Assembly (NCBI GenBank): GCA_008501635.1
Contig: QQUJ01000023.1
Span: 62,001 to 126,000 of the forward strand
DNA: 64,000 nt
Source of the DNA: Pseudomonadota bacterium
Lineage (GTDB): Bacteria; Pseudomonadota; Gammaproteobacteria; QQUJ01
Direction: 5' to 3'
Shown: positions 1-64,000 of the stretch, one piece after another
Position numbering within the stretch: position 1 is the stretch's first letter
Layout of the letters: each line of letters opens with the position of its first letter
Made by a program: the position numbers and the translations under genes
The notes under the pieces: generated by a model
What the model saw: the letters and a program-made list of their open reading frames with translations, nothing else
What the model was told of the DNA's origin: nothing
Database searches by the model: none

Positions 1-337
1 AATAGCCGATCGAAAGCAGGATGGGTTTGCCGGAGCGCCGCGCTTCGGCGAACGCCGCCTCGCCCCACGGGTACCACTCCACCGGATTGTGGGCATGCTG
101 CAGCAGGTAGAGGGCATCCTCCAGGATCAGGCGATTGGTAAAACGGGGACGACCGTCGGGCAGCAGATGCCTGGTGCGCGGTCGATAACTGCTTCCCGTC
201 TGCGCCAACACCCGTTGCAGCTGCAATGGCGAGGGTGGCGAGCGGGATTCGTCACTCGCCGCATTCGCCGCACGCGTATCGGGCAATACGGTCACTCCCA
301 CGCTCAGCGCTATGAGGCAGATCGATACGAGGCGCAC
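1..337 (-). CDS. Thioredoxin-domain protein of the DUF255/YyaL family, N-terminal part (truncated by window edge)
   Basis: Only the first 112 codons lie in the window. The reading begins at a GTG preceded by GAGGAGG about five bases upstream; another in-frame GTG lies two codons earlier, inside the Shine-Dalgarno. The first ~25 residues form a hydrophobic signal peptide ending near TRAANAAS, so the protein is probably exported. Around residues 85-112 the sequence [14 protein letters not shown] followed by a [11 protein letters not shown]-type segment is characteristic of the YyaL/SSP411 thioredoxin-like domain. The redox motif that normally follows lies outside the window. The family is of unknown biochemical function. 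The thioredoxin gene at 804-430 lies upstream on the same strand. Confidence 0.8.
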
Positions 338-429
338 GTTCACCTCCTCGTGGAGCCGCGATCAGATCCTCATAGTAAAACACCCCCGCGGTGCGGGAGA
401 TGTCCGCAAGTGAACCACAGAAGTCTGGA

Positions 430-804
430 TCAAGCGTTACTCGCGGCCTGCTGGCTGACAATCTCCTTGCGCACCTCGTCCATGTCCAGCTCCCTGGCCT
501 TCTGAATGATCTCCTCCAGGGCCGACTCCGGCAGCACGCCCGCCTGCTGAAACAGGATGACCTTCTCGCGGAACAGCATCAGCGTCGGAATGGAGCGAAT
601 GGCGAAATGCCCGGCCAGTTCCTGCTCCTCCTCGGTATTCACCTTGGTGAAGACCACATCGGGGAAACGCTCCGAAACGGCCTCGTAGACGGGCGCAAAC
701 ATCTGGCACGGACCGCACCACGAAGCCCAGAAATCCACCAGGACGATGTCGTTGCCCTGCACGGTCTCCTCAAAATTGGCGCCGGTCAGCTCAATGACAG
801 CCAT
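430..804 (-). CDS. Thioredoxin-family protein (CGPC active site)
   Basis: A 124-residue single-domain thioredoxin. The active site WASWCGPC lies near residues 25-32, and the cis-proline segment SIPTLMLF is present about 45 residues later. There is no signal peptide, so it should act in the cytoplasm as a disulfide reductase or chaperone-like thioredoxin. The start at MAVIELTG is preferred over an upstream in-frame methionine because AGGAGT sits seven bases before it. The C-terminal extension, rich in charged helices (about 20 residues), is slightly longer than classical TrxA. It follows the exonuclease gene on the same strand with a gap of about 180 bases and precedes the DUF255 gene, another thioredoxin-fold protein. 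Confidence 0.88.
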   Translation of the reverse strand: MAVIELTGANFEETVQGNDIVLVDFWASWCGPCQMFAPVYEAVSERFPDVVFTKVNTEEEQELAGHFAIRSIPTLMLFREKVILFQQAGVLPESALEEIIQKARELDMDEVRKEIVSQQAASNA

Positions 805-982
805 ATCGCCACTCCTTTCAATTAAGTAATTTAGCAATTACTAATATAGTAGTGGCTACCACCAGCGACTTCAAGCCGTGTCAGTGAACTATTGTGTAGC
901 CCTCAGTCGCTGCAATTTCGCTCCGGATCCGTCTCTGGCGGGCCACCCTCCCGGTCCCGCGCCTCCCGAGCTTCCCTCTCGA

Positions 983-1570
983 TCACTCGCTCTGTCCTGC
1001 CGTGTTCTCCTTGAGCATATTGATGAACAGCAGCCCCTGCTCACGCGCATCGTCCAACGCCACATGCGAGTGCCCCTGCTCGGGGAACCAGCGCTGCGGC
1101 AGGTAGTTCTTGCCACATTTCATGAACTCGCGTTGCCGCATGCCCATGGCGTATGAGCGGATATCGATCCCATGCTCGGAGAAAGGGCGCTTGCCGGTGA
1201 AGCGGACGAGGTACCAGTAGATCCACATGAAGTCCCAGGTGGCCGGCCAGGCCGTGAAGATGGGCAGTCCGGGGAGCTTTTCCACCCAGCGCACGAACTC
1301 CGCCATGACGGTTTTCGGCTCGCGCGGATTCACCTGACACGCCTCCCACGCAGTGGGAAACTGACTCCACCACTCCATGGTTTTGGGATGAGGGGACGCC
1401 TCGGGCAAGGGGATGAGGTTGGCGCTGTACTCGGCCACTGTCTCCCCGTTCGGCGCGAGAGCGACCGCGCCAATGCTCAACATCGAGTGCGGGCCGGGAA
1501 TCGGGCCATCGGCCTCGATATCGACGCTGACATAGATTTCGTTCTTGGACCTGGTCTTGGAAGTCGGCAT
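983..1570 (-). CDS. DnaQ-like (DEDDh) 3'-5' exonuclease family protein
   Basis: The 195-residue product opens with a segment containing VSVDIEADG, the Exo I motif with the two acidic metal ligands, and ends with HVALDDAREQG, which matches the Exo III DEDDh motif (catalytic His and Asp). It is a stand-alone nuclease domain, shorter than PolC or DinG-type fusions, and is probably cytoplasmic. Whether it acts on DNA, RNA or oligoribonucleotides cannot be told from sequence. Its 5' end faces the DUF945 gene, which is transcribed in the opposite direction, leaving a shared divergent promoter region of about 145 bases. Confidence 0.82.
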   Translation of the reverse strand: MPTSKTRSKNEIYVSVDIEADGPIPGPHSMLSIGAVALAPNGETVAEYSANLIPLPEASPHPKTMEWWSQFPTAWEACQVNPREPKTVMAEFVRWVEKLPGLPIFTAWPATWDFMWIYWYLVRFTGKRPFSEHGIDIRSYAMGMRQREFMKCGKNYLPQRWFPEQGHSHVALDDAREQGLLFINMLKENTAGQSE

Positions 1571-1715
1571 GAAGAATCTGCTGCGGGCGAGGGAATCGCC
1601 CTATTATGCCTGCAATACGATCAAGGGTTTGGCCGTTGCAATTCGTGGCTTCACTTCGCCTTGTCCGGAGCCACACCTGATAAACTCCCCTGCAAGGCGA
1701 CCCAAAGGATTTCAC

Positions 1716-3137
1716 ATGAAAAGATTGCTCATCATCCTGATCGTTGTCCTGATCGTGGTTTTTGGGCTTGCACCGCGTCTGGTGGGCGGCAGGGCGCAAG
1801 GCCAGTACGAGCAGATGATCGAGCAGTTACGCTCCGGCGGCGCGCAGGTAACCAGTGTGAAATACAATCGTGGCTGGTTCGGCGCCCAGGCCAATACCGA
1901 GTTGGTTTTCCCATTGCCACCGGCCGCAAAAGAGATCCCGGAGCTGCCGCAAGAGTTACGTTTCTCGCTGGCCAGCACGCTGCGCCACGGCCCGCTGACC
2001 TCGCTGGGAGGATTCGGGCTGGCCGAAATCGATACCCAGATCCTGCTCAACGGCAAACAGCTCTTCCCGGCCGACTACCCCGCGCAGTTGCGCACCCTCG
2101 TGGCGCTGAATGGGGGAACGCGTACCCTGCTCGAGCTCCCCGCAGTGAATATCCCGGCCGCCGGCAATCGACCCGCAATCGATTTCCGCGGCCTCTCGGG
2201 CATCCTCAACGCCGATGCAGCATTCAATCGGATTGACACCCGGCTGGAGTCGCCCGGTGCGGATATTGCCGGGGGCAAGATTCAACGACTTGTCATCGGC
2301 GATATCACCATCGACTCCAGGACAGCCCGCAGTATCGCAGGCCTGATGCTGGGTGATGTCAAGATCGCCTTGAGCCACCTGAGCCTCACCGCTGCCGATG
2401 CAGGCGATACGTTGCAGATGAAGCAGCTGTTTATTGAGGGGCTCAGCAACGCCGAGGGCGAGATGGTGAGTGGTTCGGCCCGTTACCACATCGGCTCGCT
2501 GAAAATCGGCGGGAAAGAATTCACGGGAGCCGAACTGAAGGTCACAGCAGGCAATCTCTCCGCGCCGGTGTTGGCCGGGATTCAAACCGCACTGAATGAT
2601 ATCCAGTCCCAGCGTATCGAACCCGATATGCAGGGTACGGCCATCATGAATACGCTCGTGACACAACTCCCGCTGTTGCTTCCGCACGATCCCACCCTCG
2701 CCATCGATAACCTGCAGATCGATACACCCGATGGACGTATTGAAGGTCGCCTCAAGGTCCAGGCGCTGGGCATGCGGTTGCAGGACCTGCAGGGCGGTAT
2801 GGGTTTCATCAACAAGCTACAGGCCGATGCCGAGATCAAGGTGCCCGAAACCGTATTTCGCCACTTGAGCAGGCTGCAAACCGAGAAAGAGATCAACCGC
2901 GAAATAGAGATGCGCCGTGAACTGGGCGAAGAGGTGGTAGTACCGTCACCGGCCGAGTTGAAACAATTGATCGACGAAATCACCGAACAGCAGATTGCCA
3001 ACCTTCTGGAACAGCGGTTGATAGTGCGCGAAGAGCAGCAACTGGTATCGACAGCCACCTTCCGCAACGGCAGGCTGACGGTCAACGGCACACTTGTGCC
3101 GTTGCCCTTCCTGCCGCCTCCCGTTGCCAAAAAATAG
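1716..3137 (+). CDS. DUF945 (YdgA-like) inner-membrane/periplasmic protein
   Basis: Start at MKRLLIILIV, with AAAGGA upstream at normal spacing; the longer open frame upstream lacks protein-like composition. A single N-terminal membrane anchor (about residues 3-20) is followed by a large periplasmic domain of about 450 residues. The early motif YNRGWFGAQANTELVF and the pattern of beta-rich repeats ending in a proline-rich tail (PLPFLPPPVAKK) match the DUF945/YdgA family of gammaproteobacteria. The length, 473 residues, is usual for the family. The molecular role of DUF945 is unknown; the family is sometimes linked to envelope or AsmA-like functions. It is transcribed alone. Confidence 0.85.
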   Translation: MKRLLIILIVVLIVVFGLAPRLVGGRAQGQYEQMIEQLRSGGAQVTSVKYNRGWFGAQANTELVFPLPPAAKEIPELPQELRFSLASTLRHGPLTSLGGFGLAEIDTQILLNGKQLFPADYPAQLRTLVALNGGTRTLLELPAVNIPAAGNRPAIDFRGLSGILNADAAFNRIDTRLESPGADIAGGKIQRLVIGDITIDSRTARSIAGLMLGDVKIALSHLSLTAADAGDTLQMKQLFIEGLSNAEGEMVSGSARYHIGSLKIGGKEFTGAELKVTAGNLSAPVLAGIQTALNDIQSQRIEPDMQGTAIMNTLVTQLPLLLPHDPTLAIDNLQIDTPDGRIEGRLKVQALGMRLQDLQGGMGFINKLQADAEIKVPETVFRHLSRLQTEKEINREIEMRRELGEEVVVPSPAELKQLIDEITEQQIANLLEQRLIVREEQQLVSTATFRNGRLTVNGTLVPLPFLPPPVAKK

Positions 3138-3294
3138 GATCCCGGTCGGTACGACTTCAAACCAGTGAGGACATACGCGCCTGCGCAGTGACGGCAGGCC
3201 CAGCGCACCCCTGGGGCTCAACACAGCACGCGCGGGATTTTGAGATAGGTTCTAGAATTCGGGTGACATCCTTAATGATCGAAAGAGGTCAAAC

Positions 3295-4038
3295 GTGATG
3301 AGTTGGATCAAGGACCTGCTTCTCCCGTCGGGTTTGATCATGCTGCTCCTGCTGCTTTCCAGCGTCTTACTGTTCCTACCGCGGTGGCGACGGATCGCTT
3401 ACCTGGCGATTGCATCGGCGACGTCTTTTTATCTGGTCTTCAGTTCCGGTTGGACATCCTCGTTGCTGTTGTCGCCCCTGGAATACCGTTATGAATCGTT
3501 GCAACAACCGGGGAACTATCCAGACGTCGAGAACATCGTCGTCCTCACGGCGTATGTCGCGGATGATCCGCTGATGCCCTTAAGCTCCAGGTTCAACAGC
3601 AACTCGCTCTTCCGCATCGTGGAAGCACACAATATCTACAAGGCCTGCGAACGCTGCAGGATCATTGTCTCCGGTACCGCTCGTTACGTTGAGCTGATGC
3701 ATGAACAACTTCTGGCGCTTGGCATACCGGGCACCGATCTGCTCACCGACCCGATTGACGGACACACAGTGGATAGCGCAGAAAGCCTGGCCTGGAAACT
3801 AGAGTCAAAACAGTTCTTCCTGGTCACTTCCGCCGGCCACATGGTGCGTTCCATGGGGGTTTTCAGGAAACAGGGCTTTCGGCCGGTGCCGGCCCCGACC
3901 GATTACCTGATGCCGAAGGACTTCACCCGGGCCTCGATCATGCCCACTGCGCAGCACCTGATGTTTACCGATCTCGCCGTCAACGAGTACCTGGGAATAC
4001 TCTGGTACCGGATGACAGGAAAAATAGAGAGCCTGTAG
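3295..4038 (+). CDS. ElyC/SanA/YdcF-family (DUF218) membrane protein
   Basis: The product has two N-terminal membrane segments (about residues 10-28 and 35-55) followed by a DUF218 domain. Recognisable parts are NIVVLTAYVADD, the IIVSGTARYVELM segment, a TVDSAESLAWKLE helix with a conserved Glu, and FFLVTSAGHMVRSMGVFRKQGF, which matches the family's VTSAxHMxRA motif. Relatives ElyC and SanA act in envelope and peptidoglycan precursor homeostasis. The start is a GTG directly followed by ATG; both sit behind AAAGAGG. It precedes the HAD gene on the same strand by 33 bases, so the two are likely co-transcribed. Confidence 0.8.
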   Translation: MMSWIKDLLLPSGLIMLLLLLSSVLLFLPRWRRIAYLAIASATSFYLVFSSGWTSSLLLSPLEYRYESLQQPGNYPDVENIVVLTAYVADDPLMPLSSRFNSNSLFRIVEAHNIYKACERCRIIVSGTARYVELMHEQLLALGIPGTDLLTDPIDGHTVDSAESLAWKLESKQFFLVTSAGHMVRSMGVFRKQGFRPVPAPTDYLMPKDFTRASIMPTAQHLMFTDLAVNEYLGILWYRMTGKIESL

Positions 4039-4071
4039 AAAAGTAAATTCCCGCCAATCAAAGGATCCCGG

Positions 4072-4767
4072 ATGCAGCAAACCCCACTAAACCAGCCACC
4101 CCGGCCCGAAGCAGCAAACCTCCGCCGTCGGAACTGGAGCAATGCGCAAGCGATTCTGCTGGATCTCGATCGTACCCTGATCGACATAGAGAGCGAGGTG
4201 GACTACTGCGCAGCATTGGCACGTCTGCAGCGTGCCGGATTCGGGTTACGCGATGATCTCGGCGCAGCCACTTCGTGGGGCGACTGCACGCGACGCGTGA
4301 TCGATCTGCTCATCGGGCAGCCGGACCGGGAAACGTGGCAGCGCGCCGACGCGATCGTCGTGCCCTGCGAATTGGAGGGCGCAGAGCGCGCGCGTGCGAT
4401 GCCCGGGCTCGAAACGTTGTTACGCGCCCTTACCGGGCGCCCGGTGGGCATCGTCACGCTGGCATCGGCAGCCGCGACACAACGGGTGATCGAACGCTAC
4501 GGACTGATTGTCGACGCTGTGGTGGCGCGCAGCTTTGAAGTGCCCGCCAAACCGCATCCCGATCAATTGCTGGTCGCCCTCGGCACGCTCGGAGTGGAAC
4601 CGGCACACGCCGTCATGGTCGGCGACAGCGAGCGCGACGAAATGGCGGCGCAGGCGGCAGGGTTGGCGTTTATCGGGGTGACCAACGGGCGCAATGATCA
4701 CCGTTTTGACACCGCAGCGGCATTGGCGATGGATCTGAACGAAGTCGCCGCACTGCTAAGCGAGTAA
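4072..4767 (+). CDS. HAD-superfamily hydrolase (phosphatase-like)
   Basis: The 231-residue protein has the HAD motif I sequence LLDLDRTLID near residue 30, with both catalytic aspartates. Motif II is within IVTLASAAAT, the Lys of motif III is in SFEVPAKPHPDQ, and motif IV is VMVGDSERDEMAAQAAG. A helical cap lies between motifs I and II, as in PGP/YihX-type phosphatases. The N-terminal ~25 residues are a polar extension before the core. The Shine-Dalgarno AAAGGATCCCGG supports this start. The substrate is not predictable. It follows the YdcF-like gene closely. Confidence 0.83.
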   Translation: MQQTPLNQPPRPEAANLRRRNWSNAQAILLDLDRTLIDIESEVDYCAALARLQRAGFGLRDDLGAATSWGDCTRRVIDLLIGQPDRETWQRADAIVVPCELEGAERARAMPGLETLLRALTGRPVGIVTLASAAATQRVIERYGLIVDAVVARSFEVPAKPHPDQLLVALGTLGVEPAHAVMVGDSERDEMAAQAAGLAFIGVTNGRNDHRFDTAAALAMDLNEVAALLSE

Positions 4768-4944
4768 ACCGCAGTTATTGGAGCCGTGCTCAGCGGCAGA
4801 CCCGGTTACCGATCAACGAGTCCGTAGTTCAAAGGGTAGTGTCCGGAATTTTCCGCACTTTTATGGGCGGGTGGCATCCGGTTGCTTGGAAATCTGTTCC
4901 TCAAGTCATCTACTTGATGGGGAAGCTTACGATGCCCCCCACTT

Positions 4945-6051
4945 TTACATTTTCTTTTTCTCAGGGAAAACCTGGTCTGTGTCGGACCGTTCTGATTGCC
5001 CGGCAATTCTGCCAGCCATCACACGGTTTTTTCCGGCATGTTTCGCCTCGTAGAGTGCCCTGTCGGCGCTATCCAGCAGAATGTGGGCGGACATTCGGTC
5101 GTTCGGCACGGCGCAGGCGGTGCCGAGACTGACGGTAATCTCCCGCGGGAGCGGATCGGAAATTCGCGTGTTGATCGATGCAACACTCAGGCGAATGTTT
5201 TCCGATATCTTCAGTGCATTGTCGAGATCGGCTTCGGGCAGCAATACAGCGAACTCCTCGCCGCCGATGCGGGCAACGAGATCGCTGCGCCGGTGCAGAC
5301 ATGCCTGGATAGCAGTCGCGACCTCTTTCAGGCAGCGATCACCTTGTATGTGCCCGTGTTGATCATTGAACTTCTTGAAGTCGTCGATATCGATGATCGT
5401 TACGGCAAGCGCGAATTTCAGCCGTTGACCGCGATCCCACTCCCGCACAAGTATGCTGTCGAAGTAGCGGCGATTCGCCAAACCGGTCAGATGATCGTAG
5501 TTGGCCTGCTTTTCCAACTCGCCGCGCAGCTCGCGATTGTTCTTATCGTAGATGCGACCGATCCAGAAACAGTACGCCGAACCACAAAGTATGACGAGTG
5601 CCAGTACGATCTCCCTGTTACCACCACTCAGGTCGGTGGGGGGAATAAAGCCCCAGCGATTCGCCAGATAGAGCAGCGGCAAAATCGTGCATACCCCCAG
5701 CATGCTCGCCCACGCACCTTTTCCTTCGTTGGCGTATGACGCCATCACAACAATGACCGGCAGCAAGGCGACGGCGGGCGCAGACAACCCCCCCGCATAG
5801 TAGGCCGCAACAGCCACGAGCATGAATGCCCCACCAATGCCCACGATCAGGCCGAAGGTCAGGGATTGCGTCTTGTTGATCGACCACGGCACCAGGGCCA
5901 GCAAGACCATGTAGGAGACAAACACCGCGACGACCGGGAGGGCGTACGGATTGCCCGTAATCAGGCGCGTCGCCATCAGCAAGCTGCCTGCCACGATTAC
6001 GGAGAGGGCAAGCCTTTTTACAAAAACAAGTTTATGTCGATTATTTTGCAC
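4945..6051 (-). CDS. Membrane-anchored diguanylate cyclase (GGDEF, active-site GGEEF)
   Basis: An N-terminal region with about six membrane segments (residues ~10-180) is followed by a GGDEF domain containing DHLTGLANRRYFD, the metal-binding IDIDDFKKFND and the intact signature GGEEF. RRSD lies five residues before the signature, matching the RxxD allosteric inhibitory site. It should therefore synthesise cyclic-di-GMP and be product-inhibited. The membrane part resembles a MASE-like sensor but was not assigned to a named class. No ATG is available near the N-terminus. A GTG at 6051 gives a compact start just before the first membrane segment; an in-frame TTG at 6120 would add 23 residues. 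Neither has a clear ribosome binding site. The gene is monocistronic. Confidence 0.85.
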   Translation of the reverse strand: MQNNRHKLVFVKRLALSVIVAGSLLMATRLITGNPYALPVVAVFVSYMVLLALVPWSINKTQSLTFGLIVGIGGAFMLVAVAAYYAGGLSAPAVALLPVIVVMASYANEGKGAWASMLGVCTILPLLYLANRWGFIPPTDLSGGNREIVLALVILCGSAYCFWIGRIYDKNNRELRGELEKQANYDHLTGLANRRYFDSILVREWDRGQRLKFALAVTIIDIDDFKKFNDQHGHIQGDRCLKEVATAIQACLHRRSDLVARIGGEEFAVLLPEADLDNALKISENIRLSVASINTRISDPLPREITVSLGTACAVPNDRMSAHILLDSADRALYEAKHAGKNRVMAGRIAGQSERSDTDQVFPEKKKM

Positions 6052-6211
6052 GATGTCGGTCGATGTTCTTTTTTTCGATCGCCATAAGCGATTCTTGACT
6101 CTGAATCCACGGCTTTCCAATCACTTTATCACGCTGCACATCCCTACAGCGCATGGCATTACCAAAATAGCCATGGCATATCGTAGGGAGAATGGATCGC
6201 GCAGCTTCCCC

Positions 6212-7063
6212 TCACTCATTCATAATAAACGCGGATTCCTCATAGAACCGAATCCGCCCGCGCACCTCCAGATCATCCACATAGTCGCGCAGATGTTTCT
6301 CTTTCGCCGCATCGCTGTCGAGCGCTGTCAGAAACGCGAGATCGATGTTCAGACCCAGAGCGCGCCCGGGGATGTTGTGACGTGAAATGCCCGTGGGGAT
6401 CATCACCCCGGCATCCACCAGCTGCAGCAGCTCCACCTTGGTCAACTTCGGGTACAACACCAGTTGATGCTCCATGGTCTTGAACACATCCGGCAGGTTC
6501 GAGTAGTCGGCGAGCTTGATGCGTTCCAGGCGGGTCTTGCCCTCGTAGGCGGCGACCACCTGTTCCAGGATCCGCATCCAGCCGATGAGATCGGCGGGGC
6601 CGGACTCATGCTCTGACGACAGACCCCAGCAGGTGGTGGTTTCATCGACCAGCACTGCGTACAAGCGGCGCAGTTCGAGTTGGGGGGTCAGCTCCTCGCA
6701 GTCGATCCTGCGCAGCGTAACGCCCGGGATGGCTTCGTACCTGGCGCGCAGATCCAGAGAACGACCCTCCTGCAACAGGTGATGCCAGCCCTTCAGTGTG
6801 ACGTGCGGGTCGCCGTAGTCGACCACCTGCACCGGGACGTGCGAATAGCCGAGTGCGCGGAAAGCGCTGACGCGGTTGGCGCCATCGAGCAGCACGTACT
6901 CGCCGGGGCGCAGCGTGGCGACGATGGGGGGGTTGCGCAGAAATCGGTCTTCGCGCAGACGCTCGACCAACCGCAGGGTGCGGTTGTGCTCCGGGTTCTC
7001 GTGGAAACGGATACTGCCGCTGGGAGCCAATACCAGGTGGGGGATGTGCTCGAAAGCTTTCAC
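6212..7063 (-). CDS. ParB/sulfiredoxin-fold protein resembling the free serine kinase SbnI/SerK
   Basis: The 283-residue product begins at a GTG with GGAGAGG about ten bases upstream; the long upstream open frame is low-complexity and rejected. The first ~100 residues resemble the ParB-N-fold free L-serine kinases. FHE near residues 20-22 aligns with the catalytic Glu context of staphylococcal SbnI, LRNPPIVATL is followed by LLDGANRVSAFRALG (the family's DGxxR element), then VPVQVVDYG. The C-terminal ~180 residues also resemble SbnI-type proteins and are unlike chromosome-partition ParB: no helix-turn-helix or CTPase arginine patch was seen. If active, it would make O-phospho-L-serine. No siderophore or cysteine-synthase gene is adjacent. 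Alternative: an uncharacterised ParB-like regulator. Confidence 0.68.
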   Translation of the reverse strand: MKAFEHIPHLVLAPSGSIRFHENPEHNRTLRLVERLREDRFLRNPPIVATLRPGEYVLLDGANRVSAFRALGYSHVPVQVVDYGDPHVTLKGWHHLLQEGRSLDLRARYEAIPGVTLRRIDCEELTPQLELRRLYAVLVDETTTCWGLSSEHESGPADLIGWMRILEQVVAAYEGKTRLERIKLADYSNLPDVFKTMEHQLVLYPKLTKVELLQLVDAGVMIPTGISRHNIPGRALGLNIDLAFLTALDSDAAKEKHLRDYVDDLEVRGRIRFYEESAFIMNE

Positions 7064-7465
7064 GATGCGCAATCCTCTCCCTGGTATGAAACGTCGACTT
7101 CGCGGCGGCCGTCTATTTGGAGTTATCCAAGGCAGCGCTCGGGGGAGCCGTTGCCATTGGGGATACGCAGAGCATAGGAGCCCTGCCCGCCGATGTAAAC
7201 GACCCCTGAGACACCGCACGGCTACGCGTTTCCCGCCGGATTCGGGCATTCGGGGTGCTCAAACCCATCTCAAGATTGTTGTTTTGGATCAAGCGCCTCA
7301 ATTCACAGGTCCCGCAACGTCGATCGTGATACCGGGCTTGACCCGCCATTCAAAGCCTTCCCGGATTCCGATCACCGCTGCGCTTCATCCGGAATGACGA
7401 CACTACCGGGACAGGTCCAGCCGACCATCGCCGTCGGGCGTCAGCGAGCGGCGGATCAATCGCAG
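7064..7465. other. Gene-free stretch with degenerate repeat-like sequence
   Basis: About 400 bases between the SbnI-like gene and the zinc-ribbon protein hold no convincing reading frame on either strand. Near 7363-7395 there is a weak inverted repeat (GGATTCCG against CGGAATG) in sequence resembling dispersed intergenic repeats of proteobacteria. The promoter of the SbnI-like gene must lie at the left end of this stretch. Confidence 0.4.
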
Positions 7466-7873
7466 TCAGGCATCTTTTTTGGTGTTTTCGCCAAACAGGG
7501 AATTGAGCGCGGCGAAAGGATCTTCCTTGGGCTTAGTCTGTGCCTCATCCGCCTCCTCCTCCTTCGGTTCCGGGCGGCCGAACAGATCATCGAGCCGGCT
7601 TCTGGCCTCCGCCGCCTCGCGCTGCTCGCGCCCGATGAAGGCATCGGGATCGGGTTTGAAGTACTGACAGAAGTTGGCGAGTTCGCGATCACGCGGCGGT
7701 TCCGCCAGCTCGTGATCGCACTGGCTGATGTAGCGCGGCGCGTAGTGGCGGCACAGGCGGCACACATGCAGGTCGGTGCCGCACTGCTTGCACTGCTCAA
7801 GGCGCGGAAAGGTGCGCGGCAGATCCTTGCGCAATGGATGTCCACACCTCCAGCACACCAGCTTGGCTGACAT
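7466..7873 (-). CDS. Small zinc-ribbon-like protein, function unknown
   Basis: A 135-residue protein starting at MSAKLVCWRCG behind GGAGGGTGTT. The N-terminal half carries a series of cysteines: CWRCG at residues 6-9, CKQCG about 25 residues later, then CRLCRHY and a further Cys-His (QCDHE) and FCQYF. This suggests one or two structural zinc ribbons. The second half is acidic and Lys/Glu-rich, ending with a DPFAALNSLFGE segment that looks like an amphipathic docking helix. It is a conserved hypothetical type in gammaproteobacteria; no function can be assigned. Gene order gives no clear partner. Confidence 0.75.
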   Translation of the reverse strand: MSAKLVCWRCGHPLRKDLPRTFPRLEQCKQCGTDLHVCRLCRHYAPRYISQCDHELAEPPRDRELANFCQYFKPDPDAFIGREQREAAEARSRLDDLFGRPEPKEEEADEAQTKPKEDPFAALNSLFGENTKKDA

Positions 7874-7968
7874 AACACCCTCCGATGAGCGCGAACCGGT
7901 TTCCAACTATGCGTTGGCGGGCCAGCGGATGCAACGGTCGGACACCCGATGGCACAGGTCGGTGATAC

Positions 7969-8450
7969 TCAACTCTTGCCGGAAATGTTGATGATGTGCT
8001 CGGGTCGGCCTCCTGCAGCGAGCGCACCATCAGCGGCAGGCTCGGGCACCGCCGCTTCCACTTCGACCGGCGGCACCCAGATACCACCGCTCTTCAACAT
8101 GTCATCGGTGCGCCCGGCATAAAGGAAATGGCCGGCATCGCCTTGAAAGAATTTGTCCCCCGTATACAGCCCGGAGCCGAGCATGGTCTCTTCGGTCTTC
8201 TCGTGCTTGTTCCAGTAACAAGCCGCGGCGCTGTCGCCCGGGATCAGCAGGGTGCCGGCCCCACCGGGGGAACATCGTTGAACTGTTCATCGACGATGCG
8301 CGCCTGATAACCGGGGACCAGCAATCCGGTGCGACCGGGACGCGCTTCGCCCGGCAGCTTGGAGATGAAGCAGTGCGACATTTTGGTCGCGGTGTTGAGC
8401 ACCGTCTTCCCGTTTACCCAGTCAAACGGCGCGCCAACTCTGATAGTTAT
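7969..8450 (-). pseudogene. Remnant of a benzoate-CoA-ligase-type AMP-forming acyl-CoA synthetase
   Basis: Translation on the minus strand in two successive frames gives colinear fragments of the acyl-CoA synthetase C-terminal half. First comes HCFISKLPGEARPGRTG with LLVPGYQARIVDE. After a frameshift near 8245-8260 comes SAAACYWNKHEKTEETM, followed by YTGDKFF, YAGRTDDMLKSGGIWV and PVEVEAAV. GRTDDM-K-GGIWV is the hinge and A8 region typical of benzoate-CoA ligases. The ATP-binding N-terminal half and the C-terminal end with the catalytic Lys are missing, and a stop follows soon after. It is therefore a decayed fragment, suggesting past aromatic-acid activation capacity. Confidence 0.8.
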
Positions 8451-8843
8451 GTCTGCGGCGGCGCCAAGACTCTGGAACAAAAGGGATAATTGTTGGCCTC
8501 GGCCCACCATGAAATGCAGCATTCAGACGGGCTGCGCTGCCAGTCGTGCAAAAATCGGAGCATCGGTGTAAACGACCTTTGCACGCGAATCCGCCGCCAC
8601 CCCCGCGAAGTCAGAGCTCCAGGAAGTTCAGCTTCGGTTCTCCCGCCAAGACGCAGGGAGCGCCAAGAACGGCCTGTTTCTGTTGAGCCTCGGAAGATTG
8701 CGATCTCAGCAGCAGGGCGGGTCGTGATCGTTATCTCGGGTCCTCCTGGCGCCTTGGCGAGAATCCACGCCTTCAACCCCGTAGGGACACACCCACGAGC
8801 ACGTTACAATCCACCCCTGCCGGATCAACCGCGAATCGATAGG
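8451..8843. repeat. Intergenic stretch with a GCCAAG-type imperfect inverted repeat
   Basis: Between the ligase remnant and tmcA no coding sequence is convincing. The left arm near 8641-8666 contains CCGCCAAGACGCAGGGAG and GCGCCAAG; the right arm near 8747-8764 contains GGCGCCTTGGCGAGAA. The arms pair imperfectly. The same GCCAAGACGC-type sequence recurs as a clearer inverted repeat at 53698-53813, so this is probably a degenerate copy of a dispersed intergenic repeat. The tmcA promoter must lie at the right end. Confidence 0.45.
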
Positions 8844-11021
8844 ATGTTTGATTCAAATCTCACGCAGCTTCGCCACAAGGCCCGGGATCTGCATCAGCGC
8901 CGCCTGATCGTCGTATCGGGAAGCGTCGCCTGGTGCCGCGAACGCGCTGTCGAGATTTTCGCGACCAGCACCGGTGAGACGTTGTGGATCGGCGACGAGG
9001 CACGGCACGGCATCGCAACACTCGGTGCCGCGCGCAGCCGCAAGGTGTTGGGCCGCGAAGTGGATACCCTGGTCTTCGACGCCCACTGCGGTTTCGATCC
9101 CGATGCCTTCGGCGCCACGCTGGGCGCGGTACGCGGTGGCGGGTTGGCGGTACTGCTCACCCCGCCGGTGGTAACGTGGCCCACCTTCAACGATCCGCAG
9201 AACCGACGCATCACGGTGGCGGGTTACGATCCGGCAACTTTGAGCGCGCGCTACATCACTCGCCTGCTGCGCGTGCTGCGCGCGGACCCACACCTCTGGT
9301 GGCTGCAAGAGGGAGAGCCGATACCACCGCTTCCATCCGGTGCCTTGGAAACCCTTCCGCAGCCTGCCGAGCATGTCGCTCACGCACCCTGCCGCACCAC
9401 AGATCAAGCCCGCGCTGTCGAGGCCATCCTGCACACCGCCACCGGACACCGCCATCGCCCCGCCGTTCTGATCGCCGATCGCGGGCGCGGCAAATCGGCT
9501 GCTCTGGGTATCGCCGCCGCGCACCTTTTGCACGAACGCGACTGCTACATCGTCGTTACCGCTCCGCGCCGTGATGCCGTCGAACCGGTGTTCGCGCTCG
9601 CTCGATCGCTCGCTGCGAGTGAAACGCCCCACGGCGGCGGCCTGCTGGAGTTCGTGCCTCCGGATGAGCTGGTGCGCCATCCGCCCGCCGCCGATCTGGT
9701 GATGGTCGACGAAGCAGCGGGCATCCCCGCGCCTTTGCTGGCACAGATGCTGGTGCACTTTCCGCGCATCGTCTTCGCCACAACCGTACACGGCTACGAA
9801 GGAACCGGGCGCGGTTTTGCGCTGCGCTTTCAGCGCCTGCTCGACCGCGAAACGCCTGGATGGCGCGCACTGCAACTGAAAACGCCGATCCGCTGGTCGC
9901 CCAACGATCCCGTCGAAGCGCTGGCGTTTCGCGCCCTGCTGATGGATGCCAGGGCGGCCCCGGAAGAGGCGATCGCCGACGCTGATCCGGATGGCTGTCC
10001 CATCGACTTTATCGATCGCGACCAATTGATCAGCGATGAACCGTTGCTGTGTGAACTCTTCGGCCTGCTGGTCAACGCCCACTACCGCACCACGCCGCTG
10101 GATCTGCGTCATCTGCTCGACGGTCCCAACCTCGACATCGCGGTGCAGCGGCACCAGGGTCATGTCGTCGCGACGGCGTTGATGGCGCGTGAGGGCGGCT
10201 TCGATGCGGCAACGGCGCGCGCCATCTGGTCCGGCCGCCGCCGTCCGCAGGGACATCTGCTCGCGCAATCGCTGGCGGCGTATCTTGGCATCGAAGAGGG
10301 ACCGCAATTGATCGGTGCGCGCATTCTGCGCATCGCCGTGCATCCCGCAGTACAACGGCGCGGTTTCGGCACAGCGTTGATCGCGCACCTCACGGCCACC
10401 AGCCAGGCGCAGGGACTGGACTATCTCGGATCGAGTTTCGGCGCCACAGCGGAACTGATGCGTTTCTGGGCCGCCTGCGGTTGCCGCCCGATCCGCATCG
10501 GTCACCGTCGTGAGGCCTCCAGTGGCCAGCACTCCGTGCTGGTTTTTCATCCGCTATCGCAACGTGGGCAACGCATCGACGCGCAAGCACGCGAACGCTA
10601 TCGGCGCAACCTGCAGGTCGGACTCAACAGCAGTTTTGCCGACCTTGAACCGGAGTTGCTCACGTTGTTGCTTGAGGAGACTGTCCCGACTTCAGGCGAC
10701 ACGCTCGATACGCACGACTGGCACGATCTCGTCGCCTTCGCCTTCGCGCTGCGCGGTTACGAATCCGCGCAAGCGGCAATCGAGCGCTTCACCCCATTCG
10801 CGTTGACACAGGCCAGCGCCGATGGGCAGATTGCGGACGACGTCCGCGCACTGCTCATCTTCAAGATCATCCAGCGTCACGACTGGCCCGAAACCGCGGC
10901 GCAATTCGGCTTCGCTGGACGCCGTGAATGCGTGGAACGACTGCGCGCAGCACTACGGCCGTTGCTGCTGCGACATGGGGATGATTCGGTACGAGATCTG
11001 ATCGAACAGCTGTCCAATTAG
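8844..11021 (+). CDS. tmcA: tRNA(Met) cytidine acetyltransferase TmcA
   Basis: The 725-residue product has the four-part architecture of TmcA. An N-terminal DUF1726 domain (MFDSNLTQLRHKARDLHQRR onward) is followed by a helicase-like ATPase with Walker A ADRGRGKSAALG near residue 210 and Walker B LVMVDEAAGIP. A GNAT acetyltransferase domain follows near residue 495 (RILRIAVHPAVQRRGFGTAL, acetyl-CoA binding loop), then a C-terminal tRNA-binding tail. TmcA uses ATP and acetyl-CoA to make N4-acetylcytidine at the wobble position of elongator tRNA-Met. The predicted substrate tRNA is encoded in this window at 34885-34961. The start at MFDSNL matches the family N-terminus; upstream in-frame sequence is not conserved-looking. 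Confidence 0.95.
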   Translation: MFDSNLTQLRHKARDLHQRRLIVVSGSVAWCRERAVEIFATSTGETLWIGDEARHGIATLGAARSRKVLGREVDTLVFDAHCGFDPDAFGATLGAVRGGGLAVLLTPPVVTWPTFNDPQNRRITVAGYDPATLSARYITRLLRVLRADPHLWWLQEGEPIPPLPSGALETLPQPAEHVAHAPCRTTDQARAVEAILHTATGHRHRPAVLIADRGRGKSAALGIAAAHLLHERDCYIVVTAPRRDAVEPVFALARSLAASETPHGGGLLEFVPPDELVRHPPAADLVMVDEAAGIPAPLLAQMLVHFPRIVFATTVHGYEGTGRGFALRFQRLLDRETPGWRALQLKTPIRWSPNDPVEALAFRALLMDARAAPEEAIADADPDGCPIDFIDRDQLISDEPLLCELFGLLVNAHYRTTPLDLRHLLDGPNLDIAVQRHQGHVVATALMAREGGFDAATARAIWSGRRRPQGHLLAQSLAAYLGIEEGPQLIGARILRIAVHPAVQRRGFGTALIAHLTATSQAQGLDYLGSSFGATAELMRFWAACGCRPIRIGHRREASSGQHSVLVFHPLSQRGQRIDAQARERYRRNLQVGLNSSFADLEPELLTLLLEETVPTSGDTLDTHDWHDLVAFAFALRGYESAQAAIERFTPFALTQASADGQIADDVRALLIFKIIQRHDWPETAAQFGFAGRRECVERLRAALRPLLLRHGDDSVRDLIEQLSN

Positions 11022-11179
11022 CTCAGCACCGATCCGAGTATGGCGAATCACTGCGCCGGTAGGGCACGTGGGCCCCGACAACACCCTCATCATCACCCTA
11101 CCCGCGATCGCCTATACTTTGAACCGTACCGCGCGCAGCCACGACTGAGTGTCTGGACACGAGTGCAAAGGAGAACAGG

Positions 11180-12040
11180 GTGGCGCAACGATGGACCCGC
11201 AAGCAGATATTGGGTGCCTGGCTCGCCGTCGTGTCATCACCCGCGCTGGCGGCACCCGCTGACTTCGGCGCCAAACCCATCGCGCCACCCGCGAAATCTG
11301 CTCCCACCATCGCCCGCTATACCTACACCGCGCAGATACGCACCGCGGTACGCCCATCAAATCCGGTCGTTGCCGGCGGTATCTCCTGGCAATGCACTGG
11401 ATCGTGGTGCACCGCCAGCGGACCCTGGCTCGTGCCCTCCGTGGAGAGTTGTCGCGCCCTGGCCGAAATCGTCGGCGCTATCACCGCCTATGGACGACCC
11501 GGAAGAACACTGAGCGCGGCAGATCTGGCACGATGCAATGCTACTCAAGCGAAATTCAATTCGGGCAGTCAGCATAGCGAGATCAACCAGAAAACCCGGA
11601 AACGTATTCCCGCCAAGACACCTGAATGGAGCAGCTTTCAACCCAGCGATCCCGGCACTCCCCTCCTCAAACACAATGAAATGGCGGAACATGGCCATCG
11701 CGGAGCAGCACAATCGAAACTCCCGCCCATTACCGGTGCGCGGTTGCCGAAGCCCGCAGTAAAGCCTGCGCGCCCCCCTGCGCCAGCTACAAGTTCAGCG
11801 CGCTTCGAACTCAACTTTCTCGCCACCCCGAGGGCGGGCGCAACACCAGCTGCGCCTGGCGCCCCGGCAGGCTCGGCGAGTGGCGGGCCGCGCGCGCAAC
11901 GGTTCGAGCATAACTTCATCGCGACGCCCAGGGCGGGTGTGGTTCCGGCGGCCCCGACAAGACCCGAAGAGACCACCGGCGCCGATCTGCGCACAACTCG
12001 GTTCGAACTCAATTTCATTGCGCAACCCAGAACGCGCTAA
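11180..12040 (+). CDS. Exported protein with four-cysteine module and C-terminal RFELNF repeats
   Basis: A GTG start lies behind AAAGGAGAACAG. A signal peptide (LGAWLAVVSSPALAAP) is followed by a four-cysteine module at about residues 45-115: GISWQC, WCTASGPW, a CRALAE helix and a terminal ARCN. The same module occurs in the protein at 17840-19810. The middle region is polar and low in predicted structure. The C-terminal 80 residues contain three copies of R-F-E-x-N-F-[IL]-A-[TQ]-P-R separated by Ala/Pro/Gly linkers. I do not recognise a named family. It is probably periplasmic or secreted, with two disulfides likely. The 12060 gene starts 19 bases downstream and is probably in the same operon. 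Confidence 0.8.
   Translation: MAQRWTRKQILGAWLAVVSSPALAAPADFGAKPIAPPAKSAPTIARYTYTAQIRTAVRPSNPVVAGGISWQCTGSWCTASGPWLVPSVESCRALAEIVGAITAYGRPGRTLSAADLARCNATQAKFNSGSQHSEINQKTRKRIPAKTPEWSSFQPSDPGTPLLKHNEMAEHGHRGAAQSKLPPITGARLPKPAVKPARPPAPATSSARFELNFLATPRAGATPAAPGAPAGSASGGPRAQRFEHNFIATPRAGVVPAAPTRPEETTGADLRTTRFELNFIAQPRTR
11801..12037 (+). repeat. Three tandem RFELNF-type protein repeats at the C-terminus of the 11180 gene
   Basis: In frame, the units read RFELNFLATPRAG, RFEHNFIATPRAG and RFELNFIAQPRTR, starting about 33 codons apart, with the last unit ending at the stop codon. The linkers are rich in Ala, Pro, Gly and Thr. The amino-acid motif is kept better than the DNA (for example CTCAACTTT, CATAACTTC and CTCAATTTC), which points to selection on the peptide rather than recent DNA duplication. 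Confidence 0.85.
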
Positions 12041-12059
12041 GCACCCGGGAGGATCCCTT

Positions 12060-12626
12060 ATGAAACCGTTATCGAAGCATTGGCCACTGTATCTGCTGCT
12101 CGCAACATTGCCCGGTGGGACAACAAGTTACGCGCAATTCCCGCAGCCGGGAATCGGACATCAATCCTATGGCGGTCCGCGCGAGACAATCACCATCAGC
12201 GGGCGCGTCGTCACCGATGACGGAACTCCCGTTTCCGGTATCGAGCTCGGGGTGCCGATCAGTGGTGGTCTACTGGGCTTGCCTGTCAGGCGGCCATTCC
12301 GTGGCATGAGTTCCATGTGTTTCGATAACTTCCGCGGTAGCTTTACCACCGACGAGATGGGGCGCTACAGCTTCACCGTCGATTATCTGCCCGAAGCGCC
12401 CAGCGGTCTGGGGGGTGACGAACGTTGCCACCAGCAGCGCAGCCGTATGACTCAAAACAATATCAACGTCATTCCGTCGCCGTTCGGCCCGATCAACTCA
12501 AACTACACCCTGCGTGTGGCGACCGGTCCATTGCCCACGCGCCCGCTACCGACACCAACGCTCCTACAAAATCCGAATCCCGCGCGCCGGACCCCGGGGG
12601 GCTTCGCGCCGAGTCTATCGCGCTAA
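12060..12626 (+). CDS. Exported protein with carboxypeptidase-regulatory-like (Ig-like) domain
   Basis: The 188-residue product has a signal peptide (WPLYLLLATLPGGTTSYAQ). It is followed by ETITISGRVVTDDGTPVSGIEL and, later, FTTDEMGRYSFTVDYLPE, the opening strands and closing turn of a CarboxypepD_reg-like beta-sandwich. The two elements are separated by an unusually long insert containing MSSMCFDNFRG. Two cysteines (CFDNF and ERCHQQ) may form a disulfide. The C-terminal ~35 residues are Pro/Thr-rich. GGAGGATCC precedes the ATG. It probably forms an operon with the four-cysteine protein just upstream, so the two may act together in the envelope or outside the cell. Function unknown. Confidence 0.75.
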   Translation: MKPLSKHWPLYLLLATLPGGTTSYAQFPQPGIGHQSYGGPRETITISGRVVTDDGTPVSGIELGVPISGGLLGLPVRRPFRGMSSMCFDNFRGSFTTDEMGRYSFTVDYLPEAPSGLGGDERCHQQRSRMTQNNINVIPSPFGPINSNYTLRVATGPLPTRPLPTPTLLQNPNPARRTPGGFAPSLSR

Positions 12627-12715
12627 CTCTGAAGTTCCAGTGCGAGGAACGATGCGCATTCAATCAGCGCATCGAGCAGTCGCCCGTTAGCCCCCCTGGC
12701 TGATCAAAGGAGCTT

Positions 12716-13438
12716 TCAGGTGCCGCTGATAATCAGTTTCCCGAGCAACCCCACGGCAAACCCCGACACTGCACCCAGCGGAGGAAACCAATGACGTCGC
12801 AAGTGCGACTGCGGCGCTATGTCCTGGAAAATCAGATACAGGATACCGCCGGACGCAACCAGCATCAGTGCACCGAGGAAATGGGTGTGTACGGAAATAA
12901 ATGCCCACCCGAGAAGACCCATGACAGGCCCGATCGGGACGAGAAGGCACATTAGAACAAGTACTCGACGGGATCTTGCACCTTTCACCGACATCAATTC
13001 CCGATACGAATTAAAACCCTCGGGCAGGTTTTGCAGTCCGATGAAAATCGCCAACAAAGGGGCGGCACCCGACCCCACGGCAAACACCCCTCCCAGCGCT
13101 ATCGACTCCGGTACATAGTCAAGCAGCGTGGCACTGAACTGTGGGGAGTCGCGTCGGCGAAGTCCTAACGCGCGCTCCATCAGGAAAAACAGAACACCGC
13201 CCAACAGAAAGTAGAGCACGCAAAAGTATGGCTGCTGCACATAGTCCACACCCTCGGGCAGCAACACCAATGCCACCGCGGCCAGCAGAATACCGCCGCC
13301 AAATGCAATGACAAAATGCCTGAACTCCTTCTCCAGCCATTGGGGACGGATGCGTTCGATCTTTGCAATGAAACCCCCCAATGGGATACAAGCACCAGCC
13401 GCCGCCGTGTAAGCCACTATCTCAACGATTTCCTCCAT
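12716..13438 (-). CDS. ZIP-family metal transporter
   Basis: A 240-residue polytopic membrane protein with about eight hydrophobic segments. Segment 4 contains DYVPESIALGG and segment 5 contains FIGLQNLPEGFNSY, the paired H/N-x-P-E-metal-binding helices typical of ZIP transporters (here with VPES and LPEG). The family imports divalent cations such as Zn2+, Fe2+ or Mn2+ into the cytoplasm. Canonical His residues in the first site are replaced by Tyr-Val, so metal preference may be atypical. The start at MEEIVEIV is behind GGGGCAGG; an in-frame TTG four codons upstream is less likely. It is divergent from the PepSY gene at 13659. Confidence 0.85.
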   Translation of the reverse strand: MEEIVEIVAYTAAAGACIPLGGFIAKIERIRPQWLEKEFRHFVIAFGGGILLAAVALVLLPEGVDYVQQPYFCVLYFLLGGVLFFLMERALGLRRRDSPQFSATLLDYVPESIALGGVFAVGSGAAPLLAIFIGLQNLPEGFNSYRELMSVKGARSRRVLVLMCLLVPIGPVMGLLGWAFISVHTHFLGALMLVASGGILYLIFQDIAPQSHLRRHWFPPLGAVSGFAVGLLGKLIISGT

Positions 13439-13658
13439 AACCTGCCCCAAGCGGGTTCGTCTCCTTGTCGGTTTTCAATCAATGGGTGCTCTTGGTTTCA
13501 GGACAACACCCGTTTTCGCCTGAAGGTCTGCAAACGGCTGTTTCCATACTGCCATCACCTGGATGTTTTTTCAGGATGAATTCAGCTGGCTGTTTCATAC
13601 TGCGCTCACGGTCGTTACCCAGATCACCATTTAACACTGCCCAACTGGAGATTTAATC

Positions 13659-13982
13659 ATGAAAACATCACATGCCATTTTGGCCATCGCCCTGACCAGC
13701 GCCACCATTGGTGGTAGCGCGTTTGCCGTATCGGCAAACGATACCGCCAACAGGTCCAGCACAACTCCCGCGAACTGGCTGGAAATACCCGCCATCTACG
13801 CCAAGGTAAAAGCCGCCGGCTTCAACGATATTTATGAAATCGAGCGTGAGCACAATGGCTATGAAGTAAAGGCCATCGGCCCCAATGGCGAGCGCGTCAA
13901 GCTGCTGGTCGACCCGGTGACCGGAGAGGTGCTTCAGTCCCGTTTCAAGCAGGACAAATATCGCGGATACCGCAGCGATTAA
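13659..13982 (+). CDS. Small exported PepSY-domain protein
   Basis: 107 residues with a signal peptide (HAILAIALTSATIGGSAFA), then a single PepSY domain. WLEIPAIYAKVKAAGFNDIYEIEREHNGYEV and DPVTGEVLQSR fit the helix-strand pattern and the DxxTGEVL hallmark. Small periplasmic PepSY proteins often accompany heme- or flavin-containing membrane reductases and sensor kinases. Here the next gene, 98 bases downstream, is such a reductase. Shine-Dalgarno CTGGAG lies upstream of the ATG. Confidence 0.87.
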   Translation: MKTSHAILAIALTSATIGGSAFAVSANDTANRSSTTPANWLEIPAIYAKVKAAGFNDIYEIEREHNGYEVKAIGPNGERVKLLVDPVTGEVLQSRFKQDKYRGYRSD

Positions 13983-13995
13983 TCGACCATGAGAC

Positions 13996-14030
13996 GCCCC
14001 TGTCACCCCGTTGAAGCGGGGAGCAGGGGC
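13996..14030 (+). terminator. Stem-loop between the PepSY and reductase genes
   Basis: GCCCCTG pairs with CAGGGGC, and an inner CCCC...GGGG extends the stem around a TTGAAGC loop. There is no T-run after it, so it is more likely an intra-operon attenuating or RNA-stabilising hairpin than a full terminator. It would favour higher expression of the upstream PepSY gene. Confidence 0.5.
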
Positions 14031-14080
14031 GCCCCTCGGAGTAGCAAAATCAGTTCCATACCTGATCACTGAGGCCGCCC

Positions 14081-15400
14081 ATGAAGACCATCCTCACCAG
14101 CTTTCTTGCTCTCATCACCGTTGCCTGGGGCTGGGAGATACTCTCGCCGCAGCACCTCACGGCCGGCTCATTGCCTTGGACCCTGCGCCAGGAGGCGCTC
14201 TATCTGACCGGCCTCTGGTCCATCTCCCTGATGTCGCTGGCGATGGTGCTGGCCACCCGCCCCGCCTGGCTGGAACGGCCGCTGGGCGGCATGGACCGTA
14301 TCTACCGACTGCACAAATGGAGCGGCATCCTGGCGGTCGGATTCGCGGCCGTGCACTGGCTGGTGGAGATGTCGGACGACCTGCTCAAGGCAACCGTCGG
14401 ACGCGCCGGCCGCATCAGAAAGGATGACTTCTCGGCCTTCGCCGAGCCGGTACAAGATTTTGGTGAAGCCCTGGGCGAGTGGGCAATCTATGTACTCTTC
14501 GTGCTGCTGGCGTTGACCCTGTGGAATCAATTTTCCTACCGCCTGTGGCGGCCGCTGCATCGCGCGATGCCGGTGCTCTATCTGCTGCTCGCTTTCCACT
14601 CAATCGTGCTGGCACCGGCAAATTACTGGAGTCAGCCCACGGGGCTGCTGCTGTCCGTGCTGCTCACAGCCGGTGTGATGGCCAGCGTGTTGTCACTTAC
14701 CGGGCGCATCGGGCGCGGAAGGCGGGTAACCGGTCATGTAGTCGCGGTGGAAAACCCGACTCCCGATATCGTTGAGGTACGTTGCCGTCTGGCTGATGGG
14801 TGGCGCGGCCATCGCCCGGGCCAGTTTGCCTTCGTGACCTTTGACAGCAGCGAGGGCGCACACCCCTTCACCATCGCCAGTGCCGATCACGGCGACCACA
14901 TCGTCACCTTCGCCATCAAGTCATTGGGCGACTATACCCGCAAACTGTCCAGGCAACTGGTAGTCGGCAACCCGGTTCAGGTCGAGGGTCCCTATGGTCG
15001 ATTCGAGCTCGACCGTACCAACCGCCGTGCACGGCAGATCTGGATCGCGGCCGGCATCGGCGTCACGCCATTTATCGCCTGGCTGGAATCCCTCCAGGGT
15101 GAGCGTGCCGCAGAGGTCGCAGCCGATCTCCACTACTGCGTACGTGACCGCACGACCGACCCATTTGTACAGCGTCTGCAGGAATTGTGCGCGGAGCTGC
15201 CGGAGGTCCGGTTGCATCTGCATGACGAGCAGAGCGGCCCACTGACCGCCGAGGCCCTGGCGGCGACATCCGGCAATGTCAAACGCGCCGAGGTGTGGTT
15301 CTGTGGACCCCGCAGCTTCGCCGAGACCCTGCGCAACGGTCTGCGTCAGGTCTGGCCGGGAAGCGTCCGTTTTCATCAGGAAGCGTTCAAGATGCGCTGA
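14081..15400 (+). CDS. Ferric-reductase-like flavocytochrome (FRE-type transmembrane domain plus FAD/NAD(P)H domain)
   Basis: The 439-residue protein has six membrane helices in the first ~215 residues, including paired histidines in LHKWSGILAVGFAAVHW and further His residues in RPLHRAMPVLYLLLAFHS, suiting two b-type hemes. The cytoplasmic part has the FAD motif HPFTIAS, then AAGIGVTPFIAWL for NAD(P)H phosphate binding and WFCGPRSF near the end. It should pass electrons from NAD(P)H through FAD and heme across the membrane to ferric iron, oxygen or a periplasmic acceptor. It follows the PepSY gene, and the pair probably forms one redox unit. It resembles ferric reductase/NOX-type proteins more than MsrQ because it has its own reductase domain. 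Confidence 0.88.
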   Translation: MKTILTSFLALITVAWGWEILSPQHLTAGSLPWTLRQEALYLTGLWSISLMSLAMVLATRPAWLERPLGGMDRIYRLHKWSGILAVGFAAVHWLVEMSDDLLKATVGRAGRIRKDDFSAFAEPVQDFGEALGEWAIYVLFVLLALTLWNQFSYRLWRPLHRAMPVLYLLLAFHSIVLAPANYWSQPTGLLLSVLLTAGVMASVLSLTGRIGRGRRVTGHVVAVENPTPDIVEVRCRLADGWRGHRPGQFAFVTFDSSEGAHPFTIASADHGDHIVTFAIKSLGDYTRKLSRQLVVGNPVQVEGPYGRFELDRTNRRARQIWIAAGIGVTPFIAWLESLQGERAAEVAADLHYCVRDRTTDPFVQRLQELCAELPEVRLHLHDEQSGPLTAEALAATSGNVKRAEVWFCGPRSFAETLRNGLRQVWPGSVRFHQEAFKMR

Positions 15401-15617
15401 GCAGGTTAATTTTCCAGTCCTGGCGGGAACCAAGTTGTGTAACGTGTTGAAGTCAGTGTGCAGCGGGTGTGGGACCCCGGCATCCGCTGGTTGCACTGCA
15501 TTAACCGGTTGTCGGTGCTGGCCCCGTCAGGCAGCGGAATGGTTATCTACAACGGCTGGGATCTTGGCACATCGCCGGCGACGCCAGGATCTGGCTCAAG
15601 GAGTTACATGTATGGAG

Positions 15618-15679
15618 AAACCGGGTCAGAGCGCAATTGTTTCCAATATTGGAATGTATTGCTCTCTGACCCGGTTTTT
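15618..15679. repeat. Near-perfect palindromic element with ACCGGGTCAGAG ends
   Basis: AAACCGGGTCAGAG on the left is matched by CTCTGACCCGGTTT on the right. The interior continues the symmetry (GCAAT...ATTGC around TTCCAATATTGGAA), giving a palindrome of roughly 60 bases. GGGTCAGAG-bounded palindromes of this sort are dispersed in many gammaproteobacterial genomes and are often linked to REP-associated or IS200-like transposases. No transposase gene lies nearby. It sits in an otherwise gene-free stretch of about 300 bases between the reductase gene and the convergent 15707-16498 gene, so as RNA it could also serve as a bidirectional terminator. Confidence 0.85.
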
Positions 15680-15706
15680 AAATATGAGCAGGGTCGGTCT
15701 CGCTCA

Positions 15707-16498
15707 CTAAATCGTAATCTCCTCCCCATACCCCATGACCTGGCACTCTGCGCCTCTGCTCTCCACCTGTTTCTTAAAGTAGCGAACATCAGCCGAGTTA
15801 CCGCCTCTTATCCAAAAAAACGCACCATCGTAATGGCATGGGATCACCAGTTTGGGTGCGATGAGCTCAACCGCTGCCAGCGCCTCGTCTTCGTTCATCG
15901 TGTTCTTTGGAAGGCGCCCTCCGATGGGAATCATCAGTACATCGGCTTTCAGGTCTTCCCATTCCTGTTGCAGCAAGGTGTCGCCAAGGTTGACGAGCGT
16001 GGTTCCACCGACCGTAATCTTGAATCCAATGCTACCCAGGCCTATACGTTCTCCCGGCCCGGGTGTGATCTCGTGCCGCAGGAGACCAAAAAAGAAAGAG
16101 AGGGCCAGGGGACCGTGAACCGTTTTGATCCCCTCGATCCGCACGCCGTCGACCTCGACAGCCTGACCAACCTCCAGGGGATACAACCGATCGAGCCTGG
16201 TGGAATACCGAATCCCCCGTTTCCTCGGATCCAGCAGCACCCTCTCTTTTCCGTTCTCCTTTACCAGCGCCTTCCCGCAGATGACGGGCGCATTAGCACA
16301 CCGCGCCACGCGATCAACGTACCAGTAATGATCGGGATCACCGTGGGTGGCCAGTACGTGCGTGACATCGCCCCACTCTACCTTGGGTATCAGGCTGTTC
16401 AGCTTGCCGATCCAGAGATTGAGGCCGGGATCGATAGCGATCTTGGTCGCGGCCTCTTCTATCAAAAAGGCGTTGTACAGAAAGTATCTCAATCGCAT
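15707..16498 (-). CDS. Metallo-beta-lactamase-fold (UlaG-like) hydrolase with altered metal motif
   Basis: The 263-residue protein begins YFLYNAFLIEEAATKIAIDPG and has VLATHGDPDHYW where the family normally shows HxHxDH. IKTVHGPLALS, LVNLGDTLL and VIPCHYDGAFF follow, the usual later metal ligands and the closing His segment. This layout matches the UlaG-like, metal-dependent L-ascorbate-lactonase-type branch. The second histidine of the first motif is replaced by aspartate (HGDPDH), so metal 1 coordination may differ or the enzyme may bind one metal. The substrate is unknown. The upstream gene on this strand is the antiporter, about 220 bases away. Confidence 0.8.
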   Translation of the reverse strand: MRLRYFLYNAFLIEEAATKIAIDPGLNLWIGKLNSLIPKVEWGDVTHVLATHGDPDHYWYVDRVARCANAPVICGKALVKENGKERVLLDPRKRGIRYSTRLDRLYPLEVGQAVEVDGVRIEGIKTVHGPLALSFFFGLLRHEITPGPGERIGLGSIGFKITVGGTTLVNLGDTLLQQEWEDLKADVLMIPIGGRLPKNTMNEDEALAAVELIAPKLVIPCHYDGAFFWIRGGNSADVRYFKKQVESRGAECQVMGYGEEITI

Positions 16499-16718
16499 GG
16501 CATATACGCCTCATTTCAGTGGTGGGCCACGCCGATGGTCACCCTCTGCAATCGACGTTTACGTGAATAGATCGTGTCGCTGTCGCGCGGCTTGCACCGG
16601 TCCCACTGTCGCATCGACAAAACGTGGTACCGCTGAGTGTGTGAAATTAAATCCGTCCCCCTTTTGCTGCCTTTTTGCTTGAGATCATTCTATGCAGCCA
16701 GCATACAATCTTCTGACG

Positions 16719-17684
16719 TTACCCACTGAGTGCATTAAAACTCAAGCCGACATAAACACTATAACCGGCCAAGAGTATTCCACCTTCCACCCTGCTCAGA
16801 CAACGCCCCGTATACAAGAACACCAACAACAGTATAGAAGTTCCCAGCATGACCCATTGGTCGAACTGCAGAATCCTTGCGTGCACAGGGAGTGGCTGAA
16901 GTAGAGCGGATACGCCTAAGATTCCCAACAGGTTGAAGATATTACTTCCAAGTACGTTTCCAACGGCCACATCCGCGTGCCGACGTAGCGCTGCAATCAC
17001 GGAAATCGAAAGCTCTGGAAGGGACGTGCCCACTGCGACAAGCGTCAAGCCGATTACCGCCTCCGAAACCCCCAATTCCTCGGCAATCCCAACAGCTCCC
17101 TTTAGCAGCACCCGTGAACCCACGATTAACAGTGTTAGACCAGCAATTACATTCGTTACAGTCCATGTGGCAGATTTCGGCAGAGCGGTTAGTTCTTCGG
17201 CTTCAGCCTGATGAAGTTCCGAAGCAGGTGCATCGTGAAAGCGTTCGCTACGATAGGCCCATATCAAATAAGCCATCAAAGCCATCAAAAATATCACAGC
17301 ATCCGCACGCCTTAGCTCACTGCCACCGACCAGAATCAGAAACAATATGCTTGCCGCCACGACCGTGACCGCGTCTCGGCGTAGTGCCAGTGGCTTGACT
17401 GCCAAGGGTGTGATTAGGGCGCATGTTCCAAGGATCAGCAAAACATTGGCGATATTACTACCCACGACATTGCCGATAGCAATATCCGGTTGTTGGTTTA
17501 ATGCAGCATCTACAGAGACCACCAACTCCGGCGCTGAGGTGCCGAAGCCCACAATAACTAGACCGCTTAGCAAGGGCGATACACCAAGACGCTTGGCGGC
17601 AGCCAACGAACCTCGAATCAGCCCTTCACCACCAACAGTAAGCAAGCCAATACCGATCACCAAGTACAGTACATTATTAACCAT
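16719..17684 (-). CDS. Na+/Ca2+ antiporter of the CaCA superfamily (YrbG-like)
   Basis: A 321-residue, ten-helix membrane protein with the two homologous alpha-repeats. The first contains VIVGFGTSAPELVVS and GNVVGSNIANVLLILG; the second contains TLVAVGTSLPELSIS and GNVLGSNIFNLLGILG. The G-T-S-x-P-E acidic residues are the cation-binding glutamates. Relatives exchange Na+ or H+ for Ca2+ across the inner membrane. The central loop (about residues 150-170, Ala/Glu-rich) is cytoplasmic. The ATG at 17684 is preferred to a TTG two codons upstream. The local base composition is slightly more AT-rich than the flanking genes. Confidence 0.92.
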   Translation of the reverse strand: MVNNVLYLVIGIGLLTVGGEGLIRGSLAAAKRLGVSPLLSGLVIVGFGTSAPELVVSVDAALNQQPDIAIGNVVGSNIANVLLILGTCALITPLAVKPLALRRDAVTVVAASILFLILVGGSELRRADAVIFLMALMAYLIWAYRSERFHDAPASELHQAEAEELTALPKSATWTVTNVIAGLTLLIVGSRVLLKGAVGIAEELGVSEAVIGLTLVAVGTSLPELSISVIAALRRHADVAVGNVLGSNIFNLLGILGVSALLQPLPVHARILQFDQWVMLGTSILLLVFLYTGRCLSRVEGGILLAGYSVYVGLSFNALSG

Positions 17685-17780
17685 CGTCAACTGCTATTAA
17701 GTATTGAAATAGAAGGACTCCTAAAAACCATATCAGTGGCCCAGCAAACATTGAAAATAGATCTATCCCCCCATTTACCA

Positions 17781-17815
17781 AACAGACGAACCCGGCTTGC
17801 GCCGGGCTCGTCTGT
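17781..17815. terminator. Long stem-loop downstream of the 17840-19810 gene
   Basis: AACAGACGAACCCGGC pairs over sixteen positions (one G-T) with GCCGGGCTCGTCTGTT around a TTGC loop. Read on the minus strand it follows the four-cysteine gene's stop by about 25 bases, so it likely ends that transcript. The T-tract is short and interrupted, so efficiency is uncertain. The antiporter gene beyond it on the minus strand should be separately transcribed. Confidence 0.75.
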
Positions 17816-17839
17816 TCCACTGACTGCTGTAATTGGCCG

Positions 17840-19810
17840 CTATTCAAAATCGGTCAGATAAGCCAGCACCAGATCATTACCTTCGATGCGCACCGAGTTC
17901 AGCGTGCCGATACGCAGACCGCGCAGCGACGGCAACAGCGCTATGGCGACCTGGTCGCGCACGGCCGGTGTATCCAGCACATTCATGAAGCTGGACTCGA
18001 CGATGGTTCTGATCAGGCCGCGATAGTCGCTGATCGCGGAGCAGAGTAAATCCACCACCCGGCACAGGCCGTCGGCTTGCGCATCCACATTAGGAACGAC
18101 CCGTACGCGGGAGAAGCTGAGGCTGATGGGTGCCGTGCGCGAGTAGTAGCGATCGAGCGTGAAGAAGATGTCGACCGCGATACTTGCCTGCACGTCGGGC
18201 GCGCCGGCGCCACAGAACAAATCCCACCCATCCTGGCCGCAGGTGCCGATCAACTCCGTGCCGTTGGACTCGAAGACCATGGCGACGCGCAGTTCGTTTT
18301 CCGCGGGCAGTACGCGGGTGCTGGCGAGGTTGATGTCGTTGATGTAGTACTTACGCGGACCGCTGACCGCGGGACCGATGTTGAAGCGACGCTCGGTGCC
18401 GCCCAGCGCATCGGAGAGCCGCACGAAAGAGTCATTCTCGCGTGTGCGCCGCGTGGCCGGATCGTAGTTGTTGATACGGATCTGGGTGCCGTTAAAGGCG
18501 CTCTGAACCAACCCGGATACGATGCGCATCGCAATACGGCGCGTCTGCATGCCGACGCGAAATTCGAACGCCCTCGTCGCGCGCGACTGATCGTAGCTGA
18601 GGCGTACCGTACCGCGCTCCGGCACCCAGGCGCCGCCGGTGCAGGTAATACCGACCAGTTCGGGTCGCAGCTCCACTTCATCCGAAGAGGTCGAAGGCGG
18701 CAGGTTCATTTCGTAGCGAATGGCAAAGTCGTTGCCGGGCACGCCCTGCCCCATCGTTGAGCCAATCTGACGGCCTTCGCGAAACGCACGGACCCGCACG
18801 TTACCCGCCCCGGCGCCGCAGTTGGTGACACGGATATCACCCACCGCCGTGAACTGCGTCGGGCAGACGCGAAGCTCGCGGGTGGTGTTGCTGATCGGGT
18901 TGTTGCGCTCATCGACCATCGCCACCACGTAACGTTGTCCCGGCAGTACAAATGAACGCTCGGGCAGTTGCGCGGTGATACGCCCATCGCTCCAACTGTA
19001 GACACCGAAGACGGCACGGATGGGCGTATGGCGCACCGGGGTCATGAACATCAGCCGCCGCGAACCGGCTTCAGCACCGAAGTTGCGGCCTGTCACCGTG
19101 AAATCGCGTCGCGAGCAACTCAGTCCATCACTGTCCGTAACACGATCGATGACCGGACGGCTGCCGATGCCGGCAGCCGCTTCGCGGATGGTTTCCGCAG
19201 CGCCGCGCGGTGGTGCACTACCGAAACCGCCCGGTGAACCCGAGGGCGTTGATCCGGGGCGGATACCGGGGGCAGGCAGGGCGGGCGCCATCGCGGGCCC
19301 GGCGGCCGATTGCCGCGGTACCACCGGGCGCGTCGGCGGTTCGGGCTGCGGACCGGCTTGCGCACGACTGGATGGTTTGATCTGCGTGGCAATGGCGGGC
19401 GCCTTCTGTTTCGCGCCGCCACTCGGCGCGGTAGCAGCGGATGCGGTCGCGTTGCATTCACCCAGTTGAGCCGCATTCAGCTGCGCGCCCTTGTAACCGT
19501 AGGATTTGATGCGCCCTACTTCACCTGCCAACGCTTTGCAGGCCGCGACCCCCGGTTTGGGCCACGGCCCACTCGCCGTGCAGCGGGCGCCCTGGCACTG
19601 CCACTGGATACCCAAGGCGGTGACTGCGCCCTGCTTGGCGGCCGTCGCTTGGATAGCGGCAGAATAGTGATAGATCTTGGGTGGGGCGACACTGTTTAGC
19701 GATCCGGTCGGTGGTGCGGCAAAGATCGCGGTCGAGGTCAACAACAAGGCCGCGATTGCGATCTCGTTTCTAATGCGGAGTGGCGTGCTACTGCGGATCT
19801 TCCTGTTCAT
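17840..19810 (-). CDS. Large exported protein: four-cysteine module, Pro-rich linker, IPT/TIG-like domain and novel C-terminal region
   Basis: 656 residues, starting at MNRKIRSS behind GGAGGAGAG. A signal peptide (IAIAALLLTSTAIFAAP) is followed at about residues 50-115 by the same module as in the 11180 gene: GIQWQC, RCTASGPW, a CKALAGEVG helix and GECNA. A Pro/Ala/Gly-rich linker (about 120-215) follows. An IPT/TIG-like Ig fold comes near 220-310 (DRVTDSDGLSCSRRDFTVTG and GRNFGAE), then a CARDB-like segment (VGDIRVTNCGAGAGNVRV). The last ~300 residues were not recognised; they contain paired cysteines and a helical end (PAVRDQVAIALLPSLRGLRIG). It probably works outside the cytoplasm, perhaps in ligand or surface binding. 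A strong stem-loop follows the stop. Confidence 0.82.
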   Translation of the reverse strand: MNRKIRSSTPLRIRNEIAIAALLLTSTAIFAAPPTGSLNSVAPPKIYHYSAAIQATAAKQGAVTALGIQWQCQGARCTASGPWPKPGVAACKALAGEVGRIKSYGYKGAQLNAAQLGECNATASAATAPSGGAKQKAPAIATQIKPSSRAQAGPQPEPPTRPVVPRQSAAGPAMAPALPAPGIRPGSTPSGSPGGFGSAPPRGAAETIREAAAGIGSRPVIDRVTDSDGLSCSRRDFTVTGRNFGAEAGSRRLMFMTPVRHTPIRAVFGVYSWSDGRITAQLPERSFVLPGQRYVVAMVDERNNPISNTTRELRVCPTQFTAVGDIRVTNCGAGAGNVRVRAFREGRQIGSTMGQGVPGNDFAIRYEMNLPPSTSSDEVELRPELVGITCTGGAWVPERGTVRLSYDQSRATRAFEFRVGMQTRRIAMRIVSGLVQSAFNGTQIRINNYDPATRRTRENDSFVRLSDALGGTERRFNIGPAVSGPRKYYINDINLASTRVLPAENELRVAMVFESNGTELIGTCGQDGWDLFCGAGAPDVQASIAVDIFFTLDRYYSRTAPISLSFSRVRVVPNVDAQADGLCRVVDLLCSAISDYRGLIRTIVESSFMNVLDTPAVRDQVAIALLPSLRGLRIGTLNSVRIEGNDLVLAYLTDFE

Positions 19811-20042
19811 TGTTCTCTCCTCCGGGTCGGCATTCTGCTGCTGGGTATGCCTGTGGGTCGCTTTTTTTTGCACCGAGGTTCAACTCTGATCGGTTGAGTT
19901 AGGTATAGCGCACGATCAGCTTCCTCGGGAGGAAATTGAGATCAGCATTGCGAGGTGCCGGCCCGGAACGCTTGGCCGTTATTCACGATCCGTCGCTGCA
20001 GCAGATTCGCGTGTTCCCTGCCGGGGAAGTACTACCGCCGGT

Positions 20043-21455
20043 TTACTGCCCCATGGCACGCAGTGCCGCGACCAGCGCCTCGATCTCCGCCAGGCCGGAC
20101 CGCGGATTCATGAACACCGCCCGCAGATACCAGCGTCCGTTGAGCTGTGCGGTGGAGAGATGGAAGCTGCCCTCCCCGATCAGACGATCCCGCGCACGCA
20201 GATGCTCTTTGTCCCAGTCCCGGTACGCGAAGCAGATGATGTTGCTCTGCGGTTCGATGGGCGCGCTGAAATCGGGTTGGCTATTGAGGAAATGATAGGC
20301 CTCCAGCGCAATTCCCGTCTGATGATCCACATACTCGGCGAGGCCGGACTCGCCCATGGCGCCCAGCACCATGAACAGCCGCAGGCCCAGCGCCGCCTTG
20401 GTGCATTCGATGGTGCGATGGATCAGATCGATGCCGGGTTGCGCCTTGTCGTGAAAGAGGTAGCTGGCCTGTTGATGGAAGGCGCCATCCAGAGCGCGAT
20501 GATCGCGCACCAGCACCGCGGCGCACAGCGACGGTGCGCGCATCAGCTTGTGGGCATCCCAGATCAGCGAATCGGCCTGTTCGACACCGCGCAGCCGCAG
20601 GCGCTGACGCGGTGACAACAGCGCGCTGGCCCCATGCGCGCCATCGACATGAAACCAGATACCGTGCTCACGGCAGAAAGCCCCGATCTCGGCCAGGGGA
20701 TCGTACAGACCCGCTGCCGTACTGCAGGCGTTGGCCACCAGCGCCATGGGGCGACGCCCCTCCTCCGTCACCCGCTGCAAGGCGTGAGGCAGGCGATCGG
20801 GGATCACCACGCCCCGCTCATCCACCGCCAGCGCGATCACGCCGCGCGCGCCGATGCCGAGGATGCCGGCGGCGCGTGCCACCGAGTAGTGCGACTGTTC
20901 GGGCGCCAGTATCGCCAGGTCGGCGGGGACGCCGTTCTCCCACACATCGGGTGCCATGCGGGTGCGCGCCGCGATGAGTGCGGTCAGATTGGCCAGCGAG
21001 CCGCCGTGGGTCAGCACGCCGCCGCCGTAACTGCCGGGTTCGCCCGTTCCCGGCGGCAACGGCGCCGGCGTCCATCCGACCTTGTGCAGCAACCAGTTGA
21101 TCATGTAGTACTCGATGGCCGCGGCCGGTGGGCCCATCTCGTAGATCGCCATCGGGTTGCTGGTGAAGGCATCGGTGAAGGCCCCCAACGCCCCCGCGTA
21201 GTGCGGTACCGACACCTGGTGCGCGAGCGAGGCAGGATGGTAGAGGCGCGTCGTCGCGTCGAGATAACGCTCCAGAAACTCCCGCAGCTCATCCCCGGTG
21301 AGACCGCCCTGCTGCGCGTAGCGCTCGAGTTCCAGCCGCTCCACCAGCTCGCGCAGCGGCGGCAGCGCGATGACCGGCTTCGCGGCGGCCTCCGATTCGT
21401 GCTGGTAGCGAGCCAGCAGCCCGATCAGCAGTTCGGCGTCGGCTTCGAATCCCAT
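20043..21455 (-). CDS. Group II PLP-dependent amino-acid decarboxylase
   Basis: The 470-residue protein shows the glutamate/aromatic/diaminobutyrate decarboxylase fold. GGGVLTHGGSLANLTAL (PLP phosphate loop) and ILAPEQSHYSVARAAGILG are followed by WFHVDGAHGASALLS (Asp and Ala contacting the PLP ring). The Schiff-base lysine is in LIWDAHKLMRAPSLCA near residue 300, with a C-terminal small domain. Members decarboxylate aromatic amino acids, glutamate, 2,4-diaminobutyrate or cysteine-sulfinate; motifs alone do not settle which. The absence of a siderophore or polyamine operon leaves the role open. It is transcribed alone, with REP-like hairpins just upstream. Confidence 0.88.
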   Translation of the reverse strand: MGFEADAELLIGLLARYQHESEAAAKPVIALPPLRELVERLELERYAQQGGLTGDELREFLERYLDATTRLYHPASLAHQVSVPHYAGALGAFTDAFTSNPMAIYEMGPPAAAIEYYMINWLLHKVGWTPAPLPPGTGEPGSYGGGVLTHGGSLANLTALIAARTRMAPDVWENGVPADLAILAPEQSHYSVARAAGILGIGARGVIALAVDERGVVIPDRLPHALQRVTEEGRRPMALVANACSTAAGLYDPLAEIGAFCREHGIWFHVDGAHGASALLSPRQRLRLRGVEQADSLIWDAHKLMRAPSLCAAVLVRDHRALDGAFHQQASYLFHDKAQPGIDLIHRTIECTKAALGLRLFMVLGAMGESGLAEYVDHQTGIALEAYHFLNSQPDFSAPIEPQSNIICFAYRDWDKEHLRARDRLIGEGSFHLSTAQLNGRWYLRAVFMNPRSGLAEIEALVAALRAMGQ

Positions 21456-21484
21456 GGCTCAATACTCTCCCTTGGCATGACATT

Positions 21485-21554
21485 GTAGGAGCGGCTTCAG
21501 CCGCGATTGGGGCAATTGCCAGCACTTCGTTTTCGCGGCTGAAGCCGCTCCTAC
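21485..21554. repeat. REP-like inverted repeat (GTAGGAGCGGCTTCAGCCGCGA)
   Basis: A 22-base arm starting GTAGGAGCGGCTTCAGCC at 21485 is repeated perfectly in inverse at 21533-21554, separated by a 26-base loop. Each arm also holds a short internal palindrome (GCGGCTTCAGCCGC). This is the well-known extragenic palindrome family found in pseudomonads and other gammaproteobacteria, a target of REP-associated transposases. Confidence 0.9.
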
Positions 21555-21719
21555 GGGTGCTCAACAGTCGCGCGACGCGACGCCGGGAGCACAAGGATAA
21601 GCCTGTCCCCCGCGTTTTTTCCTTGTTATTTGCGGCGCCAAATCGAGTAAAGGTACTGTATTCGTGCTGTGTTCATTCAATTTTTGGTTGATTCCTGCGC
21701 CAATTCCGGGAGAGATGCG

Positions 21720-21815
21720 ATGACCGACAAACCGCTGGACAGCTTTGACTGGCAGATCCTCGCCATCAAGACCGGCGGGGGGCTGCCGCTCGCGGGGCAA
21801 CCGGGTCGACTGTAG
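21720..21815 (+). CDS. Candidate 31-residue ORF between REP elements
   Basis: An ATG with GGGAGAG six bases upstream opens 31 codons starting MTDKPLDSFDWQILAIKTGG, then a stop. The ribosome binding site and the non-repetitive composition are reasonable, but the peptide matches nothing I recognise. It may be the 5' remnant of a gene cut off by the REP cluster beginning just downstream, or a small ORF. Low confidence. Confidence 0.3.
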   Translation: MTDKPLDSFDWQILAIKTGGGLPLAGQPGRL

Positions 21816-21857
21816 GTGCAGGTTCAACCGCAAATGCCATGGTTGGCTGGGCTGCGG

Positions 21858-21967
21858 TTCGCGGCTGAAGCCGTTCCTACGGGCGGATAGATTCACTTGG
21901 AACGGCGTCAACCGCGAACAGCGGAGCTCGATAAGGGAAGCGGATCGCGAATGAATCCGCTCCTGCA
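21858..21967. repeat. Further REP-type half-sites
   Basis: TTCGCGGCTGAAGCCGTTCC at 21858 is a single arm of the same repeat found at 21485-21554. A related unit, ATCGCGAATGAATCCGCTCC, follows at about 21944. Together with the 21485 hairpin they make the gene-free stretch between the decarboxylase and ppsR a small REP cluster. Confidence 0.75.
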
Positions 21968-22076
21968 AGGGGGTACGATGACGATGGGTCGGTGGACGCA
22001 ACAGAAGGGGGGTGAGTAGCACGGGTGCTAACCGCTACAATCCCCGGGCACTCACCACAGCAGCGAGCCCGCTCCG

Positions 22077-22883
22077 ATGTCCGACGAAAAGACCTTCTTC
22101 CTGCTATCCGACGCCACCGGCGAAACCGCCGAAACCATCGTCGAAGCGGCACTTACACAGTTCCAATCCGAAGTGGTGCATGTGCGTCGCGTCAGCAACA
22201 TCCGCACCCAGAAGCAGCTTTTCGAGTTGCTGCCCGAGGCCGAGGCGTGCAACGCCCTGGTCTTCTTCACCTTTGTCGACCGTGAACTCGCCACCTTCAC
22301 CGAGCGCGAATGCGCAGCGCTGGGCCTGGAGTGCCTCGACCTGATCAGCCCACTGTTGCACAAGATGGCGCGTTACTTCGGTCACTTGCCGATGGGGACG
22401 CCGGGACTGCTGCACGAAGTGGGTGAGGAGTACTACCAGCGGGTCGAAGCGATGGAGTTCGCACTAAAGTTCGACGACGGGCAGAACCCGACCGGACTCA
22501 GCGCGGCCGACATCATCCTGGTGGGCGTTTCGCGCACCAGCAAGACACCGCTCTCGATCTATCTCTCCTGCCGCGGCTGGAAGGTGGCCAACGTGCCGTT
22601 GGTCAAGGGGATCGCCATACCGGCCGAGTTGGAGCTCATCAATCCCAAACGGGTGGTGGGCCTGTTCATCGACGCACAACGCCTCATCGAACGGCGCTCG
22701 GCGCGCCTGCAGAATATCGGCGAAACACCGCTGACCGACTACACCGACTACGAAGAAGTGCGCGACGAACTGCGCTGGGCGCGTGCGCTGTGCCGCAAGC
22801 ACGGCTGGGCGACGGTCAATGTCTCGGGAAGATCAATCGAAGAGAATGCCCACGAGATACTGGTAGCGCTCAAACTCAAATAG
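22077..22883 (+). CDS. ppsR: Phosphoenolpyruvate synthase regulatory protein PpsR (DUF299 kinase/pyrophosphorylase)
   Basis: 268 residues. The N-terminus FFLLSDATGETAETIVEAAL and the nucleotide-binding loop GVSRTSKTPLSIYLS near residue 150 are signatures of the DUF299 family, which phosphorylates its target with ADP and removes the phosphate by phosphorolysis. In proteobacteria the target is PEP synthase, linking carbon flux to nucleotide state. ARLQNIGETPLTDYTDYEEVRDEL and the C-terminal WATVNVSGRSIEENAHEI are also typical. No ppsA lies in this window; the divergent organisation with ppsA that is common elsewhere is absent here. Confidence 0.95.
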   Translation: MSDEKTFFLLSDATGETAETIVEAALTQFQSEVVHVRRVSNIRTQKQLFELLPEAEACNALVFFTFVDRELATFTERECAALGLECLDLISPLLHKMARYFGHLPMGTPGLLHEVGEEYYQRVEAMEFALKFDDGQNPTGLSAADIILVGVSRTSKTPLSIYLSCRGWKVANVPLVKGIAIPAELELINPKRVVGLFIDAQRLIERRSARLQNIGETPLTDYTDYEEVRDELRWARALCRKHGWATVNVSGRSIEENAHEILVALKLK

Positions 22884-22917
22884 ACTACGGGCGTTCAGCA
22901 TCGATACCCGGATCACC

Positions 22918-23976
22918 CTAACGAGCCGCCTCCGCCCGCGCCGCGCGCTCGTCACTGCCGGGGTGCGAGGAGAGGTAGTCGTGCCACTGCGATAATTCCC
23001 CGGGATCGCACTCCTCCCTGTTCTTGCCGGCGCAGGCGTGCGCCGCCTCGAGACGGCGCATGACGGCGGCGAAATGGGTGGCGGAGGTTCCCCGCCCGCT
23101 CAGGTAGGCAATGGCATAGCTATCGGCTTCGCGCTCGAAGTCCCGCGAGTAGGCAAGTTCGGTAAGCAGTATCGGAATTCCGAGAAAGAATTCCGAAGTG
23201 CCCGAGATATCGCCGGCGATCACCGTCAACAGAAACGCCAGCACCGAGCCCTGAATCAGGCGGCGCATGCTGTGCCGATACTCGACATGCCCGATCTCGT
23301 GCACGAATACGGCGAGCAGCTCATCGTCGTGCTCAGCCAGGCGCACCATCGCATCGGTCATGATGATGGTGCCGTCGGGCAGCGCAAAAGCGTTGGGACC
23401 GATCTCCTCGCTGGTGCGAAACTCCAATCGCAGACGCAGATGGGGATGATCGGCAATGGCCGGCGCCAGATGCTTCACGACGCGCTCGCGCACCGCATCG
23501 GACAGTTCGCTGGGCTCAAACAGGAGATCGTCCAGGGTCTCCAGAGCCTGTTCGCCAATCAGTTGCACCGCCGCATCGGGCACCCACGCCGCGCCCACCC
23601 TGGCGATCGCAGGCGCACCATAACGACCCACCAGCCCGATAAAGACGATGACCAACAGCAGGGTCAGCACGACGAAGCGTTTGTGACTCTCCAGCCGATG
23701 CACCCAGTTGTGTCGCGCATGGGGCTGCAGCCGTGCCAATGCACGATCCACCGCCTCGTTGTCAGTGGTTTCGACGCGTTGCCCTTCAGGAAAATCGAGA
23801 AAGCGTGGCGTGTTGCCCAAACGCGACGAGACACGCAGCGTTTCGAAGAGACCGTGATGGAGCTCCGCGCCAGAGGCGTCGAGCACATCGACGCCGCCGA
23901 CATCGTCTATGCGCAGTAGGCACGGCACCCGGGCGGAGGTCCGCCCGTCATACCAGTGGCCGTTGATTTCGATCAC
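22918..23976 (-). CDS. M48-family zinc metalloprotease, membrane-anchored
   Basis: 352 residues with a GTG start overlapping the stop of the DUF898 gene by four bases (GTGA), which indicates translational coupling. The N-terminal ~95 residues are a cytoplasmic domain, then one membrane segment (VLTLLLVIVFIGLVGRYG). The zinc motif is HEIGHVEYRHS near residue 225, with the third ligand Glu in FEREADSYAIAYL. Another hydrophobic stretch (SVLAFLLTVIAGDISG) lies between them, as in BepA/Oma1/LoiP-type M48 peptidases. It should act in the periplasm or at the membrane in envelope protein quality control. Confidence 0.9.
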   Translation of the reverse strand: MIEINGHWYDGRTSARVPCLLRIDDVGGVDVLDASGAELHHGLFETLRVSSRLGNTPRFLDFPEGQRVETTDNEAVDRALARLQPHARHNWVHRLESHKRFVVLTLLLVIVFIGLVGRYGAPAIARVGAAWVPDAAVQLIGEQALETLDDLLFEPSELSDAVRERVVKHLAPAIADHPHLRLRLEFRTSEEIGPNAFALPDGTIIMTDAMVRLAEHDDELLAVFVHEIGHVEYRHSMRRLIQGSVLAFLLTVIAGDISGTSEFFLGIPILLTELAYSRDFEREADSYAIAYLSGRGTSATHFAAVMRRLEAAHACAGKNREECDPGELSQWHDYLSSHPGSDERAARAEAAR

Positions 23977-25397
23977 AAGCCAAATTCGAAGTCGAACATC
24001 TCGCCCATCTCTTCGCCCAGCGCGCTGAGCTCAGCTTCTTCTTGAGCGACGAAGCCGTCCAGATTCTCCTCGGCCAGGAGGTGCAGATGTTCGCACTTAT
24101 AGCGCACCGTACGCACCATGGCCCAGGGGCGGAACAACCCTAAAGTGAAGACGGTCGCCAACGTATTGACCACTACCAGCTTGGTGTAACCGCCCAGCTC
24201 CATGTCGGCCGCAAACCCGCTATGGCTCAACAGCGTGTTGTTGAAGCGCAGGTTGAACGCCTGCACCGAGAAATAGATGAAAACGAAGAGGTATGCGGCA
24301 AGGATCATCGGCAATCCGATGAACGGCAGAAAGCCACTGATCATTGCGCCACCAAAAACACCGCCGAGAAAGACCAGCACCAGTACGACGAACATCTTGA
24401 TGTAGTCCTTGGCGCCGGCCTCGAAATGAAAGCGCGCCGTCCCGTAGCTGTGGTTTTCCACGAAAAAGCGTTGCTGATAGTAGAAGGCGAAGGGTGCGAG
24501 GATACCAAATGTCACCACCGTCGCCAGTGGCAGCATCGCAAAAGCGATATAGGCGTGTTTCAGCGATCCGTCGAAGCGCAGTCGCACATTACGATAGATG
24601 CTGTTGCGCGCATTGAACATCAGCGAGCGCGTGATCATCCACGGCATCACCGCGAGCAGCAGCAGAAACAGCAGCAAACCCAACGCCGGGAAAAGCTGAC
24701 TGACAACCGAGTAGACAATGAACAGCGCGCCGGCGATGAGACGTCCCTTGAGGATGGCCTTGGGTTTTCCAGTGTACTCGAAAGGCGCACCATCCAACTC
24801 GGTGCTGCCGTAGAAGTACTGCTTGTTGCGTACCTTCGCCCACGCGGAATAGATACCCAGGGTCACGATGGTGAGCAGGATATTGACGATCCAGATACTG
24901 AAGTACTCCCTGCCCTGGCCATGAAACACAAAACGGACGGTGCGCGGCTCGGCGTAGGTGTCGCTGGTGGCTGTCGCCGGTGTCTCTGCCCGCGGCGGGG
25001 CAGCGTCACCTGCGGCGGATTGCTGCGCCTCCGGCGAGCCCTGCGCCGCCCCTTCCCGACCGACGGGCACCAGACCCCAACTGCTGCTGTCGTCGGTGGC
25101 GCTTGCCGGTGCCTGCGCCGCCGCGGCGGTGGGTACCTGGCCATCGGGCCGCGGAGTAGCCAGGGCAAGCGGCTTGATATGCACGACCAGGCCCGCCTTG
25201 GCCAGCGTTGATCTGAAGTGCTCGGCCTTGCCTTCGTTCAATCCGGATTTGATGACCGTGCCTGGACGCGCAAAGATCTTTTCGATCTGCTCGACCGGCT
25301 GCTTGAACAGCGTAACGAGCCGAGCCTTCACATCGGCGAGTTCGAACCCCTCGACAAGATCACCGTTACATACGATCGCGTATTCGGTACCCGACAT
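23973..25397 (-). CDS. DUF898 (YjgN-like) membrane protein with N-terminal cytoplasmic domain
   Basis: 474 residues. The first ~80 residues (EYAIVCNGDLVEGFELADVK onward) form a small domain seen in front of several bacterial membrane proteins, followed by an Ala/Pro-rich linker. From about residue 155 the DUF898/YjgN core begins (FVFHGQGREYFSIWIVNI, IYSAWAKVRNKQYFYGST, FEYTGKPKAILKGRLI), with around eight membrane segments. The repeated Y-x-x-W-x-x-V-R motif (PWAMVRTVRY near the end) is typical. YjgN function is unknown. It is coupled by overlap to the M48 protease, so the two proteins probably act in one envelope process. Confidence 0.85.
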   Translation of the reverse strand: MSGTEYAIVCNGDLVEGFELADVKARLVTLFKQPVEQIEKIFARPGTVIKSGLNEGKAEHFRSTLAKAGLVVHIKPLALATPRPDGQVPTAAAAQAPASATDDSSSWGLVPVGREGAAQGSPEAQQSAAGDAAPPRAETPATATSDTYAEPRTVRFVFHGQGREYFSIWIVNILLTIVTLGIYSAWAKVRNKQYFYGSTELDGAPFEYTGKPKAILKGRLIAGALFIVYSVVSQLFPALGLLLFLLLLAVMPWMITRSLMFNARNSIYRNVRLRFDGSLKHAYIAFAMLPLATVVTFGILAPFAFYYQQRFFVENHSYGTARFHFEAGAKDYIKMFVVLVLVFLGGVFGGAMISGFLPFIGLPMILAAYLFVFIYFSVQAFNLRFNNTLLSHSGFAADMELGGYTKLVVVNTLATVFTLGLFRPWAMVRTVRYKCEHLHLLAEENLDGFVAQEEAELSALGEEMGEMFDFEFGL

Positions 25398-25476
25398 TCC
25401 CGGCCCCCCTTTCTGTCGCGCAGCGGCTTGGCGCCACTAGTGCTGCATCGGCAGCTTGTTCATTGTTCTTGAGGGC

Positions 25477-26652
25477 TTATTTTCCGCGCCTGGATCGTCG
25501 TGCCCGTTGTGGTGCGGGATCGCTGTACCCGGTCGCGTCACGCAACGCGGCGATATGCGCGATGAGCGGCCTGAGAGTGGGAGTGAGTTTGCTCTGCAGC
25601 AAACTACCCGAGGCGGTGCTGCGCGCAAAAAGTTCGAGAAATATGCGCTCGCTGACGCCCGCCAGTATGAACAATGAAGTCACCAGCGGCGCAAGGTCGG
25701 AATGGTGCTCGGCCACTTCCCGATACGGGGAAGATCCCGTACCCGTTACGGCGTTCACGGCATCGGCGACGATCTCCTGCAGATCGCGGCTGGCGACATC
25801 GCGATCGACCAGACCGAGATAGTCGCCCAGGACATTGGCCCCCGCGCAGACGACGCTCTGATCTACAGCGTGCTGCAGCAGCGCCTGACTTTCACGCAGA
25901 AAGGTTTGTCCCTGGGCGTCGAGCAATCGATACAGCGTTGCGGCCACCGCATTGCCTTGCTGTCGCAACGTCTGCAACACTTCGCCGTGGGTTTCGAGCA
26001 GTGGATGCGGCGGTTCGGGTTCGGGAAGACGATCCGCCGCCCCTTGCAGAAATCCGACCCGATACTGCGGTTTGCTTTCGCGCCGCGACCACAACCGGGT
26101 GACCGCCGCCGGATTCAGCAACCCCGGGCGCAACAATTGGCGCACCGTCTCCATCTCCGCCTCCGGGTCGTTCTCGAAAGCCAGATGATCCACCAGATAC
26201 TCGGCCAGGCGACAGCCCAACGGGCCCGCTTCACGCATCGCAGCCAACAGCGTGCGCGCCACTTCCGGCGACGGATCCGCCCACCACGCCAACTCGGCGA
26301 GCCCGGCCTCGAGATCCGGCAAGCGGGCAACAGCACGCACCGCCTCGGGTTCACCGAGTTTCAACAACTGCCGCGCCTTGATGCCCGACAGTGCGCCACT
26401 GTCGCTCCAGCGCTTGATGTAGACCGGAAACCCCGATGGCTGGCCGAGCACGATCTCCGACAACAGACAACGCACATTGTGCAGATAGCGGTACTCCGCG
26501 CCGCGCGGATGGAGCTGCACCGTCCACTCACGATCACCCGCCCGACCCAACACGCACATGGCGCCCTCGTCGACACGCACCGCGTCCACCTGCGCCATCA
26601 GCACGCTGAGCCGCAGATGGTCTTCGCTGGTCAGTTCACTTGAAGTACTCAT
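25477..26652 (-). CDS. DsrS-like conserved protein
   Basis: 391 residues, soluble, no signal peptide. The opening EDHLRLSVLMAQVDAVRVDE, then YLHNVRCLLSEIVLGQPSGF and PVYIKRWSDSGAL, and LLKLGEPEAVRAVA with LAWWADPSPEVARTLL closely resemble, from memory, DsrS proteins of sulfur-oxidising gammaproteobacteria. DsrS is a cytoplasmic protein of uncertain role encoded at the end of some dsr operons. A basic tail (QRARRSRRGK) ends the protein. No dsrAB or other sulfur genes are in this window, so it would be a detached copy. The remote possibility is an unrelated HEAT-like helical protein. It is followed on the same strand by the DUF898 gene, 79 bases on. Confidence 0.6.
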   Translation of the reverse strand: MSTSSELTSEDHLRLSVLMAQVDAVRVDEGAMCVLGRAGDREWTVQLHPRGAEYRYLHNVRCLLSEIVLGQPSGFPVYIKRWSDSGALSGIKARQLLKLGEPEAVRAVARLPDLEAGLAELAWWADPSPEVARTLLAAMREAGPLGCRLAEYLVDHLAFENDPEAEMETVRQLLRPGLLNPAAVTRLWSRRESKPQYRVGFLQGAADRLPEPEPPHPLLETHGEVLQTLRQQGNAVAATLYRLLDAQGQTFLRESQALLQHAVDQSVVCAGANVLGDYLGLVDRDVASRDLQEIVADAVNAVTGTGSSPYREVAEHHSDLAPLVTSLFILAGVSERIFLELFARSTASGSLLQSKLTPTLRPLIAHIAALRDATGYSDPAPQRARRSRRGK

Positions 26653-26664
26653 GCTTCAGCCAAT

Positions 26665-26737
26665 GTAGGTCGGGTTGGCGAAGCGTAACCCGACACACCC
26701 TTCATTCGTCGGGTTATGCTTCGCCAACCCGACCTGC
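26665..26737. repeat. Inverted repeat (GTAGGTCGGGTTGGCGAAGC type)
   Basis: The 30-base arm at 26665-26694, starting GTAGGTCGGGTTGGCGAAGC, is repeated in inverse at 26708-26737 with one or two mismatches around a 13-base loop. It is a dispersed intergenic hairpin seen in many proteobacteria. It lies between the VWA gene's end and the DsrS-like gene's start, where its RNA could act as a stem-loop between the two transcripts. Confidence 0.9.
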
Positions 26738-26743
26738 GTTTAC

Positions 26744-27943
26744 TCAATTGAGCTGTATGCGTTCACCCCAGGGCACCGATGCGGCGCCCTTCACCAACCA
26801 CACCACCGGGTACTCGGGCGGTGTCGCAGGAAATTCTCCGCGGGCGTCGGTGAAGTAGATCAGCAGATCGGGGCGGTGCCCTTGCTCGTTGAGCCAGCGA
26901 AAGACGGGGCAAAACGAAGTACCACCACCGCCCGCCACTGTTTCGGGTAGCGCCAGCGCCTCCCACACCTCGTACACCCAGGGCCCGGCACCGGCCAGTT
27001 CGTTATCGCAGGCGTGCAGCGTGATGCGCGCGCTCACCTGGCCCTTGAGCGCATTGAGCTCGGCAACGAACTCGTTCAGCTCGGCGGCGGTAATGGATCC
27101 ACTGGTATCGATCACCGCGACGACGTCGATCTGATGACTGCGCAGGGTGGGCAGGATCGCCGCCCCTTCACGCCGCGCGGGTCGGGCGTAACTGTAGTCC
27201 TCGCGTCCCGCCGCCTGCAGGTAGCGGGCGAGCAGCGCACGCCACGGCAGACGCGGTTGGATCAGCCGATCGACATAGCGGGCCATCGTCGGGCTCAGAC
27301 GTCCGGCCTGCAACGCCTGTTGAGCGGCCGTGGCCAGATGCTGGCGCCACTGCGCGGCGAGGCGTTCGCGCTCGTCGTGATCGGGTGGTGAAGGCGCTGT
27401 CTGCCGCCCGCCGCCGGGTGGCGGTTCCCCCTCCCCGGCTTGTGGCGACTGGCTGCCCTCCGCCCCGCCGCCCCCCTGGCCCTGGTCGGTCGAATCCTGA
27501 TCATAGAGGTGCTGGTCCAGCGTCTCCTGATCATCGTTGTCGTCGAGACAGGGATAGATCTCTTCGGCCGTCATGCCGGCGAACGCATCCAGCGCCAGGG
27601 TGCCGGGCGGCGCTTTCAACCCTTCGGCCTGTAGCAACGGATTGATGGCGAAATCGCAGGCCAGATCCCAGCGGCTGCGGTTGCGATGCTGGCGGCGATG
27701 GAAGTGACCCAACGCGCAATGCAGCGCTTCGTGCGCGAGCACGAACTCGGTCTCACCGCCGGTGAGATCGGCGAGATAGTCACTGTTGAAATAGATGGCG
27801 CGGGCATCGGTGGCGCTGGTCTTGCACCACCTGGGATCGCCTGCGCGTAACGGCAGGCGCAGCGTGAGCGCCCCAAGAAACGGGTGATCGAGGATCAGGC
27901 GGGCGCGCGCCGCGGTCAGCTTGTCGTGCAGCTCGGGGGTCAT
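26744..27943 (-). CDS. VWA-like/DUF2201 protein with HExxH motif, partner of MoxR ATPase
   Basis: 399 residues, starting at MTPELHDKL with its ATG overlapping the MoxR stop by four bases (ATGA). The N-terminal DUF2201 domain carries LAHEALHCALGHFHRR near residue 70, an HExxH zinc-metallopeptidase-like motif. A Gly/Gln/Pro-rich acidic linker (about 150-200) follows. A VWA-like domain has VVAVIDTSGSI (MIDAS) near residue 278 and GGGGTSFCPVFRWL further on. Such proteins work with MoxR AAA+ ATPases as metal-insertion or protein-remodelling chaperones. Whether the HExxH is proteolytically active is unknown. Confidence 0.88.
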   Translation of the reverse strand: MTPELHDKLTAARARLILDHPFLGALTLRLPLRAGDPRWCKTSATDARAIYFNSDYLADLTGGETEFVLAHEALHCALGHFHRRQHRNRSRWDLACDFAINPLLQAEGLKAPPGTLALDAFAGMTAEEIYPCLDDNDDQETLDQHLYDQDSTDQGQGGGGAEGSQSPQAGEGEPPPGGGRQTAPSPPDHDERERLAAQWRQHLATAAQQALQAGRLSPTMARYVDRLIQPRLPWRALLARYLQAAGREDYSYARPARREGAAILPTLRSHQIDVVAVIDTSGSITAAELNEFVAELNALKGQVSARITLHACDNELAGAGPWVYEVWEALALPETVAGGGGTSFCPVFRWLNEQGHRPDLLIYFTDARGEFPATPPEYPVVWLVKGAASVPWGERIQLN

Positions 27944-28986
27944 GCCTCGGCGTCGGAGAGGATGACGTGCCCGACATCCTGCGCCCACTCTTTGAATTGC
28001 GGCAGCTGGCAGATCTGGGGTCCCACCGTGCGGTGCAGATCCACCACCAGCATCACCCCCATCTCGCGCAGCGGAAAGCGCCGCGCGTAATCCAGCAAGT
28101 GGCCGTTGAGGCGCGCCGAGTCGGCGCTCGCGCGCGCCGCCAGCGCGCGCTTGACCAGGGCGGTGGCGACCGCGTACTGCAGATCCACCCCGTCGGGGAC
28201 CTCCGCGGATTCGCCGCGGGCAATGGCCTCGACATCGGGCATCTGCGCCAGACTGCGCAGAAAGGCCGCCAGCTCGAGCCCCGCCGCTTCGCCGACGCAG
28301 GCCTGCAGCGCGCCGGTCAGCAGGTCGCCGTCGAATTTCTGCAACGCGCGATGGGCGAACTCCCAGGTGCGCGGCGAGGGGAAGGCGGTCGGGTTGTGGG
28401 CGGGATCGAAGTCGAAGAGCAGGTCGGGCCGGAAACGCAGAAAGGCGATCAGGCGTTCGTCGATGTCACTGGCGTAGGCCCACGCCACCCAATCGTCGAG
28501 ATGGGGTTCCACCTCCAGATGCGCAAAACGGTTGGCCAGCGGGGCGGGCATCACGTAGGTGACCGCCCGATCCCCCTGCCGGTTGCCTGCCGCGAAGATG
28601 GCCCAACCCGCGGGGACCTGATACTCCCCCAGTCGCCGATCGAGAATGAGCTGATAGGCCGCCGCCGATACCGAGGGCGGCGCGGCGTTGACCTCGTCGA
28701 GAAACAGGATGCCGCGCGCACCTTGACGAGCACTGTCGGGCAGCAGTGCGGGTATCGCCCACTCCACCCGCTCCTCGACCCGGAACGGGATGCCACGCAG
28801 ATCGGAAGGCTCCAGTTGCGAAAGCCGCAGATCGATCACCGGCACCCCATGACGCTCGGCCACCTGACGCACCATATCCGATTTACCGATCCCCGGCGGC
28901 CCCCACAGCATCACCGGTGTGTGGTGGCCCTCGGCCGCGCTGAGAAACTCCCGTTCCAGGATCTGTTGCACCTGTGAATGCCGCAT
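27940..28986 (-). CDS. MoxR-family AAA+ ATPase
   Basis: 348 residues with Walker A WGPPGIGKSDMVRQ near residue 30, Walker B GILFLDEVNAA near residue 95, sensor 1 FAAGNR and a MoxR-type sensor region. There is no signal peptide. The family assembles into hexamers and remodels partner proteins together with VWA proteins; the partner here is encoded immediately downstream with a four-base overlap. The ATG is preceded by GGGGATAACA. Length and motif order are normal. The pair sits upstream of the DsrS-like gene, so the true target may be among the neighbours. Confidence 0.9.
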   Translation of the reverse strand: MRHSQVQQILEREFLSAAEGHHTPVMLWGPPGIGKSDMVRQVAERHGVPVIDLRLSQLEPSDLRGIPFRVEERVEWAIPALLPDSARQGARGILFLDEVNAAPPSVSAAAYQLILDRRLGEYQVPAGWAIFAAGNRQGDRAVTYVMPAPLANRFAHLEVEPHLDDWVAWAYASDIDERLIAFLRFRPDLLFDFDPAHNPTAFPSPRTWEFAHRALQKFDGDLLTGALQACVGEAAGLELAAFLRSLAQMPDVEAIARGESAEVPDGVDLQYAVATALVKRALAARASADSARLNGHLLDYARRFPLREMGVMLVVDLHRTVGPQICQLPQFKEWAQDVGHVILSDAEA

Positions 28987-29130
28987 TGTTATCCCCGTCC
29001 AAGCCAGTCAACTATTTTAGTTTGACGAAGCCTGGCGGCAGGAATCAACCCAAGCGGGCCGTTCTATCTCGGGTGGGATAGTGTTTGAAGAAGGATCCCG
29101 GCAGGTTGGCGATGGCGGCGGCGGTGTAAA

Positions 29131-29898
29131 TCACCGCGCCTTGACTACGCTCTTCACACCCGCGCGTTTAAGCTGGGCAAGCTTTTCCGCGCTGGCACTG
29201 GCACCGGTGACCAGGGTATCGATTTGCCCGCAGGTGCAGAACCGCACCTGGCTGGAGACGCAGAGCTTGGCATGATCGGCCAGCATGATCAGTTTCGCCG
29301 ACTGCTCGATCATGGCCCGCGCCACCTCCGCCTCGTGCAAATCGTAATTGCCCGCGCCGCCCTCGGGATGGAGGGCGACCGGCGAAACCACCGCGACATC
29401 GGTGCGAAACCGCGCAATCTCCGAGAGCGTCAGTTCCCCGTAGGTCCCCGGCACATCGGTCACGATGCGCCCGCCGAGCAGCAGGACACTGGTGCCCGAC
29501 TCCGCGCGGCGCAGCGTGGTTGCGATATCGAAGGAGTTGGTGACGACCGAGATGCCCGAGACCTTGGCCAGTTCGGCGGCGAACACCGAGGTCGTGGTGC
29601 CGGCATCGACGAACAGGCTCTGCCCCGGCTTGATCAGGCGGGCGGCTGCCTTGGCGATGGCGATCTTCTCGTCCCGATGGGCGGCCATGCGCTTCCTGAA
29701 CGGCTCCTCCGGCGCCGGGCCGGGCAGCACGACGCCACCGTGGACACGCCGCAGCAAGCCCGCATTCTCCAACTCCATGAGGTCGCGGCGCACGGTCTCG
29801 CGCGAGACCTCGAGCTCCCGGCTCAGTGCATCCGTGGTCACCTGCTGGCGCGCCGCCAGTAGCGCGAGGATCTTCTGATGTCGATTTTGCGACCACAT
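29131..29898 (-). CDS. DeoR/GlpR-family transcriptional regulator
   Basis: 255 residues. The N-terminal winged helix-turn-helix reads QVTTDALSRELEVSRETVRRD followed by LRRVHGGVVLPG, the DeoR-family signature. The C-terminal DeoRC sensor domain includes LFVDAGTTTSVFAAEL and SFDIATTL, typical of sugar-phosphate-binding members. It is the last gene of the ABC operon, starting one base after the permease stop, so it is probably an autogenous regulator of the transporter. The likely inducer is a phosphorylated small molecule, which fits the adjacent inositol-monophosphatase-like gene. Confidence 0.92.
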   Translation of the reverse strand: MWSQNRHQKILALLAARQQVTTDALSRELEVSRETVRRDLMELENAGLLRRVHGGVVLPGPAPEEPFRKRMAAHRDEKIAIAKAAARLIKPGQSLFVDAGTTTSVFAAELAKVSGISVVTNSFDIATTLRRAESGTSVLLLGGRIVTDVPGTYGELTLSEIARFRTDVAVVSPVALHPEGGAGNYDLHEAEVARAMIEQSAKLIMLADHAKLCVSSQVRFCTCGQIDTLVTGASASAEKLAQLKRAGVKSVVKAR

Positions 29899-29899
29899 C

Positions 29900-31579
29900 T
29901 CAAACGGCTCTCTGCTTGCCTAAGCGGTTGACCACCGCGTTCATGGCGATCATCGCCACCCCCACGATCAGCATCACACACGTGGAGTAAGCGGCGGCCT
30001 GCGACGTGAGCCCCGCATCGTCGAGCCGCATGATGGTGACGGAGGCCACCGTCAGCGTCGGCGTGGTGAGGAAGATAATCGCGGAGAGCGTCACCATGGA
30101 GCGCATGAAGAGGAAGAAAAACACCGAAACCAGCATTGGAAAGACATACGGAGCGATCACATCCGCCGCGATGCGCAACAGGCCCGAACCGAGGCAGGCC
30201 GACGCCTCCTCCAACGCCACCGGAATCTGGCGAAAACCGGCCATCATCGTGAGAAAGCCCTGGGTGTGAAAATGATAGAAATTGCTCAACGCGAGCAGCG
30301 CCACTGTCCCATAGAGCAGATGCAGCGGCGTATCCAGTGAATTGAACGCGAAGACATACGACAAGCCAAGCACCATCCCCGGCACCGCTGCCGGCAGCAT
30401 GGAGAGGAAATGAAGCAGCTTGGCGATGCCCCTCGGCATGCGCCGGATCCCCATGCCCAGTAGAAACAGCGCAACCACGCCACCCACCGCAGCCAGCAAC
30501 GAGACCTCGATAGTGGTCCACAAGGGTGAGTAGCCGCCAGCCAGCGTGATGTCGTAGTGCTTGAAGGTGAGATCGAACCGGTAGGGCCAGAGTCTGACGA
30601 AACTGGCGTAGACCACGATGGCGATGACACTGGCGGTGGCGGCGGCGATCAGATACGAGGCGATCGCCATGGGCACATCGCGCGCGGCGCGAAAGCTCGG
30701 CACGAAGGGCACGGCGCTCTCCGACTGTGCACCGAACTGCCGTTTCTCGGCGAGTCGTTCGATGTAATAGGAGATCACCGTCGGCAGCAGCAGCAGGATA
30801 CCCACCACCGCACCCAGGTTGAAGTTCATCTGGCCGATCACCTGACTGTAGATCTCGGTGGCCAGCACCGAGTAGTCGCCGCCAATCACCGCCGCATTGC
30901 CGAAATCAGTGATGGTGACCGTGAAGGCGACGAAGGCCGCGCCGAGGATGCCAAACCTGGCGTTGGGCAGGGTGATATCCAGAAACTGCCGCCACGGCGA
31001 CGCGCCTATCACCTCCGCCGCCTCGTAGGTGCGCGCATCGGAGAGCGAGAGCGTCGCGCCGATGATCATCACCACCTGCGGCAGGGCGTAAAAAACGTTG
31101 GCAAGCAGCAGCCCCCAGAACCCGTAGATGTCGAGCTCCAGACCGAACCAATTGTTGATCAACCCGTTGCGGCCGAGGAGAAAGATCAGACCCAGGCCCT
31201 GCACCAGCGAGGGCGCCAGTAACGGCAGCACGATGGCGGCACGGATCAGCGTCTTGCCGCGAAACGAACAGCGGTGGGTGCCATGCGCGATGACAAAGCC
31301 CAGCAGCAGGCTGATCGCGGTGGTGGAAAGCCCCATCTCCAGGCTGTGCCCGGTGGCACGCCAGAAACCCTTGGAGGAGAGGATCTCCAGGTAATTACCG
31401 ATACCGTAACCCCCATCCGCCTCGGTGATGGAGCGCAGAAATACCTGCGACAGGGGGTAGACAAAGAACGCCAGCAATCCCAGCACCGGAACCACGACGC
31501 ACGCTGCAATGAGGAGTCGGTCACCGTCCCATCCGCGCCTGCGTGCGACCGGGACAACCGCCTTTTCAACCACGCTCAT
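29900..31579 (-). CDS. ABC transporter permease, double-length (2-aminoethylphosphonate/iron/sugar-phosphate type)
   Basis: 559 residues, two fused BPD_transp_1 domains with about twelve membrane helices in all. EAA loops are visible (EAAEVIGASPWRQFLDITLP in the first half, EEASACLGSGLLRIAADVI in the second). The arrangement is that of FbpB, AfuB and the putative 2-aminoethylphosphonate permease family. The ATG overlaps the ATPase stop by one base (TGATG), giving tight coupling. It forms the membrane channel that receives substrate from the binding protein encoded at 33721. Which anion is carried cannot be fixed by sequence. Confidence 0.9.
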   Translation of the reverse strand: MSVVEKAVVPVARRRGWDGDRLLIAACVVVPVLGLLAFFVYPLSQVFLRSITEADGGYGIGNYLEILSSKGFWRATGHSLEMGLSTTAISLLLGFVIAHGTHRCSFRGKTLIRAAIVLPLLAPSLVQGLGLIFLLGRNGLINNWFGLELDIYGFWGLLLANVFYALPQVVMIIGATLSLSDARTYEAAEVIGASPWRQFLDITLPNARFGILGAAFVAFTVTITDFGNAAVIGGDYSVLATEIYSQVIGQMNFNLGAVVGILLLLPTVISYYIERLAEKRQFGAQSESAVPFVPSFRAARDVPMAIASYLIAAATASVIAIVVYASFVRLWPYRFDLTFKHYDITLAGGYSPLWTTIEVSLLAAVGGVVALFLLGMGIRRMPRGIAKLLHFLSMLPAAVPGMVLGLSYVFAFNSLDTPLHLLYGTVALLALSNFYHFHTQGFLTMMAGFRQIPVALEEASACLGSGLLRIAADVIAPYVFPMLVSVFFFLFMRSMVTLSAIIFLTTPTLTVASVTIMRLDDAGLTSQAAAYSTCVMLIVGVAMIAMNAVVNRLGKQRAV

Positions 31580-32607
31580 CAGCCACCGCTGGCCCGGGTC
31601 TCGGTCCTCACCCAGGAGCAGTCTTCCGGTCGGATATCGAGCCGCACCGGCTGCCCGACGGTGATTTCCATGCGTCCGTGCGCCTCGATCAGGAGATCGC
31701 CCGCGGGACAGTCCACCCTGATACGGCTGACATTCCCCAGGAAGGAGATGTCCTTCACTACCGCGTGACCCGTGGGATCGGGAGCGAGGGCAATCTGTTC
31801 GGGCCGGATACAGGCGACATAGGCGTGATCGTCGCCGGTGGGGCGATGCGCCATCAGGGCAGGCATGCACTCGCGTATCGACGGAGTCTGAATGAGATTG
31901 CTGACCCCCATGAAGTCGGCGACGAAATGGGTCGCCGGGCGCAGGTAGAGATCCTCCGGCGTACCACTCTGCTCCACCCGGCCATCCTTCATGCAGATGA
32001 TGCGGTCCGCCAGCAGCATTGCCTCTTCCTGATCATGGGTCACCATCAGCGTCGGAATGCCCAGGGATCGCTGCAGTTCGCGGATCTCGATCCGCAGCTC
32101 CGCCCGCACCTTGGCATCCAGGGCGGAGAGCGGTTCGTCGAGCAACAGCAGAAGCGGATCCACCGCAATGGCGCGCGCCAGGGCAATGCGCTGCTGCTGC
32201 CCACCCGAGAGTTGGCGCGGAAACCGGTCGGCCAGTTCCGGGAGCTTGATGGTCTCCAACAGGCCATCGACGCGCGCGGCGATGTCCGCTTTGGTCGCAC
32301 CGCGAATTTTCAGACCATAGCCGATGTTCTCGCTGACGGTCATGTTGGGGAACAACGAGTAGGACTGAAACACAATGCCGAAGCCGCGCTTGCGCGCGGG
32401 CAGGCCGGCGAGATCCTCGCCCTGCAGGCGAACCGATCCCGAGTCGTGATCAGTCAATCCGGCGATGATGCGCAGCAGGGTGGTTTTGCCACAGCCGCTG
32501 GGACCCAGCAGGCAGACGAACTCGTGACGCTCCAACTGGAAAGAGACGTTTTCCAGCGCGGTGAAATCGCCGAAGGTTTTCGTCAGATCATGAACGTCGA
32601 GATACAT
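31579..32607 (-). CDS. ABC transporter ATP-binding protein (PotA/FbpC/PhnT type)
   Basis: 342 residues starting at MYLDVHDLTK; the longer upstream frame runs through a stem-loop and is rejected. Walker A GPSGCGKTTLL, Q-loop VFQSYSLFPN, signature LSGGQQQRIALARA and Walker B LLLLDEPLSALD are all intact. The C-terminal ~100 residues are a TOBE-like regulatory domain (RPEQIALAPD). It powers uptake by the fused permease encoded directly downstream. A stem-loop separates it from the binding-protein gene. Confidence 0.93.
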   Translation of the reverse strand: MYLDVHDLTKTFGDFTALENVSFQLERHEFVCLLGPSGCGKTTLLRIIAGLTDHDSGSVRLQGEDLAGLPARKRGFGIVFQSYSLFPNMTVSENIGYGLKIRGATKADIAARVDGLLETIKLPELADRFPRQLSGGQQQRIALARAIAVDPLLLLLDEPLSALDAKVRAELRIEIRELQRSLGIPTLMVTHDQEEAMLLADRIICMKDGRVEQSGTPEDLYLRPATHFVADFMGVSNLIQTPSIRECMPALMAHRPTGDDHAYVACIRPEQIALAPDPTGHAVVKDISFLGNVSRIRVDCPAGDLLIEAHGRMEITVGQPVRLDIRPEDCSWVRTETRASGG

Positions 32608-32658
32608 TCTGACTGGTCCTTTTGGCACCCGCAGAACACCGGGGGGTGCTGCAGGAAA

Positions 32659-32694
32659 CCGGCGGGCGACTCCACCTGCCAGAGTGCCCGCCGG
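32659..32694 (-). terminator. Intra-operon stem-loop after the binding-protein gene
   Basis: CCGGCGGGC pairs with GCCCGCCGG across an 18-base loop, 14 bases beyond the binding-protein stop. It has no T-run. As in other ABC operons it could protect the upstream message or attenuate read-through, giving more binding protein than transporter. Confidence 0.55.
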
Positions 32695-32707
32695 AAACGC
32701 AGCTCGA

Positions 32708-33721
32708 TCAGCGACCGAACTTCTCTTTCCAGGTCTTCTTGATCTCTGTCTGCGCTTTCGCGGAGGCGGCAAAATCGATCTTTGCCAGCGCACCGCTCAG
32801 ATCCGCCGGCAGACCCGCCTTTTCCGCCGCTGCCGACGGCTTGACGCCCGGCACGGTGATCAGAGCCTTGAAAGCACCGTACAGGTCCGTTGCATCCTTG
32901 GAAAGCGTCCAGTCGAGAAACCGCTTGGCGTCGCCTTTGTTCTTGCTGGACACCATCAGCGCCGAGGCCTCCAGCTCGTAGCCGGCACCGCCCTTGGGAA
33001 TCACCATTTTCAGCGGATAGCCGCTTTCGATGGACTTCAGCGCCGTAAAGGCCAGCGAGGCTCCGACGGTGTATTCCCCGGCGCGTGCCGCCTTGCACGG
33101 CTTGGAACCCGACGAGGTGTACTGCGCCATGTTGGGATCGACGGCGGCCAGCTGTGCCCAACCCTGCTCCTCGCCCATGCCCTGGAGCAGCGAGATCACG
33201 TGCAGGTAACCGGTACCGGAAGAGTTGGGATCAGGCATCAGCACCTCGCCTTTGAAGCGCGGATCGGCCAGATCCTGCCAGCTGGTCGGCATGGGCAGCC
33301 CTTTCTGCGCCAGCCTTTCGGTGTTGACGCAGAACGCCCCCATGTACCCGGTGGGCGCGAACCAGCGCCCCTGCTGATCGCGATGGGCGGCGTTGAGCTT
33401 ATCCGCTCCCTTTGCCGCATAGGGTTCGAGCATCGCCAGGATGCGCGGATCCATCATCGCGGTAACCGCCCAGCCCCAGATCACGTCGGCCTGCGGATTC
33501 TCCGCTTCCGCCAGTATCCGTGCTCCCAGCTTGCCAGTGGATAGACGCAGCACATTTACCTTGATATCGGGCATCGCCTTGCTGGCGGCAGCAATATAGT
33601 CGGCGATCTCCTCTTCTTCGAGGGCCGTGTAGACCGTGATTTCACCGGCATGCGCCACTGTGGAGCCAACAAGGCAAACCGCAGCAGCCATAAGCGATAA
33701 CAGCCAATTGGAATTTTTCAT
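32708..33721 (-). CDS. ABC transporter substrate-binding protein (putative 2-aminoethylphosphonate or phosphorylated-compound binding)
   Basis: 337 residues. ATG with AGGAGGA upstream, a signal peptide (LLSLMAAAVCLVGSTVAHA), then GEITVYTALEEEEIADYI, which is the N-terminus of the family 1/8 iron- and phosphonate-type periplasmic proteins. NPQADVIWGWAVTAMM and YMGAFCVNTERLAQKGLP with PTSWQDLADPRFKGEVLMPDP follow the same fold, and the C-terminus is KKTWKEKFGR. The family includes iron(III), AEP and hexose-phosphate binders. Lack of the iron-binding tyrosine pair could not be confirmed by eye. It is the first gene of the four-gene operon. Confidence 0.9.
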   Translation of the reverse strand: MKNSNWLLSLMAAAVCLVGSTVAHAGEITVYTALEEEEIADYIAAASKAMPDIKVNVLRLSTGKLGARILAEAENPQADVIWGWAVTAMMDPRILAMLEPYAAKGADKLNAAHRDQQGRWFAPTGYMGAFCVNTERLAQKGLPMPTSWQDLADPRFKGEVLMPDPNSSGTGYLHVISLLQGMGEEQGWAQLAAVDPNMAQYTSSGSKPCKAARAGEYTVGASLAFTALKSIESGYPLKMVIPKGGAGYELEASALMVSSKNKGDAKRFLDWTLSKDATDLYGAFKALITVPGVKPSAAAEKAGLPADLSGALAKIDFAASAKAQTEIKKTWKEKFGR

Positions 33722-33803
33722 TGTGTCCTCCTGAGAGGTGGGTTCAGGCTCCCTGGACCTGAGGGGGGTGAGATTCCACGAACGGTTGGCACCTTGCCTC
33801 GAA

Positions 33804-33823
33804 TGTGGAATATTGTGGATTAT
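33804..33823. promoter_or_regulatory. Candidate operator: tandem 10-base repeat TGTGGAATAT/TGTGGATTAT
   Basis: In the 165-base region between the divergent binding-protein and phosphatase genes, TGTGGAATAT is directly followed by TGTGGATTAT, one helical turn apart, within an AT-rich tract (to about 33840) in otherwise GC-rich DNA. The position, upstream of an operon encoding its own DeoR-type regulator, makes it a plausible regulator site controlling both directions. This is inference from position only. Confidence 0.4.
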
Positions 33824-33886
33824 TGCATTTTTATGGTTGTTGTCTAGGGTGTCAGAAGAAGTGCAGCGAAAGGCGATCGGCCATCC

Positions 33887-34705
33887 ATGAGCCCCCAGGA
33901 CACGGATAGCAACCCTGCCGGGGCCGCCCCGGAGCCCGAACTGATCCGGTTCGCAGAAGACCTCGCGGATGCCGCCCGGCCGGTGGCGTTGCGCTATTTC
34001 CGCAATCCCCTGGAGGTGGAGCACAAAGCCGACGCATCGCCGGTTACCATTGCCGATCGGACGGTCGAATCGACCATGCGCGAGATGATCACCGCCCGCT
34101 ACCCGCACCACGGCATCCTCGGTGAGGAACATGGCGGGAGCAACTTGGAGGGTGCGGAAACCTGGGTGCTGGATCCCATCGATGGCACCCAGAGCTTCAT
34201 CACCGGCATGCCGACTTTCGGCACCCTGATCGCCCTGCTGCAACATGGCCGGCCGGTGATCGGCATCGTCGACATGCCGGCCCTGGGCGAGCGTTGGGCG
34301 GGGGCATCGAGCCGGGCGACCACGCTGAACGGGCGGCCCTGTCGCACGCGCGCCTGCCGTGAACTCCGCCAGGCCAGCGTCTACGCCACTTCGGTCGACA
34401 TCTTCACCCCCGAGGAACTCGATGCGCTGAACACCGTCACCGCCCGCGCCGCCCTGCGCCGCTTCGGCGGTGACTGCTACAGCTACGCGCTGCTTGCTGC
34501 GGGATACGTGGACGCCGTGATGGAGTCCTCCCTGAAACCCTACGATTACCTTCCCCTGGTGCCCATCATCGAAGGCGCAGGCGGTGTGATAACGGACTGG
34601 ACGGGGGCAGCGCTGCATCTGCGTTCCGACGGGCGCGTGATAGCCGCGGCCACTCCGGAACTGCACGCAGAGCTACTCTCGACGCTACCCGAAGCGTTCA
34701 GATAA
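33887..34705 (+). CDS. Inositol-monophosphatase-family phosphatase (HisN-like)
   Basis: 272 residues with the lithium-sensitive phosphatase motifs: GILGEEHGG (metal-binding Glu pair), WVLDPIDGTQSFITGMPTFG (DPIDGT) and PYDYLPLVPIIEGAGGVITDW (second motif with Asp). Members hydrolyse inositol, histidinol, nucleotide 3'-phosphate or fructose-1,6-bisphosphate esters. The early LRYFRNPLEVEHKADASPVT resembles HisN-type histidinol-phosphatases. It is divergent from an ABC operon that carries a DeoR-type regulator, so it may dephosphorylate the imported compound rather than serve histidine synthesis. Confidence 0.88.
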   Translation: MSPQDTDSNPAGAAPEPELIRFAEDLADAARPVALRYFRNPLEVEHKADASPVTIADRTVESTMREMITARYPHHGILGEEHGGSNLEGAETWVLDPIDGTQSFITGMPTFGTLIALLQHGRPVIGIVDMPALGERWAGASSRATTLNGRPCRTRACRELRQASVYATSVDIFTPEELDALNTVTARAALRRFGGDCYSYALLAAGYVDAVMESSLKPYDYLPLVPIIEGAGGVITDWTGAALHLRSDGRVIAAATPELHAELLSTLPEAFR

Positions 34706-34848
34706 GGTGTCGATGCACCGCCGGACGGCCATCACCCGCATGGTCTTCGCTCCGATCGGAACCGCCTCGCTTCCCGCGTTGACCGGCGAGCGGAACCTTT
34801 GTAGCCGTAGACACGTGGTGCTCATTCGCTACTGAGAATAGGAAACGC

Positions 34849-34872
34849 AAAAAAGCCCGCCGGAAGGCGGGC
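34849..34872 (-). terminator. Rho-independent terminator of the tRNA-Met gene
   Basis: On the minus strand GCCCGCC, loop TTCC, GGCGGGC is followed by six T. It begins 13 bases beyond the CCA end of the tRNA, as expected for a single-tRNA transcript. Confidence 0.92.
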
Positions 34873-34884
34873 CTGGAGGTCATC

Positions 34885-34961
34885 TGGTGGCTATGCCCTG
34901 ACTCGAACAGGGGACCCCATCATTATGAGTGATGTGCTCTAACCAACTGAGCTACATAGCC
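34885..34961 (-). tRNA. tRNA-Met (anticodon CAT), elongator type
   Basis: 77 bases including an encoded CCA. The acceptor stem GGCTATG pairs with CATAGCC, including the first base pair, which excludes the initiator. The D arm is AGCTCAGTTGGTTAGAGC, the anticodon loop CTCATAA, and the T arm contains GTTCGAGTC. The D and anticodon arms match the enterobacterial elongator methionine tRNA almost base for base. It would be the substrate for TmcA, also in this window, unless it is lysidinylated to an isoleucine tRNA, which the sequence does not suggest. Confidence 0.95.
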
Positions 34962-35221
34962 ATTTTGCTCGGCTTCGGCAGCTAACCGAAAGAGACCGCG
35001 TATTTTCATGCCCGCATCATCCTGTGTCAAGGCAAGCTCCAGTTTCAATTATGGGTTGACCTTGAGGCTTGTACTGGTACCGTTACCCCAATCATCCACC
35101 TTTATCCGGTGTGTTGTTTCCCGCCTTCGTCATCGCACAGCATCGGAATGGCTGATCGCGTTTCATTTTTTTAGTTAAAACAAGAACGATTTTGATTGTT
35201 GCTCTGCATAAGGAAGTAAGG

Positions 35222-37834
35222 ATGCTTTCCACGTTACGAAGCCGCTTCCGGCGTGTCGTGTTTGTCGCGTGCGCGGTACTGGCCGGAACCGCGCCGCACC
35301 ATGCCGCGGCGAGTGTGGTGTTCGGAAGCGACCGCGACTACCCTCCCTTTGAGTACCTCGACAGCGATGGCATACCCCGTGGTTTCAATGTCGATCTGAT
35401 CCGCGCCGTTGGCGAGGCGGGCGGCTTTGAGATCGCCATAAAACTCGGGCCCTGGGCGGAGATCCGCCGCGCCTTTGAGACCGAAAAAACCGTCCATATC
35501 GCCGACATGACCCGCTCGCGCGAACGCGAGATACGCCTCGATTTCGCCACACCGTTCGCCATCATCACTGACCAGCTTTTTGCGCGCAAAGGCGAGAGCG
35601 CTCGCTGCGACCCCGCCAGACTCGACGGCACGCGCGTACTGGTTCAGGACAGCGCCAGCACGCAAGAGTATCTTGCCACGCGCTTCCCTGGCGTGATCAC
35701 GCTGCCCGTTCCCTCGGCACCCGATGCAATCCGGCAGCTGCAGGCCGGCAACGGTGACTGCGCGATTGTCACCAACCTGATCAGTCAGTATCTGATCACC
35801 CGCCAGCAGATCAGGAACGTGGTCCCGGTCGGTCGCCCCTTCATGCCCCGCGAATACGGTTTTGCCGTCCTCAAGGGCAATACGGCGCTGCTTGACCGGG
35901 TCAACAGCGGACTCAAGAAGGTGCTCGAATCCGGTGAATACGCAACCATTTATCAGAAGTGGTTTACGCCGAAACGTGTCACACCGCGAACCGCGGGCGA
36001 GCTTGTCCGCGATGCACTGCCGATTGCCGGGCCCATCGCCGCGGCTCTGCTCCTGACCGGTTTCTGGGTCATCTCTCTGCGTCGCCTGGTGCGCTCGCGC
36101 ACCTTTGATCTACGGGAAGAGCTGGCGCGCCGTGAAACCGCGGAACAGGAGGCTCGCACCAGCCACGAGCAGTTCAATCAACTGGCGAACAATGTCGATG
36201 AGGTGCTGTGGATCAAGGATCAGCGCAGCGGCGCCAAGCTTTATGTGAGTCCCGCCTACGAGCGGATCTGGGAACTGTCCCGTGAAGACCTCTACCGCGA
36301 TCCGCTCGATTTCCTGCGCCGGGTCCATCCCGAGGATTACGATCGCGTCAAGGTCGCGCAGGCCAGCCGTCCGACCGAACACTATAACGAGGAGTATCGC
36401 ATCGTCAGACCGGATGGTTCGCTGCGCTGGGTTGTCTCGCGCGGCTATCCCATATGCGACGAGCAGGGCGAGCCCTATCAGATGGTCGGCATCACGCGCG
36501 ATATTACCGAGCGCAAGATGGCCGAAGAGCGCATCGAGTGGCTGGCAACCCGCGATGCGCTGACCGAACTGCCCAACCGCTATCTGCTCGGCGATCGTCT
36601 CAAACAATCGATCGCCCACGCCCAGCGCGAAGAGTTGCGCCTCGCGGTACTGTTTATCGACCTCGATCGATTCAAACGCATCAACGATTCGTTGGGACAC
36701 ACCGTGGGCGACGAGCTGCTGCGGGAAGTCGCTACGCGTTTGAACAAAGGTCTGCGTGCCGACGATTCGTTGGCGCGCATCGGCGGCGACGAGTTTGTGC
36801 TGGTGCTGCGCGGCATCCAAGAAGCCGAGGAGATACTGCCGGTCGTTACCAAGATCATCAGCTCACTCGCACAACCCTTTGCCATCGACGCCCATCAGCT
36901 CAACATCTCCTGCAGCGTGGGGATCAGCATTTTCCCCGACGACGCGACCACCAGCGCGGAGCTGCTGCGTTGCGCCGATACCGCCATGTACCACGCCAAA
37001 ACCAAGGGTCGAAACGACTTCTGTTTCTACGCCGCGGAGATGAACAGTCTGGCTGTCGAACGTTTGCGTCTGGAGGGCGAACTGCGTCGGGCGCTGGCGG
37101 ACAATGAGTTCGAACTCTTCTACCAACCCATCGTCGCCGTGAGCAGTGGCCAGATCGTCGCCTGCGAGGCCCTGATCCGCTGGCGTCATCCGGTGCGCGG
37201 CATGGTGGCGCCCGATCGCTTTATCGAGGTGGCCGAGGAGATGGGACTGATCCCGCGCATCGGTGCCTGGGTTATCGAAAGCGCCTGCCTGCAACGCAAG
37301 CGTTGGTCCCGGTTGGGGTATCCGCTGCGCATGTGCGTCAACGTCTCGGCGCTGCAACTCAACCCCGGGTTATTGAAGACGATTTCGGACCTCGATTGCC
37401 CAATGACACCCGAAAGTCCCTGGTTGGAACTGGAACTGACCGAAAGCGTTCTGATCGAGAACCGCGAAGAGAACATCGAGTTGCTGCGCGAACTCAAGGC
37501 GCTGGGCGTCTCGCTTTCCATCGACGATTTCGGAACCGGGTACTCCTCGCTGAGTTATCTCAAAGGTTTCCCAGTTGAGACACTGAAGATCGACCGCAGT
37601 TTTATTGCCGACCTGGAGAGTGATGAGGGCAGCCTCGCCATCATCAACGCGGTGGCGAGCATCGCCAAGACGCTGAATCTGCGATTGATCGCCGAGGGCG
37701 TGGAGAACGAAGCGCAATTGGTTCAGGTGCGCCGCACCGGCTGCGACGAGTACCAGGGCTATCTGTTTCAACGCCCCTTGCCCGCCGAGGAACTGAGCGC
37801 TCTACTGCAGGCGCAACAGCCGGTCAGACATTGA
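35222..37834 (+). CDS. Periplasmic-binding-domain / PAS / GGDEF / EAL cyclic-di-GMP protein
   Basis: 870 residues, start at MLSTLRSR behind AAGGAAGTAAGG. A signal sequence precedes a SBP_bac_3-type periplasmic sensor (about 30-255, [17 protein letters not shown]). A membrane segment lies near 266-288, a PAS domain near 315-435, then GGDEF (intact GGDEF at 521-525 with RADD inhibitory site five residues before) and EAL (CEALIRW with EAL at 649-651, and [17 protein letters not shown]). Both synthase and phosphodiesterase sites look intact, so direction of activity is undetermined. The periplasmic domain resembles amino-acid-binding proteins, suggesting an external polar amino acid as signal. 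Its 3' end overlaps ychF convergently by 11 bases. Confidence 0.92.
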
Positions 37835-38918
37835 AGCGGAAGTGGATGACATCGCCGTCCTGGACGATGTACTCCTTGCCCTCCAGGCGCCATTTACCCG
37901 CCTCTTTGGCCCCTTGTTCGCCTCGGCAGGCAATGAAATCATCGTAGGCGATCACTTCGGCGCGGATAAAACCCTTCTGAAAATCGGTGTGGATCACCGC
38001 GGCCGCCTCGGGCGCCGTGGCGCCGATGCGAACGGTCCAGGCGCGCACCTCCTTCTCGCCCGCGGTGAAATAGGTCTGCAACCCCAGCAGGCGATAACCC
38101 ACGTGCACCACGCGATCCAACCCGGCTTCCTCAAGACCCATTTCGGCGAGAAACTCCGCCTTGTCGGCCTCTTCGAGTTGCGCGATCTCGGCCTCCATCG
38201 CGGCGCAGAACGGCACCACTTCGGAACCGTCGGTAGCGGCGATTGCGAACACGGCATCGAGGTGAGGATTGTTCTCGAATCCGTCCTCGGTCACGTTGGC
38301 GAGGTACATCGTCGGTTTGATCGTCAGGAAATGGAGATCGCGGATCAGCAGGAGTTGCTCTTTGGACAGCTCCATGGCCCGCACCGGACGGCCTTCGTTC
38401 AAGTGTGCCTCGATCTTGATCAACAGCTCCCGGCGTGCGATGGCTTCTTTATCACCGCCCGCCTTGGTCGCCTTGCGTGCGCGCTCGACCGCCTTCTCCA
38501 CGGTCGCAAGATCGGCCAATGCCAGCTCCGTATTGATCACCTCGATATCCGAGGCCGGATTGATACGACCGGAGACATGCGTCACATCATCGTCCTCGAA
38601 GCAACGCACCACATGAGCGATGGCGTCAGTCTCGCGGATATTGGCCAGGAACTGGTTGCCCAACCCCTCACCCTTTGAAGCACCTGCCACCAGACCGGCG
38701 ATATCGACAAACTGCATGGTGGTGGGAACCACTCGCTGCGGCTTGACGATTGCCGCCAACGCGTCCTGGCGCGCATCGCGCAACGGCACCACCCCCACGT
38801 TGGGTTCAATGGTGCAGAACGGGTAGTTCTCGGCCGCGATGGCGGCCCTGGTGAGCGCGTTGAACAGTGTGGATTTACCCACGTTGGGCAATCCAACGAT
38901 GCCGCATCTGAATCCCAT
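37824..38918 (-). CDS. ychF: Ribosome-binding ATPase YchF (Obg family)
   Basis: 364 residues, the usual length. P-loop [17 protein letters not shown] at the N-terminus, G2/G3 region [13 protein letters not shown] and [17 protein letters not shown], and a C-terminal TGS domain ending [11 protein letters not shown]. The NxxE-type specificity motif (YLANVTEDG) is characteristic of YchF, which prefers ATP to GTP. It binds ribosomes and is a conserved negative regulator of oxidative-stress responses. It stands divergent from the membrane methyltransferase-like gene at 38999 and is not followed by pth here, as it often is in other genomes. Confidence 0.96.
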
Positions 38919-38998
38919 GGAGAGGTACCTGGCGTAAAATGAGTGCTCATTGTATGGATTGGCACAAAGAGCGCAACGCTCATACGCCGAGCGCTACA

Positions 38999-39685
38999 AT
39001 GGTCCTGGACATGGAACTCACCGCACTTCAGATAATCGTCCTGATACTCGCCTGGGCAGGCTATGGGCTGCTGCATTCACTGCTGGCGACCCTCGCTCTC
39101 AAGCGCCGGGCTGCCAGCCGCTGGCCATGGGCACCGCGTGTTTACCGCCTGGCCTTCAATGGCCTCGCCGTCGTTCTGCTCGCACCGCCGCTCTATCTCA
39201 TGCATCGCTGGCAGGGGACTCCGCTCTGGCAATGGACCGGCGTGAGCTTGTGGGTTGCCAACTCCCTGGCCGTCCTTGCTTTGGTCGGCTTTGTATTGAC
39301 ATTGAAAGACTATGACACCGCGGAGTTTCTGGGCACCCGGCAATGGCGCGGTTCTGAACGACGGGTCGAGGATCAGGAAAGCTTGCACATATCGCATCTT
39401 CACCGCTATGTGCGCCACCCCTGGTACTTTCTGGCATTGGTACTTATCTGGACGCGCCAGATGGATGGCGCATTCCTGGTCAGTGCGCTCTGCATCACCG
39501 CGTACTTCATCGTTGGCTCCCGATTCGAGGAGCACAAGCTGATCCAATACCACGGCGATGCTTACCGGGAATATATGCAACGAGTACCCGGCATAGTGCC
39601 CATGCCAGGCCGGTTTTTGTCAACGCGGGAAGCCAGAATTCTGACAAAAAAATACCGGGACACATCGGGCCCCGGTACCGAGTAA
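38999..39685 (+). CDS. Isoprenylcysteine-methyltransferase/NnrU-like integral membrane protein
   Basis: About 228 residues from MVLDMELTALQ; MELTALQ four codons later is an alternative start and neither has a strong ribosome binding site. There are about six membrane segments. The C-terminal half contains HLHRYVRHPWYFLALVLIW and FEEHKLIQYHGDAYREYMQRVPGIVP, the RHPxY and E-x-x-L-x-x-x-x-G-x-x-Y-x-x-Y motifs of the ICMT/PEMT-like membrane methyltransferases (phospholipid- or isoprenyl-methylating). SAM binding is therefore likely; the substrate is unknown. Confidence 0.8.
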   Translation: MVLDMELTALQIIVLILAWAGYGLLHSLLATLALKRRAASRWPWAPRVYRLAFNGLAVVLLAPPLYLMHRWQGTPLWQWTGVSLWVANSLAVLALVGFVLTLKDYDTAEFLGTRQWRGSERRVEDQESLHISHLHRYVRHPWYFLALVLIWTRQMDGAFLVSALCITAYFIVGSRFEEHKLIQYHGDAYREYMQRVPGIVPMPGRFLSTREARILTKKYRDTSGPGTE

Positions 39686-39781
39686 CAGCTTTTCATTTAT
39701 TATTATGTATGTACGCCCTTCGATTGCACGGAGCGCGTAACCCCCCTCCTCCTCCATTTTGTCTGGAGTGTTCTGTGTCTT

Positions 39782-39847
39782 TTAAACGATAAAAATCAGG
39801 TTGCTGACCACAACCGCTACGACTGTGACCACGAACAGTTTGAACAT
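39782..39847 (-). CDS. Putative 21-residue single-pass membrane protein
   Basis: On the minus strand a GCGGAGGAAG Shine-Dalgarno lies two bases before the ATG of a 21-codon frame reading M-F-K-L-F then almost uninterrupted Val/Thr/Ala to a hydrophobic end (V-S-N-L-I-F-I-V) and TAA. One lysine followed by about 17 hydrophobic residues is the form of small membrane proteins that modulate larger complexes. An AT-rich tract with possible promoter elements lies upstream. It lies alone between two genes in a stretch of about 480 bases, so it could be a free-standing small protein. I know no family for it. Confidence 0.55.
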   Translation of the reverse strand: MFKLFVVTVVAVVVSNLIFIV

Positions 39848-39922
39848 CACTTCCTCCGCAAGCCGTAAACTACTTTTGGTTTAATTAGGTAACTATCGGC
39901 ACGCGGCGGATTCCCTTCCACC

Positions 39923-39950
39923 AACTGCATCCCATTACGGGGTTGCAGTT
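39923..39950. repeat. Stem-loop upstream of the small membrane ORF
   Basis: AACTGCATCCC and GGGGTTGCAGTT pair with one mismatch around ATTAC. It is within the gene-free stretch 39686-40162. On the minus strand it lies upstream of the small ORF and downstream of the DUF484-GGDEF cyclase gene, so it could be a terminator lacking a T-tract or a leader structure. The rest of the stretch shows only a short GCTGCC/GGCAGC hairpin near 39986. Confidence 0.45.
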
Positions 39951-40162
39951 ACATAGTCGTCGTGATGCGAACGGCGCGACTCCATGCTGCCTGGGGGCAG
40001 CCTCCCTGGTTTTATTGTAATACCCCTACTTGAGTACATATTATTTGCAGGTAACGCGCGACGCTACCCGTTGACGTTTGAGTTGTCAACCCCTTTTTCA
40101 ACGCTGTGCCGACTGACCGTGGTAAAAACCACTGCGGCTTTGCGCCATGCTTACACCGCGCA

Positions 40163-41257
40163 TCAGACGGCAACGCTCGCTCTCACTACTCGATTGCGCC
40201 CCCCATCCTTGGCCTCGTACAACGCGTTGTCCGCGGTCTCAATCAGTTTCTGTCCCAGCATTTGCGGAAGCGGATCGCCGTCCGCCACACCGGCAACCCC
40301 TATGGAAAGGGTAACCCGAAACGGATCATGATCCGGATGGTTGAAGGTCTCCTGTTCCACGGCGGAGCGTATCCGTTCGGCAATGATTACCGCCTCCTCC
40401 GTCGCCGTGCCCGGCAAAACCGCGACGAACTCCTCACCTCCGTAACGGGCCAGAATGTCGACGTTACGAAGATGCGCTTTGATGATCCTGGCCACACCCT
40501 GCAGCACATAGTCGCCCACGGTATGCCCGTAAGTGTCGTTGACTCGTTTGAAGTGATCGATATCGAGAAAAAGACACGCCAATGCATGGTGTTCCCGTTC
40601 CACCCTGCGCAGCTCTTCTTCGTATCGCTGATCGAAATAGCGGCGGTTCGCAACCGAGGTGAGGGTATCGGTCAACCCCACCAGTTTAAGTCGTTCATGG
40701 TTCAGCGCGTTCTCCAGACAAACCGCAACCACTGCGCCAAAATGCGCCAGAAAATCGGTGAAGTGAGTGCCCCGATAGCGATCGACATCTTCGCTGCCGA
40801 GGTTGATGCTGCCGATTATCCTCCCATCGCGCACCAGCGGCAGCAGCGCGGTACTTCGCGGTTGCCGCAGTGGCGAAGGAAACAATCGAGCGGACAACTC
40901 GGGTGCGCAACCACTCAAGGCAGGTTCGCGCTTTTCGTTGAACAAGGCTTCGATAACCTCGGCCACGTCGACGAACAGCAACTGCGGAAGTTCTGCGGGC
41001 TTGACGCCCAGATGTTGAAGCAAATGGCGAATCTCGTGATCGCCGTCCAACAATACCAGAGTGATGACCTCGAGCTTGAATTTGACACGCGTCTCATGCA
41101 CCAGCATCAACAATAATTCGTAGAGCGAATTGATGCCGAGAAGCCGCAACTCCTGCGCCTGAAAACGTCGCATGCGCTCTTCATTCTCTTCGGCCCAGCG
41201 CATCAGCACTTTAAGCCTTCTATGCAGAGCGCGATTTTCCGCTTCCAGATCCTTCAT
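40163..41257 (-). CDS. DUF484-GGDEF diguanylate cyclase
   Basis: 364 residues, start at MKDLEAENRAL; a TTG six codons upstream is possible. The N-terminal coiled coil and GAF-like DUF484 domain (about 1-195) contain LYELLLMLVHETRVKF and IGSINLGSEDVDRY. The GGDEF domain has DTLTSVANRRYFDQRYEEEL, FLDIDHFKRVND and an intact GGEEF, with RNVD five residues before it (RxxD inhibitory site). There is no membrane segment, so it is a soluble cytoplasmic cyclase. The combination of DUF484 with GGDEF is common in gammaproteobacteria. The neighbour upstream is the Lon-family protease; the 130-base gap implies separate control. Confidence 0.9.
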   Translation of the reverse strand: MKDLEAENRALHRRLKVLMRWAEENEERMRRFQAQELRLLGINSLYELLLMLVHETRVKFKLEVITLVLLDGDHEIRHLLQHLGVKPAELPQLLFVDVAEVIEALFNEKREPALSGCAPELSARLFPSPLRQPRSTALLPLVRDGRIIGSINLGSEDVDRYRGTHFTDFLAHFGAVVAVCLENALNHERLKLVGLTDTLTSVANRRYFDQRYEEELRRVEREHHALACLFLDIDHFKRVNDTYGHTVGDYVLQGVARIIKAHLRNVDILARYGGEEFVAVLPGTATEEAVIIAERIRSAVEQETFNHPDHDPFRVTLSIGVAGVADGDPLPQMLGQKLIETADNALYEAKDGGRNRVVRASVAV

Positions 41258-41387
41258 CTTTGTGATCTCGCGCAATCTGTGTCCCCGGCAACGGCAGGCA
41301 AGTCCCGCGCTATCGCCCGCTCAACTTTGCGCAACCGCCGCAGGCGAACGTGACCCAGCCATCGCTGTTCCAGTTTCCTCGGTTGCA

Positions 41388-43802
41388 TCAAGCTGTGGAG
41401 TCCAATCCGTCAGCGCCCTCCTTGCTGTGTTCGCTGAACGAACGACGGATCTCAGCGAATTGATACAGTCGTTCAGAAACGCGCGCATTGATGCTGCCCT
41501 GCGGATAGTACTCACCATCGCGCTGCACTCCCGCTTCCACGCCGGTCAATATCTCAATCGCCTCATCGACATTGCGAACCGAGTGGACGTGGAACCGCCC
41601 GGCGGCCGCAGCTTCGACGATATCCTCGCGCAACATCAGGTGTTGGACATTGTACTCCGGTACCAACACGCCTTGACGCCCCGTCAGGCCACGCGCTTTA
41701 CAGAGATCGAAAAAACCCTCGATCTTTTCGTTGACGCCGCCGATTGCCTGCACCACACCGTGTTGGTTCACCGACCCTGTCACCGCCAAGCATTGCCTGA
41801 TCGGCGCCTGCGCCAATACGGAAAGCAGCGCGCACAGCTCCGCCACGGAAGCACTATCGCCCTCCACATACCCGTAATTCTGTTCGAAAACGACCGTCGC
41901 CGACAGCGACAGCGGGTTCTCACTGGCATAACGTGACGCGAGATAGGCTGAAAGAATCATCACCCCCTTGGAGTGCAGTGCACCACCCAGTTCCACCTCG
42001 CGTTCAATGTCGATGACCTCGCCTTCGCCAAGGCGCACGGTTGCAGTGATTCGCGACGGTTGCCCGAATCTGTGCGCTCCCAATTCGAGCACTGACAGGC
42101 CGTTGATCTGTCCAATCATTTCACCATCGGTGTCGATCAACACCAGGTTCCGACGCATCGCTTCGATCAACCGATCGGGAACCCGGTTGGCGCGATAGGT
42201 CTGCTCGCTGATCGCACGACGCACATCGTCAATACGAACCACTTCCTGCTTCGCCTGCCCGGCCCAGTAATTCGCTTCACGCATCAGATCCGCCATACTG
42301 CGCATATGCGTCGAGAGCTGGGTGGCATCCGCCGCCAAGCGCGCCGCCTGCTCGATGACGCGCCCCACGGCAAGCCGATCAAAATGACGCAACCCCTCCT
42401 TGCGTACCAGGGTGCTGATCAGACGTGCGTAGAGGAGGTCACTCTCGTCGTTTCGCTCGATGCGGTCTTCAAAATCCGCCGCTACCTTGAAGAGTTCATT
42501 GAAGTCTGGATCATACTCACACAGCAGGTAATAGAGCAGGCGCTCGCCGATCAGCACCACTTTGACATTGAGCGGAATGGGCTGCGGTTCGAGACCTGCC
42601 GTCGCGACCAGACTCAGCGCCTGCCCAAGCGACTCGATGCACACTTGACTGGCCCGTAACGCGCGCTTCAATCCCGCCCATGCGAACGGTTGACTCAGTA
42701 TCTTATGCGCGTCGAGCACCAGATAACCGCCGTTGGCACGATGCAGGGCTCCCGCACGAATCAAAGTGAAATCGGTGATCAGCGCTCCCATCTGGGCAAT
42801 GTGTTCAACACGGCCCACCAGATTTTGATAGGTAGGGTGGTCTTCGAAAACAACGGGTGCGCCCCGTTCTACCGCACCATTGTCCACTATGAGATTTACG
42901 GTATAGCGTCGAGCCCACTCTGTAGCCGATGACCCGGAAGCGATTATCTCTTCACCGTCCGATTTCTGAAACTCGTTCAAATGCTCGAGCACATCACGCT
43001 GCAGATCATCCAGATAGCGTTGCACATCGGGCAGGTCGACATAATGTTCGTGAATCTCCGCCATCTGGCAGCCGACCGCTTCCAGGGCGATTTGCTCGTT
43101 CAACAAACGCACCTTCTCCCGCGTTTCACGCCGCCAACGCGGGATCTCACGCAACAGTTTCTCCAGCTTCACTTCAAGCTTTTCACGCTCTGCCTGCAAG
43201 CGATTCAACTCCTCCTCGGGCAGTTCAGCCACCTTTTCAGGTGCCAGAACCTCACCATCTCGTAAAGGCGCGAAAAGGAACCCGGCGGGCATACGAATCA
43301 ATCCCAATCCGTGTGTTGCCGCCTCGCTGCCCAACTCCTCGAAAGCCTGCTCCTGACGGTGCTTGAGTTCCTCATCCATAGAGCGGATGGCTTTCTGATA
43401 TTCATCGCTCTCGAAGGCGGCCGGGATAACCGACTTGAGTTCCTCCAGCAGTTGCTCCATATCCGTCTTGAACCGATGCCCCCTGCCTGCGGGCAGTGTC
43501 AGAACACGCGGTTGCCGGGGATTCTGGAAGTTGTTGACATAGCACCAATCCGGCGGTCGCTGCTGATGGGTCGCCTGCAGTTCCAGGTACTGGCGTACCG
43601 CTGTCTGTTTTCCGGTTCCAGGCGGCCCAAGAACGTAGAGGTTGTAACCTTCAGAGCGCATCCCGATACCGAACTGCAGTGCCGCCAATGCCCGCCCCTG
43701 TCCAATAATGCCATCCAACGCGGCGAGTTCCGCCGTGGTGTCAAACTTGAACTTCGCGGAATCGCAGCGTCGATAAAGCTCAGCGGCATCGAGTAGGGGC
43801 AC
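41388..43802 (-). CDS. Lon-family ATP-dependent protease (AAA, LonC/YcbZ-like)
   Basis: About 804 residues from a GTG at VPLLDAAELYRRCD, with AAAGAGA upstream; longer starts reach 43880. The N-terminal region begins FKFDTTAELAALDGIIGQGRALAALQFG. A P-loop GPPGTGKQTAVRQYL lies near residue 57. A long helical insert (170-300) is followed by an AAA region with GGYLVLDAHKIL, and a C-terminal Lon peptidase domain with catalytic Ser in EGDSASVAELC near 652 and Lys in GGVNEKIEGFF near 695. This is the LonC-like group (AAA with substrate-binding insert, no LAN domain), similar to E. coli YcbZ. It may degrade proteins in stress. It is divergent from the DUF4197 gene. Confidence 0.9.
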   Translation of the reverse strand: MPLLDAAELYRRCDSAKFKFDTTAELAALDGIIGQGRALAALQFGIGMRSEGYNLYVLGPPGTGKQTAVRQYLELQATHQQRPPDWCYVNNFQNPRQPRVLTLPAGRGHRFKTDMEQLLEELKSVIPAAFESDEYQKAIRSMDEELKHRQEQAFEELGSEAATHGLGLIRMPAGFLFAPLRDGEVLAPEKVAELPEEELNRLQAEREKLEVKLEKLLREIPRWRRETREKVRLLNEQIALEAVGCQMAEIHEHYVDLPDVQRYLDDLQRDVLEHLNEFQKSDGEEIIASGSSATEWARRYTVNLIVDNGAVERGAPVVFEDHPTYQNLVGRVEHIAQMGALITDFTLIRAGALHRANGGYLVLDAHKILSQPFAWAGLKRALRASQVCIESLGQALSLVATAGLEPQPIPLNVKVVLIGERLLYYLLCEYDPDFNELFKVAADFEDRIERNDESDLLYARLISTLVRKEGLRHFDRLAVGRVIEQAARLAADATQLSTHMRSMADLMREANYWAGQAKQEVVRIDDVRRAISEQTYRANRVPDRLIEAMRRNLVLIDTDGEMIGQINGLSVLELGAHRFGQPSRITATVRLGEGEVIDIEREVELGGALHSKGVMILSAYLASRYASENPLSLSATVVFEQNYGYVEGDSASVAELCALLSVLAQAPIRQCLAVTGSVNQHGVVQAIGGVNEKIEGFFDLCKARGLTGRQGVLVPEYNVQHLMLREDIVEAAAAGRFHVHSVRNVDEAIEILTGVEAGVQRDGEYYPQGSINARVSERLYQFAEIRRSFSEHSKEGADGLDSTA

Positions 43803-43960
43803 GGATCGCGTCTCTTTTTGTAAAAGCGGTGAGAGTGAACGCCGATGATACACGAACCCATCTATCAGGAGCGTCCCCACGCAATAGCGCAGCCCTGCAG
43901 AGATACGCTGCGCAATTCACGCTATTATTTCGGTTCTGGCCTATTCCCGAGAGATCCCCC

Positions 43961-44719
43961 ATGGCTGCTCGACATTTTTTAATGGCACTCCCGCTCCTGG
44001 CACTTATGATCGCAATGCCCATTGGTGCCCACGCTGATTGGAAGGGCTTTCTGCAAGATCTCAAACAGAGCCTCTCGGGGAAAGGAACGGCCAGTTCCCC
44101 GGACAGCGCGGCGATTGGCGAAAAAGAAATCGCCGCGGGCCTGCGTGAAGCGTTGCTGGTGGCTGCGAAACGAGCGACGGAACGCTTGGGTAAGGCCAAC
44201 GGTTTCCTCGATCATCCCCAGCTCCGCATCCCCATGCCGGAATCCTTGGGGAAAGTCGAAAAGCTTCTGCGCACGCTCAAACAGGATCAACTCGCCGACG
44301 AGTTCATCGCAACCATGAACCATGCCGCCGAACGCGCGGTGAGTGACGGTCTCGACATTTTCACCACTGCTATACGCGACATGAGCTGGCAGGATGCGAC
44401 CGCTATCCTGAAGGGTCCCAACGATGCGGCCACAAGCTATTTCCAGACACGCACCCGGGCTCCACTTACCGAACGCATGTTGCCTATCGTTAAAACCGCC
44501 ACCGAAACCGCGGGAGTGACACGCACCTACAAGCGCGTCATCGACAAGGCGGATTTTGTCACCCGCTATATGAAACCTGAAGAAGTGGATCTCGACGGCT
44601 ACGTCACGCAGCGCGCTTTGGATGGTTTGTTCCATGAATTGGCGTTGGAGGAACAGCGGATACGGGAGAATCCAGTGGCGCGGACATCGGAACTGTTGCG
44701 CAAGGTGTTTGGGCAGTAG
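43961..44719 (+). CDS. DUF4197 exported protein
   Basis: 252 residues starting MAARHFLMALPLLALM; another methionine at 43982 could serve. A signal peptide (LLALMIAMPIGAHA) is followed by the DUF4197 domain: LREALLVAAKRATERLGKANGFL, IPMPESLGKVEKLLRTL and WQDATAILKGPNDAATSYFQ, with YMKPEEVDLDGYVTQRALDGLF near the end. The DUF4197 family is periplasmic and of unknown function. The gene shares a divergent promoter region with the Lon-family protease. Confidence 0.87.
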   Translation: MAARHFLMALPLLALMIAMPIGAHADWKGFLQDLKQSLSGKGTASSPDSAAIGEKEIAAGLREALLVAAKRATERLGKANGFLDHPQLRIPMPESLGKVEKLLRTLKQDQLADEFIATMNHAAERAVSDGLDIFTTAIRDMSWQDATAILKGPNDAATSYFQTRTRAPLTERMLPIVKTATETAGVTRTYKRVIDKADFVTRYMKPEEVDLDGYVTQRALDGLFHELALEEQRIRENPVARTSELLRKVFGQ

Positions 44720-44784
44720 AGGATAGCTTGGCGACGATACAGCTCACGGACACATATGTTTCACTCACACAAGAGAAGCAATTT

Positions 44785-45320
44785 CTTCTGTGCGGCTGCG
44801 CCGCGGTTATTTGGTGCGGGGATTCCGTCTCCGCAGCCGGACCTCTTTTCTTTGCATGCCCAAAGAAAAGAGGCGAAAAGAAAGGGCACCCAACGGCCGC
44901 GCCGATCTTTGATCGGTTCCCTGCGTTGCTCGGTCTGTGAGGGGTTTCATCGACAGCGCATCCTTGCGCTGACGATGAAAGCTCGCCTTCCCTGGCTTCG
45001 CCCCTGCGGGCCTTGACCTCACAGCCCTCCGCTACTCGGCGCTGCCGACGGGAGGGTAAACACCCTTTTTCCCCTTCAGCGCAGCCGAGCACCGGAGCGA
45101 ACAGCGGGACGGAGCGAGCGCATGTCTGAGTGATCCCGCAGGGATCGCGAGTTCGCGAGCGCCGCTGGTCGCGGAGGCGCGCAGGGTACCCGCCAAAGGC
45201 GGGCTGCGATGTGGGGTGTCATTTCTTTTGGCTACTTTTCTTTGGGCATGCAAAGAAAAGTAGTCCGAGTTCGGGGGCGGACTCCCCGATTCAATACAAC
45301 GCGGCGCAGCCGCGCAAATC
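44785..45320. mobile_element. Long imperfect inverted-repeat element (~536 bp), non-autonomous mobile-element candidate
   Basis: The left arm at 44785-44894 and right arm at 45211-45320 are reverse complements over about 110 bases with scattered mismatches. The outermost match is GCGGCTGCGCCGCG. The core includes a perfect 26-base match beginning CTTTTCTTTGCATGCCC, itself holding an inner palindrome (CTTTTCTTT...AAAGAAAAG). The 315-base interior has no coding frame I trust; short frames here read as low-complexity and arise from the repeats. Similar CTTTGGGCATGCAAAG-containing intergenic blocks are dispersed in many gammaproteobacteria and often mis-annotated as small hypothetical genes. No transposase was seen. 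Confidence 0.75.
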
Positions 45321-45363
45321 CAACCCTAAACCTCAACCCCCAACTCCATTACACTCCCAACCC

Positions 45364-46485
45364 ATGAGTCAAAAACGCATCATCATCGTCGGCTGCGGTT
45401 TTGGGGGACTGGCAGCCGCACAGGAACTTGCCCGCCTACGGCGAGCCGATCTCGATATCACCGTATTCAATAAAACCCCGGTGCTCTACAACTATCCGAT
45501 ACTGCCGCGACTGCTGATGGGTGATATCCCCGACCGGCATCTCAATTGGCCGCTCCGGGAACTGCTCGACCACGACTGCATCCGTTTCCTGGCGCAACGC
45601 ATTGAACGCATCGACCTCGAGTCCAAACAGGTCGAAACGCAAACGCAGCGGTCGTCATTCGACTATCTGATTCTCGCGCCCGGCGGCAAGGCGATACCCA
45701 TCGAGCAGGACGATGGCTTTTGCGTCTACTACCCCAAAGCAACGCGCCATCTGCTGCGCTTGCGAGACGAGATTCGCGAACTTTGCGGTTTGCAGGCCTG
45801 TAAACCGGAGAGACAATCGCTGGTCGTGGTAGGGGGCGGCCTCACCGGAATCGAGTTTTCCATCGGTATCCGGTTGCTGTGCGACCGCCTCTGCGGGGAG
45901 CACAATATGGCCCCTCAGCGCATCGCAGTCACACTCATCGAACAGGAATCCCGCCTCGCTCCCCGGTGTCACCCACGACTTAGCGCGACACTGCTCCGCC
46001 AGCTCACACGTAGCGGTATCGAGGTGTTGACCGGACAGCGGGCAGCGCGTATAGGCCACGACCGGGTGATAAGCTCACAGGGTGAACTACCGGCACGGCG
46101 CGTGCTGTGCTGCATCGGCAGTCACACCGATTTACGATTTGCGATGCAGGGATTGCGGACAACGGCAGCTAGCCTGACGGTTACCCCAACATTGCAATTA
46201 ACAGATCACCCGCATTGTTTCGTGGTCGGCGATGCGACGGAAATCGCGGGCAATCGTTACCAGGAAACGAAAAGGGCCAGCCACGCCATGCACCAGGGGC
46301 GCGCCGTCGTGGCAAACCTCGCGCGACTCCTCGATGGAAGGCACGCCGTTCCCTATCGTGCACCGCGACATCCCACACTGGTCACACTGGGTAACGAACA
46401 AGCGACATTGGAATACGGCGGGCTCTGTTTTACCGGACGCTGGCCCGCGCACTTGAAGCATTTCCTGGAAAAACGTTACCTTTAG
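45364..46485 (+). CDS. FAD-dependent pyridine nucleotide-disulfide oxidoreductase, NDH-2-like
   Basis: 373 residues. FAD-binding IIIVGCGFGGLAAAQELAR at the N-terminus, YDYLILAPGG-type segment (FDYLILAPGGKA), NAD-binding VVVGGGLTGIEFSIG near residue 155, and FVVGDATEIAG near 285 (FAD ribityl contact). The layout and the Tyr-rich C-terminus match type II NADH dehydrogenase-like proteins, which pass electrons from NADH to quinone at the membrane face. The C-terminus (PAHLKHFLEKRYL) lacks a clear hydrophobic anchor. Members of this group can also be sulfide:quinone oxidoreductases; the redox-active cysteines of SQR were not identified, though CRQ-type cysteines (RVLCCIG) are present. Confidence 0.82.
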   Translation: MSQKRIIIVGCGFGGLAAAQELARLRRADLDITVFNKTPVLYNYPILPRLLMGDIPDRHLNWPLRELLDHDCIRFLAQRIERIDLESKQVETQTQRSSFDYLILAPGGKAIPIEQDDGFCVYYPKATRHLLRLRDEIRELCGLQACKPERQSLVVVGGGLTGIEFSIGIRLLCDRLCGEHNMAPQRIAVTLIEQESRLAPRCHPRLSATLLRQLTRSGIEVLTGQRAARIGHDRVISSQGELPARRVLCCIGSHTDLRFAMQGLRTTAASLTVTPTLQLTDHPHCFVVGDATEIAGNRYQETKRASHAMHQGRAVVANLARLLDGRHAVPYRAPRHPTLVTLGNEQATLEYGGLCFTGRWPAHLKHFLEKRYL

Positions 46486-46644
46486 GGAGCGCTTTTCAAC
46501 ACCGAAATCACCGCTCCGGGACGGCAGAATCGCTGAACACGACTCGATCAGAGGTTCCTTGGCCATGAACTGCCAAGCCGATCACAGATCCTGCCGCAGC
46601 GTTGGGTTGGGATGAAACGCGCAAGCCGCAACGGGGACCGGTTC

Positions 46645-47142
46645 ATGTTTGCAACGCGACTCCATTATCTGTTGATCTTCGGCATTCTTATGGCACTCGA
46701 AGGTTGTGCCAGTGCCGTCCGCTGGACTCCGCCAACGACCCCTCAGCAAACCGCCACCCAACCGGCGATCGTCGAGCGCACCGGTGTTCGTGTCGTGCGT
46801 ACCGCTGCCGGGCTGGTGGGAGCGCCCTATCGCTACGGCGGTGCCTCGCCGCGTGGCTTCGATTGCAGTGGCCTGGTCTACTACTCCTACCGGAGCGCCG
46901 GTGTACATGTCCCTCGCACAACCCGCGACCTCTATCGCACCGCACAACCGATCGATCTGGCGGAACTGACCCCCGGGGATCTGCTCTTTTTCTATTTCAA
47001 CGAAAAAGTGGGGCATGTCGCGATCTATTCCGGCAGCAATGAGTTTGTACATGCCCCCTCGAGTGGCAAGCATGTCACCCGCGGCTCGCTCAATGATCGA
47101 TTCTGGCGTGAACGCCTGGTCAGCGCCGGACGCCTGCTCTAG
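46645..47142 (+). CDS. NlpC/P60-family lipoprotein (peptidoglycan endopeptidase)
   Basis: About 165 residues from MFATRLHYLL behind GGGGA; an ATG at 46612 would add eleven basic residues. The lipobox is LEGC, giving an outer-membrane lipoprotein if the +2 Ala is followed normally. The catalytic Cys is in GFDCSGLVYYSYR, the His in VGHVAIYSGSNEF and the third polar residue in FVHAP. The family cleaves D-Glu-meso-DAP bonds in murein. It is compact (one domain), like Spr/MepS. The 47156 gene converges 13 bases downstream. Confidence 0.9.
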   Translation: MFATRLHYLLIFGILMALEGCASAVRWTPPTTPQQTATQPAIVERTGVRVVRTAAGLVGAPYRYGGASPRGFDCSGLVYYSYRSAGVHVPRTTRDLYRTAQPIDLAELTPGDLLFFYFNEKVGHVAIYSGSNEFVHAPSSGKHVTRGSLNDRFWRERLVSAGRLL

Positions 47143-47155
47143 AAGGCCGATCCGC

Positions 47156-47809
47156 TTACCAGCGTCGCAATGCCTCTTTGGCCGCCTCATTGGCCGGCCG
47201 CGCGACCAGACCATTGGCATTGATGGTGACTGTGTACTGCGCCTTGTCGGCCATGGGCAGATAGGTGGCACTGCCGTAAGCGGCATCGACGAACGGCAAC
47301 CACTCTTCGTAACCCTTCGCCAATTGCCACAGATCGAGACCCGCTGACGGGTTCAACGCATGGACGCTGCGCGGCGCCTCCCGTTCACGTTGCAGATCGC
47401 GGTAGCGCCCGCTGAGCCGCTCCAATCGATACAGCGGATCCAGTCCCAGCAACGTAGCCTTGCCCTGCCAGCGCAACAGACGCACATCCAGCTGCCACTC
47501 GTCGCCGCCAACCTCCCAATGCTGCACGCCGCTTTGTGGATCGATGACAGCAACCCGATAACGCTGATCGGCCAGCCGTTCAAAATTGAGATCCACCACG
47601 GCCTGTTCATGGGTGAAGCGGTTGTAGGTGTAGAGGTTGCTCGCCAACCCCAGACCGAGAGCAGCGGCGCCGGCTAACGCGGCACCCAGCGTGGTCAGGC
47701 CGCCGCCGGTGACCAAACGACGTCGAAAAACGCGCACCACTCCGCTGGCCAGCGCGACAAGACCCGCCAAACCGAGAGCGAGCAGCACCACGATGGTCAG
47801 CGGCTCCAT
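47156..47809 (-). CDS. Conserved membrane protein of unknown function
   Basis: 217 residues. Two membrane segments (about residues 5-24 and 38-56) are followed by a ~155-residue extracytoplasmic domain with VIDPQSGVQHWEVGGDEWQLDVRLLRW and ADKAQYTVTINANGLVARP. The domain is Trp- and Arg-rich with a beta-strand pattern. It looks like the family often labelled 'cation/multidrug efflux pump' by annotation pipelines, but no transport motif is present and I do not endorse that label. The ATG overlaps the yheT stop by one base (TGATG), so it is translationally coupled to the hydrolase. Confidence 0.75.
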   Translation of the reverse strand: MEPLTIVVLLALGLAGLVALASGVVRVFRRRLVTGGGLTTLGAALAGAAALGLGLASNLYTYNRFTHEQAVVDLNFERLADQRYRVAVIDPQSGVQHWEVGGDEWQLDVRLLRWQGKATLLGLDPLYRLERLSGRYRDLQREREAPRSVHALNPSAGLDLWQLAKGYEEWLPFVDAAYGSATYLPMADKAQYTVTINANGLVARPANEAAKEALRRW

Positions 47810-48819
47810 CACGCCACGCTCTCCTGTGCGAGCGACCGGTCGGGCCGCGCAGCGCGCAGCGTGTCATCCAGATAGCGGGGAATACATTCCTCCAGCCAAT
47901 AAATGGCACGCCACGGCGAATTGCCGGATACAAAACCCACATGACCCCCGTAATCGCTCACCTCAAGCTCCACGCCTGCGCCGAGTTCATCGCGCAACGG
48001 CACGACATCGGGCGTCATGAACGGATCGTCCAGGGCATGAAGAATCAGTGTGGGAACGGAAATGGTTTTCAGAAACTGACGCGAACTGGAACGTCGGTAA
48101 TAATCCTCGACGCCCGCAAATCCATGCAACGGTGCCGTCACCGCATCGTCGAAACGCCGGAAGCTGGTTAACGCCTCCACCTGCAGTGGCCCAATCGGCA
48201 ATGGCACGTTCGCCATTTTTCGTTTCAGGTTGATGCGCATTCGTCGCAACAGAACCCACTGGTAAAAACGCGAGAACCCGCGCCCCAGCCGATCGGCGAC
48301 ACGTCCCAACTGAAACGGTACCGATACCGCGACGGCGGCATTCACGGGTGCGCGATCACCCATCTCGCCCAACCACTTCAGCAGCACATTACCTCCCAGT
48401 GAATAGCCCACGACGGCCAAAGCCCGCCCCGGGTAGCGCTTGCGCATCACGCCGACCAGATGCATCAAGTCGCTGGTCTCCCCGGAATGGTAGCCGCGCG
48501 GCAGCCGATTGGGTTCGCCGCTGCAACCGCGAAAGTGCATTACCAACGCGGTGTACCCCGCATCCTGAAGTACCCGCAGCAATCCCGACGCGTAGTTCGA
48601 ATTCACCGAACCCTCCAGGCCGTGCAGAATCAGCACCACGGGACCGTCACCGCCCACCGCCCAATCCAGATCGAGGAAGTCGCCATCGGGCAGTCCCAGC
48701 CGTTCGCGCTGCAATCGCGGTCGTGGTGTACGCCGCAGACTGCTGGCCCACAGTGTCTGCGCATGGGGTCCACGCAACCACCAGGCTGGCCGAAAACGGC
48801 CCGTTTTGATCTTGCCCAT
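47809..48819 (-). CDS. yheT: YheT-family alpha/beta hydrolase
   Basis: 336 residues. N-terminus FRPAWWLRGPHAQTLWASSLRR is diagnostic of YheT. The oxyanion segment ILHGLEGSVNSNYASGL, the nucleophile elbow VVGYSLGGNVLLKWLGE, the acid in LHALDDPFMTP and the His in SDYGGHVGFVSG are all intact. It is cytoplasmic with carboxylesterase-type activity; the physiological substrate is unknown. It is followed immediately by the small membrane protein gene with a one-base overlap. The promoter region is shared with the divergent YihY gene at 48915. Confidence 0.93.
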   Translation of the reverse strand: MGKIKTGRFRPAWWLRGPHAQTLWASSLRRTPRPRLQRERLGLPDGDFLDLDWAVGGDGPVVLILHGLEGSVNSNYASGLLRVLQDAGYTALVMHFRGCSGEPNRLPRGYHSGETSDLMHLVGVMRKRYPGRALAVVGYSLGGNVLLKWLGEMGDRAPVNAAVAVSVPFQLGRVADRLGRGFSRFYQWVLLRRMRINLKRKMANVPLPIGPLQVEALTSFRRFDDAVTAPLHGFAGVEDYYRRSSSRQFLKTISVPTLILHALDDPFMTPDVVPLRDELGAGVELEVSDYGGHVGFVSGNSPWRAIYWLEECIPRYLDDTLRAARPDRSLAQESVA

Positions 48820-48914
48820 TCTGAGTATCCCTCTCCCGTCCCGCCGCCGGAATAGTCGTCCACCGCTGGGCAGCGCCGCCCGATGGCACTACCATTGCCA
48901 CAAGGAGACCGTCG

Positions 48915-50273
48915 ATGCCCTCTATCGTTCAACTCAGAGAACAACTCACGCACCTTGTCTGGCGCGATCGCCTGGCGTCGATCCCAGCGCCGCGGCGCTG
49001 GCTGGTTCAGGCGGCGCGCACGCTCTACGTGGTGGTGCGCGACATCGCCGAAGGACAACTGACGCTGCGTGCGATGAGTCTGGTCTATACCACCCTGTTG
49101 TCGCTGGTCCCGCTGCTGGCGGTCAGTTTTTCAGTGCTCAAAGGGTTTGGCGTCGAGAGCCGCATCGAGTCGCTGATGCTCAATGTACTCGAACCGATGG
49201 GCGAAAAGGGAATCGAGATTACGGAGAAAGTCATCGGATTTGTTGGCAATGTGAAGGCAGGCGTGCTCGGCGGCGTCGGCCTGATACTGCTCTTCTACAC
49301 CGTGGTTTCCCTGCTGCAAAAGATCGAGCGCGCATTCAACTACACCTGGCGCGTCAGCGATGCGCGCAGCTTCGCGCAGCGCTTCAGCGACTATCTGAGC
49401 GTCGTGGTGATCGGGCCGGTGCTGGTCTTCACGGCGGTGGGGCTTACCGCCTCGGCCATGAGCAACAGCGTCGTCGATGCCCTGCGTGCACTGCCGGTGA
49501 TGGGTATGCTCTTCGATGCGGTGGGGCGTCTGGTGCCCTACATGCTCATCGTCGCTGCCTTCACCATGATCTACATCTTCGTGCCCAACACCCGTGTGCG
49601 GCTCAAATCGGCATTGATCGGTGGCATCGTCGCCGGCATCCTCTGGCAGTCGACAGGCTGGGCCTTCGCCGCATTTATCGTCAACTCGGCCAAATACACC
49701 GCCATTTACTCCGCGTTCGCCAGCCTCGTCCTGTTCATGATCTGGCTTTATCTGGGATGGCTGATCCTGCTGATCGGTGCCAGCATCGCATTTTATCATC
49801 AGAACCCGCACCATCTGCGCCACTCACGCGAAGTGTTACGCCTGAGCAATCGCGAGCGCGAAGCACTGGCGTTGCAGGTCGGCCTGCTGGTGGGTCGCGC
49901 CTTCCATGAGGGACGCCCGCCACTGAATGAGGCCGAACTGGCCCACCGATTGGCGGCAACGGAAGATGCCGTCGGTATCATTACGCACGCGCTCTGCCAG
50001 CAGGGCTTGCTGCACGAAACCCACAGCCCCGCGGGATTGGCCCCGACACGATCGCTGGAGAACATCACGCTCATCGAACTGTACAATGCCGTGCGTGGCG
50101 AGAGCATTGCCACCGAGCGCACGGCCATGGTCGCCGACTCCAGCGTCGCGGCAGTCACCCGCGAAGTCGAGCAGGCCATTGCCGGCTCTCTGGGGGAACG
50201 CACGCTACGCGATCTGGTCCTGGAAGAGATTGAGTCCTCCGGCCGCAAACCGCTGGCGGCCGCCAACGAATGA
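48915..50273 (+). CDS. YihY/BrkB-family membrane protein with C-terminal winged-helix-like extension
   Basis: 452 residues, AAGGAGA seven bases before the ATG. There are six membrane segments between about residues 50 and 300. The family motifs are AMSLVYTTLLSLVPLLAVSF, LFYTVVSLLQKIERAFNYTW and YIFVPNTRVRLKSALIGGI. After residue 305 a soluble region of about 145 residues follows, with LNEAELAHRLAATEDAVGIITHALCQQGLL, which resembles a winged helix. YihY proteins were once called ribonuclease BN, wrongly. The role is probably envelope transport or homeostasis. The stop lies 91 bases before the FKBP gene. Confidence 0.9.
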   Translation: MPSIVQLREQLTHLVWRDRLASIPAPRRWLVQAARTLYVVVRDIAEGQLTLRAMSLVYTTLLSLVPLLAVSFSVLKGFGVESRIESLMLNVLEPMGEKGIEITEKVIGFVGNVKAGVLGGVGLILLFYTVVSLLQKIERAFNYTWRVSDARSFAQRFSDYLSVVVIGPVLVFTAVGLTASAMSNSVVDALRALPVMGMLFDAVGRLVPYMLIVAAFTMIYIFVPNTRVRLKSALIGGIVAGILWQSTGWAFAAFIVNSAKYTAIYSAFASLVLFMIWLYLGWLILLIGASIAFYHQNPHHLRHSREVLRLSNREREALALQVGLLVGRAFHEGRPPLNEAELAHRLAATEDAVGIITHALCQQGLLHETHSPAGLAPTRSLENITLIELYNAVRGESIATERTAMVADSSVAAVTREVEQAIAGSLGERTLRDLVLEEIESSGRKPLAAANE

Positions 50274-50364
50274 GGTGGCCCATGCTTTCCGCCTGTGGGA
50301 AGATGGCGGCCTTGCCAATGGCAGATGCCAAGAACACCTTTCCATTAAAACGTAAGGAGTCATC

Positions 50365-51042
50365 ATGAGATATCCCCTGCTGGGCGCCGCCCTTCTGCTG
50401 CTGGCGGCCACCCCCGCACAGGCTGCCGAGGTCACCGAACTGACCACCCAACAGCAGAAACTGGGTTACACCATCGGCCTGCAGATCGGACAGGGTCTGA
50501 AGCGCGATGGTCTCAATCTCGACGCCGATGCCCTCGCCCAAGCGGTGAAGGATGTGTACGCCGGCCGCTCTTCGCGGTTGACCGCCGAGGAACGCCAGGC
50601 GGTGTTGCAGGTGGTCCGTGAGGAGCAGAATAAGAAACAGGCCGCGGCAGCCGTGAGTGCGATGGAAACCGGGAAGAAGTTTCTGGCCGAAAACGCCAAA
50701 AAAGAGGGCGTCACCCAGACCCCCAGCGGACTGCAGTACAAGGTCATCAAGGCGGGTGCCGGTAAACAACCCACCAAGGACGATACCGTGGTGGCGCACT
50801 ATCGCGGCACCCTGATCAACGGCACCGAGTTCGACAGCTCCTTCACCCGGGGCGAACCCGCCTCCTTTCCGGTGGGGGGTGTCATCCCCGGCTGGCAGGA
50901 GGTCCTGCAACTGATGAAAGAGGGCGCGCGCTGGCAGGTCTTCATCCCCTCCGAGCTGGCCTATGCCGAACGCGGCGCGGGCGATGTCATTGGACCGAAC
51001 GAGACCCTGATCTTTGAAATCGAGCTGCTCACCGTCAAATAG
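50365..51042 (+). CDS. Periplasmic FKBP-type peptidyl-prolyl isomerase (FkpA/Mip-like)
   Basis: 225 residues with AAGGAG seven bases before the ATG. A signal peptide (LLGAALLLLAATPAQAAE) precedes an N-terminal helical dimerisation domain (about 25-110: KLGYTIGLQIGQGLKRDGLNLD) and a C-terminal FKBP domain. DTVVAHYRGTLINGTEFDSSF and GVIPGWQEVLQLMKEGARWQVFIP are characteristic, as is the PNETLIFEIELL end. It should fold periplasmic or outer-membrane proteins. A GC-rich hairpin follows the stop at once, so the transcript probably ends there. Confidence 0.95.
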   Translation: MRYPLLGAALLLLAATPAQAAEVTELTTQQQKLGYTIGLQIGQGLKRDGLNLDADALAQAVKDVYAGRSSRLTAEERQAVLQVVREEQNKKQAAAAVSAMETGKKFLAENAKKEGVTQTPSGLQYKVIKAGAGKQPTKDDTVVAHYRGTLINGTEFDSSFTRGEPASFPVGGVIPGWQEVLQLMKEGARWQVFIPSELAYAERGAGDVIGPNETLIFEIELLTVK

Positions 51043-51048
51043 CGCCAC

Positions 51049-51081
51049 GCGAGGATCGGCGGCCGCGCCGCCGATCCTCGC
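51049..51081 (+). terminator. Stem-loop after the FKBP gene
   Basis: GCGAGGATCGGCGG pairs perfectly with CCGCCGATCCTCGC around a short CCGCG loop. No T-run follows (CTTCATTG), so its termination would be weak or Rho-assisted; it may mainly protect the message. It lies seven bases from the stop codon. Confidence 0.7.
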
Positions 51082-51177
51082 CTTCATTGAGCCGATCCGC
51101 GAATTCAAGGACAATCGGGATTCCATAACAAAGCGATCCCGGAACCGGGATCTCAACACAGGCTCAACTGATTCGCC

Positions 51178-53640
51178 GTGTTACGCCGTCTGCTCGTCAG
51201 CTATCGGATCGTGCTGTGCCTGACCACCCTCGTGGTGGTCCTGGCCACCTATGCCGCGCCGGTACAGCAGATCGAGCAGTGGGCGTTGCGTCTCGCCATG
51301 TCATTGGTACCGGTGGCCCCGGTCAGCCAGCGAGTCACCGTAGCCACCGTCGACAGCGAGGCCATCCAACGATTTGGCCCCTGGCCCTGGCCGCGTGATC
51401 GCATCGCCTCGGTGGTCGACCAGCTGCACAAGCTGGGTGCCCGCACCATCGGCCTGGCCTTCCCGCTTGCCGAACCGCAGACACCGGCCCGCCTGCCCGA
51501 ATATCAGGAACAAGCCGTCGGCCTGCCCAAAGACGCACGCGACCGGGTACGTGACTGGCTGCGCCGGCTCGATACCGATCGCATCCTGGCGCAATCGCTG
51601 CAGCGCGCGGGAACGGTCGTGCTGGGCGCGGATCGCGGGGTTCCGGGCCAGCGGCACGAGGCGCTCAGTTGGCCGCTGAAACCCGCCGGTGCCGGAGGGC
51701 TTCCTGGCGCACTCGCACCCCTGATGGCGGCGCCCAGCGCCAAGGCGCCGCCCGATCGCCTGCCGTTGCCCGAGTTCAACCAGGCGGCCGCCGGCATCGG
51801 ACATCTGGAAACCATGAGTGACAGCACGCCTACCGGATCACGCCTCGCCTGGCGCGAAGGCGAGCGATTGATCCCCTCCTTCGCCCTGCGGGTGGCGATG
51901 AACGGTCTTGCCTTTCGCGAAGCCGATTTGACGCTCCTCCCCAACGGCCGTCTGCAATTGGGGCGGAATCCGGTAACGACCGCCACCGACTGGGTGGCCT
52001 ACCCCCCGCCTGCCGAGGCGCGCAACGGGCAAAGCGCGGTTGAAGAGGTCCCGATCATGTCGCTCTGGACCCGCAGCGATGCCTCGCGCTCGGTGCGTAA
52101 CCGGGTGGTGCTGTTCGGCCCCGTGGCGCCGGAATCGGTGGCGCCGGTGACCGCACCCGGCGGCTATCAGCTGGCGCCGGTACTGTGGCAGGCGCACACC
52201 GTGGCCGCGTTGCTGAACCGTTCGGCGCTGGATGTGCCGGCCTGGTTCCACGGTTCCCAGCGCGGCCTGTTGCTGGGAATACTCCTTTATCTCGTGCTGC
52301 TGCCGGCGCGCTGGCATGGGCGTATCGGGTTGCTGATCGGGGGCGTCGGCACCCTGGTCCTGCTCAACTCCGGTGTGCTGGTTCTGGTAACGCAGGGACA
52401 GTGGCTGCCGGTGACGATCCCCAGTCTCTTTCTGCTCGGCGGTCAGGCCGCGCTCTTCTCCAACCAGCGCCACGCCTCCCGCCTTACCGCGATGCAGCGA
52501 CGCACCAGTGATGCGCTGCGCACTCTGGCCGAAAACCTGATGAATCAGGGCAGGCTGGATCTCGCCTACGAACGCCTTTGCCAATGCCCGCCGGGAAGGG
52601 AGACTCTCGAACCGTTCTACCATCTCGCTCTTGAGTTCGAGCGCCGGCGCCAGTTCAGCAAGGCGCTCGCTTCCTATGACCGGATTTCTGAGATTGACCC
52701 GGCCTACCGCGATGTGGAGAGCCGTCGTCAACGTTTCCGCACCGTCACCCACCATGCATCGCTGACGGGAACCAGCGGCAGCAATGCCACCACGGTGGTG
52801 ATGGTCAACGACCCCACCATCGAACGCCCGGTGATCGGCCGCTATCACATCGAGTGCGAACTGGGACGAGGCGCCATGGGTGTGGTCTACCGCGGCGTCG
52901 ATCCCAAGATCGGCCGCAAAGTGGCCATCAAGTGCCTCGCCTTCACCGAGGAGTTCGAGGGTCATGAACTCGAGGATATCCAACGCCGCTTCCATCGCGA
53001 GGCCGAGGCTGCCGGCAGGCTCGATCATCCCAACGTGGTCACCGTCTACGATGTCGGCGAGGAGCACGATCTGGCCTACATCGCCATGGACTATGTGGAG
53101 GGCAGCAGCCTCGAGGCCTACACCCATCCCGACCACCTGCTGCCGGTCGAGGAGGCGCTGGAGGTTATCGCCCAGGTGGCGGAAGCGCTCGATTATGCCC
53201 ATAGCCGCAATGTGGTCCATCGCGATATCAAACCCGGCAACATCATCTACAACCGTGACACCGGTGTTTTGAAGGTGACCGATTTCGGCATCGCCCGCCT
53301 CACCGACGAAAGCAAGACCAAATCGGGCTCGATTCTCGGCAGCCCGGCCTATATGTCGCCCGAGCAGGTGGCGGGCAAGAAAGTGGACGGGCGCTCGGAT
53401 CTGTTCTCGCTCGGCTCCACTCTCTATCAGCTGCTGACCGGCGAGCTGCCGTTCACGGGCGACTCCGTGACCAACGTGCTCTATCGCATCCTCAACGAAA
53501 AACCCAAAGCCGTAACGCGCCTGCGCCCGGAACTCTCCACGGGTTTGAGCCGCCTGGTAAGCCGTACGCTGAACAAGGATCCGAAGAAACGCTACCAGAG
53601 CGGTGCCGCACTGGCCGAGGCGCTGCGCCGCTGCATCTGA
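51178..53640 (+). CDS. CHASE2-domain receptor serine/threonine kinase
   Basis: 820 residues from a GTG. An N-terminal membrane segment (about 5-27) and an extracytoplasmic CHASE2 domain (about 30-355, starting VTVATVDSEAIQRFGPWPWPR) are followed by three membrane helices (363-425). A TPR-like linker (about 440-520, LDLAYERLCQCPPGRETLEPF and ALASYDRISEIDPAYRDVES) leads to an eukaryotic-type kinase domain: glycine loop LGRGAMGVVYRG near 562, VAIK Lys near 584, HRDIKPGN near 681, DFG near 702 and SPAYMSPEQ. Kinase residues are intact. Sensor-first, kinase-last order is the reverse of PknB-type receptors. An FHA protein follows, separated by 361 bases. Confidence 0.9.
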   Translation: MLRRLLVSYRIVLCLTTLVVVLATYAAPVQQIEQWALRLAMSLVPVAPVSQRVTVATVDSEAIQRFGPWPWPRDRIASVVDQLHKLGARTIGLAFPLAEPQTPARLPEYQEQAVGLPKDARDRVRDWLRRLDTDRILAQSLQRAGTVVLGADRGVPGQRHEALSWPLKPAGAGGLPGALAPLMAAPSAKAPPDRLPLPEFNQAAAGIGHLETMSDSTPTGSRLAWREGERLIPSFALRVAMNGLAFREADLTLLPNGRLQLGRNPVTTATDWVAYPPPAEARNGQSAVEEVPIMSLWTRSDASRSVRNRVVLFGPVAPESVAPVTAPGGYQLAPVLWQAHTVAALLNRSALDVPAWFHGSQRGLLLGILLYLVLLPARWHGRIGLLIGGVGTLVLLNSGVLVLVTQGQWLPVTIPSLFLLGGQAALFSNQRHASRLTAMQRRTSDALRTLAENLMNQGRLDLAYERLCQCPPGRETLEPFYHLALEFERRRQFSKALASYDRISEIDPAYRDVESRRQRFRTVTHHASLTGTSGSNATTVVMVNDPTIERPVIGRYHIECELGRGAMGVVYRGVDPKIGRKVAIKCLAFTEEFEGHELEDIQRRFHREAEAAGRLDHPNVVTVYDVGEEHDLAYIAMDYVEGSSLEAYTHPDHLLPVEEALEVIAQVAEALDYAHSRNVVHRDIKPGNIIYNRDTGVLKVTDFGIARLTDESKTKSGSILGSPAYMSPEQVAGKKVDGRSDLFSLGSTLYQLLTGELPFTGDSVTNVLYRILNEKPKAVTRLRPELSTGLSRLVSRTLNKDPKKRYQSGAALAEALRRCI

Positions 53641-53697
53641 CCGAGGTGGTCCGGGCTGATACAAAGAGCCCTGCGGAATCAGGGGTTGGTAAAATAG

Positions 53698-53813
53698 TTT
53701 CAACGTGAAGACGCCAAGGCGCAGAGTTCGCCAAGATTGGGAAATTGGAGGATGGCACCGCAAGGACCCTGTTTTCTTTACGCACTTTGAATCTTGGCGT
53801 CTTTGCGTTGAGA
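53698..53813. repeat. Inverted repeat with GACGCCAAG ends in gene-free stretch
   Basis: The left arm at 53698-53718 (TTTCAACGTGAAGACGCCAA) and right arm at 53793-53813 are inverse copies with three mismatches over 21 bases. It belongs to the dispersed CAACGCAAAGACGCCAAG-type repeats of many bacteria, with a degenerate relative near 8641. It occupies most of the 361-base stretch between the kinase and the FHA gene; no reading frame in it is convincing. Confidence 0.8.
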
Positions 53814-54001
53814 TAATTCAATGCAGTTGAAGGGCGATTGGCCGAGAAGCGAAGCCTGAGTGAGATTTCGGCGTCTGCGGTGGTTTCCCAGCATTTCGTC
53901 CCGCCGGCCGCTATCCACAGATTCTCCCGATTAGCCTTGCTATAATCCCCCGACCGCCGTCGCCGCACGGCCTTAGTTGCCGCAGGAATTCAATCGCCGC
54001 C

Positions 54002-54361
54002 ATGCCCAAACTGGTCAAGATCGTCAACGGGGTTGTCGTTCGCGAATACCCCCTCGAAGGCAAAGAGATCACCATCGGCCGTGCCGCCAAACATCCGATC
54101 CAGCTCGATGACTCCACCGTGAGCAGCCTGCATGCGCGCCTGCAGATTCTACCCAGCGCCTACCTGGAGGGTTTCAACGACGTGTGGCTGGAAGACAAGA
54201 ACAGCACCAACGGCACGCTGATCAATGGGCGGCGCATCACCCGCGAACGGCTCAAGCACGGCGATGTCATCGGTATCGGTGCCCACAAACTGGAGTTCAT
54301 CGACGAGGCCAACCTGGGTACCGAAACCACCCGCCTGTTGCTCAACGATACCCGCGACTGA
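54002..54361 (+). CDS. Single-domain FHA (phosphothreonine-binding) protein
   Basis: 119 residues, one forkhead-associated domain. VREYPLEGKEITIGRAAKHPIQLD carries the GR of strand 3-4, STVSSLHARLQ the conserved S-x-x-H, and WLEDKNSTNGTLINGRRI the N-G-T loop. FHA domains bind phosphothreonine peptides. The likely partner is the kinase encoded upstream, on the same strand. It lies 48 bases before the cyclophilin gene, possibly co-transcribed. No phosphatase gene is nearby. Confidence 0.93.
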   Translation: MPKLVKIVNGVVVREYPLEGKEITIGRAAKHPIQLDDSTVSSLHARLQILPSAYLEGFNDVWLEDKNSTNGTLINGRRITRERLKHGDVIGIGAHKLEFIDEANLGTETTRLLLNDTRD

Positions 54362-54409
54362 CCTTTTGTCAGGCGTCACCAGGCCCCAACCTCCAACCAA
54401 GGAAACCCA

Positions 54410-54922
54410 ATGAGTGATCAACAACCCCGCGTAGTGCTGAAGACCAACCACGGTGACATCACTGTAGAGCTCAACGCCGAGAAGGCGCCGAAAACCGTAG
54501 CCAACTTCATCCAGTATGTGCAGGATGGCTTCTTCGACGGCACGGTCTTTCACCGGGTGATCAAGGGTTTCATGATCCAGGGCGGTGGCTTTGACGCCGA
54601 CATGAAACAGAAAGCGACCCGCGAGCAGATCAAGAACGAGGCCGACAACGGCCTGACCAACAAACGCGGCACCCTCGCCATGGCCCGCACCCAGGTGGTG
54701 GACAGCGCCACCGCGCAGTTTTTCATCAACCTGGTCGACAACGGCTTTCTCAACCACCGTGATCCCACGCCACAGGGCTATGGCTACGCGGTATTCGGTG
54801 AGGTCGTCGACGGCATGGAGACGGTGGATGCCATCGCCAACGTCCCGACCGGCAACAGCGGTTTCCATCAGGATGTACCGACCGAGGTGGTGGTGATCGA
54901 GAGCGCCACGCTCGTTGAATAA
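54410..54922 (+). CDS. ppiB: Cytoplasmic cyclophilin-type peptidyl-prolyl isomerase (PpiB)
   Basis: 170 residues without signal peptide. [47 protein letters not shown] and [28 protein letters not shown] are the cyclophilin signature segments, with catalytic Arg in FHRV and the Q-F-F-I-N core. It catalyses proline isomerisation in the cytoplasm. The AAGGAAACCC ribosome binding site lies about six bases upstream. The following DnaJ-related frame starts within about 20 bases, so the two are probably transcribed together. Confidence 0.96.
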
Positions 54923-54938
54923 CCGCTAGCGCGGGGTT

Positions 54939-55538
54939 ATACCGGTACCTGAAATAGCCCCACTGCTGGCGAAACTGCGGGAACTGCTGACTGCGAACGC
55001 TCAGGGACTGCGGGAATACGAGCTGATCCGCCGGCTGCGCGAGGATCGTACTCCCGGTTTTCCCGCGGGACCGCTCAGTGACCCGGTGGTACTGTTTCAG
55101 AGCCACTTCCTGCTACGCCATGCGCTCTATCGACTGCGCGATCAATACCTCCAGGAGGGCAGCGCGCTTCTGGAGATGAATGCCCTGGAGATTCGTCTCG
55201 CGGACTACCGCGAAGGCGGCAACGGTATCGCGCTCCACGATCCGCTGCGCGCTTATTACGACGACCTTGCTCACCTGGAGACGACCGATCGTGACGAGGT
55301 GGAGCGACTGCTGACCCGGTTCTGGGAACGACTGGCCGCCAACGAACGCCGCCAAGCGGCGCTGGCGGTGCTCGACTTGGCGGATCCGGTGGATCATGAC
55401 ACCATCACGCGCCGCTACCGCCGTCTGGCCCAGCGCCACCATCCGGACCGCGGCGGTGATTCAATCCGATTCCGCGCCATCCGCAGGGCGTTCGAGACGC
55501 TGCAGAAATCCGCACCCCCGGGAACCCAACGTAAATGA
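54939..55538 (+). CDS. DnaJ-related protein with C-terminal J domain; non-canonical start
   Basis: In one frame from the stop at 54927 to 55538 the translation is LLAKLRELLTANAQGLREYE, then ELIRRLREDRTPGFP, DPVVLFQSHFLLRHALYRLRD and a C-terminal J domain (RRYRRLAQRHHPDRGGD with the HPD loop). The N-terminal portion matches the DNAJ_related family. No ATG, GTG or TTG exists before residue ~50, so either an ATA (54939 or 54954) or CTG (54963) start is used, or annotation must begin at GTG 55086 and lose conserved sequence. The end overlaps the ABC-F start by four bases (ATGA). Probable co-chaperone for DnaK. Confidence 0.72.
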   Translation: MPVPEIAPLLAKLRELLTANAQGLREYELIRRLREDRTPGFPAGPLSDPVVLFQSHFLLRHALYRLRDQYLQEGSALLEMNALEIRLADYREGGNGIALHDPLRAYYDDLAHLETTDRDEVERLLTRFWERLAANERRQAALAVLDLADPVDHDTITRRYRRLAQRHHPDRGGDSIRFRAIRRAFETLQKSAPPGTQRK

Positions 55539-57418
55539 GCCTGATTCGCCTGCGCGACATCGACCTGACCATCGGTAACCAGATCGTCCTCGATCGGGTC
55601 GCGCTCAACGTCGAACAGGGCGAGCGCATCGCTCTGGTAGGCCGCAATGGTGCCGGCAAAACCACCTTGCTGCGTATCATCGAAGGCGCACTGGCCGCCG
55701 ACAGCGGCGAGCGCGTCGCCGACCCCAGCGTACGCATCGCACGTCTCGAGCAGGAGGTGCCGCGCAGCGCCGCCGGGCGCAACGTCTTCGACGTCGTGGC
55801 CGATGGACTGGGCGAGATCGGCACTCTGATCCAACGTCATCACGACCTCAGTCACGCACTCGCGAGCGGCGACGAAACCGCGCTCGCCAAACTCGACCGC
55901 GTCCACCACGCCCTGGAGGCTGCCGGCGGCTGGTTGCTCAACCAGCGGGTCGAGGCAACACTCTCGCGCCTGAAACTCGATCCCGATACCCCGTTCGACA
56001 GTCTCTCCGGCGGACAACGCCGACGCACGCTGCTGGCCCGCGCCCTGGTGATCGAGCCTGATGTGCTGCTGCTCGACGAACCGACCAATCACCTGGACCT
56101 GACGACCATCGAGTGGCTGGAACAGGAACTGCTCAAGTTCAACGGCACGGTGATCTTCGTGACCCACGACCGGGTATTCCTTCAGCATCTCGCCACCCGC
56201 ATCGTCGAAATCGATCGCGGCTGGCTGACCGACTGGCCTGGCGACTACGCCAACTACCTGCGCCGGCGTGAGGAGCGCCTGGCAGCCAAACAGGCTGAAC
56301 AGGCACGCTTCGACAAAAAACTCGCGGCAGAAGAGGTCTGGATCCGCCAGGGCATCAAAGCACGGCGCACACGCAACGAAGGTCGGGTACGGGCCCTGGA
56401 GCGCATGCGCCAGGAGCGCGGCCAACGCCGCAACCTGGTGGGGAACGCCAGGCTGCACATCGCCGAGGCGGAGCGCTCTGGTCGCTCGGTCATCGAGGCC
56501 GAAGGAATCAGCTTCCGCTACGACGGCACCACGCTATTCAGCAATTTCTCCACCACCATTCTGCGCGGTGACAAAATCGGCATCATCGGTCCCAACGGTT
56601 GCGGCAAGAGCACACTGCTGCGTGTGCTGTTGGGCGATCTGCAGCCCACCGGCGGCACCGTGAAACACGGCACCCGATTGGAGATCGCCTATTTCGATCA
56701 ATTTCGCGCCCAACTCGAAGAAGAACGCAGTGTCATCGACAACGTAGCGCACGGCAGCGAGCGCATCACCCTCGGTGGCCAATCACGCCACATCATCAGT
56801 TATCTGCAGGATTTCCTCTTCACCCCGGAGCGGGCGCGCAGCGCCGTGCGCAGTCTTTCCGGTGGTGAACGCAACCGTGTGCTGCTCGCACGGCTCTTCA
56901 CTCAACCGGCCAATGTATTGGTGCTGGACGAACCCACCAACGACCTCGACGTGGAGACCCTCGAGCTGTTGGAGGAGCGTCTCACGGAGTTCGGCGGCAC
57001 CGTACTGCTGGTCAGTCACGACCGGGCGCTACTCGACAATGTGGTCACCAGTACCATGGTCTTCGAAGGAGACGGTGAACTCCGCGAGTACGTGGGCGGT
57101 TACGAAGACTGGTTGCGGCAACGCAAAGCGCAAGCCACCGGCTCCACCCGCACAGCAAACTCCGCCCCCGTCGTCAAAAGCGCGACCGCCGCTGCGCGCA
57201 AGTTGAGCTACAAAGAACAACGGCAACTGGATCAGCTGCCCGGGAGAATCGAAAGCCTCGAAACCGAGCAGGCGTCGCTGCACCAGCAGCTCGGCGATCC
57301 GGCACTCTATCGCGAGCAGAGTGCGAATGTAACGCTGCTGCAACAGCGCTTGAGCGTCATCGAAGAAGAACTGGCACTGGCGTATCAGCAGTGGGAGGCG
57401 TTGGAATCAAAACAGTAG
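55535..57418 (+). CDS. uup: ABC-F family ATPase Uup
   Basis: 627 residues with two ABC domains. First P-loop GRNGAGKTTLL near 37, signature SLSGGQRRRTLL near 160 and Walker B LLLDEPTNHLD. The second has GPNGCGKSTLL near 350, LSGGERNRVLL and LVLDEPTNDLD. The linker between domains and a C-terminal coiled coil (about 540-627, LSYKEQRQLDQLPGRIESLE), the DNA/ribosome-binding tail of Uup, are both present, distinguishing it from EttA. It is a cytosolic translation or DNA-integrity factor with no membrane partner. Start overlaps the DnaJ-related stop by four bases, so it is translationally coupled. Confidence 0.94.
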   Translation: MSLIRLRDIDLTIGNQIVLDRVALNVEQGERIALVGRNGAGKTTLLRIIEGALAADSGERVADPSVRIARLEQEVPRSAAGRNVFDVVADGLGEIGTLIQRHHDLSHALASGDETALAKLDRVHHALEAAGGWLLNQRVEATLSRLKLDPDTPFDSLSGGQRRRTLLARALVIEPDVLLLDEPTNHLDLTTIEWLEQELLKFNGTVIFVTHDRVFLQHLATRIVEIDRGWLTDWPGDYANYLRRREERLAAKQAEQARFDKKLAAEEVWIRQGIKARRTRNEGRVRALERMRQERGQRRNLVGNARLHIAEAERSGRSVIEAEGISFRYDGTTLFSNFSTTILRGDKIGIIGPNGCGKSTLLRVLLGDLQPTGGTVKHGTRLEIAYFDQFRAQLEEERSVIDNVAHGSERITLGGQSRHIISYLQDFLFTPERARSAVRSLSGGERNRVLLARLFTQPANVLVLDEPTNDLDVETLELLEERLTEFGGTVLLVSHDRALLDNVVTSTMVFEGDGELREYVGGYEDWLRQRKAQATGSTRTANSAPVVKSATAAARKLSYKEQRQLDQLPGRIESLETEQASLHQQLGDPALYREQSANVTLLQQRLSVIEEELALAYQQWEALESKQ

Positions 57419-57530
57419 CACGCCGGGAACAAGGGCTCGCGATACGCGAGATGGCCGCGACAGGGACAGACCCTAGCGCTGTGCACTGACCGCTTGCTCG
57501 GCAAGTCAGGCAACGCATCCAGGTTCAGAG

Positions 57531-58139
57531 AGCCTGACAAACCGCCGCAACGGTGAGGGAATCCTCATCCACGATTCCGCCCCACCGATGCGCGATCCCA
57601 ACGGGCGTGTGCGTGGCGCGCCTCATCTGCGTGCCTGCCCTGCGCAGCACGATCCGCTGACCGCTCCGCGCAACCGCCGTGAAGTCGAACAGCGGCTCGA
57701 GGAACCCGTCACCTCCGCACGCGAGCTTGGCGTCCATCACGCGCTCCGTTACATCGCTCTCGACAACTTCAACCCCATCACAGACACCTGCGGCCACGAC
57801 GCCGGCGGCAAGCTGTTGCAGCAGGTTATCTTTCTCCTCAGCAAGCGTGTACGTGGCACGAGCCCTGTGTGATCTGATTGGGAATTTTCGCTTCACGTGG
57901 CCGGAACAACCGTTCGAGATCGGCGCCGGCACAGGTGTCGCTCCGATCACGCCCGAAGTGATCAACACATCGCAGATCATGAGCCAGGCCGATGCGCCTG
58001 CTGCCTTGCCAAGAACTTGGTCGCAATCGAGTGCAGCTTGCAGGGCTACGCCATTGCCAAACCGCAACCGCTGCTTGAGGCCATCCGGTGGTTATCACAG
58101 CAAGAGGGCGAAACTTCGCCAACCGGCGCTACAGCATAG
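57531..58139 (+). pseudogene. Eroded PAS-GGDEF-EAL gene with internal deletions
   Basis: Colinear pieces of a cyclic-di-GMP protein survive in shifting frames. A PAS end comes first (ILIHDSAPPMRDPNGRV), then GGDEF start QHDPLTAPRNRREVEQRLEE with ARELGVHHALRYIALDNFN and DTCGHDAGGKLLQQV. After a frameshift, FRFTWPEQPFEIGAGTGVAP and SQIMSQADA follow. Another shift leads to GYAIAKPQPLLEAI, the last strand of an EAL domain. The GGDEF signature and nearly all of EAL are missing, so two internal deletions and at least two frameshifts have occurred. It fills most of the gap between uup and the cold shock gene. Confidence 0.78.
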
Positions 58140-58151
58140 ACCTTACCCGAA

Positions 58152-58184
58152 TAAAAACCCCGCCGTTGCGGCGGGGCTTTTGTT
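58152..58184. terminator. Rho-independent terminator between the pseudogene and csp
   Basis: AAAAACCCCGCC, loop GTTGC, GGCGGGGCTTTTGTT: a seven-pair GC stem flanked by A and T runs on both sides, hence usable in both directions. On the minus strand it ends the cold shock transcript 23 bases after the stop; on the plus strand it would follow the eroded gene. Confidence 0.9.
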
Positions 58185-58206
58185 ACCACTTATGGTTGGT
58201 GCGGAA

Positions 58207-58413
58207 CTACGTGATGATACTGACACCGGAAGCCTGCAAACCCTTCGGGCCGCGCTCCACCTCGAACGTCACCTTCTGCCCCTCATTGAGCGTACGGAAT
58301 CCCTCGGACTGAATCGCCGAAAAATGAACGAACACGTCCTCACCACCCTCCTCCGGAGAAATGAATCCAAACCCCTTTGCATCATTGAACCACTTCACTG
58401 TTCCTGTTTTCAT
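58207..58413 (-). CDS. Cold shock protein (CspA family)
   Basis: 68 residues: [20 protein letters not shown] and [14 protein letters not shown] contain RNP1 (KGFGFI) and RNP2 (VFVHF), the RNA-binding surface of the five-strand cold shock fold. [18 protein letters not shown] is the usual end. It is a single-stranded RNA/DNA-binding chaperone. AAGGGG lies upstream of the ATG. The long untranslated leader on this strand (up to 300 bases) is typical for cspA-like genes, whose leaders regulate expression by temperature. Upstream in-frame residues are rejected because the family starts here. Confidence 0.96.
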
Positions 58414-58719
58414 ACTCAATAACCCCTTACTAACTCTTATCGTAATCAAGTTTTGTGCTGCACACTTCGGGACCGCCCCTCCGATTTTTCGATCACTTGG
58501 CGCCCAAAGCAAACAACCTCAGGCAGTATAGACATTCATTTGTAGGCTTTCTATGGGCTATTTATTGCGGCACTGCGACAAAACCCATTCAGTTCTGTCC
58601 CCTGCAAGAGACATTTCCGCCCCGTTAAAAAGGCCCTGATTGCCGTATCGCCATACCAGTCGCTTTGTTAGAATCGGGCACAATTTCAGGCATTTACATT
58701 CAGGGGGAGAGGCGTACGC
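58414..58719. promoter_or_regulatory. Divergent promoter region between the cold shock and HDOD genes
   Basis: 306 bases with no gene. It must contain the csp promoter and leader (minus strand) and the HDOD gene promoter (plus strand). The segment near 58515-58570 is AT-rich relative to neighbours. A TTGTTAGAATC tract near 58664 resembles a -10 region for the HDOD gene, without a well-spaced -35. The HDOD ATG has GGGGGAGAGG upstream. No riboswitch recognised. Confidence 0.4.
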
Positions 58720-59589
58720 ATGAACAGCAAGGAACTGGTTGCAAGGGTTGCACAGCTGGTTTCATTGCCGGAGGTCTGCCACCGCGTCAATGAAATGTTG
58801 AATGATCCCAACTTCACATCGAACCAGGTTGGACGCGTAATCCGACTCGACCCCGCACTTACTGCTCGTTTGCTGAAGATTGTCAACAGCGCTTTGTACG
58901 GCTTTCGTTCGCGCATCGATACCGTCTCACAGGCGGTTACCATTATCGGCCTGGAAGAGTTGCGTTCGCTGGTAATGGCTTCGTCGGCGAACGTGGTCTT
59001 TAACAAGATTTCCACTGATCTGGTGGATATGGATTCGTTCTGGCATCACAGCGTCTACACCGGTCTGGTATCACGCAATCTTGCGGCGCAGTGCAATCTG
59101 CCCGGACGCGAAACGATCTTTCTGACGGGGCTGCTGCACGACGTCGGGCAACTGGTGATCTACAGCCAGCTACCGAATGAAGCAAGCATCATCCTGGCGC
59201 AATGCGACGACCAGGAGAAAACGCTGTGCAGTATCGAGCGCGAGGTGCTTGGTTTTGATCACGCCGAAGTGGGCGCGGAACTGCTCAAATTGTGGGATTT
59301 GCCGCAAAGCCTGTGGGAACCGGTACGCTACCACCACACGCCAATGAAAAGTGAAGCGTTTCCGCAACAGACCGCGCTCCTGCATATCGCCAATGCCATC
59401 GCCAATACCATCGAGCCCATTCTGAAGAGCAGCACGCCGCCGGCCTCGACGGCGCCGCTCGTCGATCATGCTGCCTGGGAGATCACCGGACTCAGCGACG
59501 ATGTGGTCGATCCGGTGACGCGCACCGTCAACCTGGAGTTGCTTGATGTCCTGGAAGTCATCTGTCCAGCCATTCCGCCGCACGCTTGA
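58720..59589 (+). CDS. HDOD-domain signalling protein
   Basis: 289 residues, one HDOD domain. SLPEVCHRVNEMLNDPNF, RLDPALTARLLKIVNSALYGFRS and FLTGLLHDVGQLVIYSQLP with GFDHAEVGAELLKLWDLP are the usual segments, with an HD at LLHD and a His at the DHAEVG segment. The HDOD fold is related to HD-GYP but most members have lost phosphodiesterase residues; the HD pair here is retained, yet the GYP motif is absent, so catalysis is doubtful. It may relay cyclic-di-GMP or stress signals. The Shine-Dalgarno GGGGGAGAGG is strong. It is followed by the DUF502 gene in the same direction. Confidence 0.88.
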   Translation: MNSKELVARVAQLVSLPEVCHRVNEMLNDPNFTSNQVGRVIRLDPALTARLLKIVNSALYGFRSRIDTVSQAVTIIGLEELRSLVMASSANVVFNKISTDLVDMDSFWHHSVYTGLVSRNLAAQCNLPGRETIFLTGLLHDVGQLVIYSQLPNEASIILAQCDDQEKTLCSIEREVLGFDHAEVGAELLKLWDLPQSLWEPVRYHHTPMKSEAFPQQTALLHIANAIANTIEPILKSSTPPASTAPLVDHAAWEITGLSDDVVDPVTRTVNLELLDVLEVICPAIPPHA

Positions 59590-59619
59590 TCCGGTGTGCC
59601 GCGCCCCCATCAGGACACG

Positions 59620-60312
59620 ATGCTTATGAGCAAAGACGGCGCCAAGGGCCTGCTACCCCGCACCCGCAACAACCTGTTTGCCGGGATACTGGTGGTAATT
59701 CCGTTGTGGATCACATGGCTGGTCTTCGAATTTCTCTTCAAGCAACTCGCCTCCATCGGCACGCCATGGGTACGCATGGCGGCACGCGCCCTCTCCCAGT
59801 CCTCGCCCACCTTGTCGGAGTGGATGCTGCAACCCTGGTTTCAGAACTCCATCGCCGTCGTGATGATGATCGTCGGGCTCTACCTGCTCGGCTGGTTGGC
59901 CAGTTGGGTGATCGGGCAGCGGTTGATAGGGGTTTTCGATAGCATCATGCGCCGCATTCCATTGGTCAAAAAAATCTATGGCTCCACGCAACAGCTGCTT
60001 TCGGTGCTGCGCCAGGAACCAGAGAGCGCCCAACGCGTGGTGCTGATTGAATTCCCCTCACCCGGTATGTACGCGGTCGGCTTCGTCACCCGCACGCTTA
60101 CCGATCAAAGCACCGGCAAGGAGTTTGCCGCGGTTTACGTCCCGACCACACCCAATCCCACTTCGGGTTATCTGGAGTTGGTGCCAATCGAAAACGTCGT
60201 CTCGACCGATTGGAGCATGGACGAAGCGATGACTTTCATCATCTCCGGTGGCGCCGTCGCGCCCAAGGAGCTGAGAACCATGGCAGCGCCAACGGCAAGT
60301 GGTGAGGAGTAA
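59620..60312 (+). CDS. DUF502 integral membrane protein
   Basis: 230 residues from MLMSKDGAKG behind CAGGACACG; an earlier start (59596) would run through poor sequence. Two membrane segments (about 20-42 and 75-100) are followed by RRIPLVKKIYGSTQQLLSVL, VVLIEFPSPGMYAVGFVT, VYVPTTPNPTSGYLELVP and DEAMTFIISGGAV, all typical of DUF502. The family, widespread in proteobacteria and plants (LIKE COV), is an envelope protein of unknown activity. It precedes the alpha/beta hydrolase gene by nine bases, so the two should be co-transcribed. Confidence 0.9.
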   Translation: MLMSKDGAKGLLPRTRNNLFAGILVVIPLWITWLVFEFLFKQLASIGTPWVRMAARALSQSSPTLSEWMLQPWFQNSIAVVMMIVGLYLLGWLASWVIGQRLIGVFDSIMRRIPLVKKIYGSTQQLLSVLRQEPESAQRVVLIEFPSPGMYAVGFVTRTLTDQSTGKEFAAVYVPTTPNPTSGYLELVPIENVVSTDWSMDEAMTFIISGGAVAPKELRTMAAPTASGEE

Positions 60313-60321
60313 CGCGGCTCG

Positions 60322-61203
60322 GTGAGGCGTAACGTAATGTCCGCACTCGGTTCTCTGGCGACACTGGTACTTGCCGTTTATCTGCTGTTTGGCCTCCTGC
60401 TCTACTTCTCCCAGGAGAGGATGATTTACTATCCCGAGCTTCCTTCGCGCGCGATCACGCTCACACCGCGCGATCACGGCATGGCGTTCGAGGCGGTCGT
60501 CTTTCACACCGAAGACGGCGAGCGCCTCACCGGCTGGTTCGTCCCAACCGAGAAGCCGCGCGCCACGCTGCTCTTTCACCACGGCAACGCCGGCAACATC
60601 TCGCATCGCCTGGATTCGATCCGGCAGTTTCACGACCTCGGTCTTGCGGTGTTCATCTTCGACTATCGCGGCTACGGCGAGAGCAGCGGCAAACCCAGCG
60701 AGGCCGGCACCTATCGCGATGCCGAAGCGGCCTGGCGCTACCTCACCGAAATCCGGGGCGTGGAGCCGCGCGATATTGTCATTTTCGGCCGTTCACTGGG
60801 CGCCGCGATCGCCGCGAATCTCGCGCGCAAGCATCCGCCGCGGGCCCTGATCGTCGAGTCCACCTTCACTTCGGTGCCCGACTTCGGTGCCGAGCAGTAC
60901 CGATTCTTTCCGGTGCGCCTGCTGGCGAGCATCCGCTACGACACCCGCAGCGCGCTACAGGCGCTGCACAGCCCGGTACTGATCGTGCACAGCCGCGACG
61001 ACGATATCATTCCCTTCCATCACGGTGAGCGGCTCTATGCCGCCGCCAATGAGCCCAAGCGTTTCCTGACCATCTCCGGTGACCACAACGGCGGTTTTCT
61101 GCAAAGCGGTACCGTCTACCGCGACGGCGTAAACGCGTTTCTCGATGAGCACCTCGATACCCCTCCCACCTCCAACCCCCCTCGAGTGGAAGCCGGGCCA
61201 TGA
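60322..61203 (+). CDS. Membrane-anchored alpha/beta hydrolase (BEM46-like)
   Basis: 293 residues with a GTG start behind GGTGAGG. One N-terminal membrane segment (about 8-28, TLVLAVYLLFGLLLYF) is followed by the family motif ERMIYYPELPSR. LLFHHGNAGNISHRLD is the oxyanion-side HGNAxN motif, FDYRGYGESSGKPSE follows, and the nucleophile elbow is IFGRSLGAAIAANLA. The acid is in LIVHSRDDDIIPF and the His in ISGDHNGGF. It is tethered to the inner membrane facing cytoplasm or periplasm. Substrate unknown. The stop overlaps the ycgL start by four bases (ATGA). Confidence 0.9.
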   Translation: MRRNVMSALGSLATLVLAVYLLFGLLLYFSQERMIYYPELPSRAITLTPRDHGMAFEAVVFHTEDGERLTGWFVPTEKPRATLLFHHGNAGNISHRLDSIRQFHDLGLAVFIFDYRGYGESSGKPSEAGTYRDAEAAWRYLTEIRGVEPRDIVIFGRSLGAAIAANLARKHPPRALIVESTFTSVPDFGAEQYRFFPVRLLASIRYDTRSALQALHSPVLIVHSRDDDIIPFHHGERLYAAANEPKRFLTISGDHNGGFLQSGTVYRDGVNAFLDEHLDTPPTSNPPRVEAGP

Positions 61204-61487
61204 GCGACGCTCGGCGCAGCGCGCATTGCTGGATCTACAAAAGCCTGAAGAAGGAAGAGATGTATCTCTACGTCAGCGAGGAGGACTACGAGCAGCTCGT
61301 GCCCGAAGCGCTGCTGCGCGCCATGGGCAGACTGGAAAAGGTGATGGAAATCGATCTCCACCCCGATCGGCCACTGGCCAGGGTCGATGTCAACCAGGTG
61401 ATCGCTCACCTCCGCGATCATGGCTACTTTCTACAGATGCCGCCGAAGCTGATTCCGGAACTCAACGACACCAGTGATGGGTTTTGA
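61200..61487 (+). CDS. ycgL: YcgL-domain protein
   Basis: 95 residues. CWIYKSLKKEEMYLYVSEED, LLRAMGRLEKVMEIDL and VNQVIAHLRDHGYFLQMPPK match the YcgL domain: a short alpha/beta fold beginning with CxIYKSxKKxxMYLY. The role of YcgL is unknown. Translation is coupled to the upstream hydrolase by a four-base overlap. Often in proteobacteria it is encoded beside ribonuclease D; here it is not. Confidence 0.92.
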   Translation: MSDARRSAHCWIYKSLKKEEMYLYVSEEDYEQLVPEALLRAMGRLEKVMEIDLHPDRPLARVDVNQVIAHLRDHGYFLQMPPKLIPELNDTSDGF

Positions 61488-61644
61488 CCGCAGCGATTGC
61501 CCGCACCGTCGTACGCGCGTCGCGCGCGGATTGCAATCGCTGACGGATCACAATGTGCGAGCGCGGTTACCACCAAACACGACACCGCGTGGTCTATCCC
61601 CGGTAAACGTTGACCGATACGAGTCGATTCATTGGAGAGCCATC

Positions 61645-62028
61645 ATGCGGAACAGGCTGGAAGCGAATAAACAGAACGCCATTGCCTTCTACCGCACTGC
61701 GTATCTGGGTGATCCTGCCAAGGCTGTCGAAATCTACGTCGGTGCCGACTACATTCAACACAATCCGCTGGTAGGAGACGGAAAGCAGGCTTTCATTGAC
61801 TATTTCACTGAAATGGCGGCGCACTACCCGAACAAGGAAATCGAGTTCGTGCGTGCGGTCGCCGAGGGGGACCTGGTCGCCTTACATACCCATCAGACCT
61901 GGCCGGACAATGGGGAGTACGTAACGATGGATTTCTTCCGCTTCGATGCGGACGGCAAGATCATTGAGCATTGGGATGCGATTCAGGAAATTCCCGCGGT
62001 AACCAAGAACGGCAATCCAATGTATTGA
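61645..62028 (+). CDS. NTF2-like (SnoaL-type) protein
   Basis: 127 residues beginning MRNRLEANKQNAIAFYRTAY behind TTGGAGAG. VEIYVGADYIQHNPLVGDG, AHYPNKEIEFVRAVAEGDLV and DFFRFDADGKIIEHWDAIQEIP are the usual SnoaL-like motifs, with conserved His in QHNP and in EHWD. Such small cone-fold proteins are isomerases, hydrolases or ligand binders; sequence does not say which. No signal peptide. It stands alone, about 155 bases after ycgL, in a stretch with no other coding frame. Confidence 0.88.
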   Translation: MRNRLEANKQNAIAFYRTAYLGDPAKAVEIYVGADYIQHNPLVGDGKQAFIDYFTEMAAHYPNKEIEFVRAVAEGDLVALHTHQTWPDNGEYVTMDFFRFDADGKIIEHWDAIQEIPAVTKNGNPMY

Positions 62029-62077
62029 ATTCGCATCGAACGGAATGCCGCACACAGGTTCCTGGCATCAGAGCGGA

Positions 62078-62494
62078 TCACTTGAACCGCGGCAATTCGC
62101 TTTCCAGAAACCACAGCTCAGCTTGCGCATCGTAGACCCAGACCTGCGTGTGCTCGATCGTGCGCACCGCGGGATTCGATGACCAGTAGTAGTCGATGTT
62201 TACCACGCGGGTGATGCGGTCGCCGTTGTCCGCTGGAACCTCCCCCCGCAACTCATAGGCAGTGACTTTGACATCCTTGTACTCGGGATAGTCGCCAGGC
62301 ATCTGCCCCGGCTCGCGCCTGCGATAGGTATCGGCCGACTTGAACTTTCCCCAGCGTATGGCGTTTTCAAAACCCAGCATCTGCAGATCGAACTGAGACG
62401 ATCGCTTGCCGCCGGACAACGCGCCGCATCCTGCGAGCAACGTCATCACGACAACCAGTGCGGTCTGCGCGCAGCATTTCATTGATCGAGCCAT
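62078..62494 (-). CDS. Small lipoprotein of unknown function
   Basis: 138 residues from MARSMKCCAQ behind GGGAGA. Signal peptide ends in the lipobox LLAGC, followed by GALSGGKRSS. The mature part has DLQMLGFENAIRWGKFKSAD, VTAYELRGEVPAD and RVVNIDYYWSSNPAVRTIEHTQVWVYD, with WFLESELPRF at the end. The F-x-x-A-x-R-W-G segment is similar to uncharacterised proteobacterial lipoproteins of this length. It probably sits on the outer membrane. It is convergent with the NTF2-like gene. Confidence 0.8.
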   Translation of the reverse strand: MARSMKCCAQTALVVVMTLLAGCGALSGGKRSSQFDLQMLGFENAIRWGKFKSADTYRRREPGQMPGDYPEYKDVKVTAYELRGEVPADNGDRITRVVNIDYYWSSNPAVRTIEHTQVWVYDAQAELWFLESELPRFK

Positions 62495-62778
62495 CTTGAT
62501 CTCCCTTCTCCCAATTTCGGTCCGCACATCATCGAGCTTAAAACCATAGACCGCAAAGTACCCAAGGTTCACAAAGTTATTAAACGCTACAAAAAGAACG
62601 ACCGACTGACGCTCACGGTAGCGCAATCCCACTTATGAGTTAAACAACCGTGGTGGACAGGCTCAGATAGCAGGATGGTTCTGTCATTTACTCACTCATA
62701 GATTGTTTATGAACCACTTCGTGGTAAAAACAATCCTTACGCAGATGGAACAACCCACTCACCGTCGGAATGCACACT

Positions 62779-64000
62779 CTACGACGGCTCGTACCCAAGA
62801 TTGGGCGCCAGCCAGCGCTCGGCCTCCGCCAGACTCATTCCTTTACGCTTGGCGTAGTCGGCCACCTGATCGCGGTTGATCTTGCCGACGGTGAAGTAGC
62901 GTGCCTCGGGGTGCGCAAAATAGATGCCGCTCACCGACGCTGCTGGCTGCATTGCGCACTGCTCGGTGAGCACGATACCCGTGCGTGCCTCGACATCCAG
63001 CAGCGACCACAAGGTGCGCTTCTCGGTGTGCTCGGGACAGGCAGGGTAACCTGGCGCGGGACGGATGCCGCGGTACTGCTCATGGATCAGAGCCGCGTTG
63101 TCCAGGGTTTCATCCACGGCATAACCCCAGTACTCGGTACGCACCTGCTGATGCAGGCGTTCGGCAAGCGCTTCGGCCAATCGATCGGCGAGCGCCTTCA
63201 GCATGATGGCGCTGTAATCGTCGTGCGCGGTGGTAAACTCCTGCAGCTTACGCTCGATACCCAATCCCGTGGTCACCGCGAACAGCCCCATATGATCTGC
63301 GATCCCGCTGGCCCGGGGCGCGACGAAATCGGCCAGCGAGTAATTCGGCTTGCCCGCTTTTGCCTGCTGCTGGCGCAGAAAATGGAACCGGGTGATCACT
63401 GCGGATCGCGTTTCATCGCTGTAGAGTTCCACATCATCACCCACCGCATTGGCGGGATAAAACCCGATCACTGCGCGCGCCTGCAGCCAGCGCTCGGCGA
63501 CCAGACGTTCAAGCATCGCCTGTGCATCAGCGAATACCTTGCGTGCCTCCTCGCCTTTGGCGGTATCGTCGAAGATCCTGGGGTAACTCCCTTTCAACTC
63601 CCAGGTATGAAAAAACGGTGTCCAGTCGATGTAATCAACCAGCTCCGCCAAAGGATAATCTTCGAATACCGTCACACCCGGCCGCTGTGGGATTGGAGCA
63701 TCGTAGCCCGCCCAGTCGATCTTCGCGCCATTGGTGCGGGCGGCCTCCAGGCTTTGCCACTCCGCACGCGCCTGGCGCCCGGCGTGCGCTGCGCGCACCT
63801 GCTCGTACTCGGCGGCAAGATTCTCGACAAAGGGCTCGCGCAGATCGCGGCTCATCAGACTCTGTGCCACGCCCACGGCGCGTGATGCATCCTTGACCCA
63901 CACAACCGGCTGTTGGTATTTGGGCACGATCTTGATGGCGGTGTGCGCCTTCGAGGTGGTCGCCCCGCCAATCAGCAGAGGCACATCGAATCCTTCGCGC
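62779..64000 (-). CDS. metH: Cobalamin-dependent methionine synthase MetH, C-terminal part (truncated by window edge)
   Basis: About 407 residues to the window edge; the 5' portion with the homocysteine, folate and most of the cobalamin domains is outside. The visible part begins in the cobalamin-domain end (DVPLLIGGATTSKAHTAIKI) and includes the reactivation domain, with YPLAELVDYIDWTPFFHTWE, IGFYPANAVGDDVELY, and the AdoMet-binding motif RPAPGYPACPEHTEK. The C-terminus AEAERWLAPNLGYEPS is normal. MetH methylates homocysteine with 5-methyltetrahydrofolate; this domain reactivates oxidised cobalamin with SAM and flavodoxin. Confidence 0.95.
   Translation of the reverse strand, partial: REGFDVPLLIGGATTSKAHTAIKIVPKYQQPVVWVKDASRAVGVAQSLMSRDLREPFVENLAAEYEQVRAAHAGRQARAEWQSLEAARTNGAKIDWAGYDAPIPQRPGVTVFEDYPLAELVDYIDWTPFFHTWELKGSYPRIFDDTAKGEEARKVFADAQAMLERLVAERWLQARAVIGFYPANAVGDDVELYSDETRSAVITRFHFLRQQQAKAGKPNYSLADFVAPRASGIADHMGLFAVTTGLGIERKLQEFTTAHDDYSAIMLKALADRLAEALAERLHQQVRTEYWGYAVDETLDNAALIHEQYRGIRPAPGYPACPEHTEKRTLWSLLDVEARTGIVLTEQCAMQPAASVSGIYFAHPEARYFTVGKINRDQVADYAKRKGMSLAEAERWLAPNLGYEPS

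Follow-up and report, generated by a model that had tools for sequence, protein, structure and literature searches.

Two exported composite proteins with a CC_3452 family module in a gammaproteobacterium, and the repeat tails and small downstream genes that accompany such proteins

Two exported proteins with one N-terminal module

The window (the whole stretch of 64,000 nucleotides analysed here) encodes two exported composite proteins, designated A and B. Their positions and those of their shared module were as follows.

11180-12040, forward strand: ORF A, exported composite protein of 286 aa, GTG start with a good Shine-Dalgarno sequence
11288-11542, forward strand: CC_3452 (NF047636) module of A, residues 37-121 (E 1.6e-15, 57.3 bits against a cut-off of 40)
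17840-19810, reverse strand: ORF B, exported composite protein of 656 aa, ATG start
19448-19729, reverse strand: CC_3452 (NF047636) module of B (E 6.5e-16, 58.6 bits)

Both reading frames proved real, and B began at ATG 19810, as the original prediction had it; a GTG at 19873 gives a longer frame, but that start was only a mechanical choice, and the ATG was preferred. The GTG at 11180 is preceded by AAAGGAGAACAGG and the ATG at 19810 by GGAGGAGAGAACA. In A, a signal peptide is followed by the module, a low-complexity linker and three C-terminal repeats; in B, the signal peptide and module are followed by a linker, a weak TIG-like stretch and an unassigned C-terminus. A hydrophobic segment ending in ALAAP or AIFAAP, read from the sequence as the export signal, abuts the start of the module in the two proteins. 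BLASTP aligned A with B over 114 aa including the signal-peptide region (42% identity, E 5e-21), and the elements GI.WQC, CTASGPW, C[RK]ALA and CNAT were all found in both modules, confirming the claim of a shared module directly after the signal peptide. No other similarity of note was detected by BLASTP outside this N-terminal stretch, in agreement with the view that the remainders of the two proteins are unrelated. Searches of A and B against Pfam, PHROGs and PADLOC yielded nothing usable.

Judged by profile score, the module is the NCBIfam family NF047636, "CC_3452 family protein", which is already catalogued under a name without an assigned function; the model has 92 positions and a curated cut-off of 40 bits. 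A and B scored above this cut-off, and both carried the four cysteines and an export signal. The statement that no named domain was known for the module was thus wrong. The suggestion of an undescribed family failed for the module, which is listed, and held for the composite architecture, which is undescribed. No Pfam model matched the module, and the strong match to a Pfam domain of assigned function against which the original prediction had staked its case was not found.

A and B resembled the family in the whole module, the signal peptide, the same four cysteines and the closing CN motif. However, the members sampled were single-domain proteins of 96-130 aa from two alphaproteobacterial orders, whereas A and B are gammaproteobacterial, composite and far longer. 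A length close to that of the 92-position model is typical of the family but does not enter into its formal definition. The single-domain members also lacked the GPW that follows the second cysteine (C2) in A and B, which sit in a separate composite clade. Across about 1,500 genomes, the family was nearly always a single-domain exported protein of that length in those two orders, where it was frequent (161 of 299 and 84 of 150 genomes). Of 398 genomes sampled evenly across the phylum, 30 had it, and of 385 sampled evenly across the alphaproteobacterial class, 10 had it, showing that it is rare there. In the class to which the window's organism belongs, matches of any kind came from four of 369 genomes: that organism's own, G499, G611 and one at chance level. 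A and B were the sole members in their own 3.93 Mb genome. When 84,980 species were scanned with patterns from A and B, and from A, B and G747, the only match was G747 itself. No matches were found in viral contigs and plasmids, and weak matches in G599, G119, G929 and G1496 were judged to be chance. The 35 single-domain loci showed no neighbouring gene or conserved operon common across families. In nine loci of one family, f97 (L047, L049-L051, L055, L056 and L058-L060), a putative HxlR-type regulator, assigned by eye, adjoined the single-domain CC_3452 gene and was encoded on the strand opposite to it; it may regulate that gene.

Cysteines and predicted fold of the module

The original prediction had depended on conservation of the four cysteines among homologues, and this was observed: all four were present in 100 of 105 distinct family rows, A and B among them. 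Four of the five remaining rows were truncated, degenerate or doubtful matches. The only true exception was L010 (G274), in which C1 and C2 were replaced together (VWKFHDGAFAA) and the rest of the family pattern was kept. L010 can be regarded as a natural test of cysteine pairing.

The module was modelled with AlphaFold2 from B, using an alignment of four sequences (B, A and the two G747 modules), with a pLDDT of 85.1 and a pTM of 0.69. The predicted order was four strands, a helix, a strand and a helix. C1 and C2 (model residues 41 and 46) lay on neighbouring, facing strands of a tight hairpin with a two-residue turn between them, and C3 (60) and C4 (88) lay one in each of the two helices. 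From this model we infer a C1-C2 and a C3-C4 disulfide. Foldseek returned no significant match of the fold in the PDB or among viral models, and the module had no convincing sequence relative in the PDB, consistent with the expectation of a fold without a solved homologue. A PDB profile match to a leucine-rich repeat protein (E 1e-4) had no stretch that passed alone and was judged to be chance.

The near-invariance of the four cysteines could also reflect a metal or iron-related site, with the proteins taking part in periplasmic iron or metal handling. The sole functional datum found for the family in the literature searched would fit such a role: in Caulobacter crescentus, iron limitation raised CC_3452 expression 2.52-fold and a fur mutation raised it 2.51-fold (PMC3751524 Table 1); its other locus name, CCNA_03566, added an annotation table only (PMC3951458). 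However, this induction is small, and no Fur-box match was found in the window when up to three mismatches were allowed. C1 and C2 are cross-strand neighbours in the model while C3 and C4 sit on helices, and the joint loss of C1 and C2 in L010, with the family pattern kept, fits two independent disulfides better than one four-cysteine site. We consider a metal site quite unlikely.

A second exported cysteine-rich module, CGTHWT.W....NP.T.PCPA.CE.GE...E..H.QG, was seen elsewhere in the window's genome (L158, G000:C30:113000-128000), where it is common to two proteins (7708-8904 and 11815-13269, both on the reverse strand; BLASTP E 2e-18). Both belong to a series of seven genes on one strand, all seven without a Pfam match.

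The composite clade and its C-terminal parts

Long composite versions of the module were found in seven further genomes beyond the window's own. G747 (CAMYOD010000051.1, uncultured Gammaproteobacteria bacterium isolate ES_M_Gamma_001) has two adjacent composites of 315 and 516 aa. Three more were found in G1487 and one each in G1452, G1376 and G1373, from the alphaproteobacterial order of G074. In G499 and G611, the modules are strongly diverged and joined to long proteins. The ten alignable composite modules (A, B and eight others) formed one clade with support of 100/98 and recovery in 100% of 200 bootstrap trees. Its inner order is unsure because the alignment has few columns; B grouped with the G747 pair. 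GPW after C2 was present in nine of the ten clade composites and in no single-domain member. In these proteins, one conserved 80-residue domain is joined via a linker to C-terminal parts that vary: triple tails, a TIG-like stretch in B, a C39-like peptidase in G1373 and an X-like domain (X is described below) in G1376. One diverged composite of 820 aa, in G499 (L037, G499:C22:17000-28699), has three further uncharacterised proteins nearby; these seem to be exported, and at least one has an outer-membrane-like sequence.

The G1373 protein, in which the module stands N-terminal to the C39-like cysteine peptidase (Pfam PF13529, E 2.3e-7), raises the possibility that the module serves secreted peptidases as a prodomain or inhibitor, and peptidase genes occur near some of the gene pairs described below (X in G000 C28 has a papain-family gene in its vicinity, and the G747 pair a subtilase). 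However, this is one fusion only, and none of these peptidase genes adjoins its pair; they also belong to different classes. Most members stand alone, and the 35 loci compared had no neighbour in common across families; Pfam recognised no peptidase domain in A or B. We regard a role as peptidase prodomain or inhibitor as very improbable.

Beyond its module, B has one stretch with weak similarity to a known domain.

18890-19156, reverse strand: TIG/IPT-like stretch of B (PF01833, E 0.14, 12.6 bits against 20.9, below the cut-off)

The similarity covers residues 240-328 in the numbering of the 677-residue ORF, and the gathering score was not reached. B has neither a triple tail nor X. Its C-terminus had no other homologue in its own genome, G747, G499, G611, G706 or the plasmids, and the AlphaFold2 model of the C-terminal 453 residues was unusable (pLDDT 36). 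In that unusable model, the last third of B (17840-18560, reverse strand) was strand-rich and then helical; by eye it could be a lipid-binding-like domain.

Triple tails and small downstream genes

The tail of A and the gene behind it were placed as follows.

11801-11839, forward strand: tail repeat 1 of A, RFELNFLATPRAG
11900-11938, forward strand: tail repeat 2 of A, RFEHNFIATPRAG
11999-12037, forward strand: tail repeat 3 of A, RFELNFIAQPRTR, at the C-terminus
12060-12626, forward strand: small exported protein of 188 aa, 19 nt downstream of A, with its own Shine-Dalgarno sequence

The tail consists of three C-terminal copies of RFELNFIATPRAG. The triplicate identity (29 of 39 positions) exceeded all 300 of 300 shuffles, which reached at most 17, showing that the repeat tail originally noted in A is genuine. 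The codons of the three copies differed by 17 synonymous and 10 amino-acid-changing differences.

Tails of another sequence were found in other composites. Exactly three C-terminal T..L...G units (e.g., VRTNTMTLTG, AVTSPELSVIG and LRTRELTITG) end G747 ORF1, the three G1487 proteins and the G1452 protein. Directly downstream of such tail proteins is encoded X, a small exported protein with two cysteines and no match in Pfam, NCBIfam, the PDB (by sequence) or PADLOC. The X profile was built from the G747, G1487, G1452 and G1376 loci, and so its recovery of those loci is circular. The window's own genome provided an independent test: X was found there twice (E 3.4e-16 and 2.1e-5), and the gene directly upstream of each encoded an exported protein that lacks the CC_3452 module and has a tail of three T..L...G copies. 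Because these two tail proteins were found via X alone and have no module, it is the tail, not the module, that goes with X. In all, X lay directly 3' of all seven T..L...G triple-tail proteins and of the G1376 composite, at distances from a 4-nt overlap to a 16-nt gap; in the loci used for the profile, the two genes shared an ATGA or stood 1-16 nt apart. The G1376 composite itself carries an X-like domain, fused with the module into a single polypeptide (21.5 bits; none of 2000 shuffles scored as high). Among the 74 genomes searched with the X profile, only weak matches were seen elsewhere, in G1482 and G1496.

L157 (G000:C28:1-14000; 3597-4510, forward strand) has a 152-aa exported triple-tail protein without an N-terminal module and X 11 nt later, the smallest form of tail plus X. 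L159 (G1482; 5580-6341, forward strand) encodes a 253-aa protein in which an X-like domain is followed by a cysteine-rich stretch and an FVFTGTG end; it may be a fusion form of the pair.

Copies within one tail were alike at 0.61-0.87, and tails of different proteins at a mean of 0.25. The tail copies are conserved as protein sequence: over eight tails, codon differences were synonymous in 103 cases and amino-acid-changing in 73. Among the seven pairs, no co-divergence was seen between tail type and the sequence of X (Mantel r -0.14, p 0.74).

The pair in the window was not homologous to this main type. The A tail was ruled out as a homologue of the T..L...G tails (0.4 bits, a score reached in 1189 of 3000 shuffles). 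The X profile had no match within the window, and the 12060-12626 product, with no score against it, was ruled out as an X homologue. This product gave sub-threshold Pfam matches only, to CarboxypepD_reg and Dioxygenase_C; the first (PF13620) was a weak N-terminal similarity (ETITISGRVVTDDGTPVSG) of 15.7 bits against 32.3, with no stretch that passed alone. Since the layout is the same and the sequences differ, we treated A and 12060-12626 as a variant of the tail-partner pair by analogy, not homology, with the 12060-12626 product as a candidate partner of A in the position equivalent to X.

The lack of a profile link between the A tail and the other tails, and of X behind A, would suit an account in which the module alone matters, the tails and linkers being low-complexity wear and the downstream genes chance neighbours. 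We judge this unlikely, since exactly three copies end at the C-terminus in eight proteins, synonymous differences exceed amino-acid changes among the copies, X lies directly 3' of every main-type tail protein including the two independent finds, and the G1376 composite joins an X-like domain to the module.

The reading we prefer, which we hold as possible and short of probable, places A and B, as exported proteins of several domains, in a rare composite ('GPW') clade; the module would serve for anchoring or targeting, and the triple tail for docking of a small secreted partner. Stabilised by disulfides, the module would keep C-terminal parts of different kinds at a single site in the periplasm or on the surface. 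Where there is a triple tail, its three near-identical strands at the C-terminus would be docking sites, possibly by strand addition, for the directly downstream product, which would be X in other lineages and probably the 12060-12626 product in the window. B would instead carry its functional part fused in cis, as the TIG-like stretch and unassigned C-terminus. Docking is what we infer from these sequences. We counted in favour of anchoring and docking the membership in the CC_3452 family, the composite clade, GPW, the near-invariant cysteines, the AlphaFold2 model, the adjacency of X, the G1376 fusion and the synonymous excess. Against it we counted the A tail and downstream gene, which are not homologous to the main class, the absence of tail-X co-divergence, the low pLDDT of the B C-terminus, and the Caulobacter iron/Fur response, which docking does not explain.

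A broader proposal, which we find rather doubtful, is that these genes belong to an undescribed scaffold-partner system scattered over alpha- and gammaproteobacteria. The exported scaffold would begin with a four-cysteine, another cysteine-rich, an Ig-like or no module; X would bind the three strands, three per scaffold, and the A pair would be a variant in which both strand and partner differ.

These results open a structural and a genomic approach to a secreted family that has a name but no characterisation, and the triple tail and X are two linked parts found in none of Pfam, NCBIfam, the PDB and PADLOC. If the docking reading is true, a tail with three docking sites and a partner gene immediately behind it would amount to a new, small secreted scaffold.

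Follow-up and report, generated by a model that had tools for sequence, protein, structure and literature searches.

Introduction

The locus considered here raises the question of whether a very short hydrophobic open reading frame (ORF), lying on the minus strand between larger genes at positions 39782-39847 of the window (the whole stretch of 64,000 nucleotides that was analysed), is a real gene, and, if it is one, what kind of product it specifies and what that product is likely to do. The frame has 21 codons, which is below the length accepted by standard gene finders, and a gene of this size is therefore likely to be missed. Such a frame can be evaluated if the question of its reality is separated from the question of its function, and the evidence for each is presented separately below. 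The analysis indicates that synteny combined with codon-level tests can validate so short an ORF from a single distant homologue, and, if the tentative reading given in the Discussion is correct, it adds to the known small membrane proteins a further family of tiny membrane peptides, new and as yet without a name, for which tagging could reveal the partner.

Results

The open reading frame and its setting

The ORF begins with an ATG at 39847, ends with a TAA whose last base is at 39782, and encodes the peptide MFKLFVVTVVAVVVSNLIFIV. The original prediction placed this hydrophobic 21-residue frame at the correct coordinates and left the strand, which is minus, unstated; the strong Shine-Dalgarno sequence that it described ahead of the ATG is also present, as GGAGGAAG at 39850-39857 of the minus strand, separated from the start codon by the two bases TG, so that its core GGAGG ends 5 nt before the ATG. 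An in-frame GTG lies immediately 5' of the ATG and would, as an alternative start, give a product beginning MMFKLF. The peptide likewise has the composition that was ascribed to it, a single lysine and hydrophobic residues up to the stop: K3 is the only lysine, and the other non-hydrophobic residues are only T8, S15 and N16. The best 15-residue mean hydropathy is 2.79, and a single transmembrane helix is predicted, which places the peptide, on size and hydropathy, among the small membrane proteins of fewer than 50 amino acids that consist essentially of one hydrophobic helix. The plus strand over the same positions reads LNDKNQVADHNRYDCDHEQFEH, and its frame is polar and unremarkable.

The intergenic setting is real. 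Upstream on the same strand, a gene for a protein with DUF484/GAF-like and GGDEF domains, a putative diguanylate cyclase (40163-41275, minus), has its stop at 40163, 315 nt from the ORF, while the convergent gene for a membrane protein of the DUF1295/MddA-like methyltransferase family (39014-39685, plus; longest ORF from 38939) has its stop at 39685, 96 nt from the stop of the ORF. The gene for the YchF GTPase (37824-38918, minus) is divergent from the DUF1295 gene, and a LonB-like protease is also encoded in the neighbourhood. No transporter or oxidase operon adjoins the ORF among the immediate neighbours scanned. Two other proteins of the window are noted: a 652-aa protein at 32708-34666, in which a match to the extracellular solute-binding families SBP_bac_6/SBP_bac_1 covers only the second half and the first half matches nothing in Pfam at E up to 1e-10, and an 820-aa protein at 51178-53640, which combines a CHASE2 domain with a serine/threonine protein kinase domain.

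The rate at which frames of this kind arise by chance was estimated within the genome itself, using as criteria an ATG start, a length of 15-35 aa, a 15-residue mean hydropathy of at least 2.4, a match of at least five of six bases to AGGAGG, and a position outside large ORFs. The 424,554 bases examined (the window and 20 further stretches, which together make up roughly a tenth of a genome of 3.93 Mb) include 54,827 bases outside large ORFs, and in these the ORF encoding MFKLFVVTVVAVVVSNLIFIV is the only one that qualifies. Thirty first-order random sequences with the same dinucleotide make-up, each 50,891 bases long to equal the summed non-genic segments of at least 80 nt, contained a mean of 0.03 such ORFs and a maximum of one. 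No second copy of the peptide was found in the window's genome at E up to 0.5.

A homologue in the same slot of a second genome

A counterpart was found in a genome designated G060, which is labelled 'same class' and was on that basis taken as belonging to another order of the class. In a 275-nt gap, it runs for 22 codons from an ATG to a stop (L023, 1501-1569) and encodes MVKLFLFTIAAVVISNMIWIGF. The match shows 60% identity over residues 1-20, the peptides being 57% identical overall, and its E-value of 0.012 across the 369 class genomes sampled is not convincing if it is taken by itself. It becomes convincing because of its place among the same neighbour genes: the G060 peptide occupies the same slot, 199 nt after a GGDEF gene and tail-to-tail with a DUF1295 gene that is followed by a divergent ychF, with all orientations equal, and the corresponding neighbour proteins of the two genomes are 47% (GGDEF), about 48% (DUF1295) and 72% (YchF) identical. 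The description of the ORF as isolated holds for the window's genome, but in G060, the one other genome that has the peptide, the gene occupies a defined syntenic slot.

Over 20 aligned codons the residue is kept in 12, seven of the codons being identical and five differing silently (K, T, V, N and I), and the eight replacements are mostly exchanges among V, I, L, M, F and W; the differences fall at the first, second and third codon positions in the numbers 6, 2 and 7. When the same 15 substitutions were placed at random on the window's DNA, equal protein similarity was obtained in 96 of 200,000 trials. The alignment score of 63 was reached by none of 15,858 dinucleotide shuffles of the 275-nt intergenic region of G060 (maximum 25) and by none of 500,000 shuffles of the window peptide (maximum 55), and the match therefore goes beyond generic, shared hydrophobicity. 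The similarity of the DNA fades on either side of the ORF. G060 has a weaker Shine-Dalgarno sequence, GGGGAT, some 9 nt ahead of its ATG.

These observations bear on two alternatives. The first is a non-coding element of DNA or RNA that has been conserved and is open in this frame by accident. It would account for the DNA identity of 75% over 60 nt (15 differences) and for the antisense frame, which in the same codon phase is open too and resembles its counterpart fairly closely (a score of 55, against 63 for the sense frame). That similarity is expected, however, because of the shared codon phase, and the sense frame scores highest; the placement of the substitutions favours a protein; the conservation coincides with the start and the stop of the ORF; and no Rfam family matches at its gathering score, three weak matches being to unrelated families. 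The antisense frame of G060 has no start codon from its upstream stop to the end of the conserved stretch, and antisense coding was dropped on this ground. A non-coding element is accordingly judged very unlikely. The second alternative, a chance ORF, can appeal to the length of only 21 codons and to the small number of genomes that carry the peptide, but it is so strongly disfavoured by the syntenic homologue and by the shuffle, random-sequence and substitution controls that it is scarcely credible.

The original prediction named a lack of frame conservation as grounds for its refutation, and the check came out in favour of a genuine small gene that behaves like those of single-helix membrane proteins, since the syntenic homologue of G060 keeps the frame, with silent changes. 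The syntenic homologue and the substitution tests, applied to two sequences only, point to selection at the protein level. Since the tests on the homologue (codon changes, shuffles, placement of substitutions and the fall-off of DNA similarity) agree, the ORF is very probably a real gene as judged from its sequence, and it is presumably translated.

Spread of the peptide and of the locus

The peptide was seen in two of the 369 class genomes sampled, the window's own and G060. With the window peptide as the query, four genomes of this sample gave matches at E up to 10, the other two being G225 and G128, whose weak matches were rejected because they are not short start-to-stop ORFs. Among 56 relatives, of which the 55 besides the window's own genome are all labelled 'same class', only the own match was returned at E up to 10. 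The order of G060, represented by one genome, returned only G060 itself. Genome sets that partly overlap were searched with a two-row profile. Matches were obtained in 34 of 93 relatives of G060 at E up to 10, with only G060 above noise; in six of 368 genomes of its class at E up to 0.05, only G060 being real; in neither of two genomes of the order of a further genome, G086; in none of 50 genomes reached through 50 of the 80 loci of DUF1295 relatives described below; and in 26 of 259 genomes of a phylum sample at E up to 0.5, with only the window's own above noise and the next match (E 0.005) lying in a 320-aa frame. The translations read around 11 weak matches from the relatives and class of G060 and around five from the phylum sample led to the rejection of all of them, the best-looking (L123) being a 20-aa frame that overlaps an apparently real gene in another frame; the other weak matches were judged on E-value and frame length only. 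No homologue was found in plasmids and phages by tblastn, and none of 71 pattern matches in viral contigs was confirmed. Relatives much more divergent than that of G060 would be missed by queries this short.

The neighbour genes were followed in the same way. Neither the peptide nor the synteny was found at the best 80 of 138 loci of DUF1295 relatives. Among 30 GGDEF loci the peptide is present in the window's own only, the flanks covered at the 29 others reaching in most cases some 0.9-1 kb beyond the gene, and less far in two cut loci. Among 30 YchF loci the peptide is again present in the window's own only, and DUF1295 stands beside YchF only there and in G086. Forty further YchF upstream regions from the next-ranked matches, a set that leaves out G285 (YchF at the contig end) and G060 (already known), contain neither DUF1295 nor the peptide; over the 30 and 40 YchF loci and G060, the DUF1295-YchF pair is thus confined to the window's genome, G060 and G086. 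The peptide is absent from all 80 loci of DUF1295 relatives and from the other 29 GGDEF loci examined, and is therefore tied to a rare locus and not to any one neighbour.

In G086 the place of the peptide is taken by an unrelated small ORF of about 60 aa (L199, 4249-4441; beginning MMNYQTKVLRVVAALILWG), which adjoins the DUF1295 gene convergently and whose product has an N-terminus resembling a signal sequence and, after it, another hydrophobic stretch. The same strand encodes, upstream of this ORF, a 178-aa protein with CxxCH-like motifs, which are typical of c-type cytochromes.

In another possible reading, the ORF is the 3' cistron of a GGDEF operon, and its product would act at the membrane to adjust the activity of that c-di-GMP enzyme or of the enzyme's targets. 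The ORF does lie directly downstream of the GGDEF gene on the same strand in both genomes, at the distances given above, but the 29 other genomes with a GGDEF relative lack the peptide in the flanks examined, a strong hairpin lies in the long stretch that separates the two genes, and the GGDEF protein shows only domains of soluble type (DUF484/GAF and GGDEF), with nothing that would account for a membrane peptide. This reading is considered distinctly improbable.

Signals around the ORF

About 100 nt past the stop of the ORF, within the 3' part of the coding sequence of the convergent DUF1295 gene, the minus strand contains a hairpin of 11 pairs followed by a T run (39651-39679; fold z -3.1), which resembles an intrinsic terminator. 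Between the GGDEF gene and the ORF lies a strong, near-perfect inverted repeat, AACTGCATCCC-6 nt-GGGTTGCAGTT (39923-39950; fold z -3.28), which has a T run on neither side and no evident conserved counterpart in G060; it is a possible operator or RNA hairpin. At 40022-40036 the sequence ACCCCTACTTGAGTA, with the palindromic core TACTTGAGTA, stands beside a -10-like hexamer, TACAAT, on the minus strand. The proposal that TACTTGAGTA is a shared operator was dropped, the 424,554 bases scanned containing one other exact copy.

The main rival of the accessory-helix reading developed in the Discussion holds that the product is a hydrophobic peptide resembling the type I toxins (the Ibs/TimP/DinQ kind), which would depolarise the membrane when made and whose synthesis an antisense RNA transcribed from the plus strand would keep in check. 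The length, the one N-terminal lysine and the hydrophobic run do resemble those of IbsC and similar peptides (PMC8309996), terminator-like hairpins of the plus strand at 39991-40009 and 40070-40090 could end an antisense RNA, and the Shine-Dalgarno sequence can pair with the leader. That pairing, however, is no more stable than in shuffled sequences (z -1.28) and has no counterpart in G060, and a hairpin that hides the Shine-Dalgarno sequence was dropped from consideration for these reasons. From the DUF1295 gene to the first of its hairpins the plus strand shows no site resembling a promoter, and neither Pfam nor PADLOC gives a match to a toxin family of the Ibs kind. The peptide is present as a single copy in the window's genome, and its sequence is kept across orders at one fixed locus, the polar residues T8, S15 and N16 included, whereas for type I toxins a lack of sequence conservation is stressed in PMC8309996. 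A toxin is on this evidence unlikely, although it has a better claim than the alternatives above.

Discussion

The proposed role as an accessory helix

The explanation preferred here, and considered on balance probable, is that the ORF is a real, translated gene for a 21-residue single helix of the inner membrane which is accessory to, or regulates, a larger membrane protein encoded elsewhere. The computed results that bear on it are that, at the corresponding locus of a second order, the frame and the start are conserved and the length is almost unchanged. With a lysine at position 3 and hydrophobic residues to its end, the peptide is long enough for one crossing of the membrane, and by the positive-inside rule K3 and the N-terminus would lie in the cytoplasm and the C-terminus outside. 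The conserved residues T8, A11, S15 and N16 would be placed within the helix, where they may pack against the larger membrane protein. These polar and small residues give only a hint of contact with another helix, because the test showed no significant conservation of one helix face (p 0.14; with graded similarity, p 0.76). The gene probably has its own short transcript or is transcribed following the GGDEF gene, and transcription would probably end at the hairpin at 39651-39679.

Several findings count against this explanation: the searches yielded no more than two members, those of the window's genome and G060; neither neighbour keeps the peptide in the other genomes examined; the Shine-Dalgarno sequence of G060 is the weaker one; the helix-face test was not significant; and the domains of the GGDEF neighbour offer no explanation for a membrane peptide. 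It is proposed more tentatively that the two peptides represent a new family of single-helix membrane subunits or regulators of 21-22 aa, acting on a membrane complex in which no such subunit has been recognised so far. The family may, with similar reservation, have a fixed place, flanked by a GGDEF gene on one side and a DUF1295-ychF pair on the other, in two or more deep lineages of a single class.

Comparison with known small membrane proteins

The original prediction likened the peptide to KdpF, CydX and AcrZ, and this tie found no support: no Pfam, NCBIfam, PHROG or PADLOC family, no PDB chain and no adjoining operon of such a kind was found. In Pfam, PHROG and PADLOC the two members had either no family above the cut-off or no match at all (E up to 10), and the only Pfam match of either at E up to 10 was to DUF4223, at 0.23, which is below its cut-off. 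No NCBIfam family matches the window peptide, which alone was used as the query there, no PDB chain matches the two-row profile, and a search of the open-licence part of PubMed Central for three pieces of the two peptides found no paper. No CydAB, KdpABC or AcrB gene occurs among the immediate neighbours or among 20 other proteins of the window, although AcrZ need not adjoin its partner. In these searches, MFKLFVVTVVAVVVSNLIFIV could not be recognised as KdpF, CydX, AcrZ or a toxin of the Ibs kind.

KdpF is a small single-helix accessory protein of a membrane transporter. AcrZ, of 49 aa, is likewise such a protein (PMC10903887), and the reading proposed for MFKLFVVTVVAVVVSNLIFIV is similar, but the peptide has no match to either in Pfam or NCBIfam, and no kdp or acr gene lies beside the ORF. 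CydX, like CydY and CydZ a small subunit of cytochrome bd oxidase, shares with MFKLFVVTVVAVVVSNLIFIV a very small size and a structure of essentially one transmembrane helix. It is described in PMC4325964 as having its N-terminus in the cytosol and its C-terminus outside, as carrying a conserved tryptophan near the N-terminus, and as being encoded in cydAB operons; CydX has 37 aa, whereas MFKLFVVTVVAVVVSNLIFIV has 21, and lacks such a tryptophan, a cyd neighbour and a family match. The IbsC-like type I toxins are also hydrophobic, helix-forming peptides of about 20 residues, IbsC itself having 19 and being toxic when overexpressed (PMC8309996), but MFKLFVVTVVAVVVSNLIFIV differs from them in being a single-copy sequence conserved across orders at one locus. 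YohP, a membrane protein of 27 residues with essentially one transmembrane domain, is similar in general form, and MFKLFVVTVVAVVVSNLIFIV is set apart from stress-related small membrane proteins of this type by the missing family match, the comparison with YohP being by description only. According to PMC10903887, each prokaryote has many small membrane proteins, some of them encoded in intergenic regions of annotated chromosomes, and in the light of that account the kind of protein to which MFKLFVVTVVAVVVSNLIFIV would belong is already known, while MFKLFVVTVVAVVVSNLIFIV itself would represent a new family of that kind.
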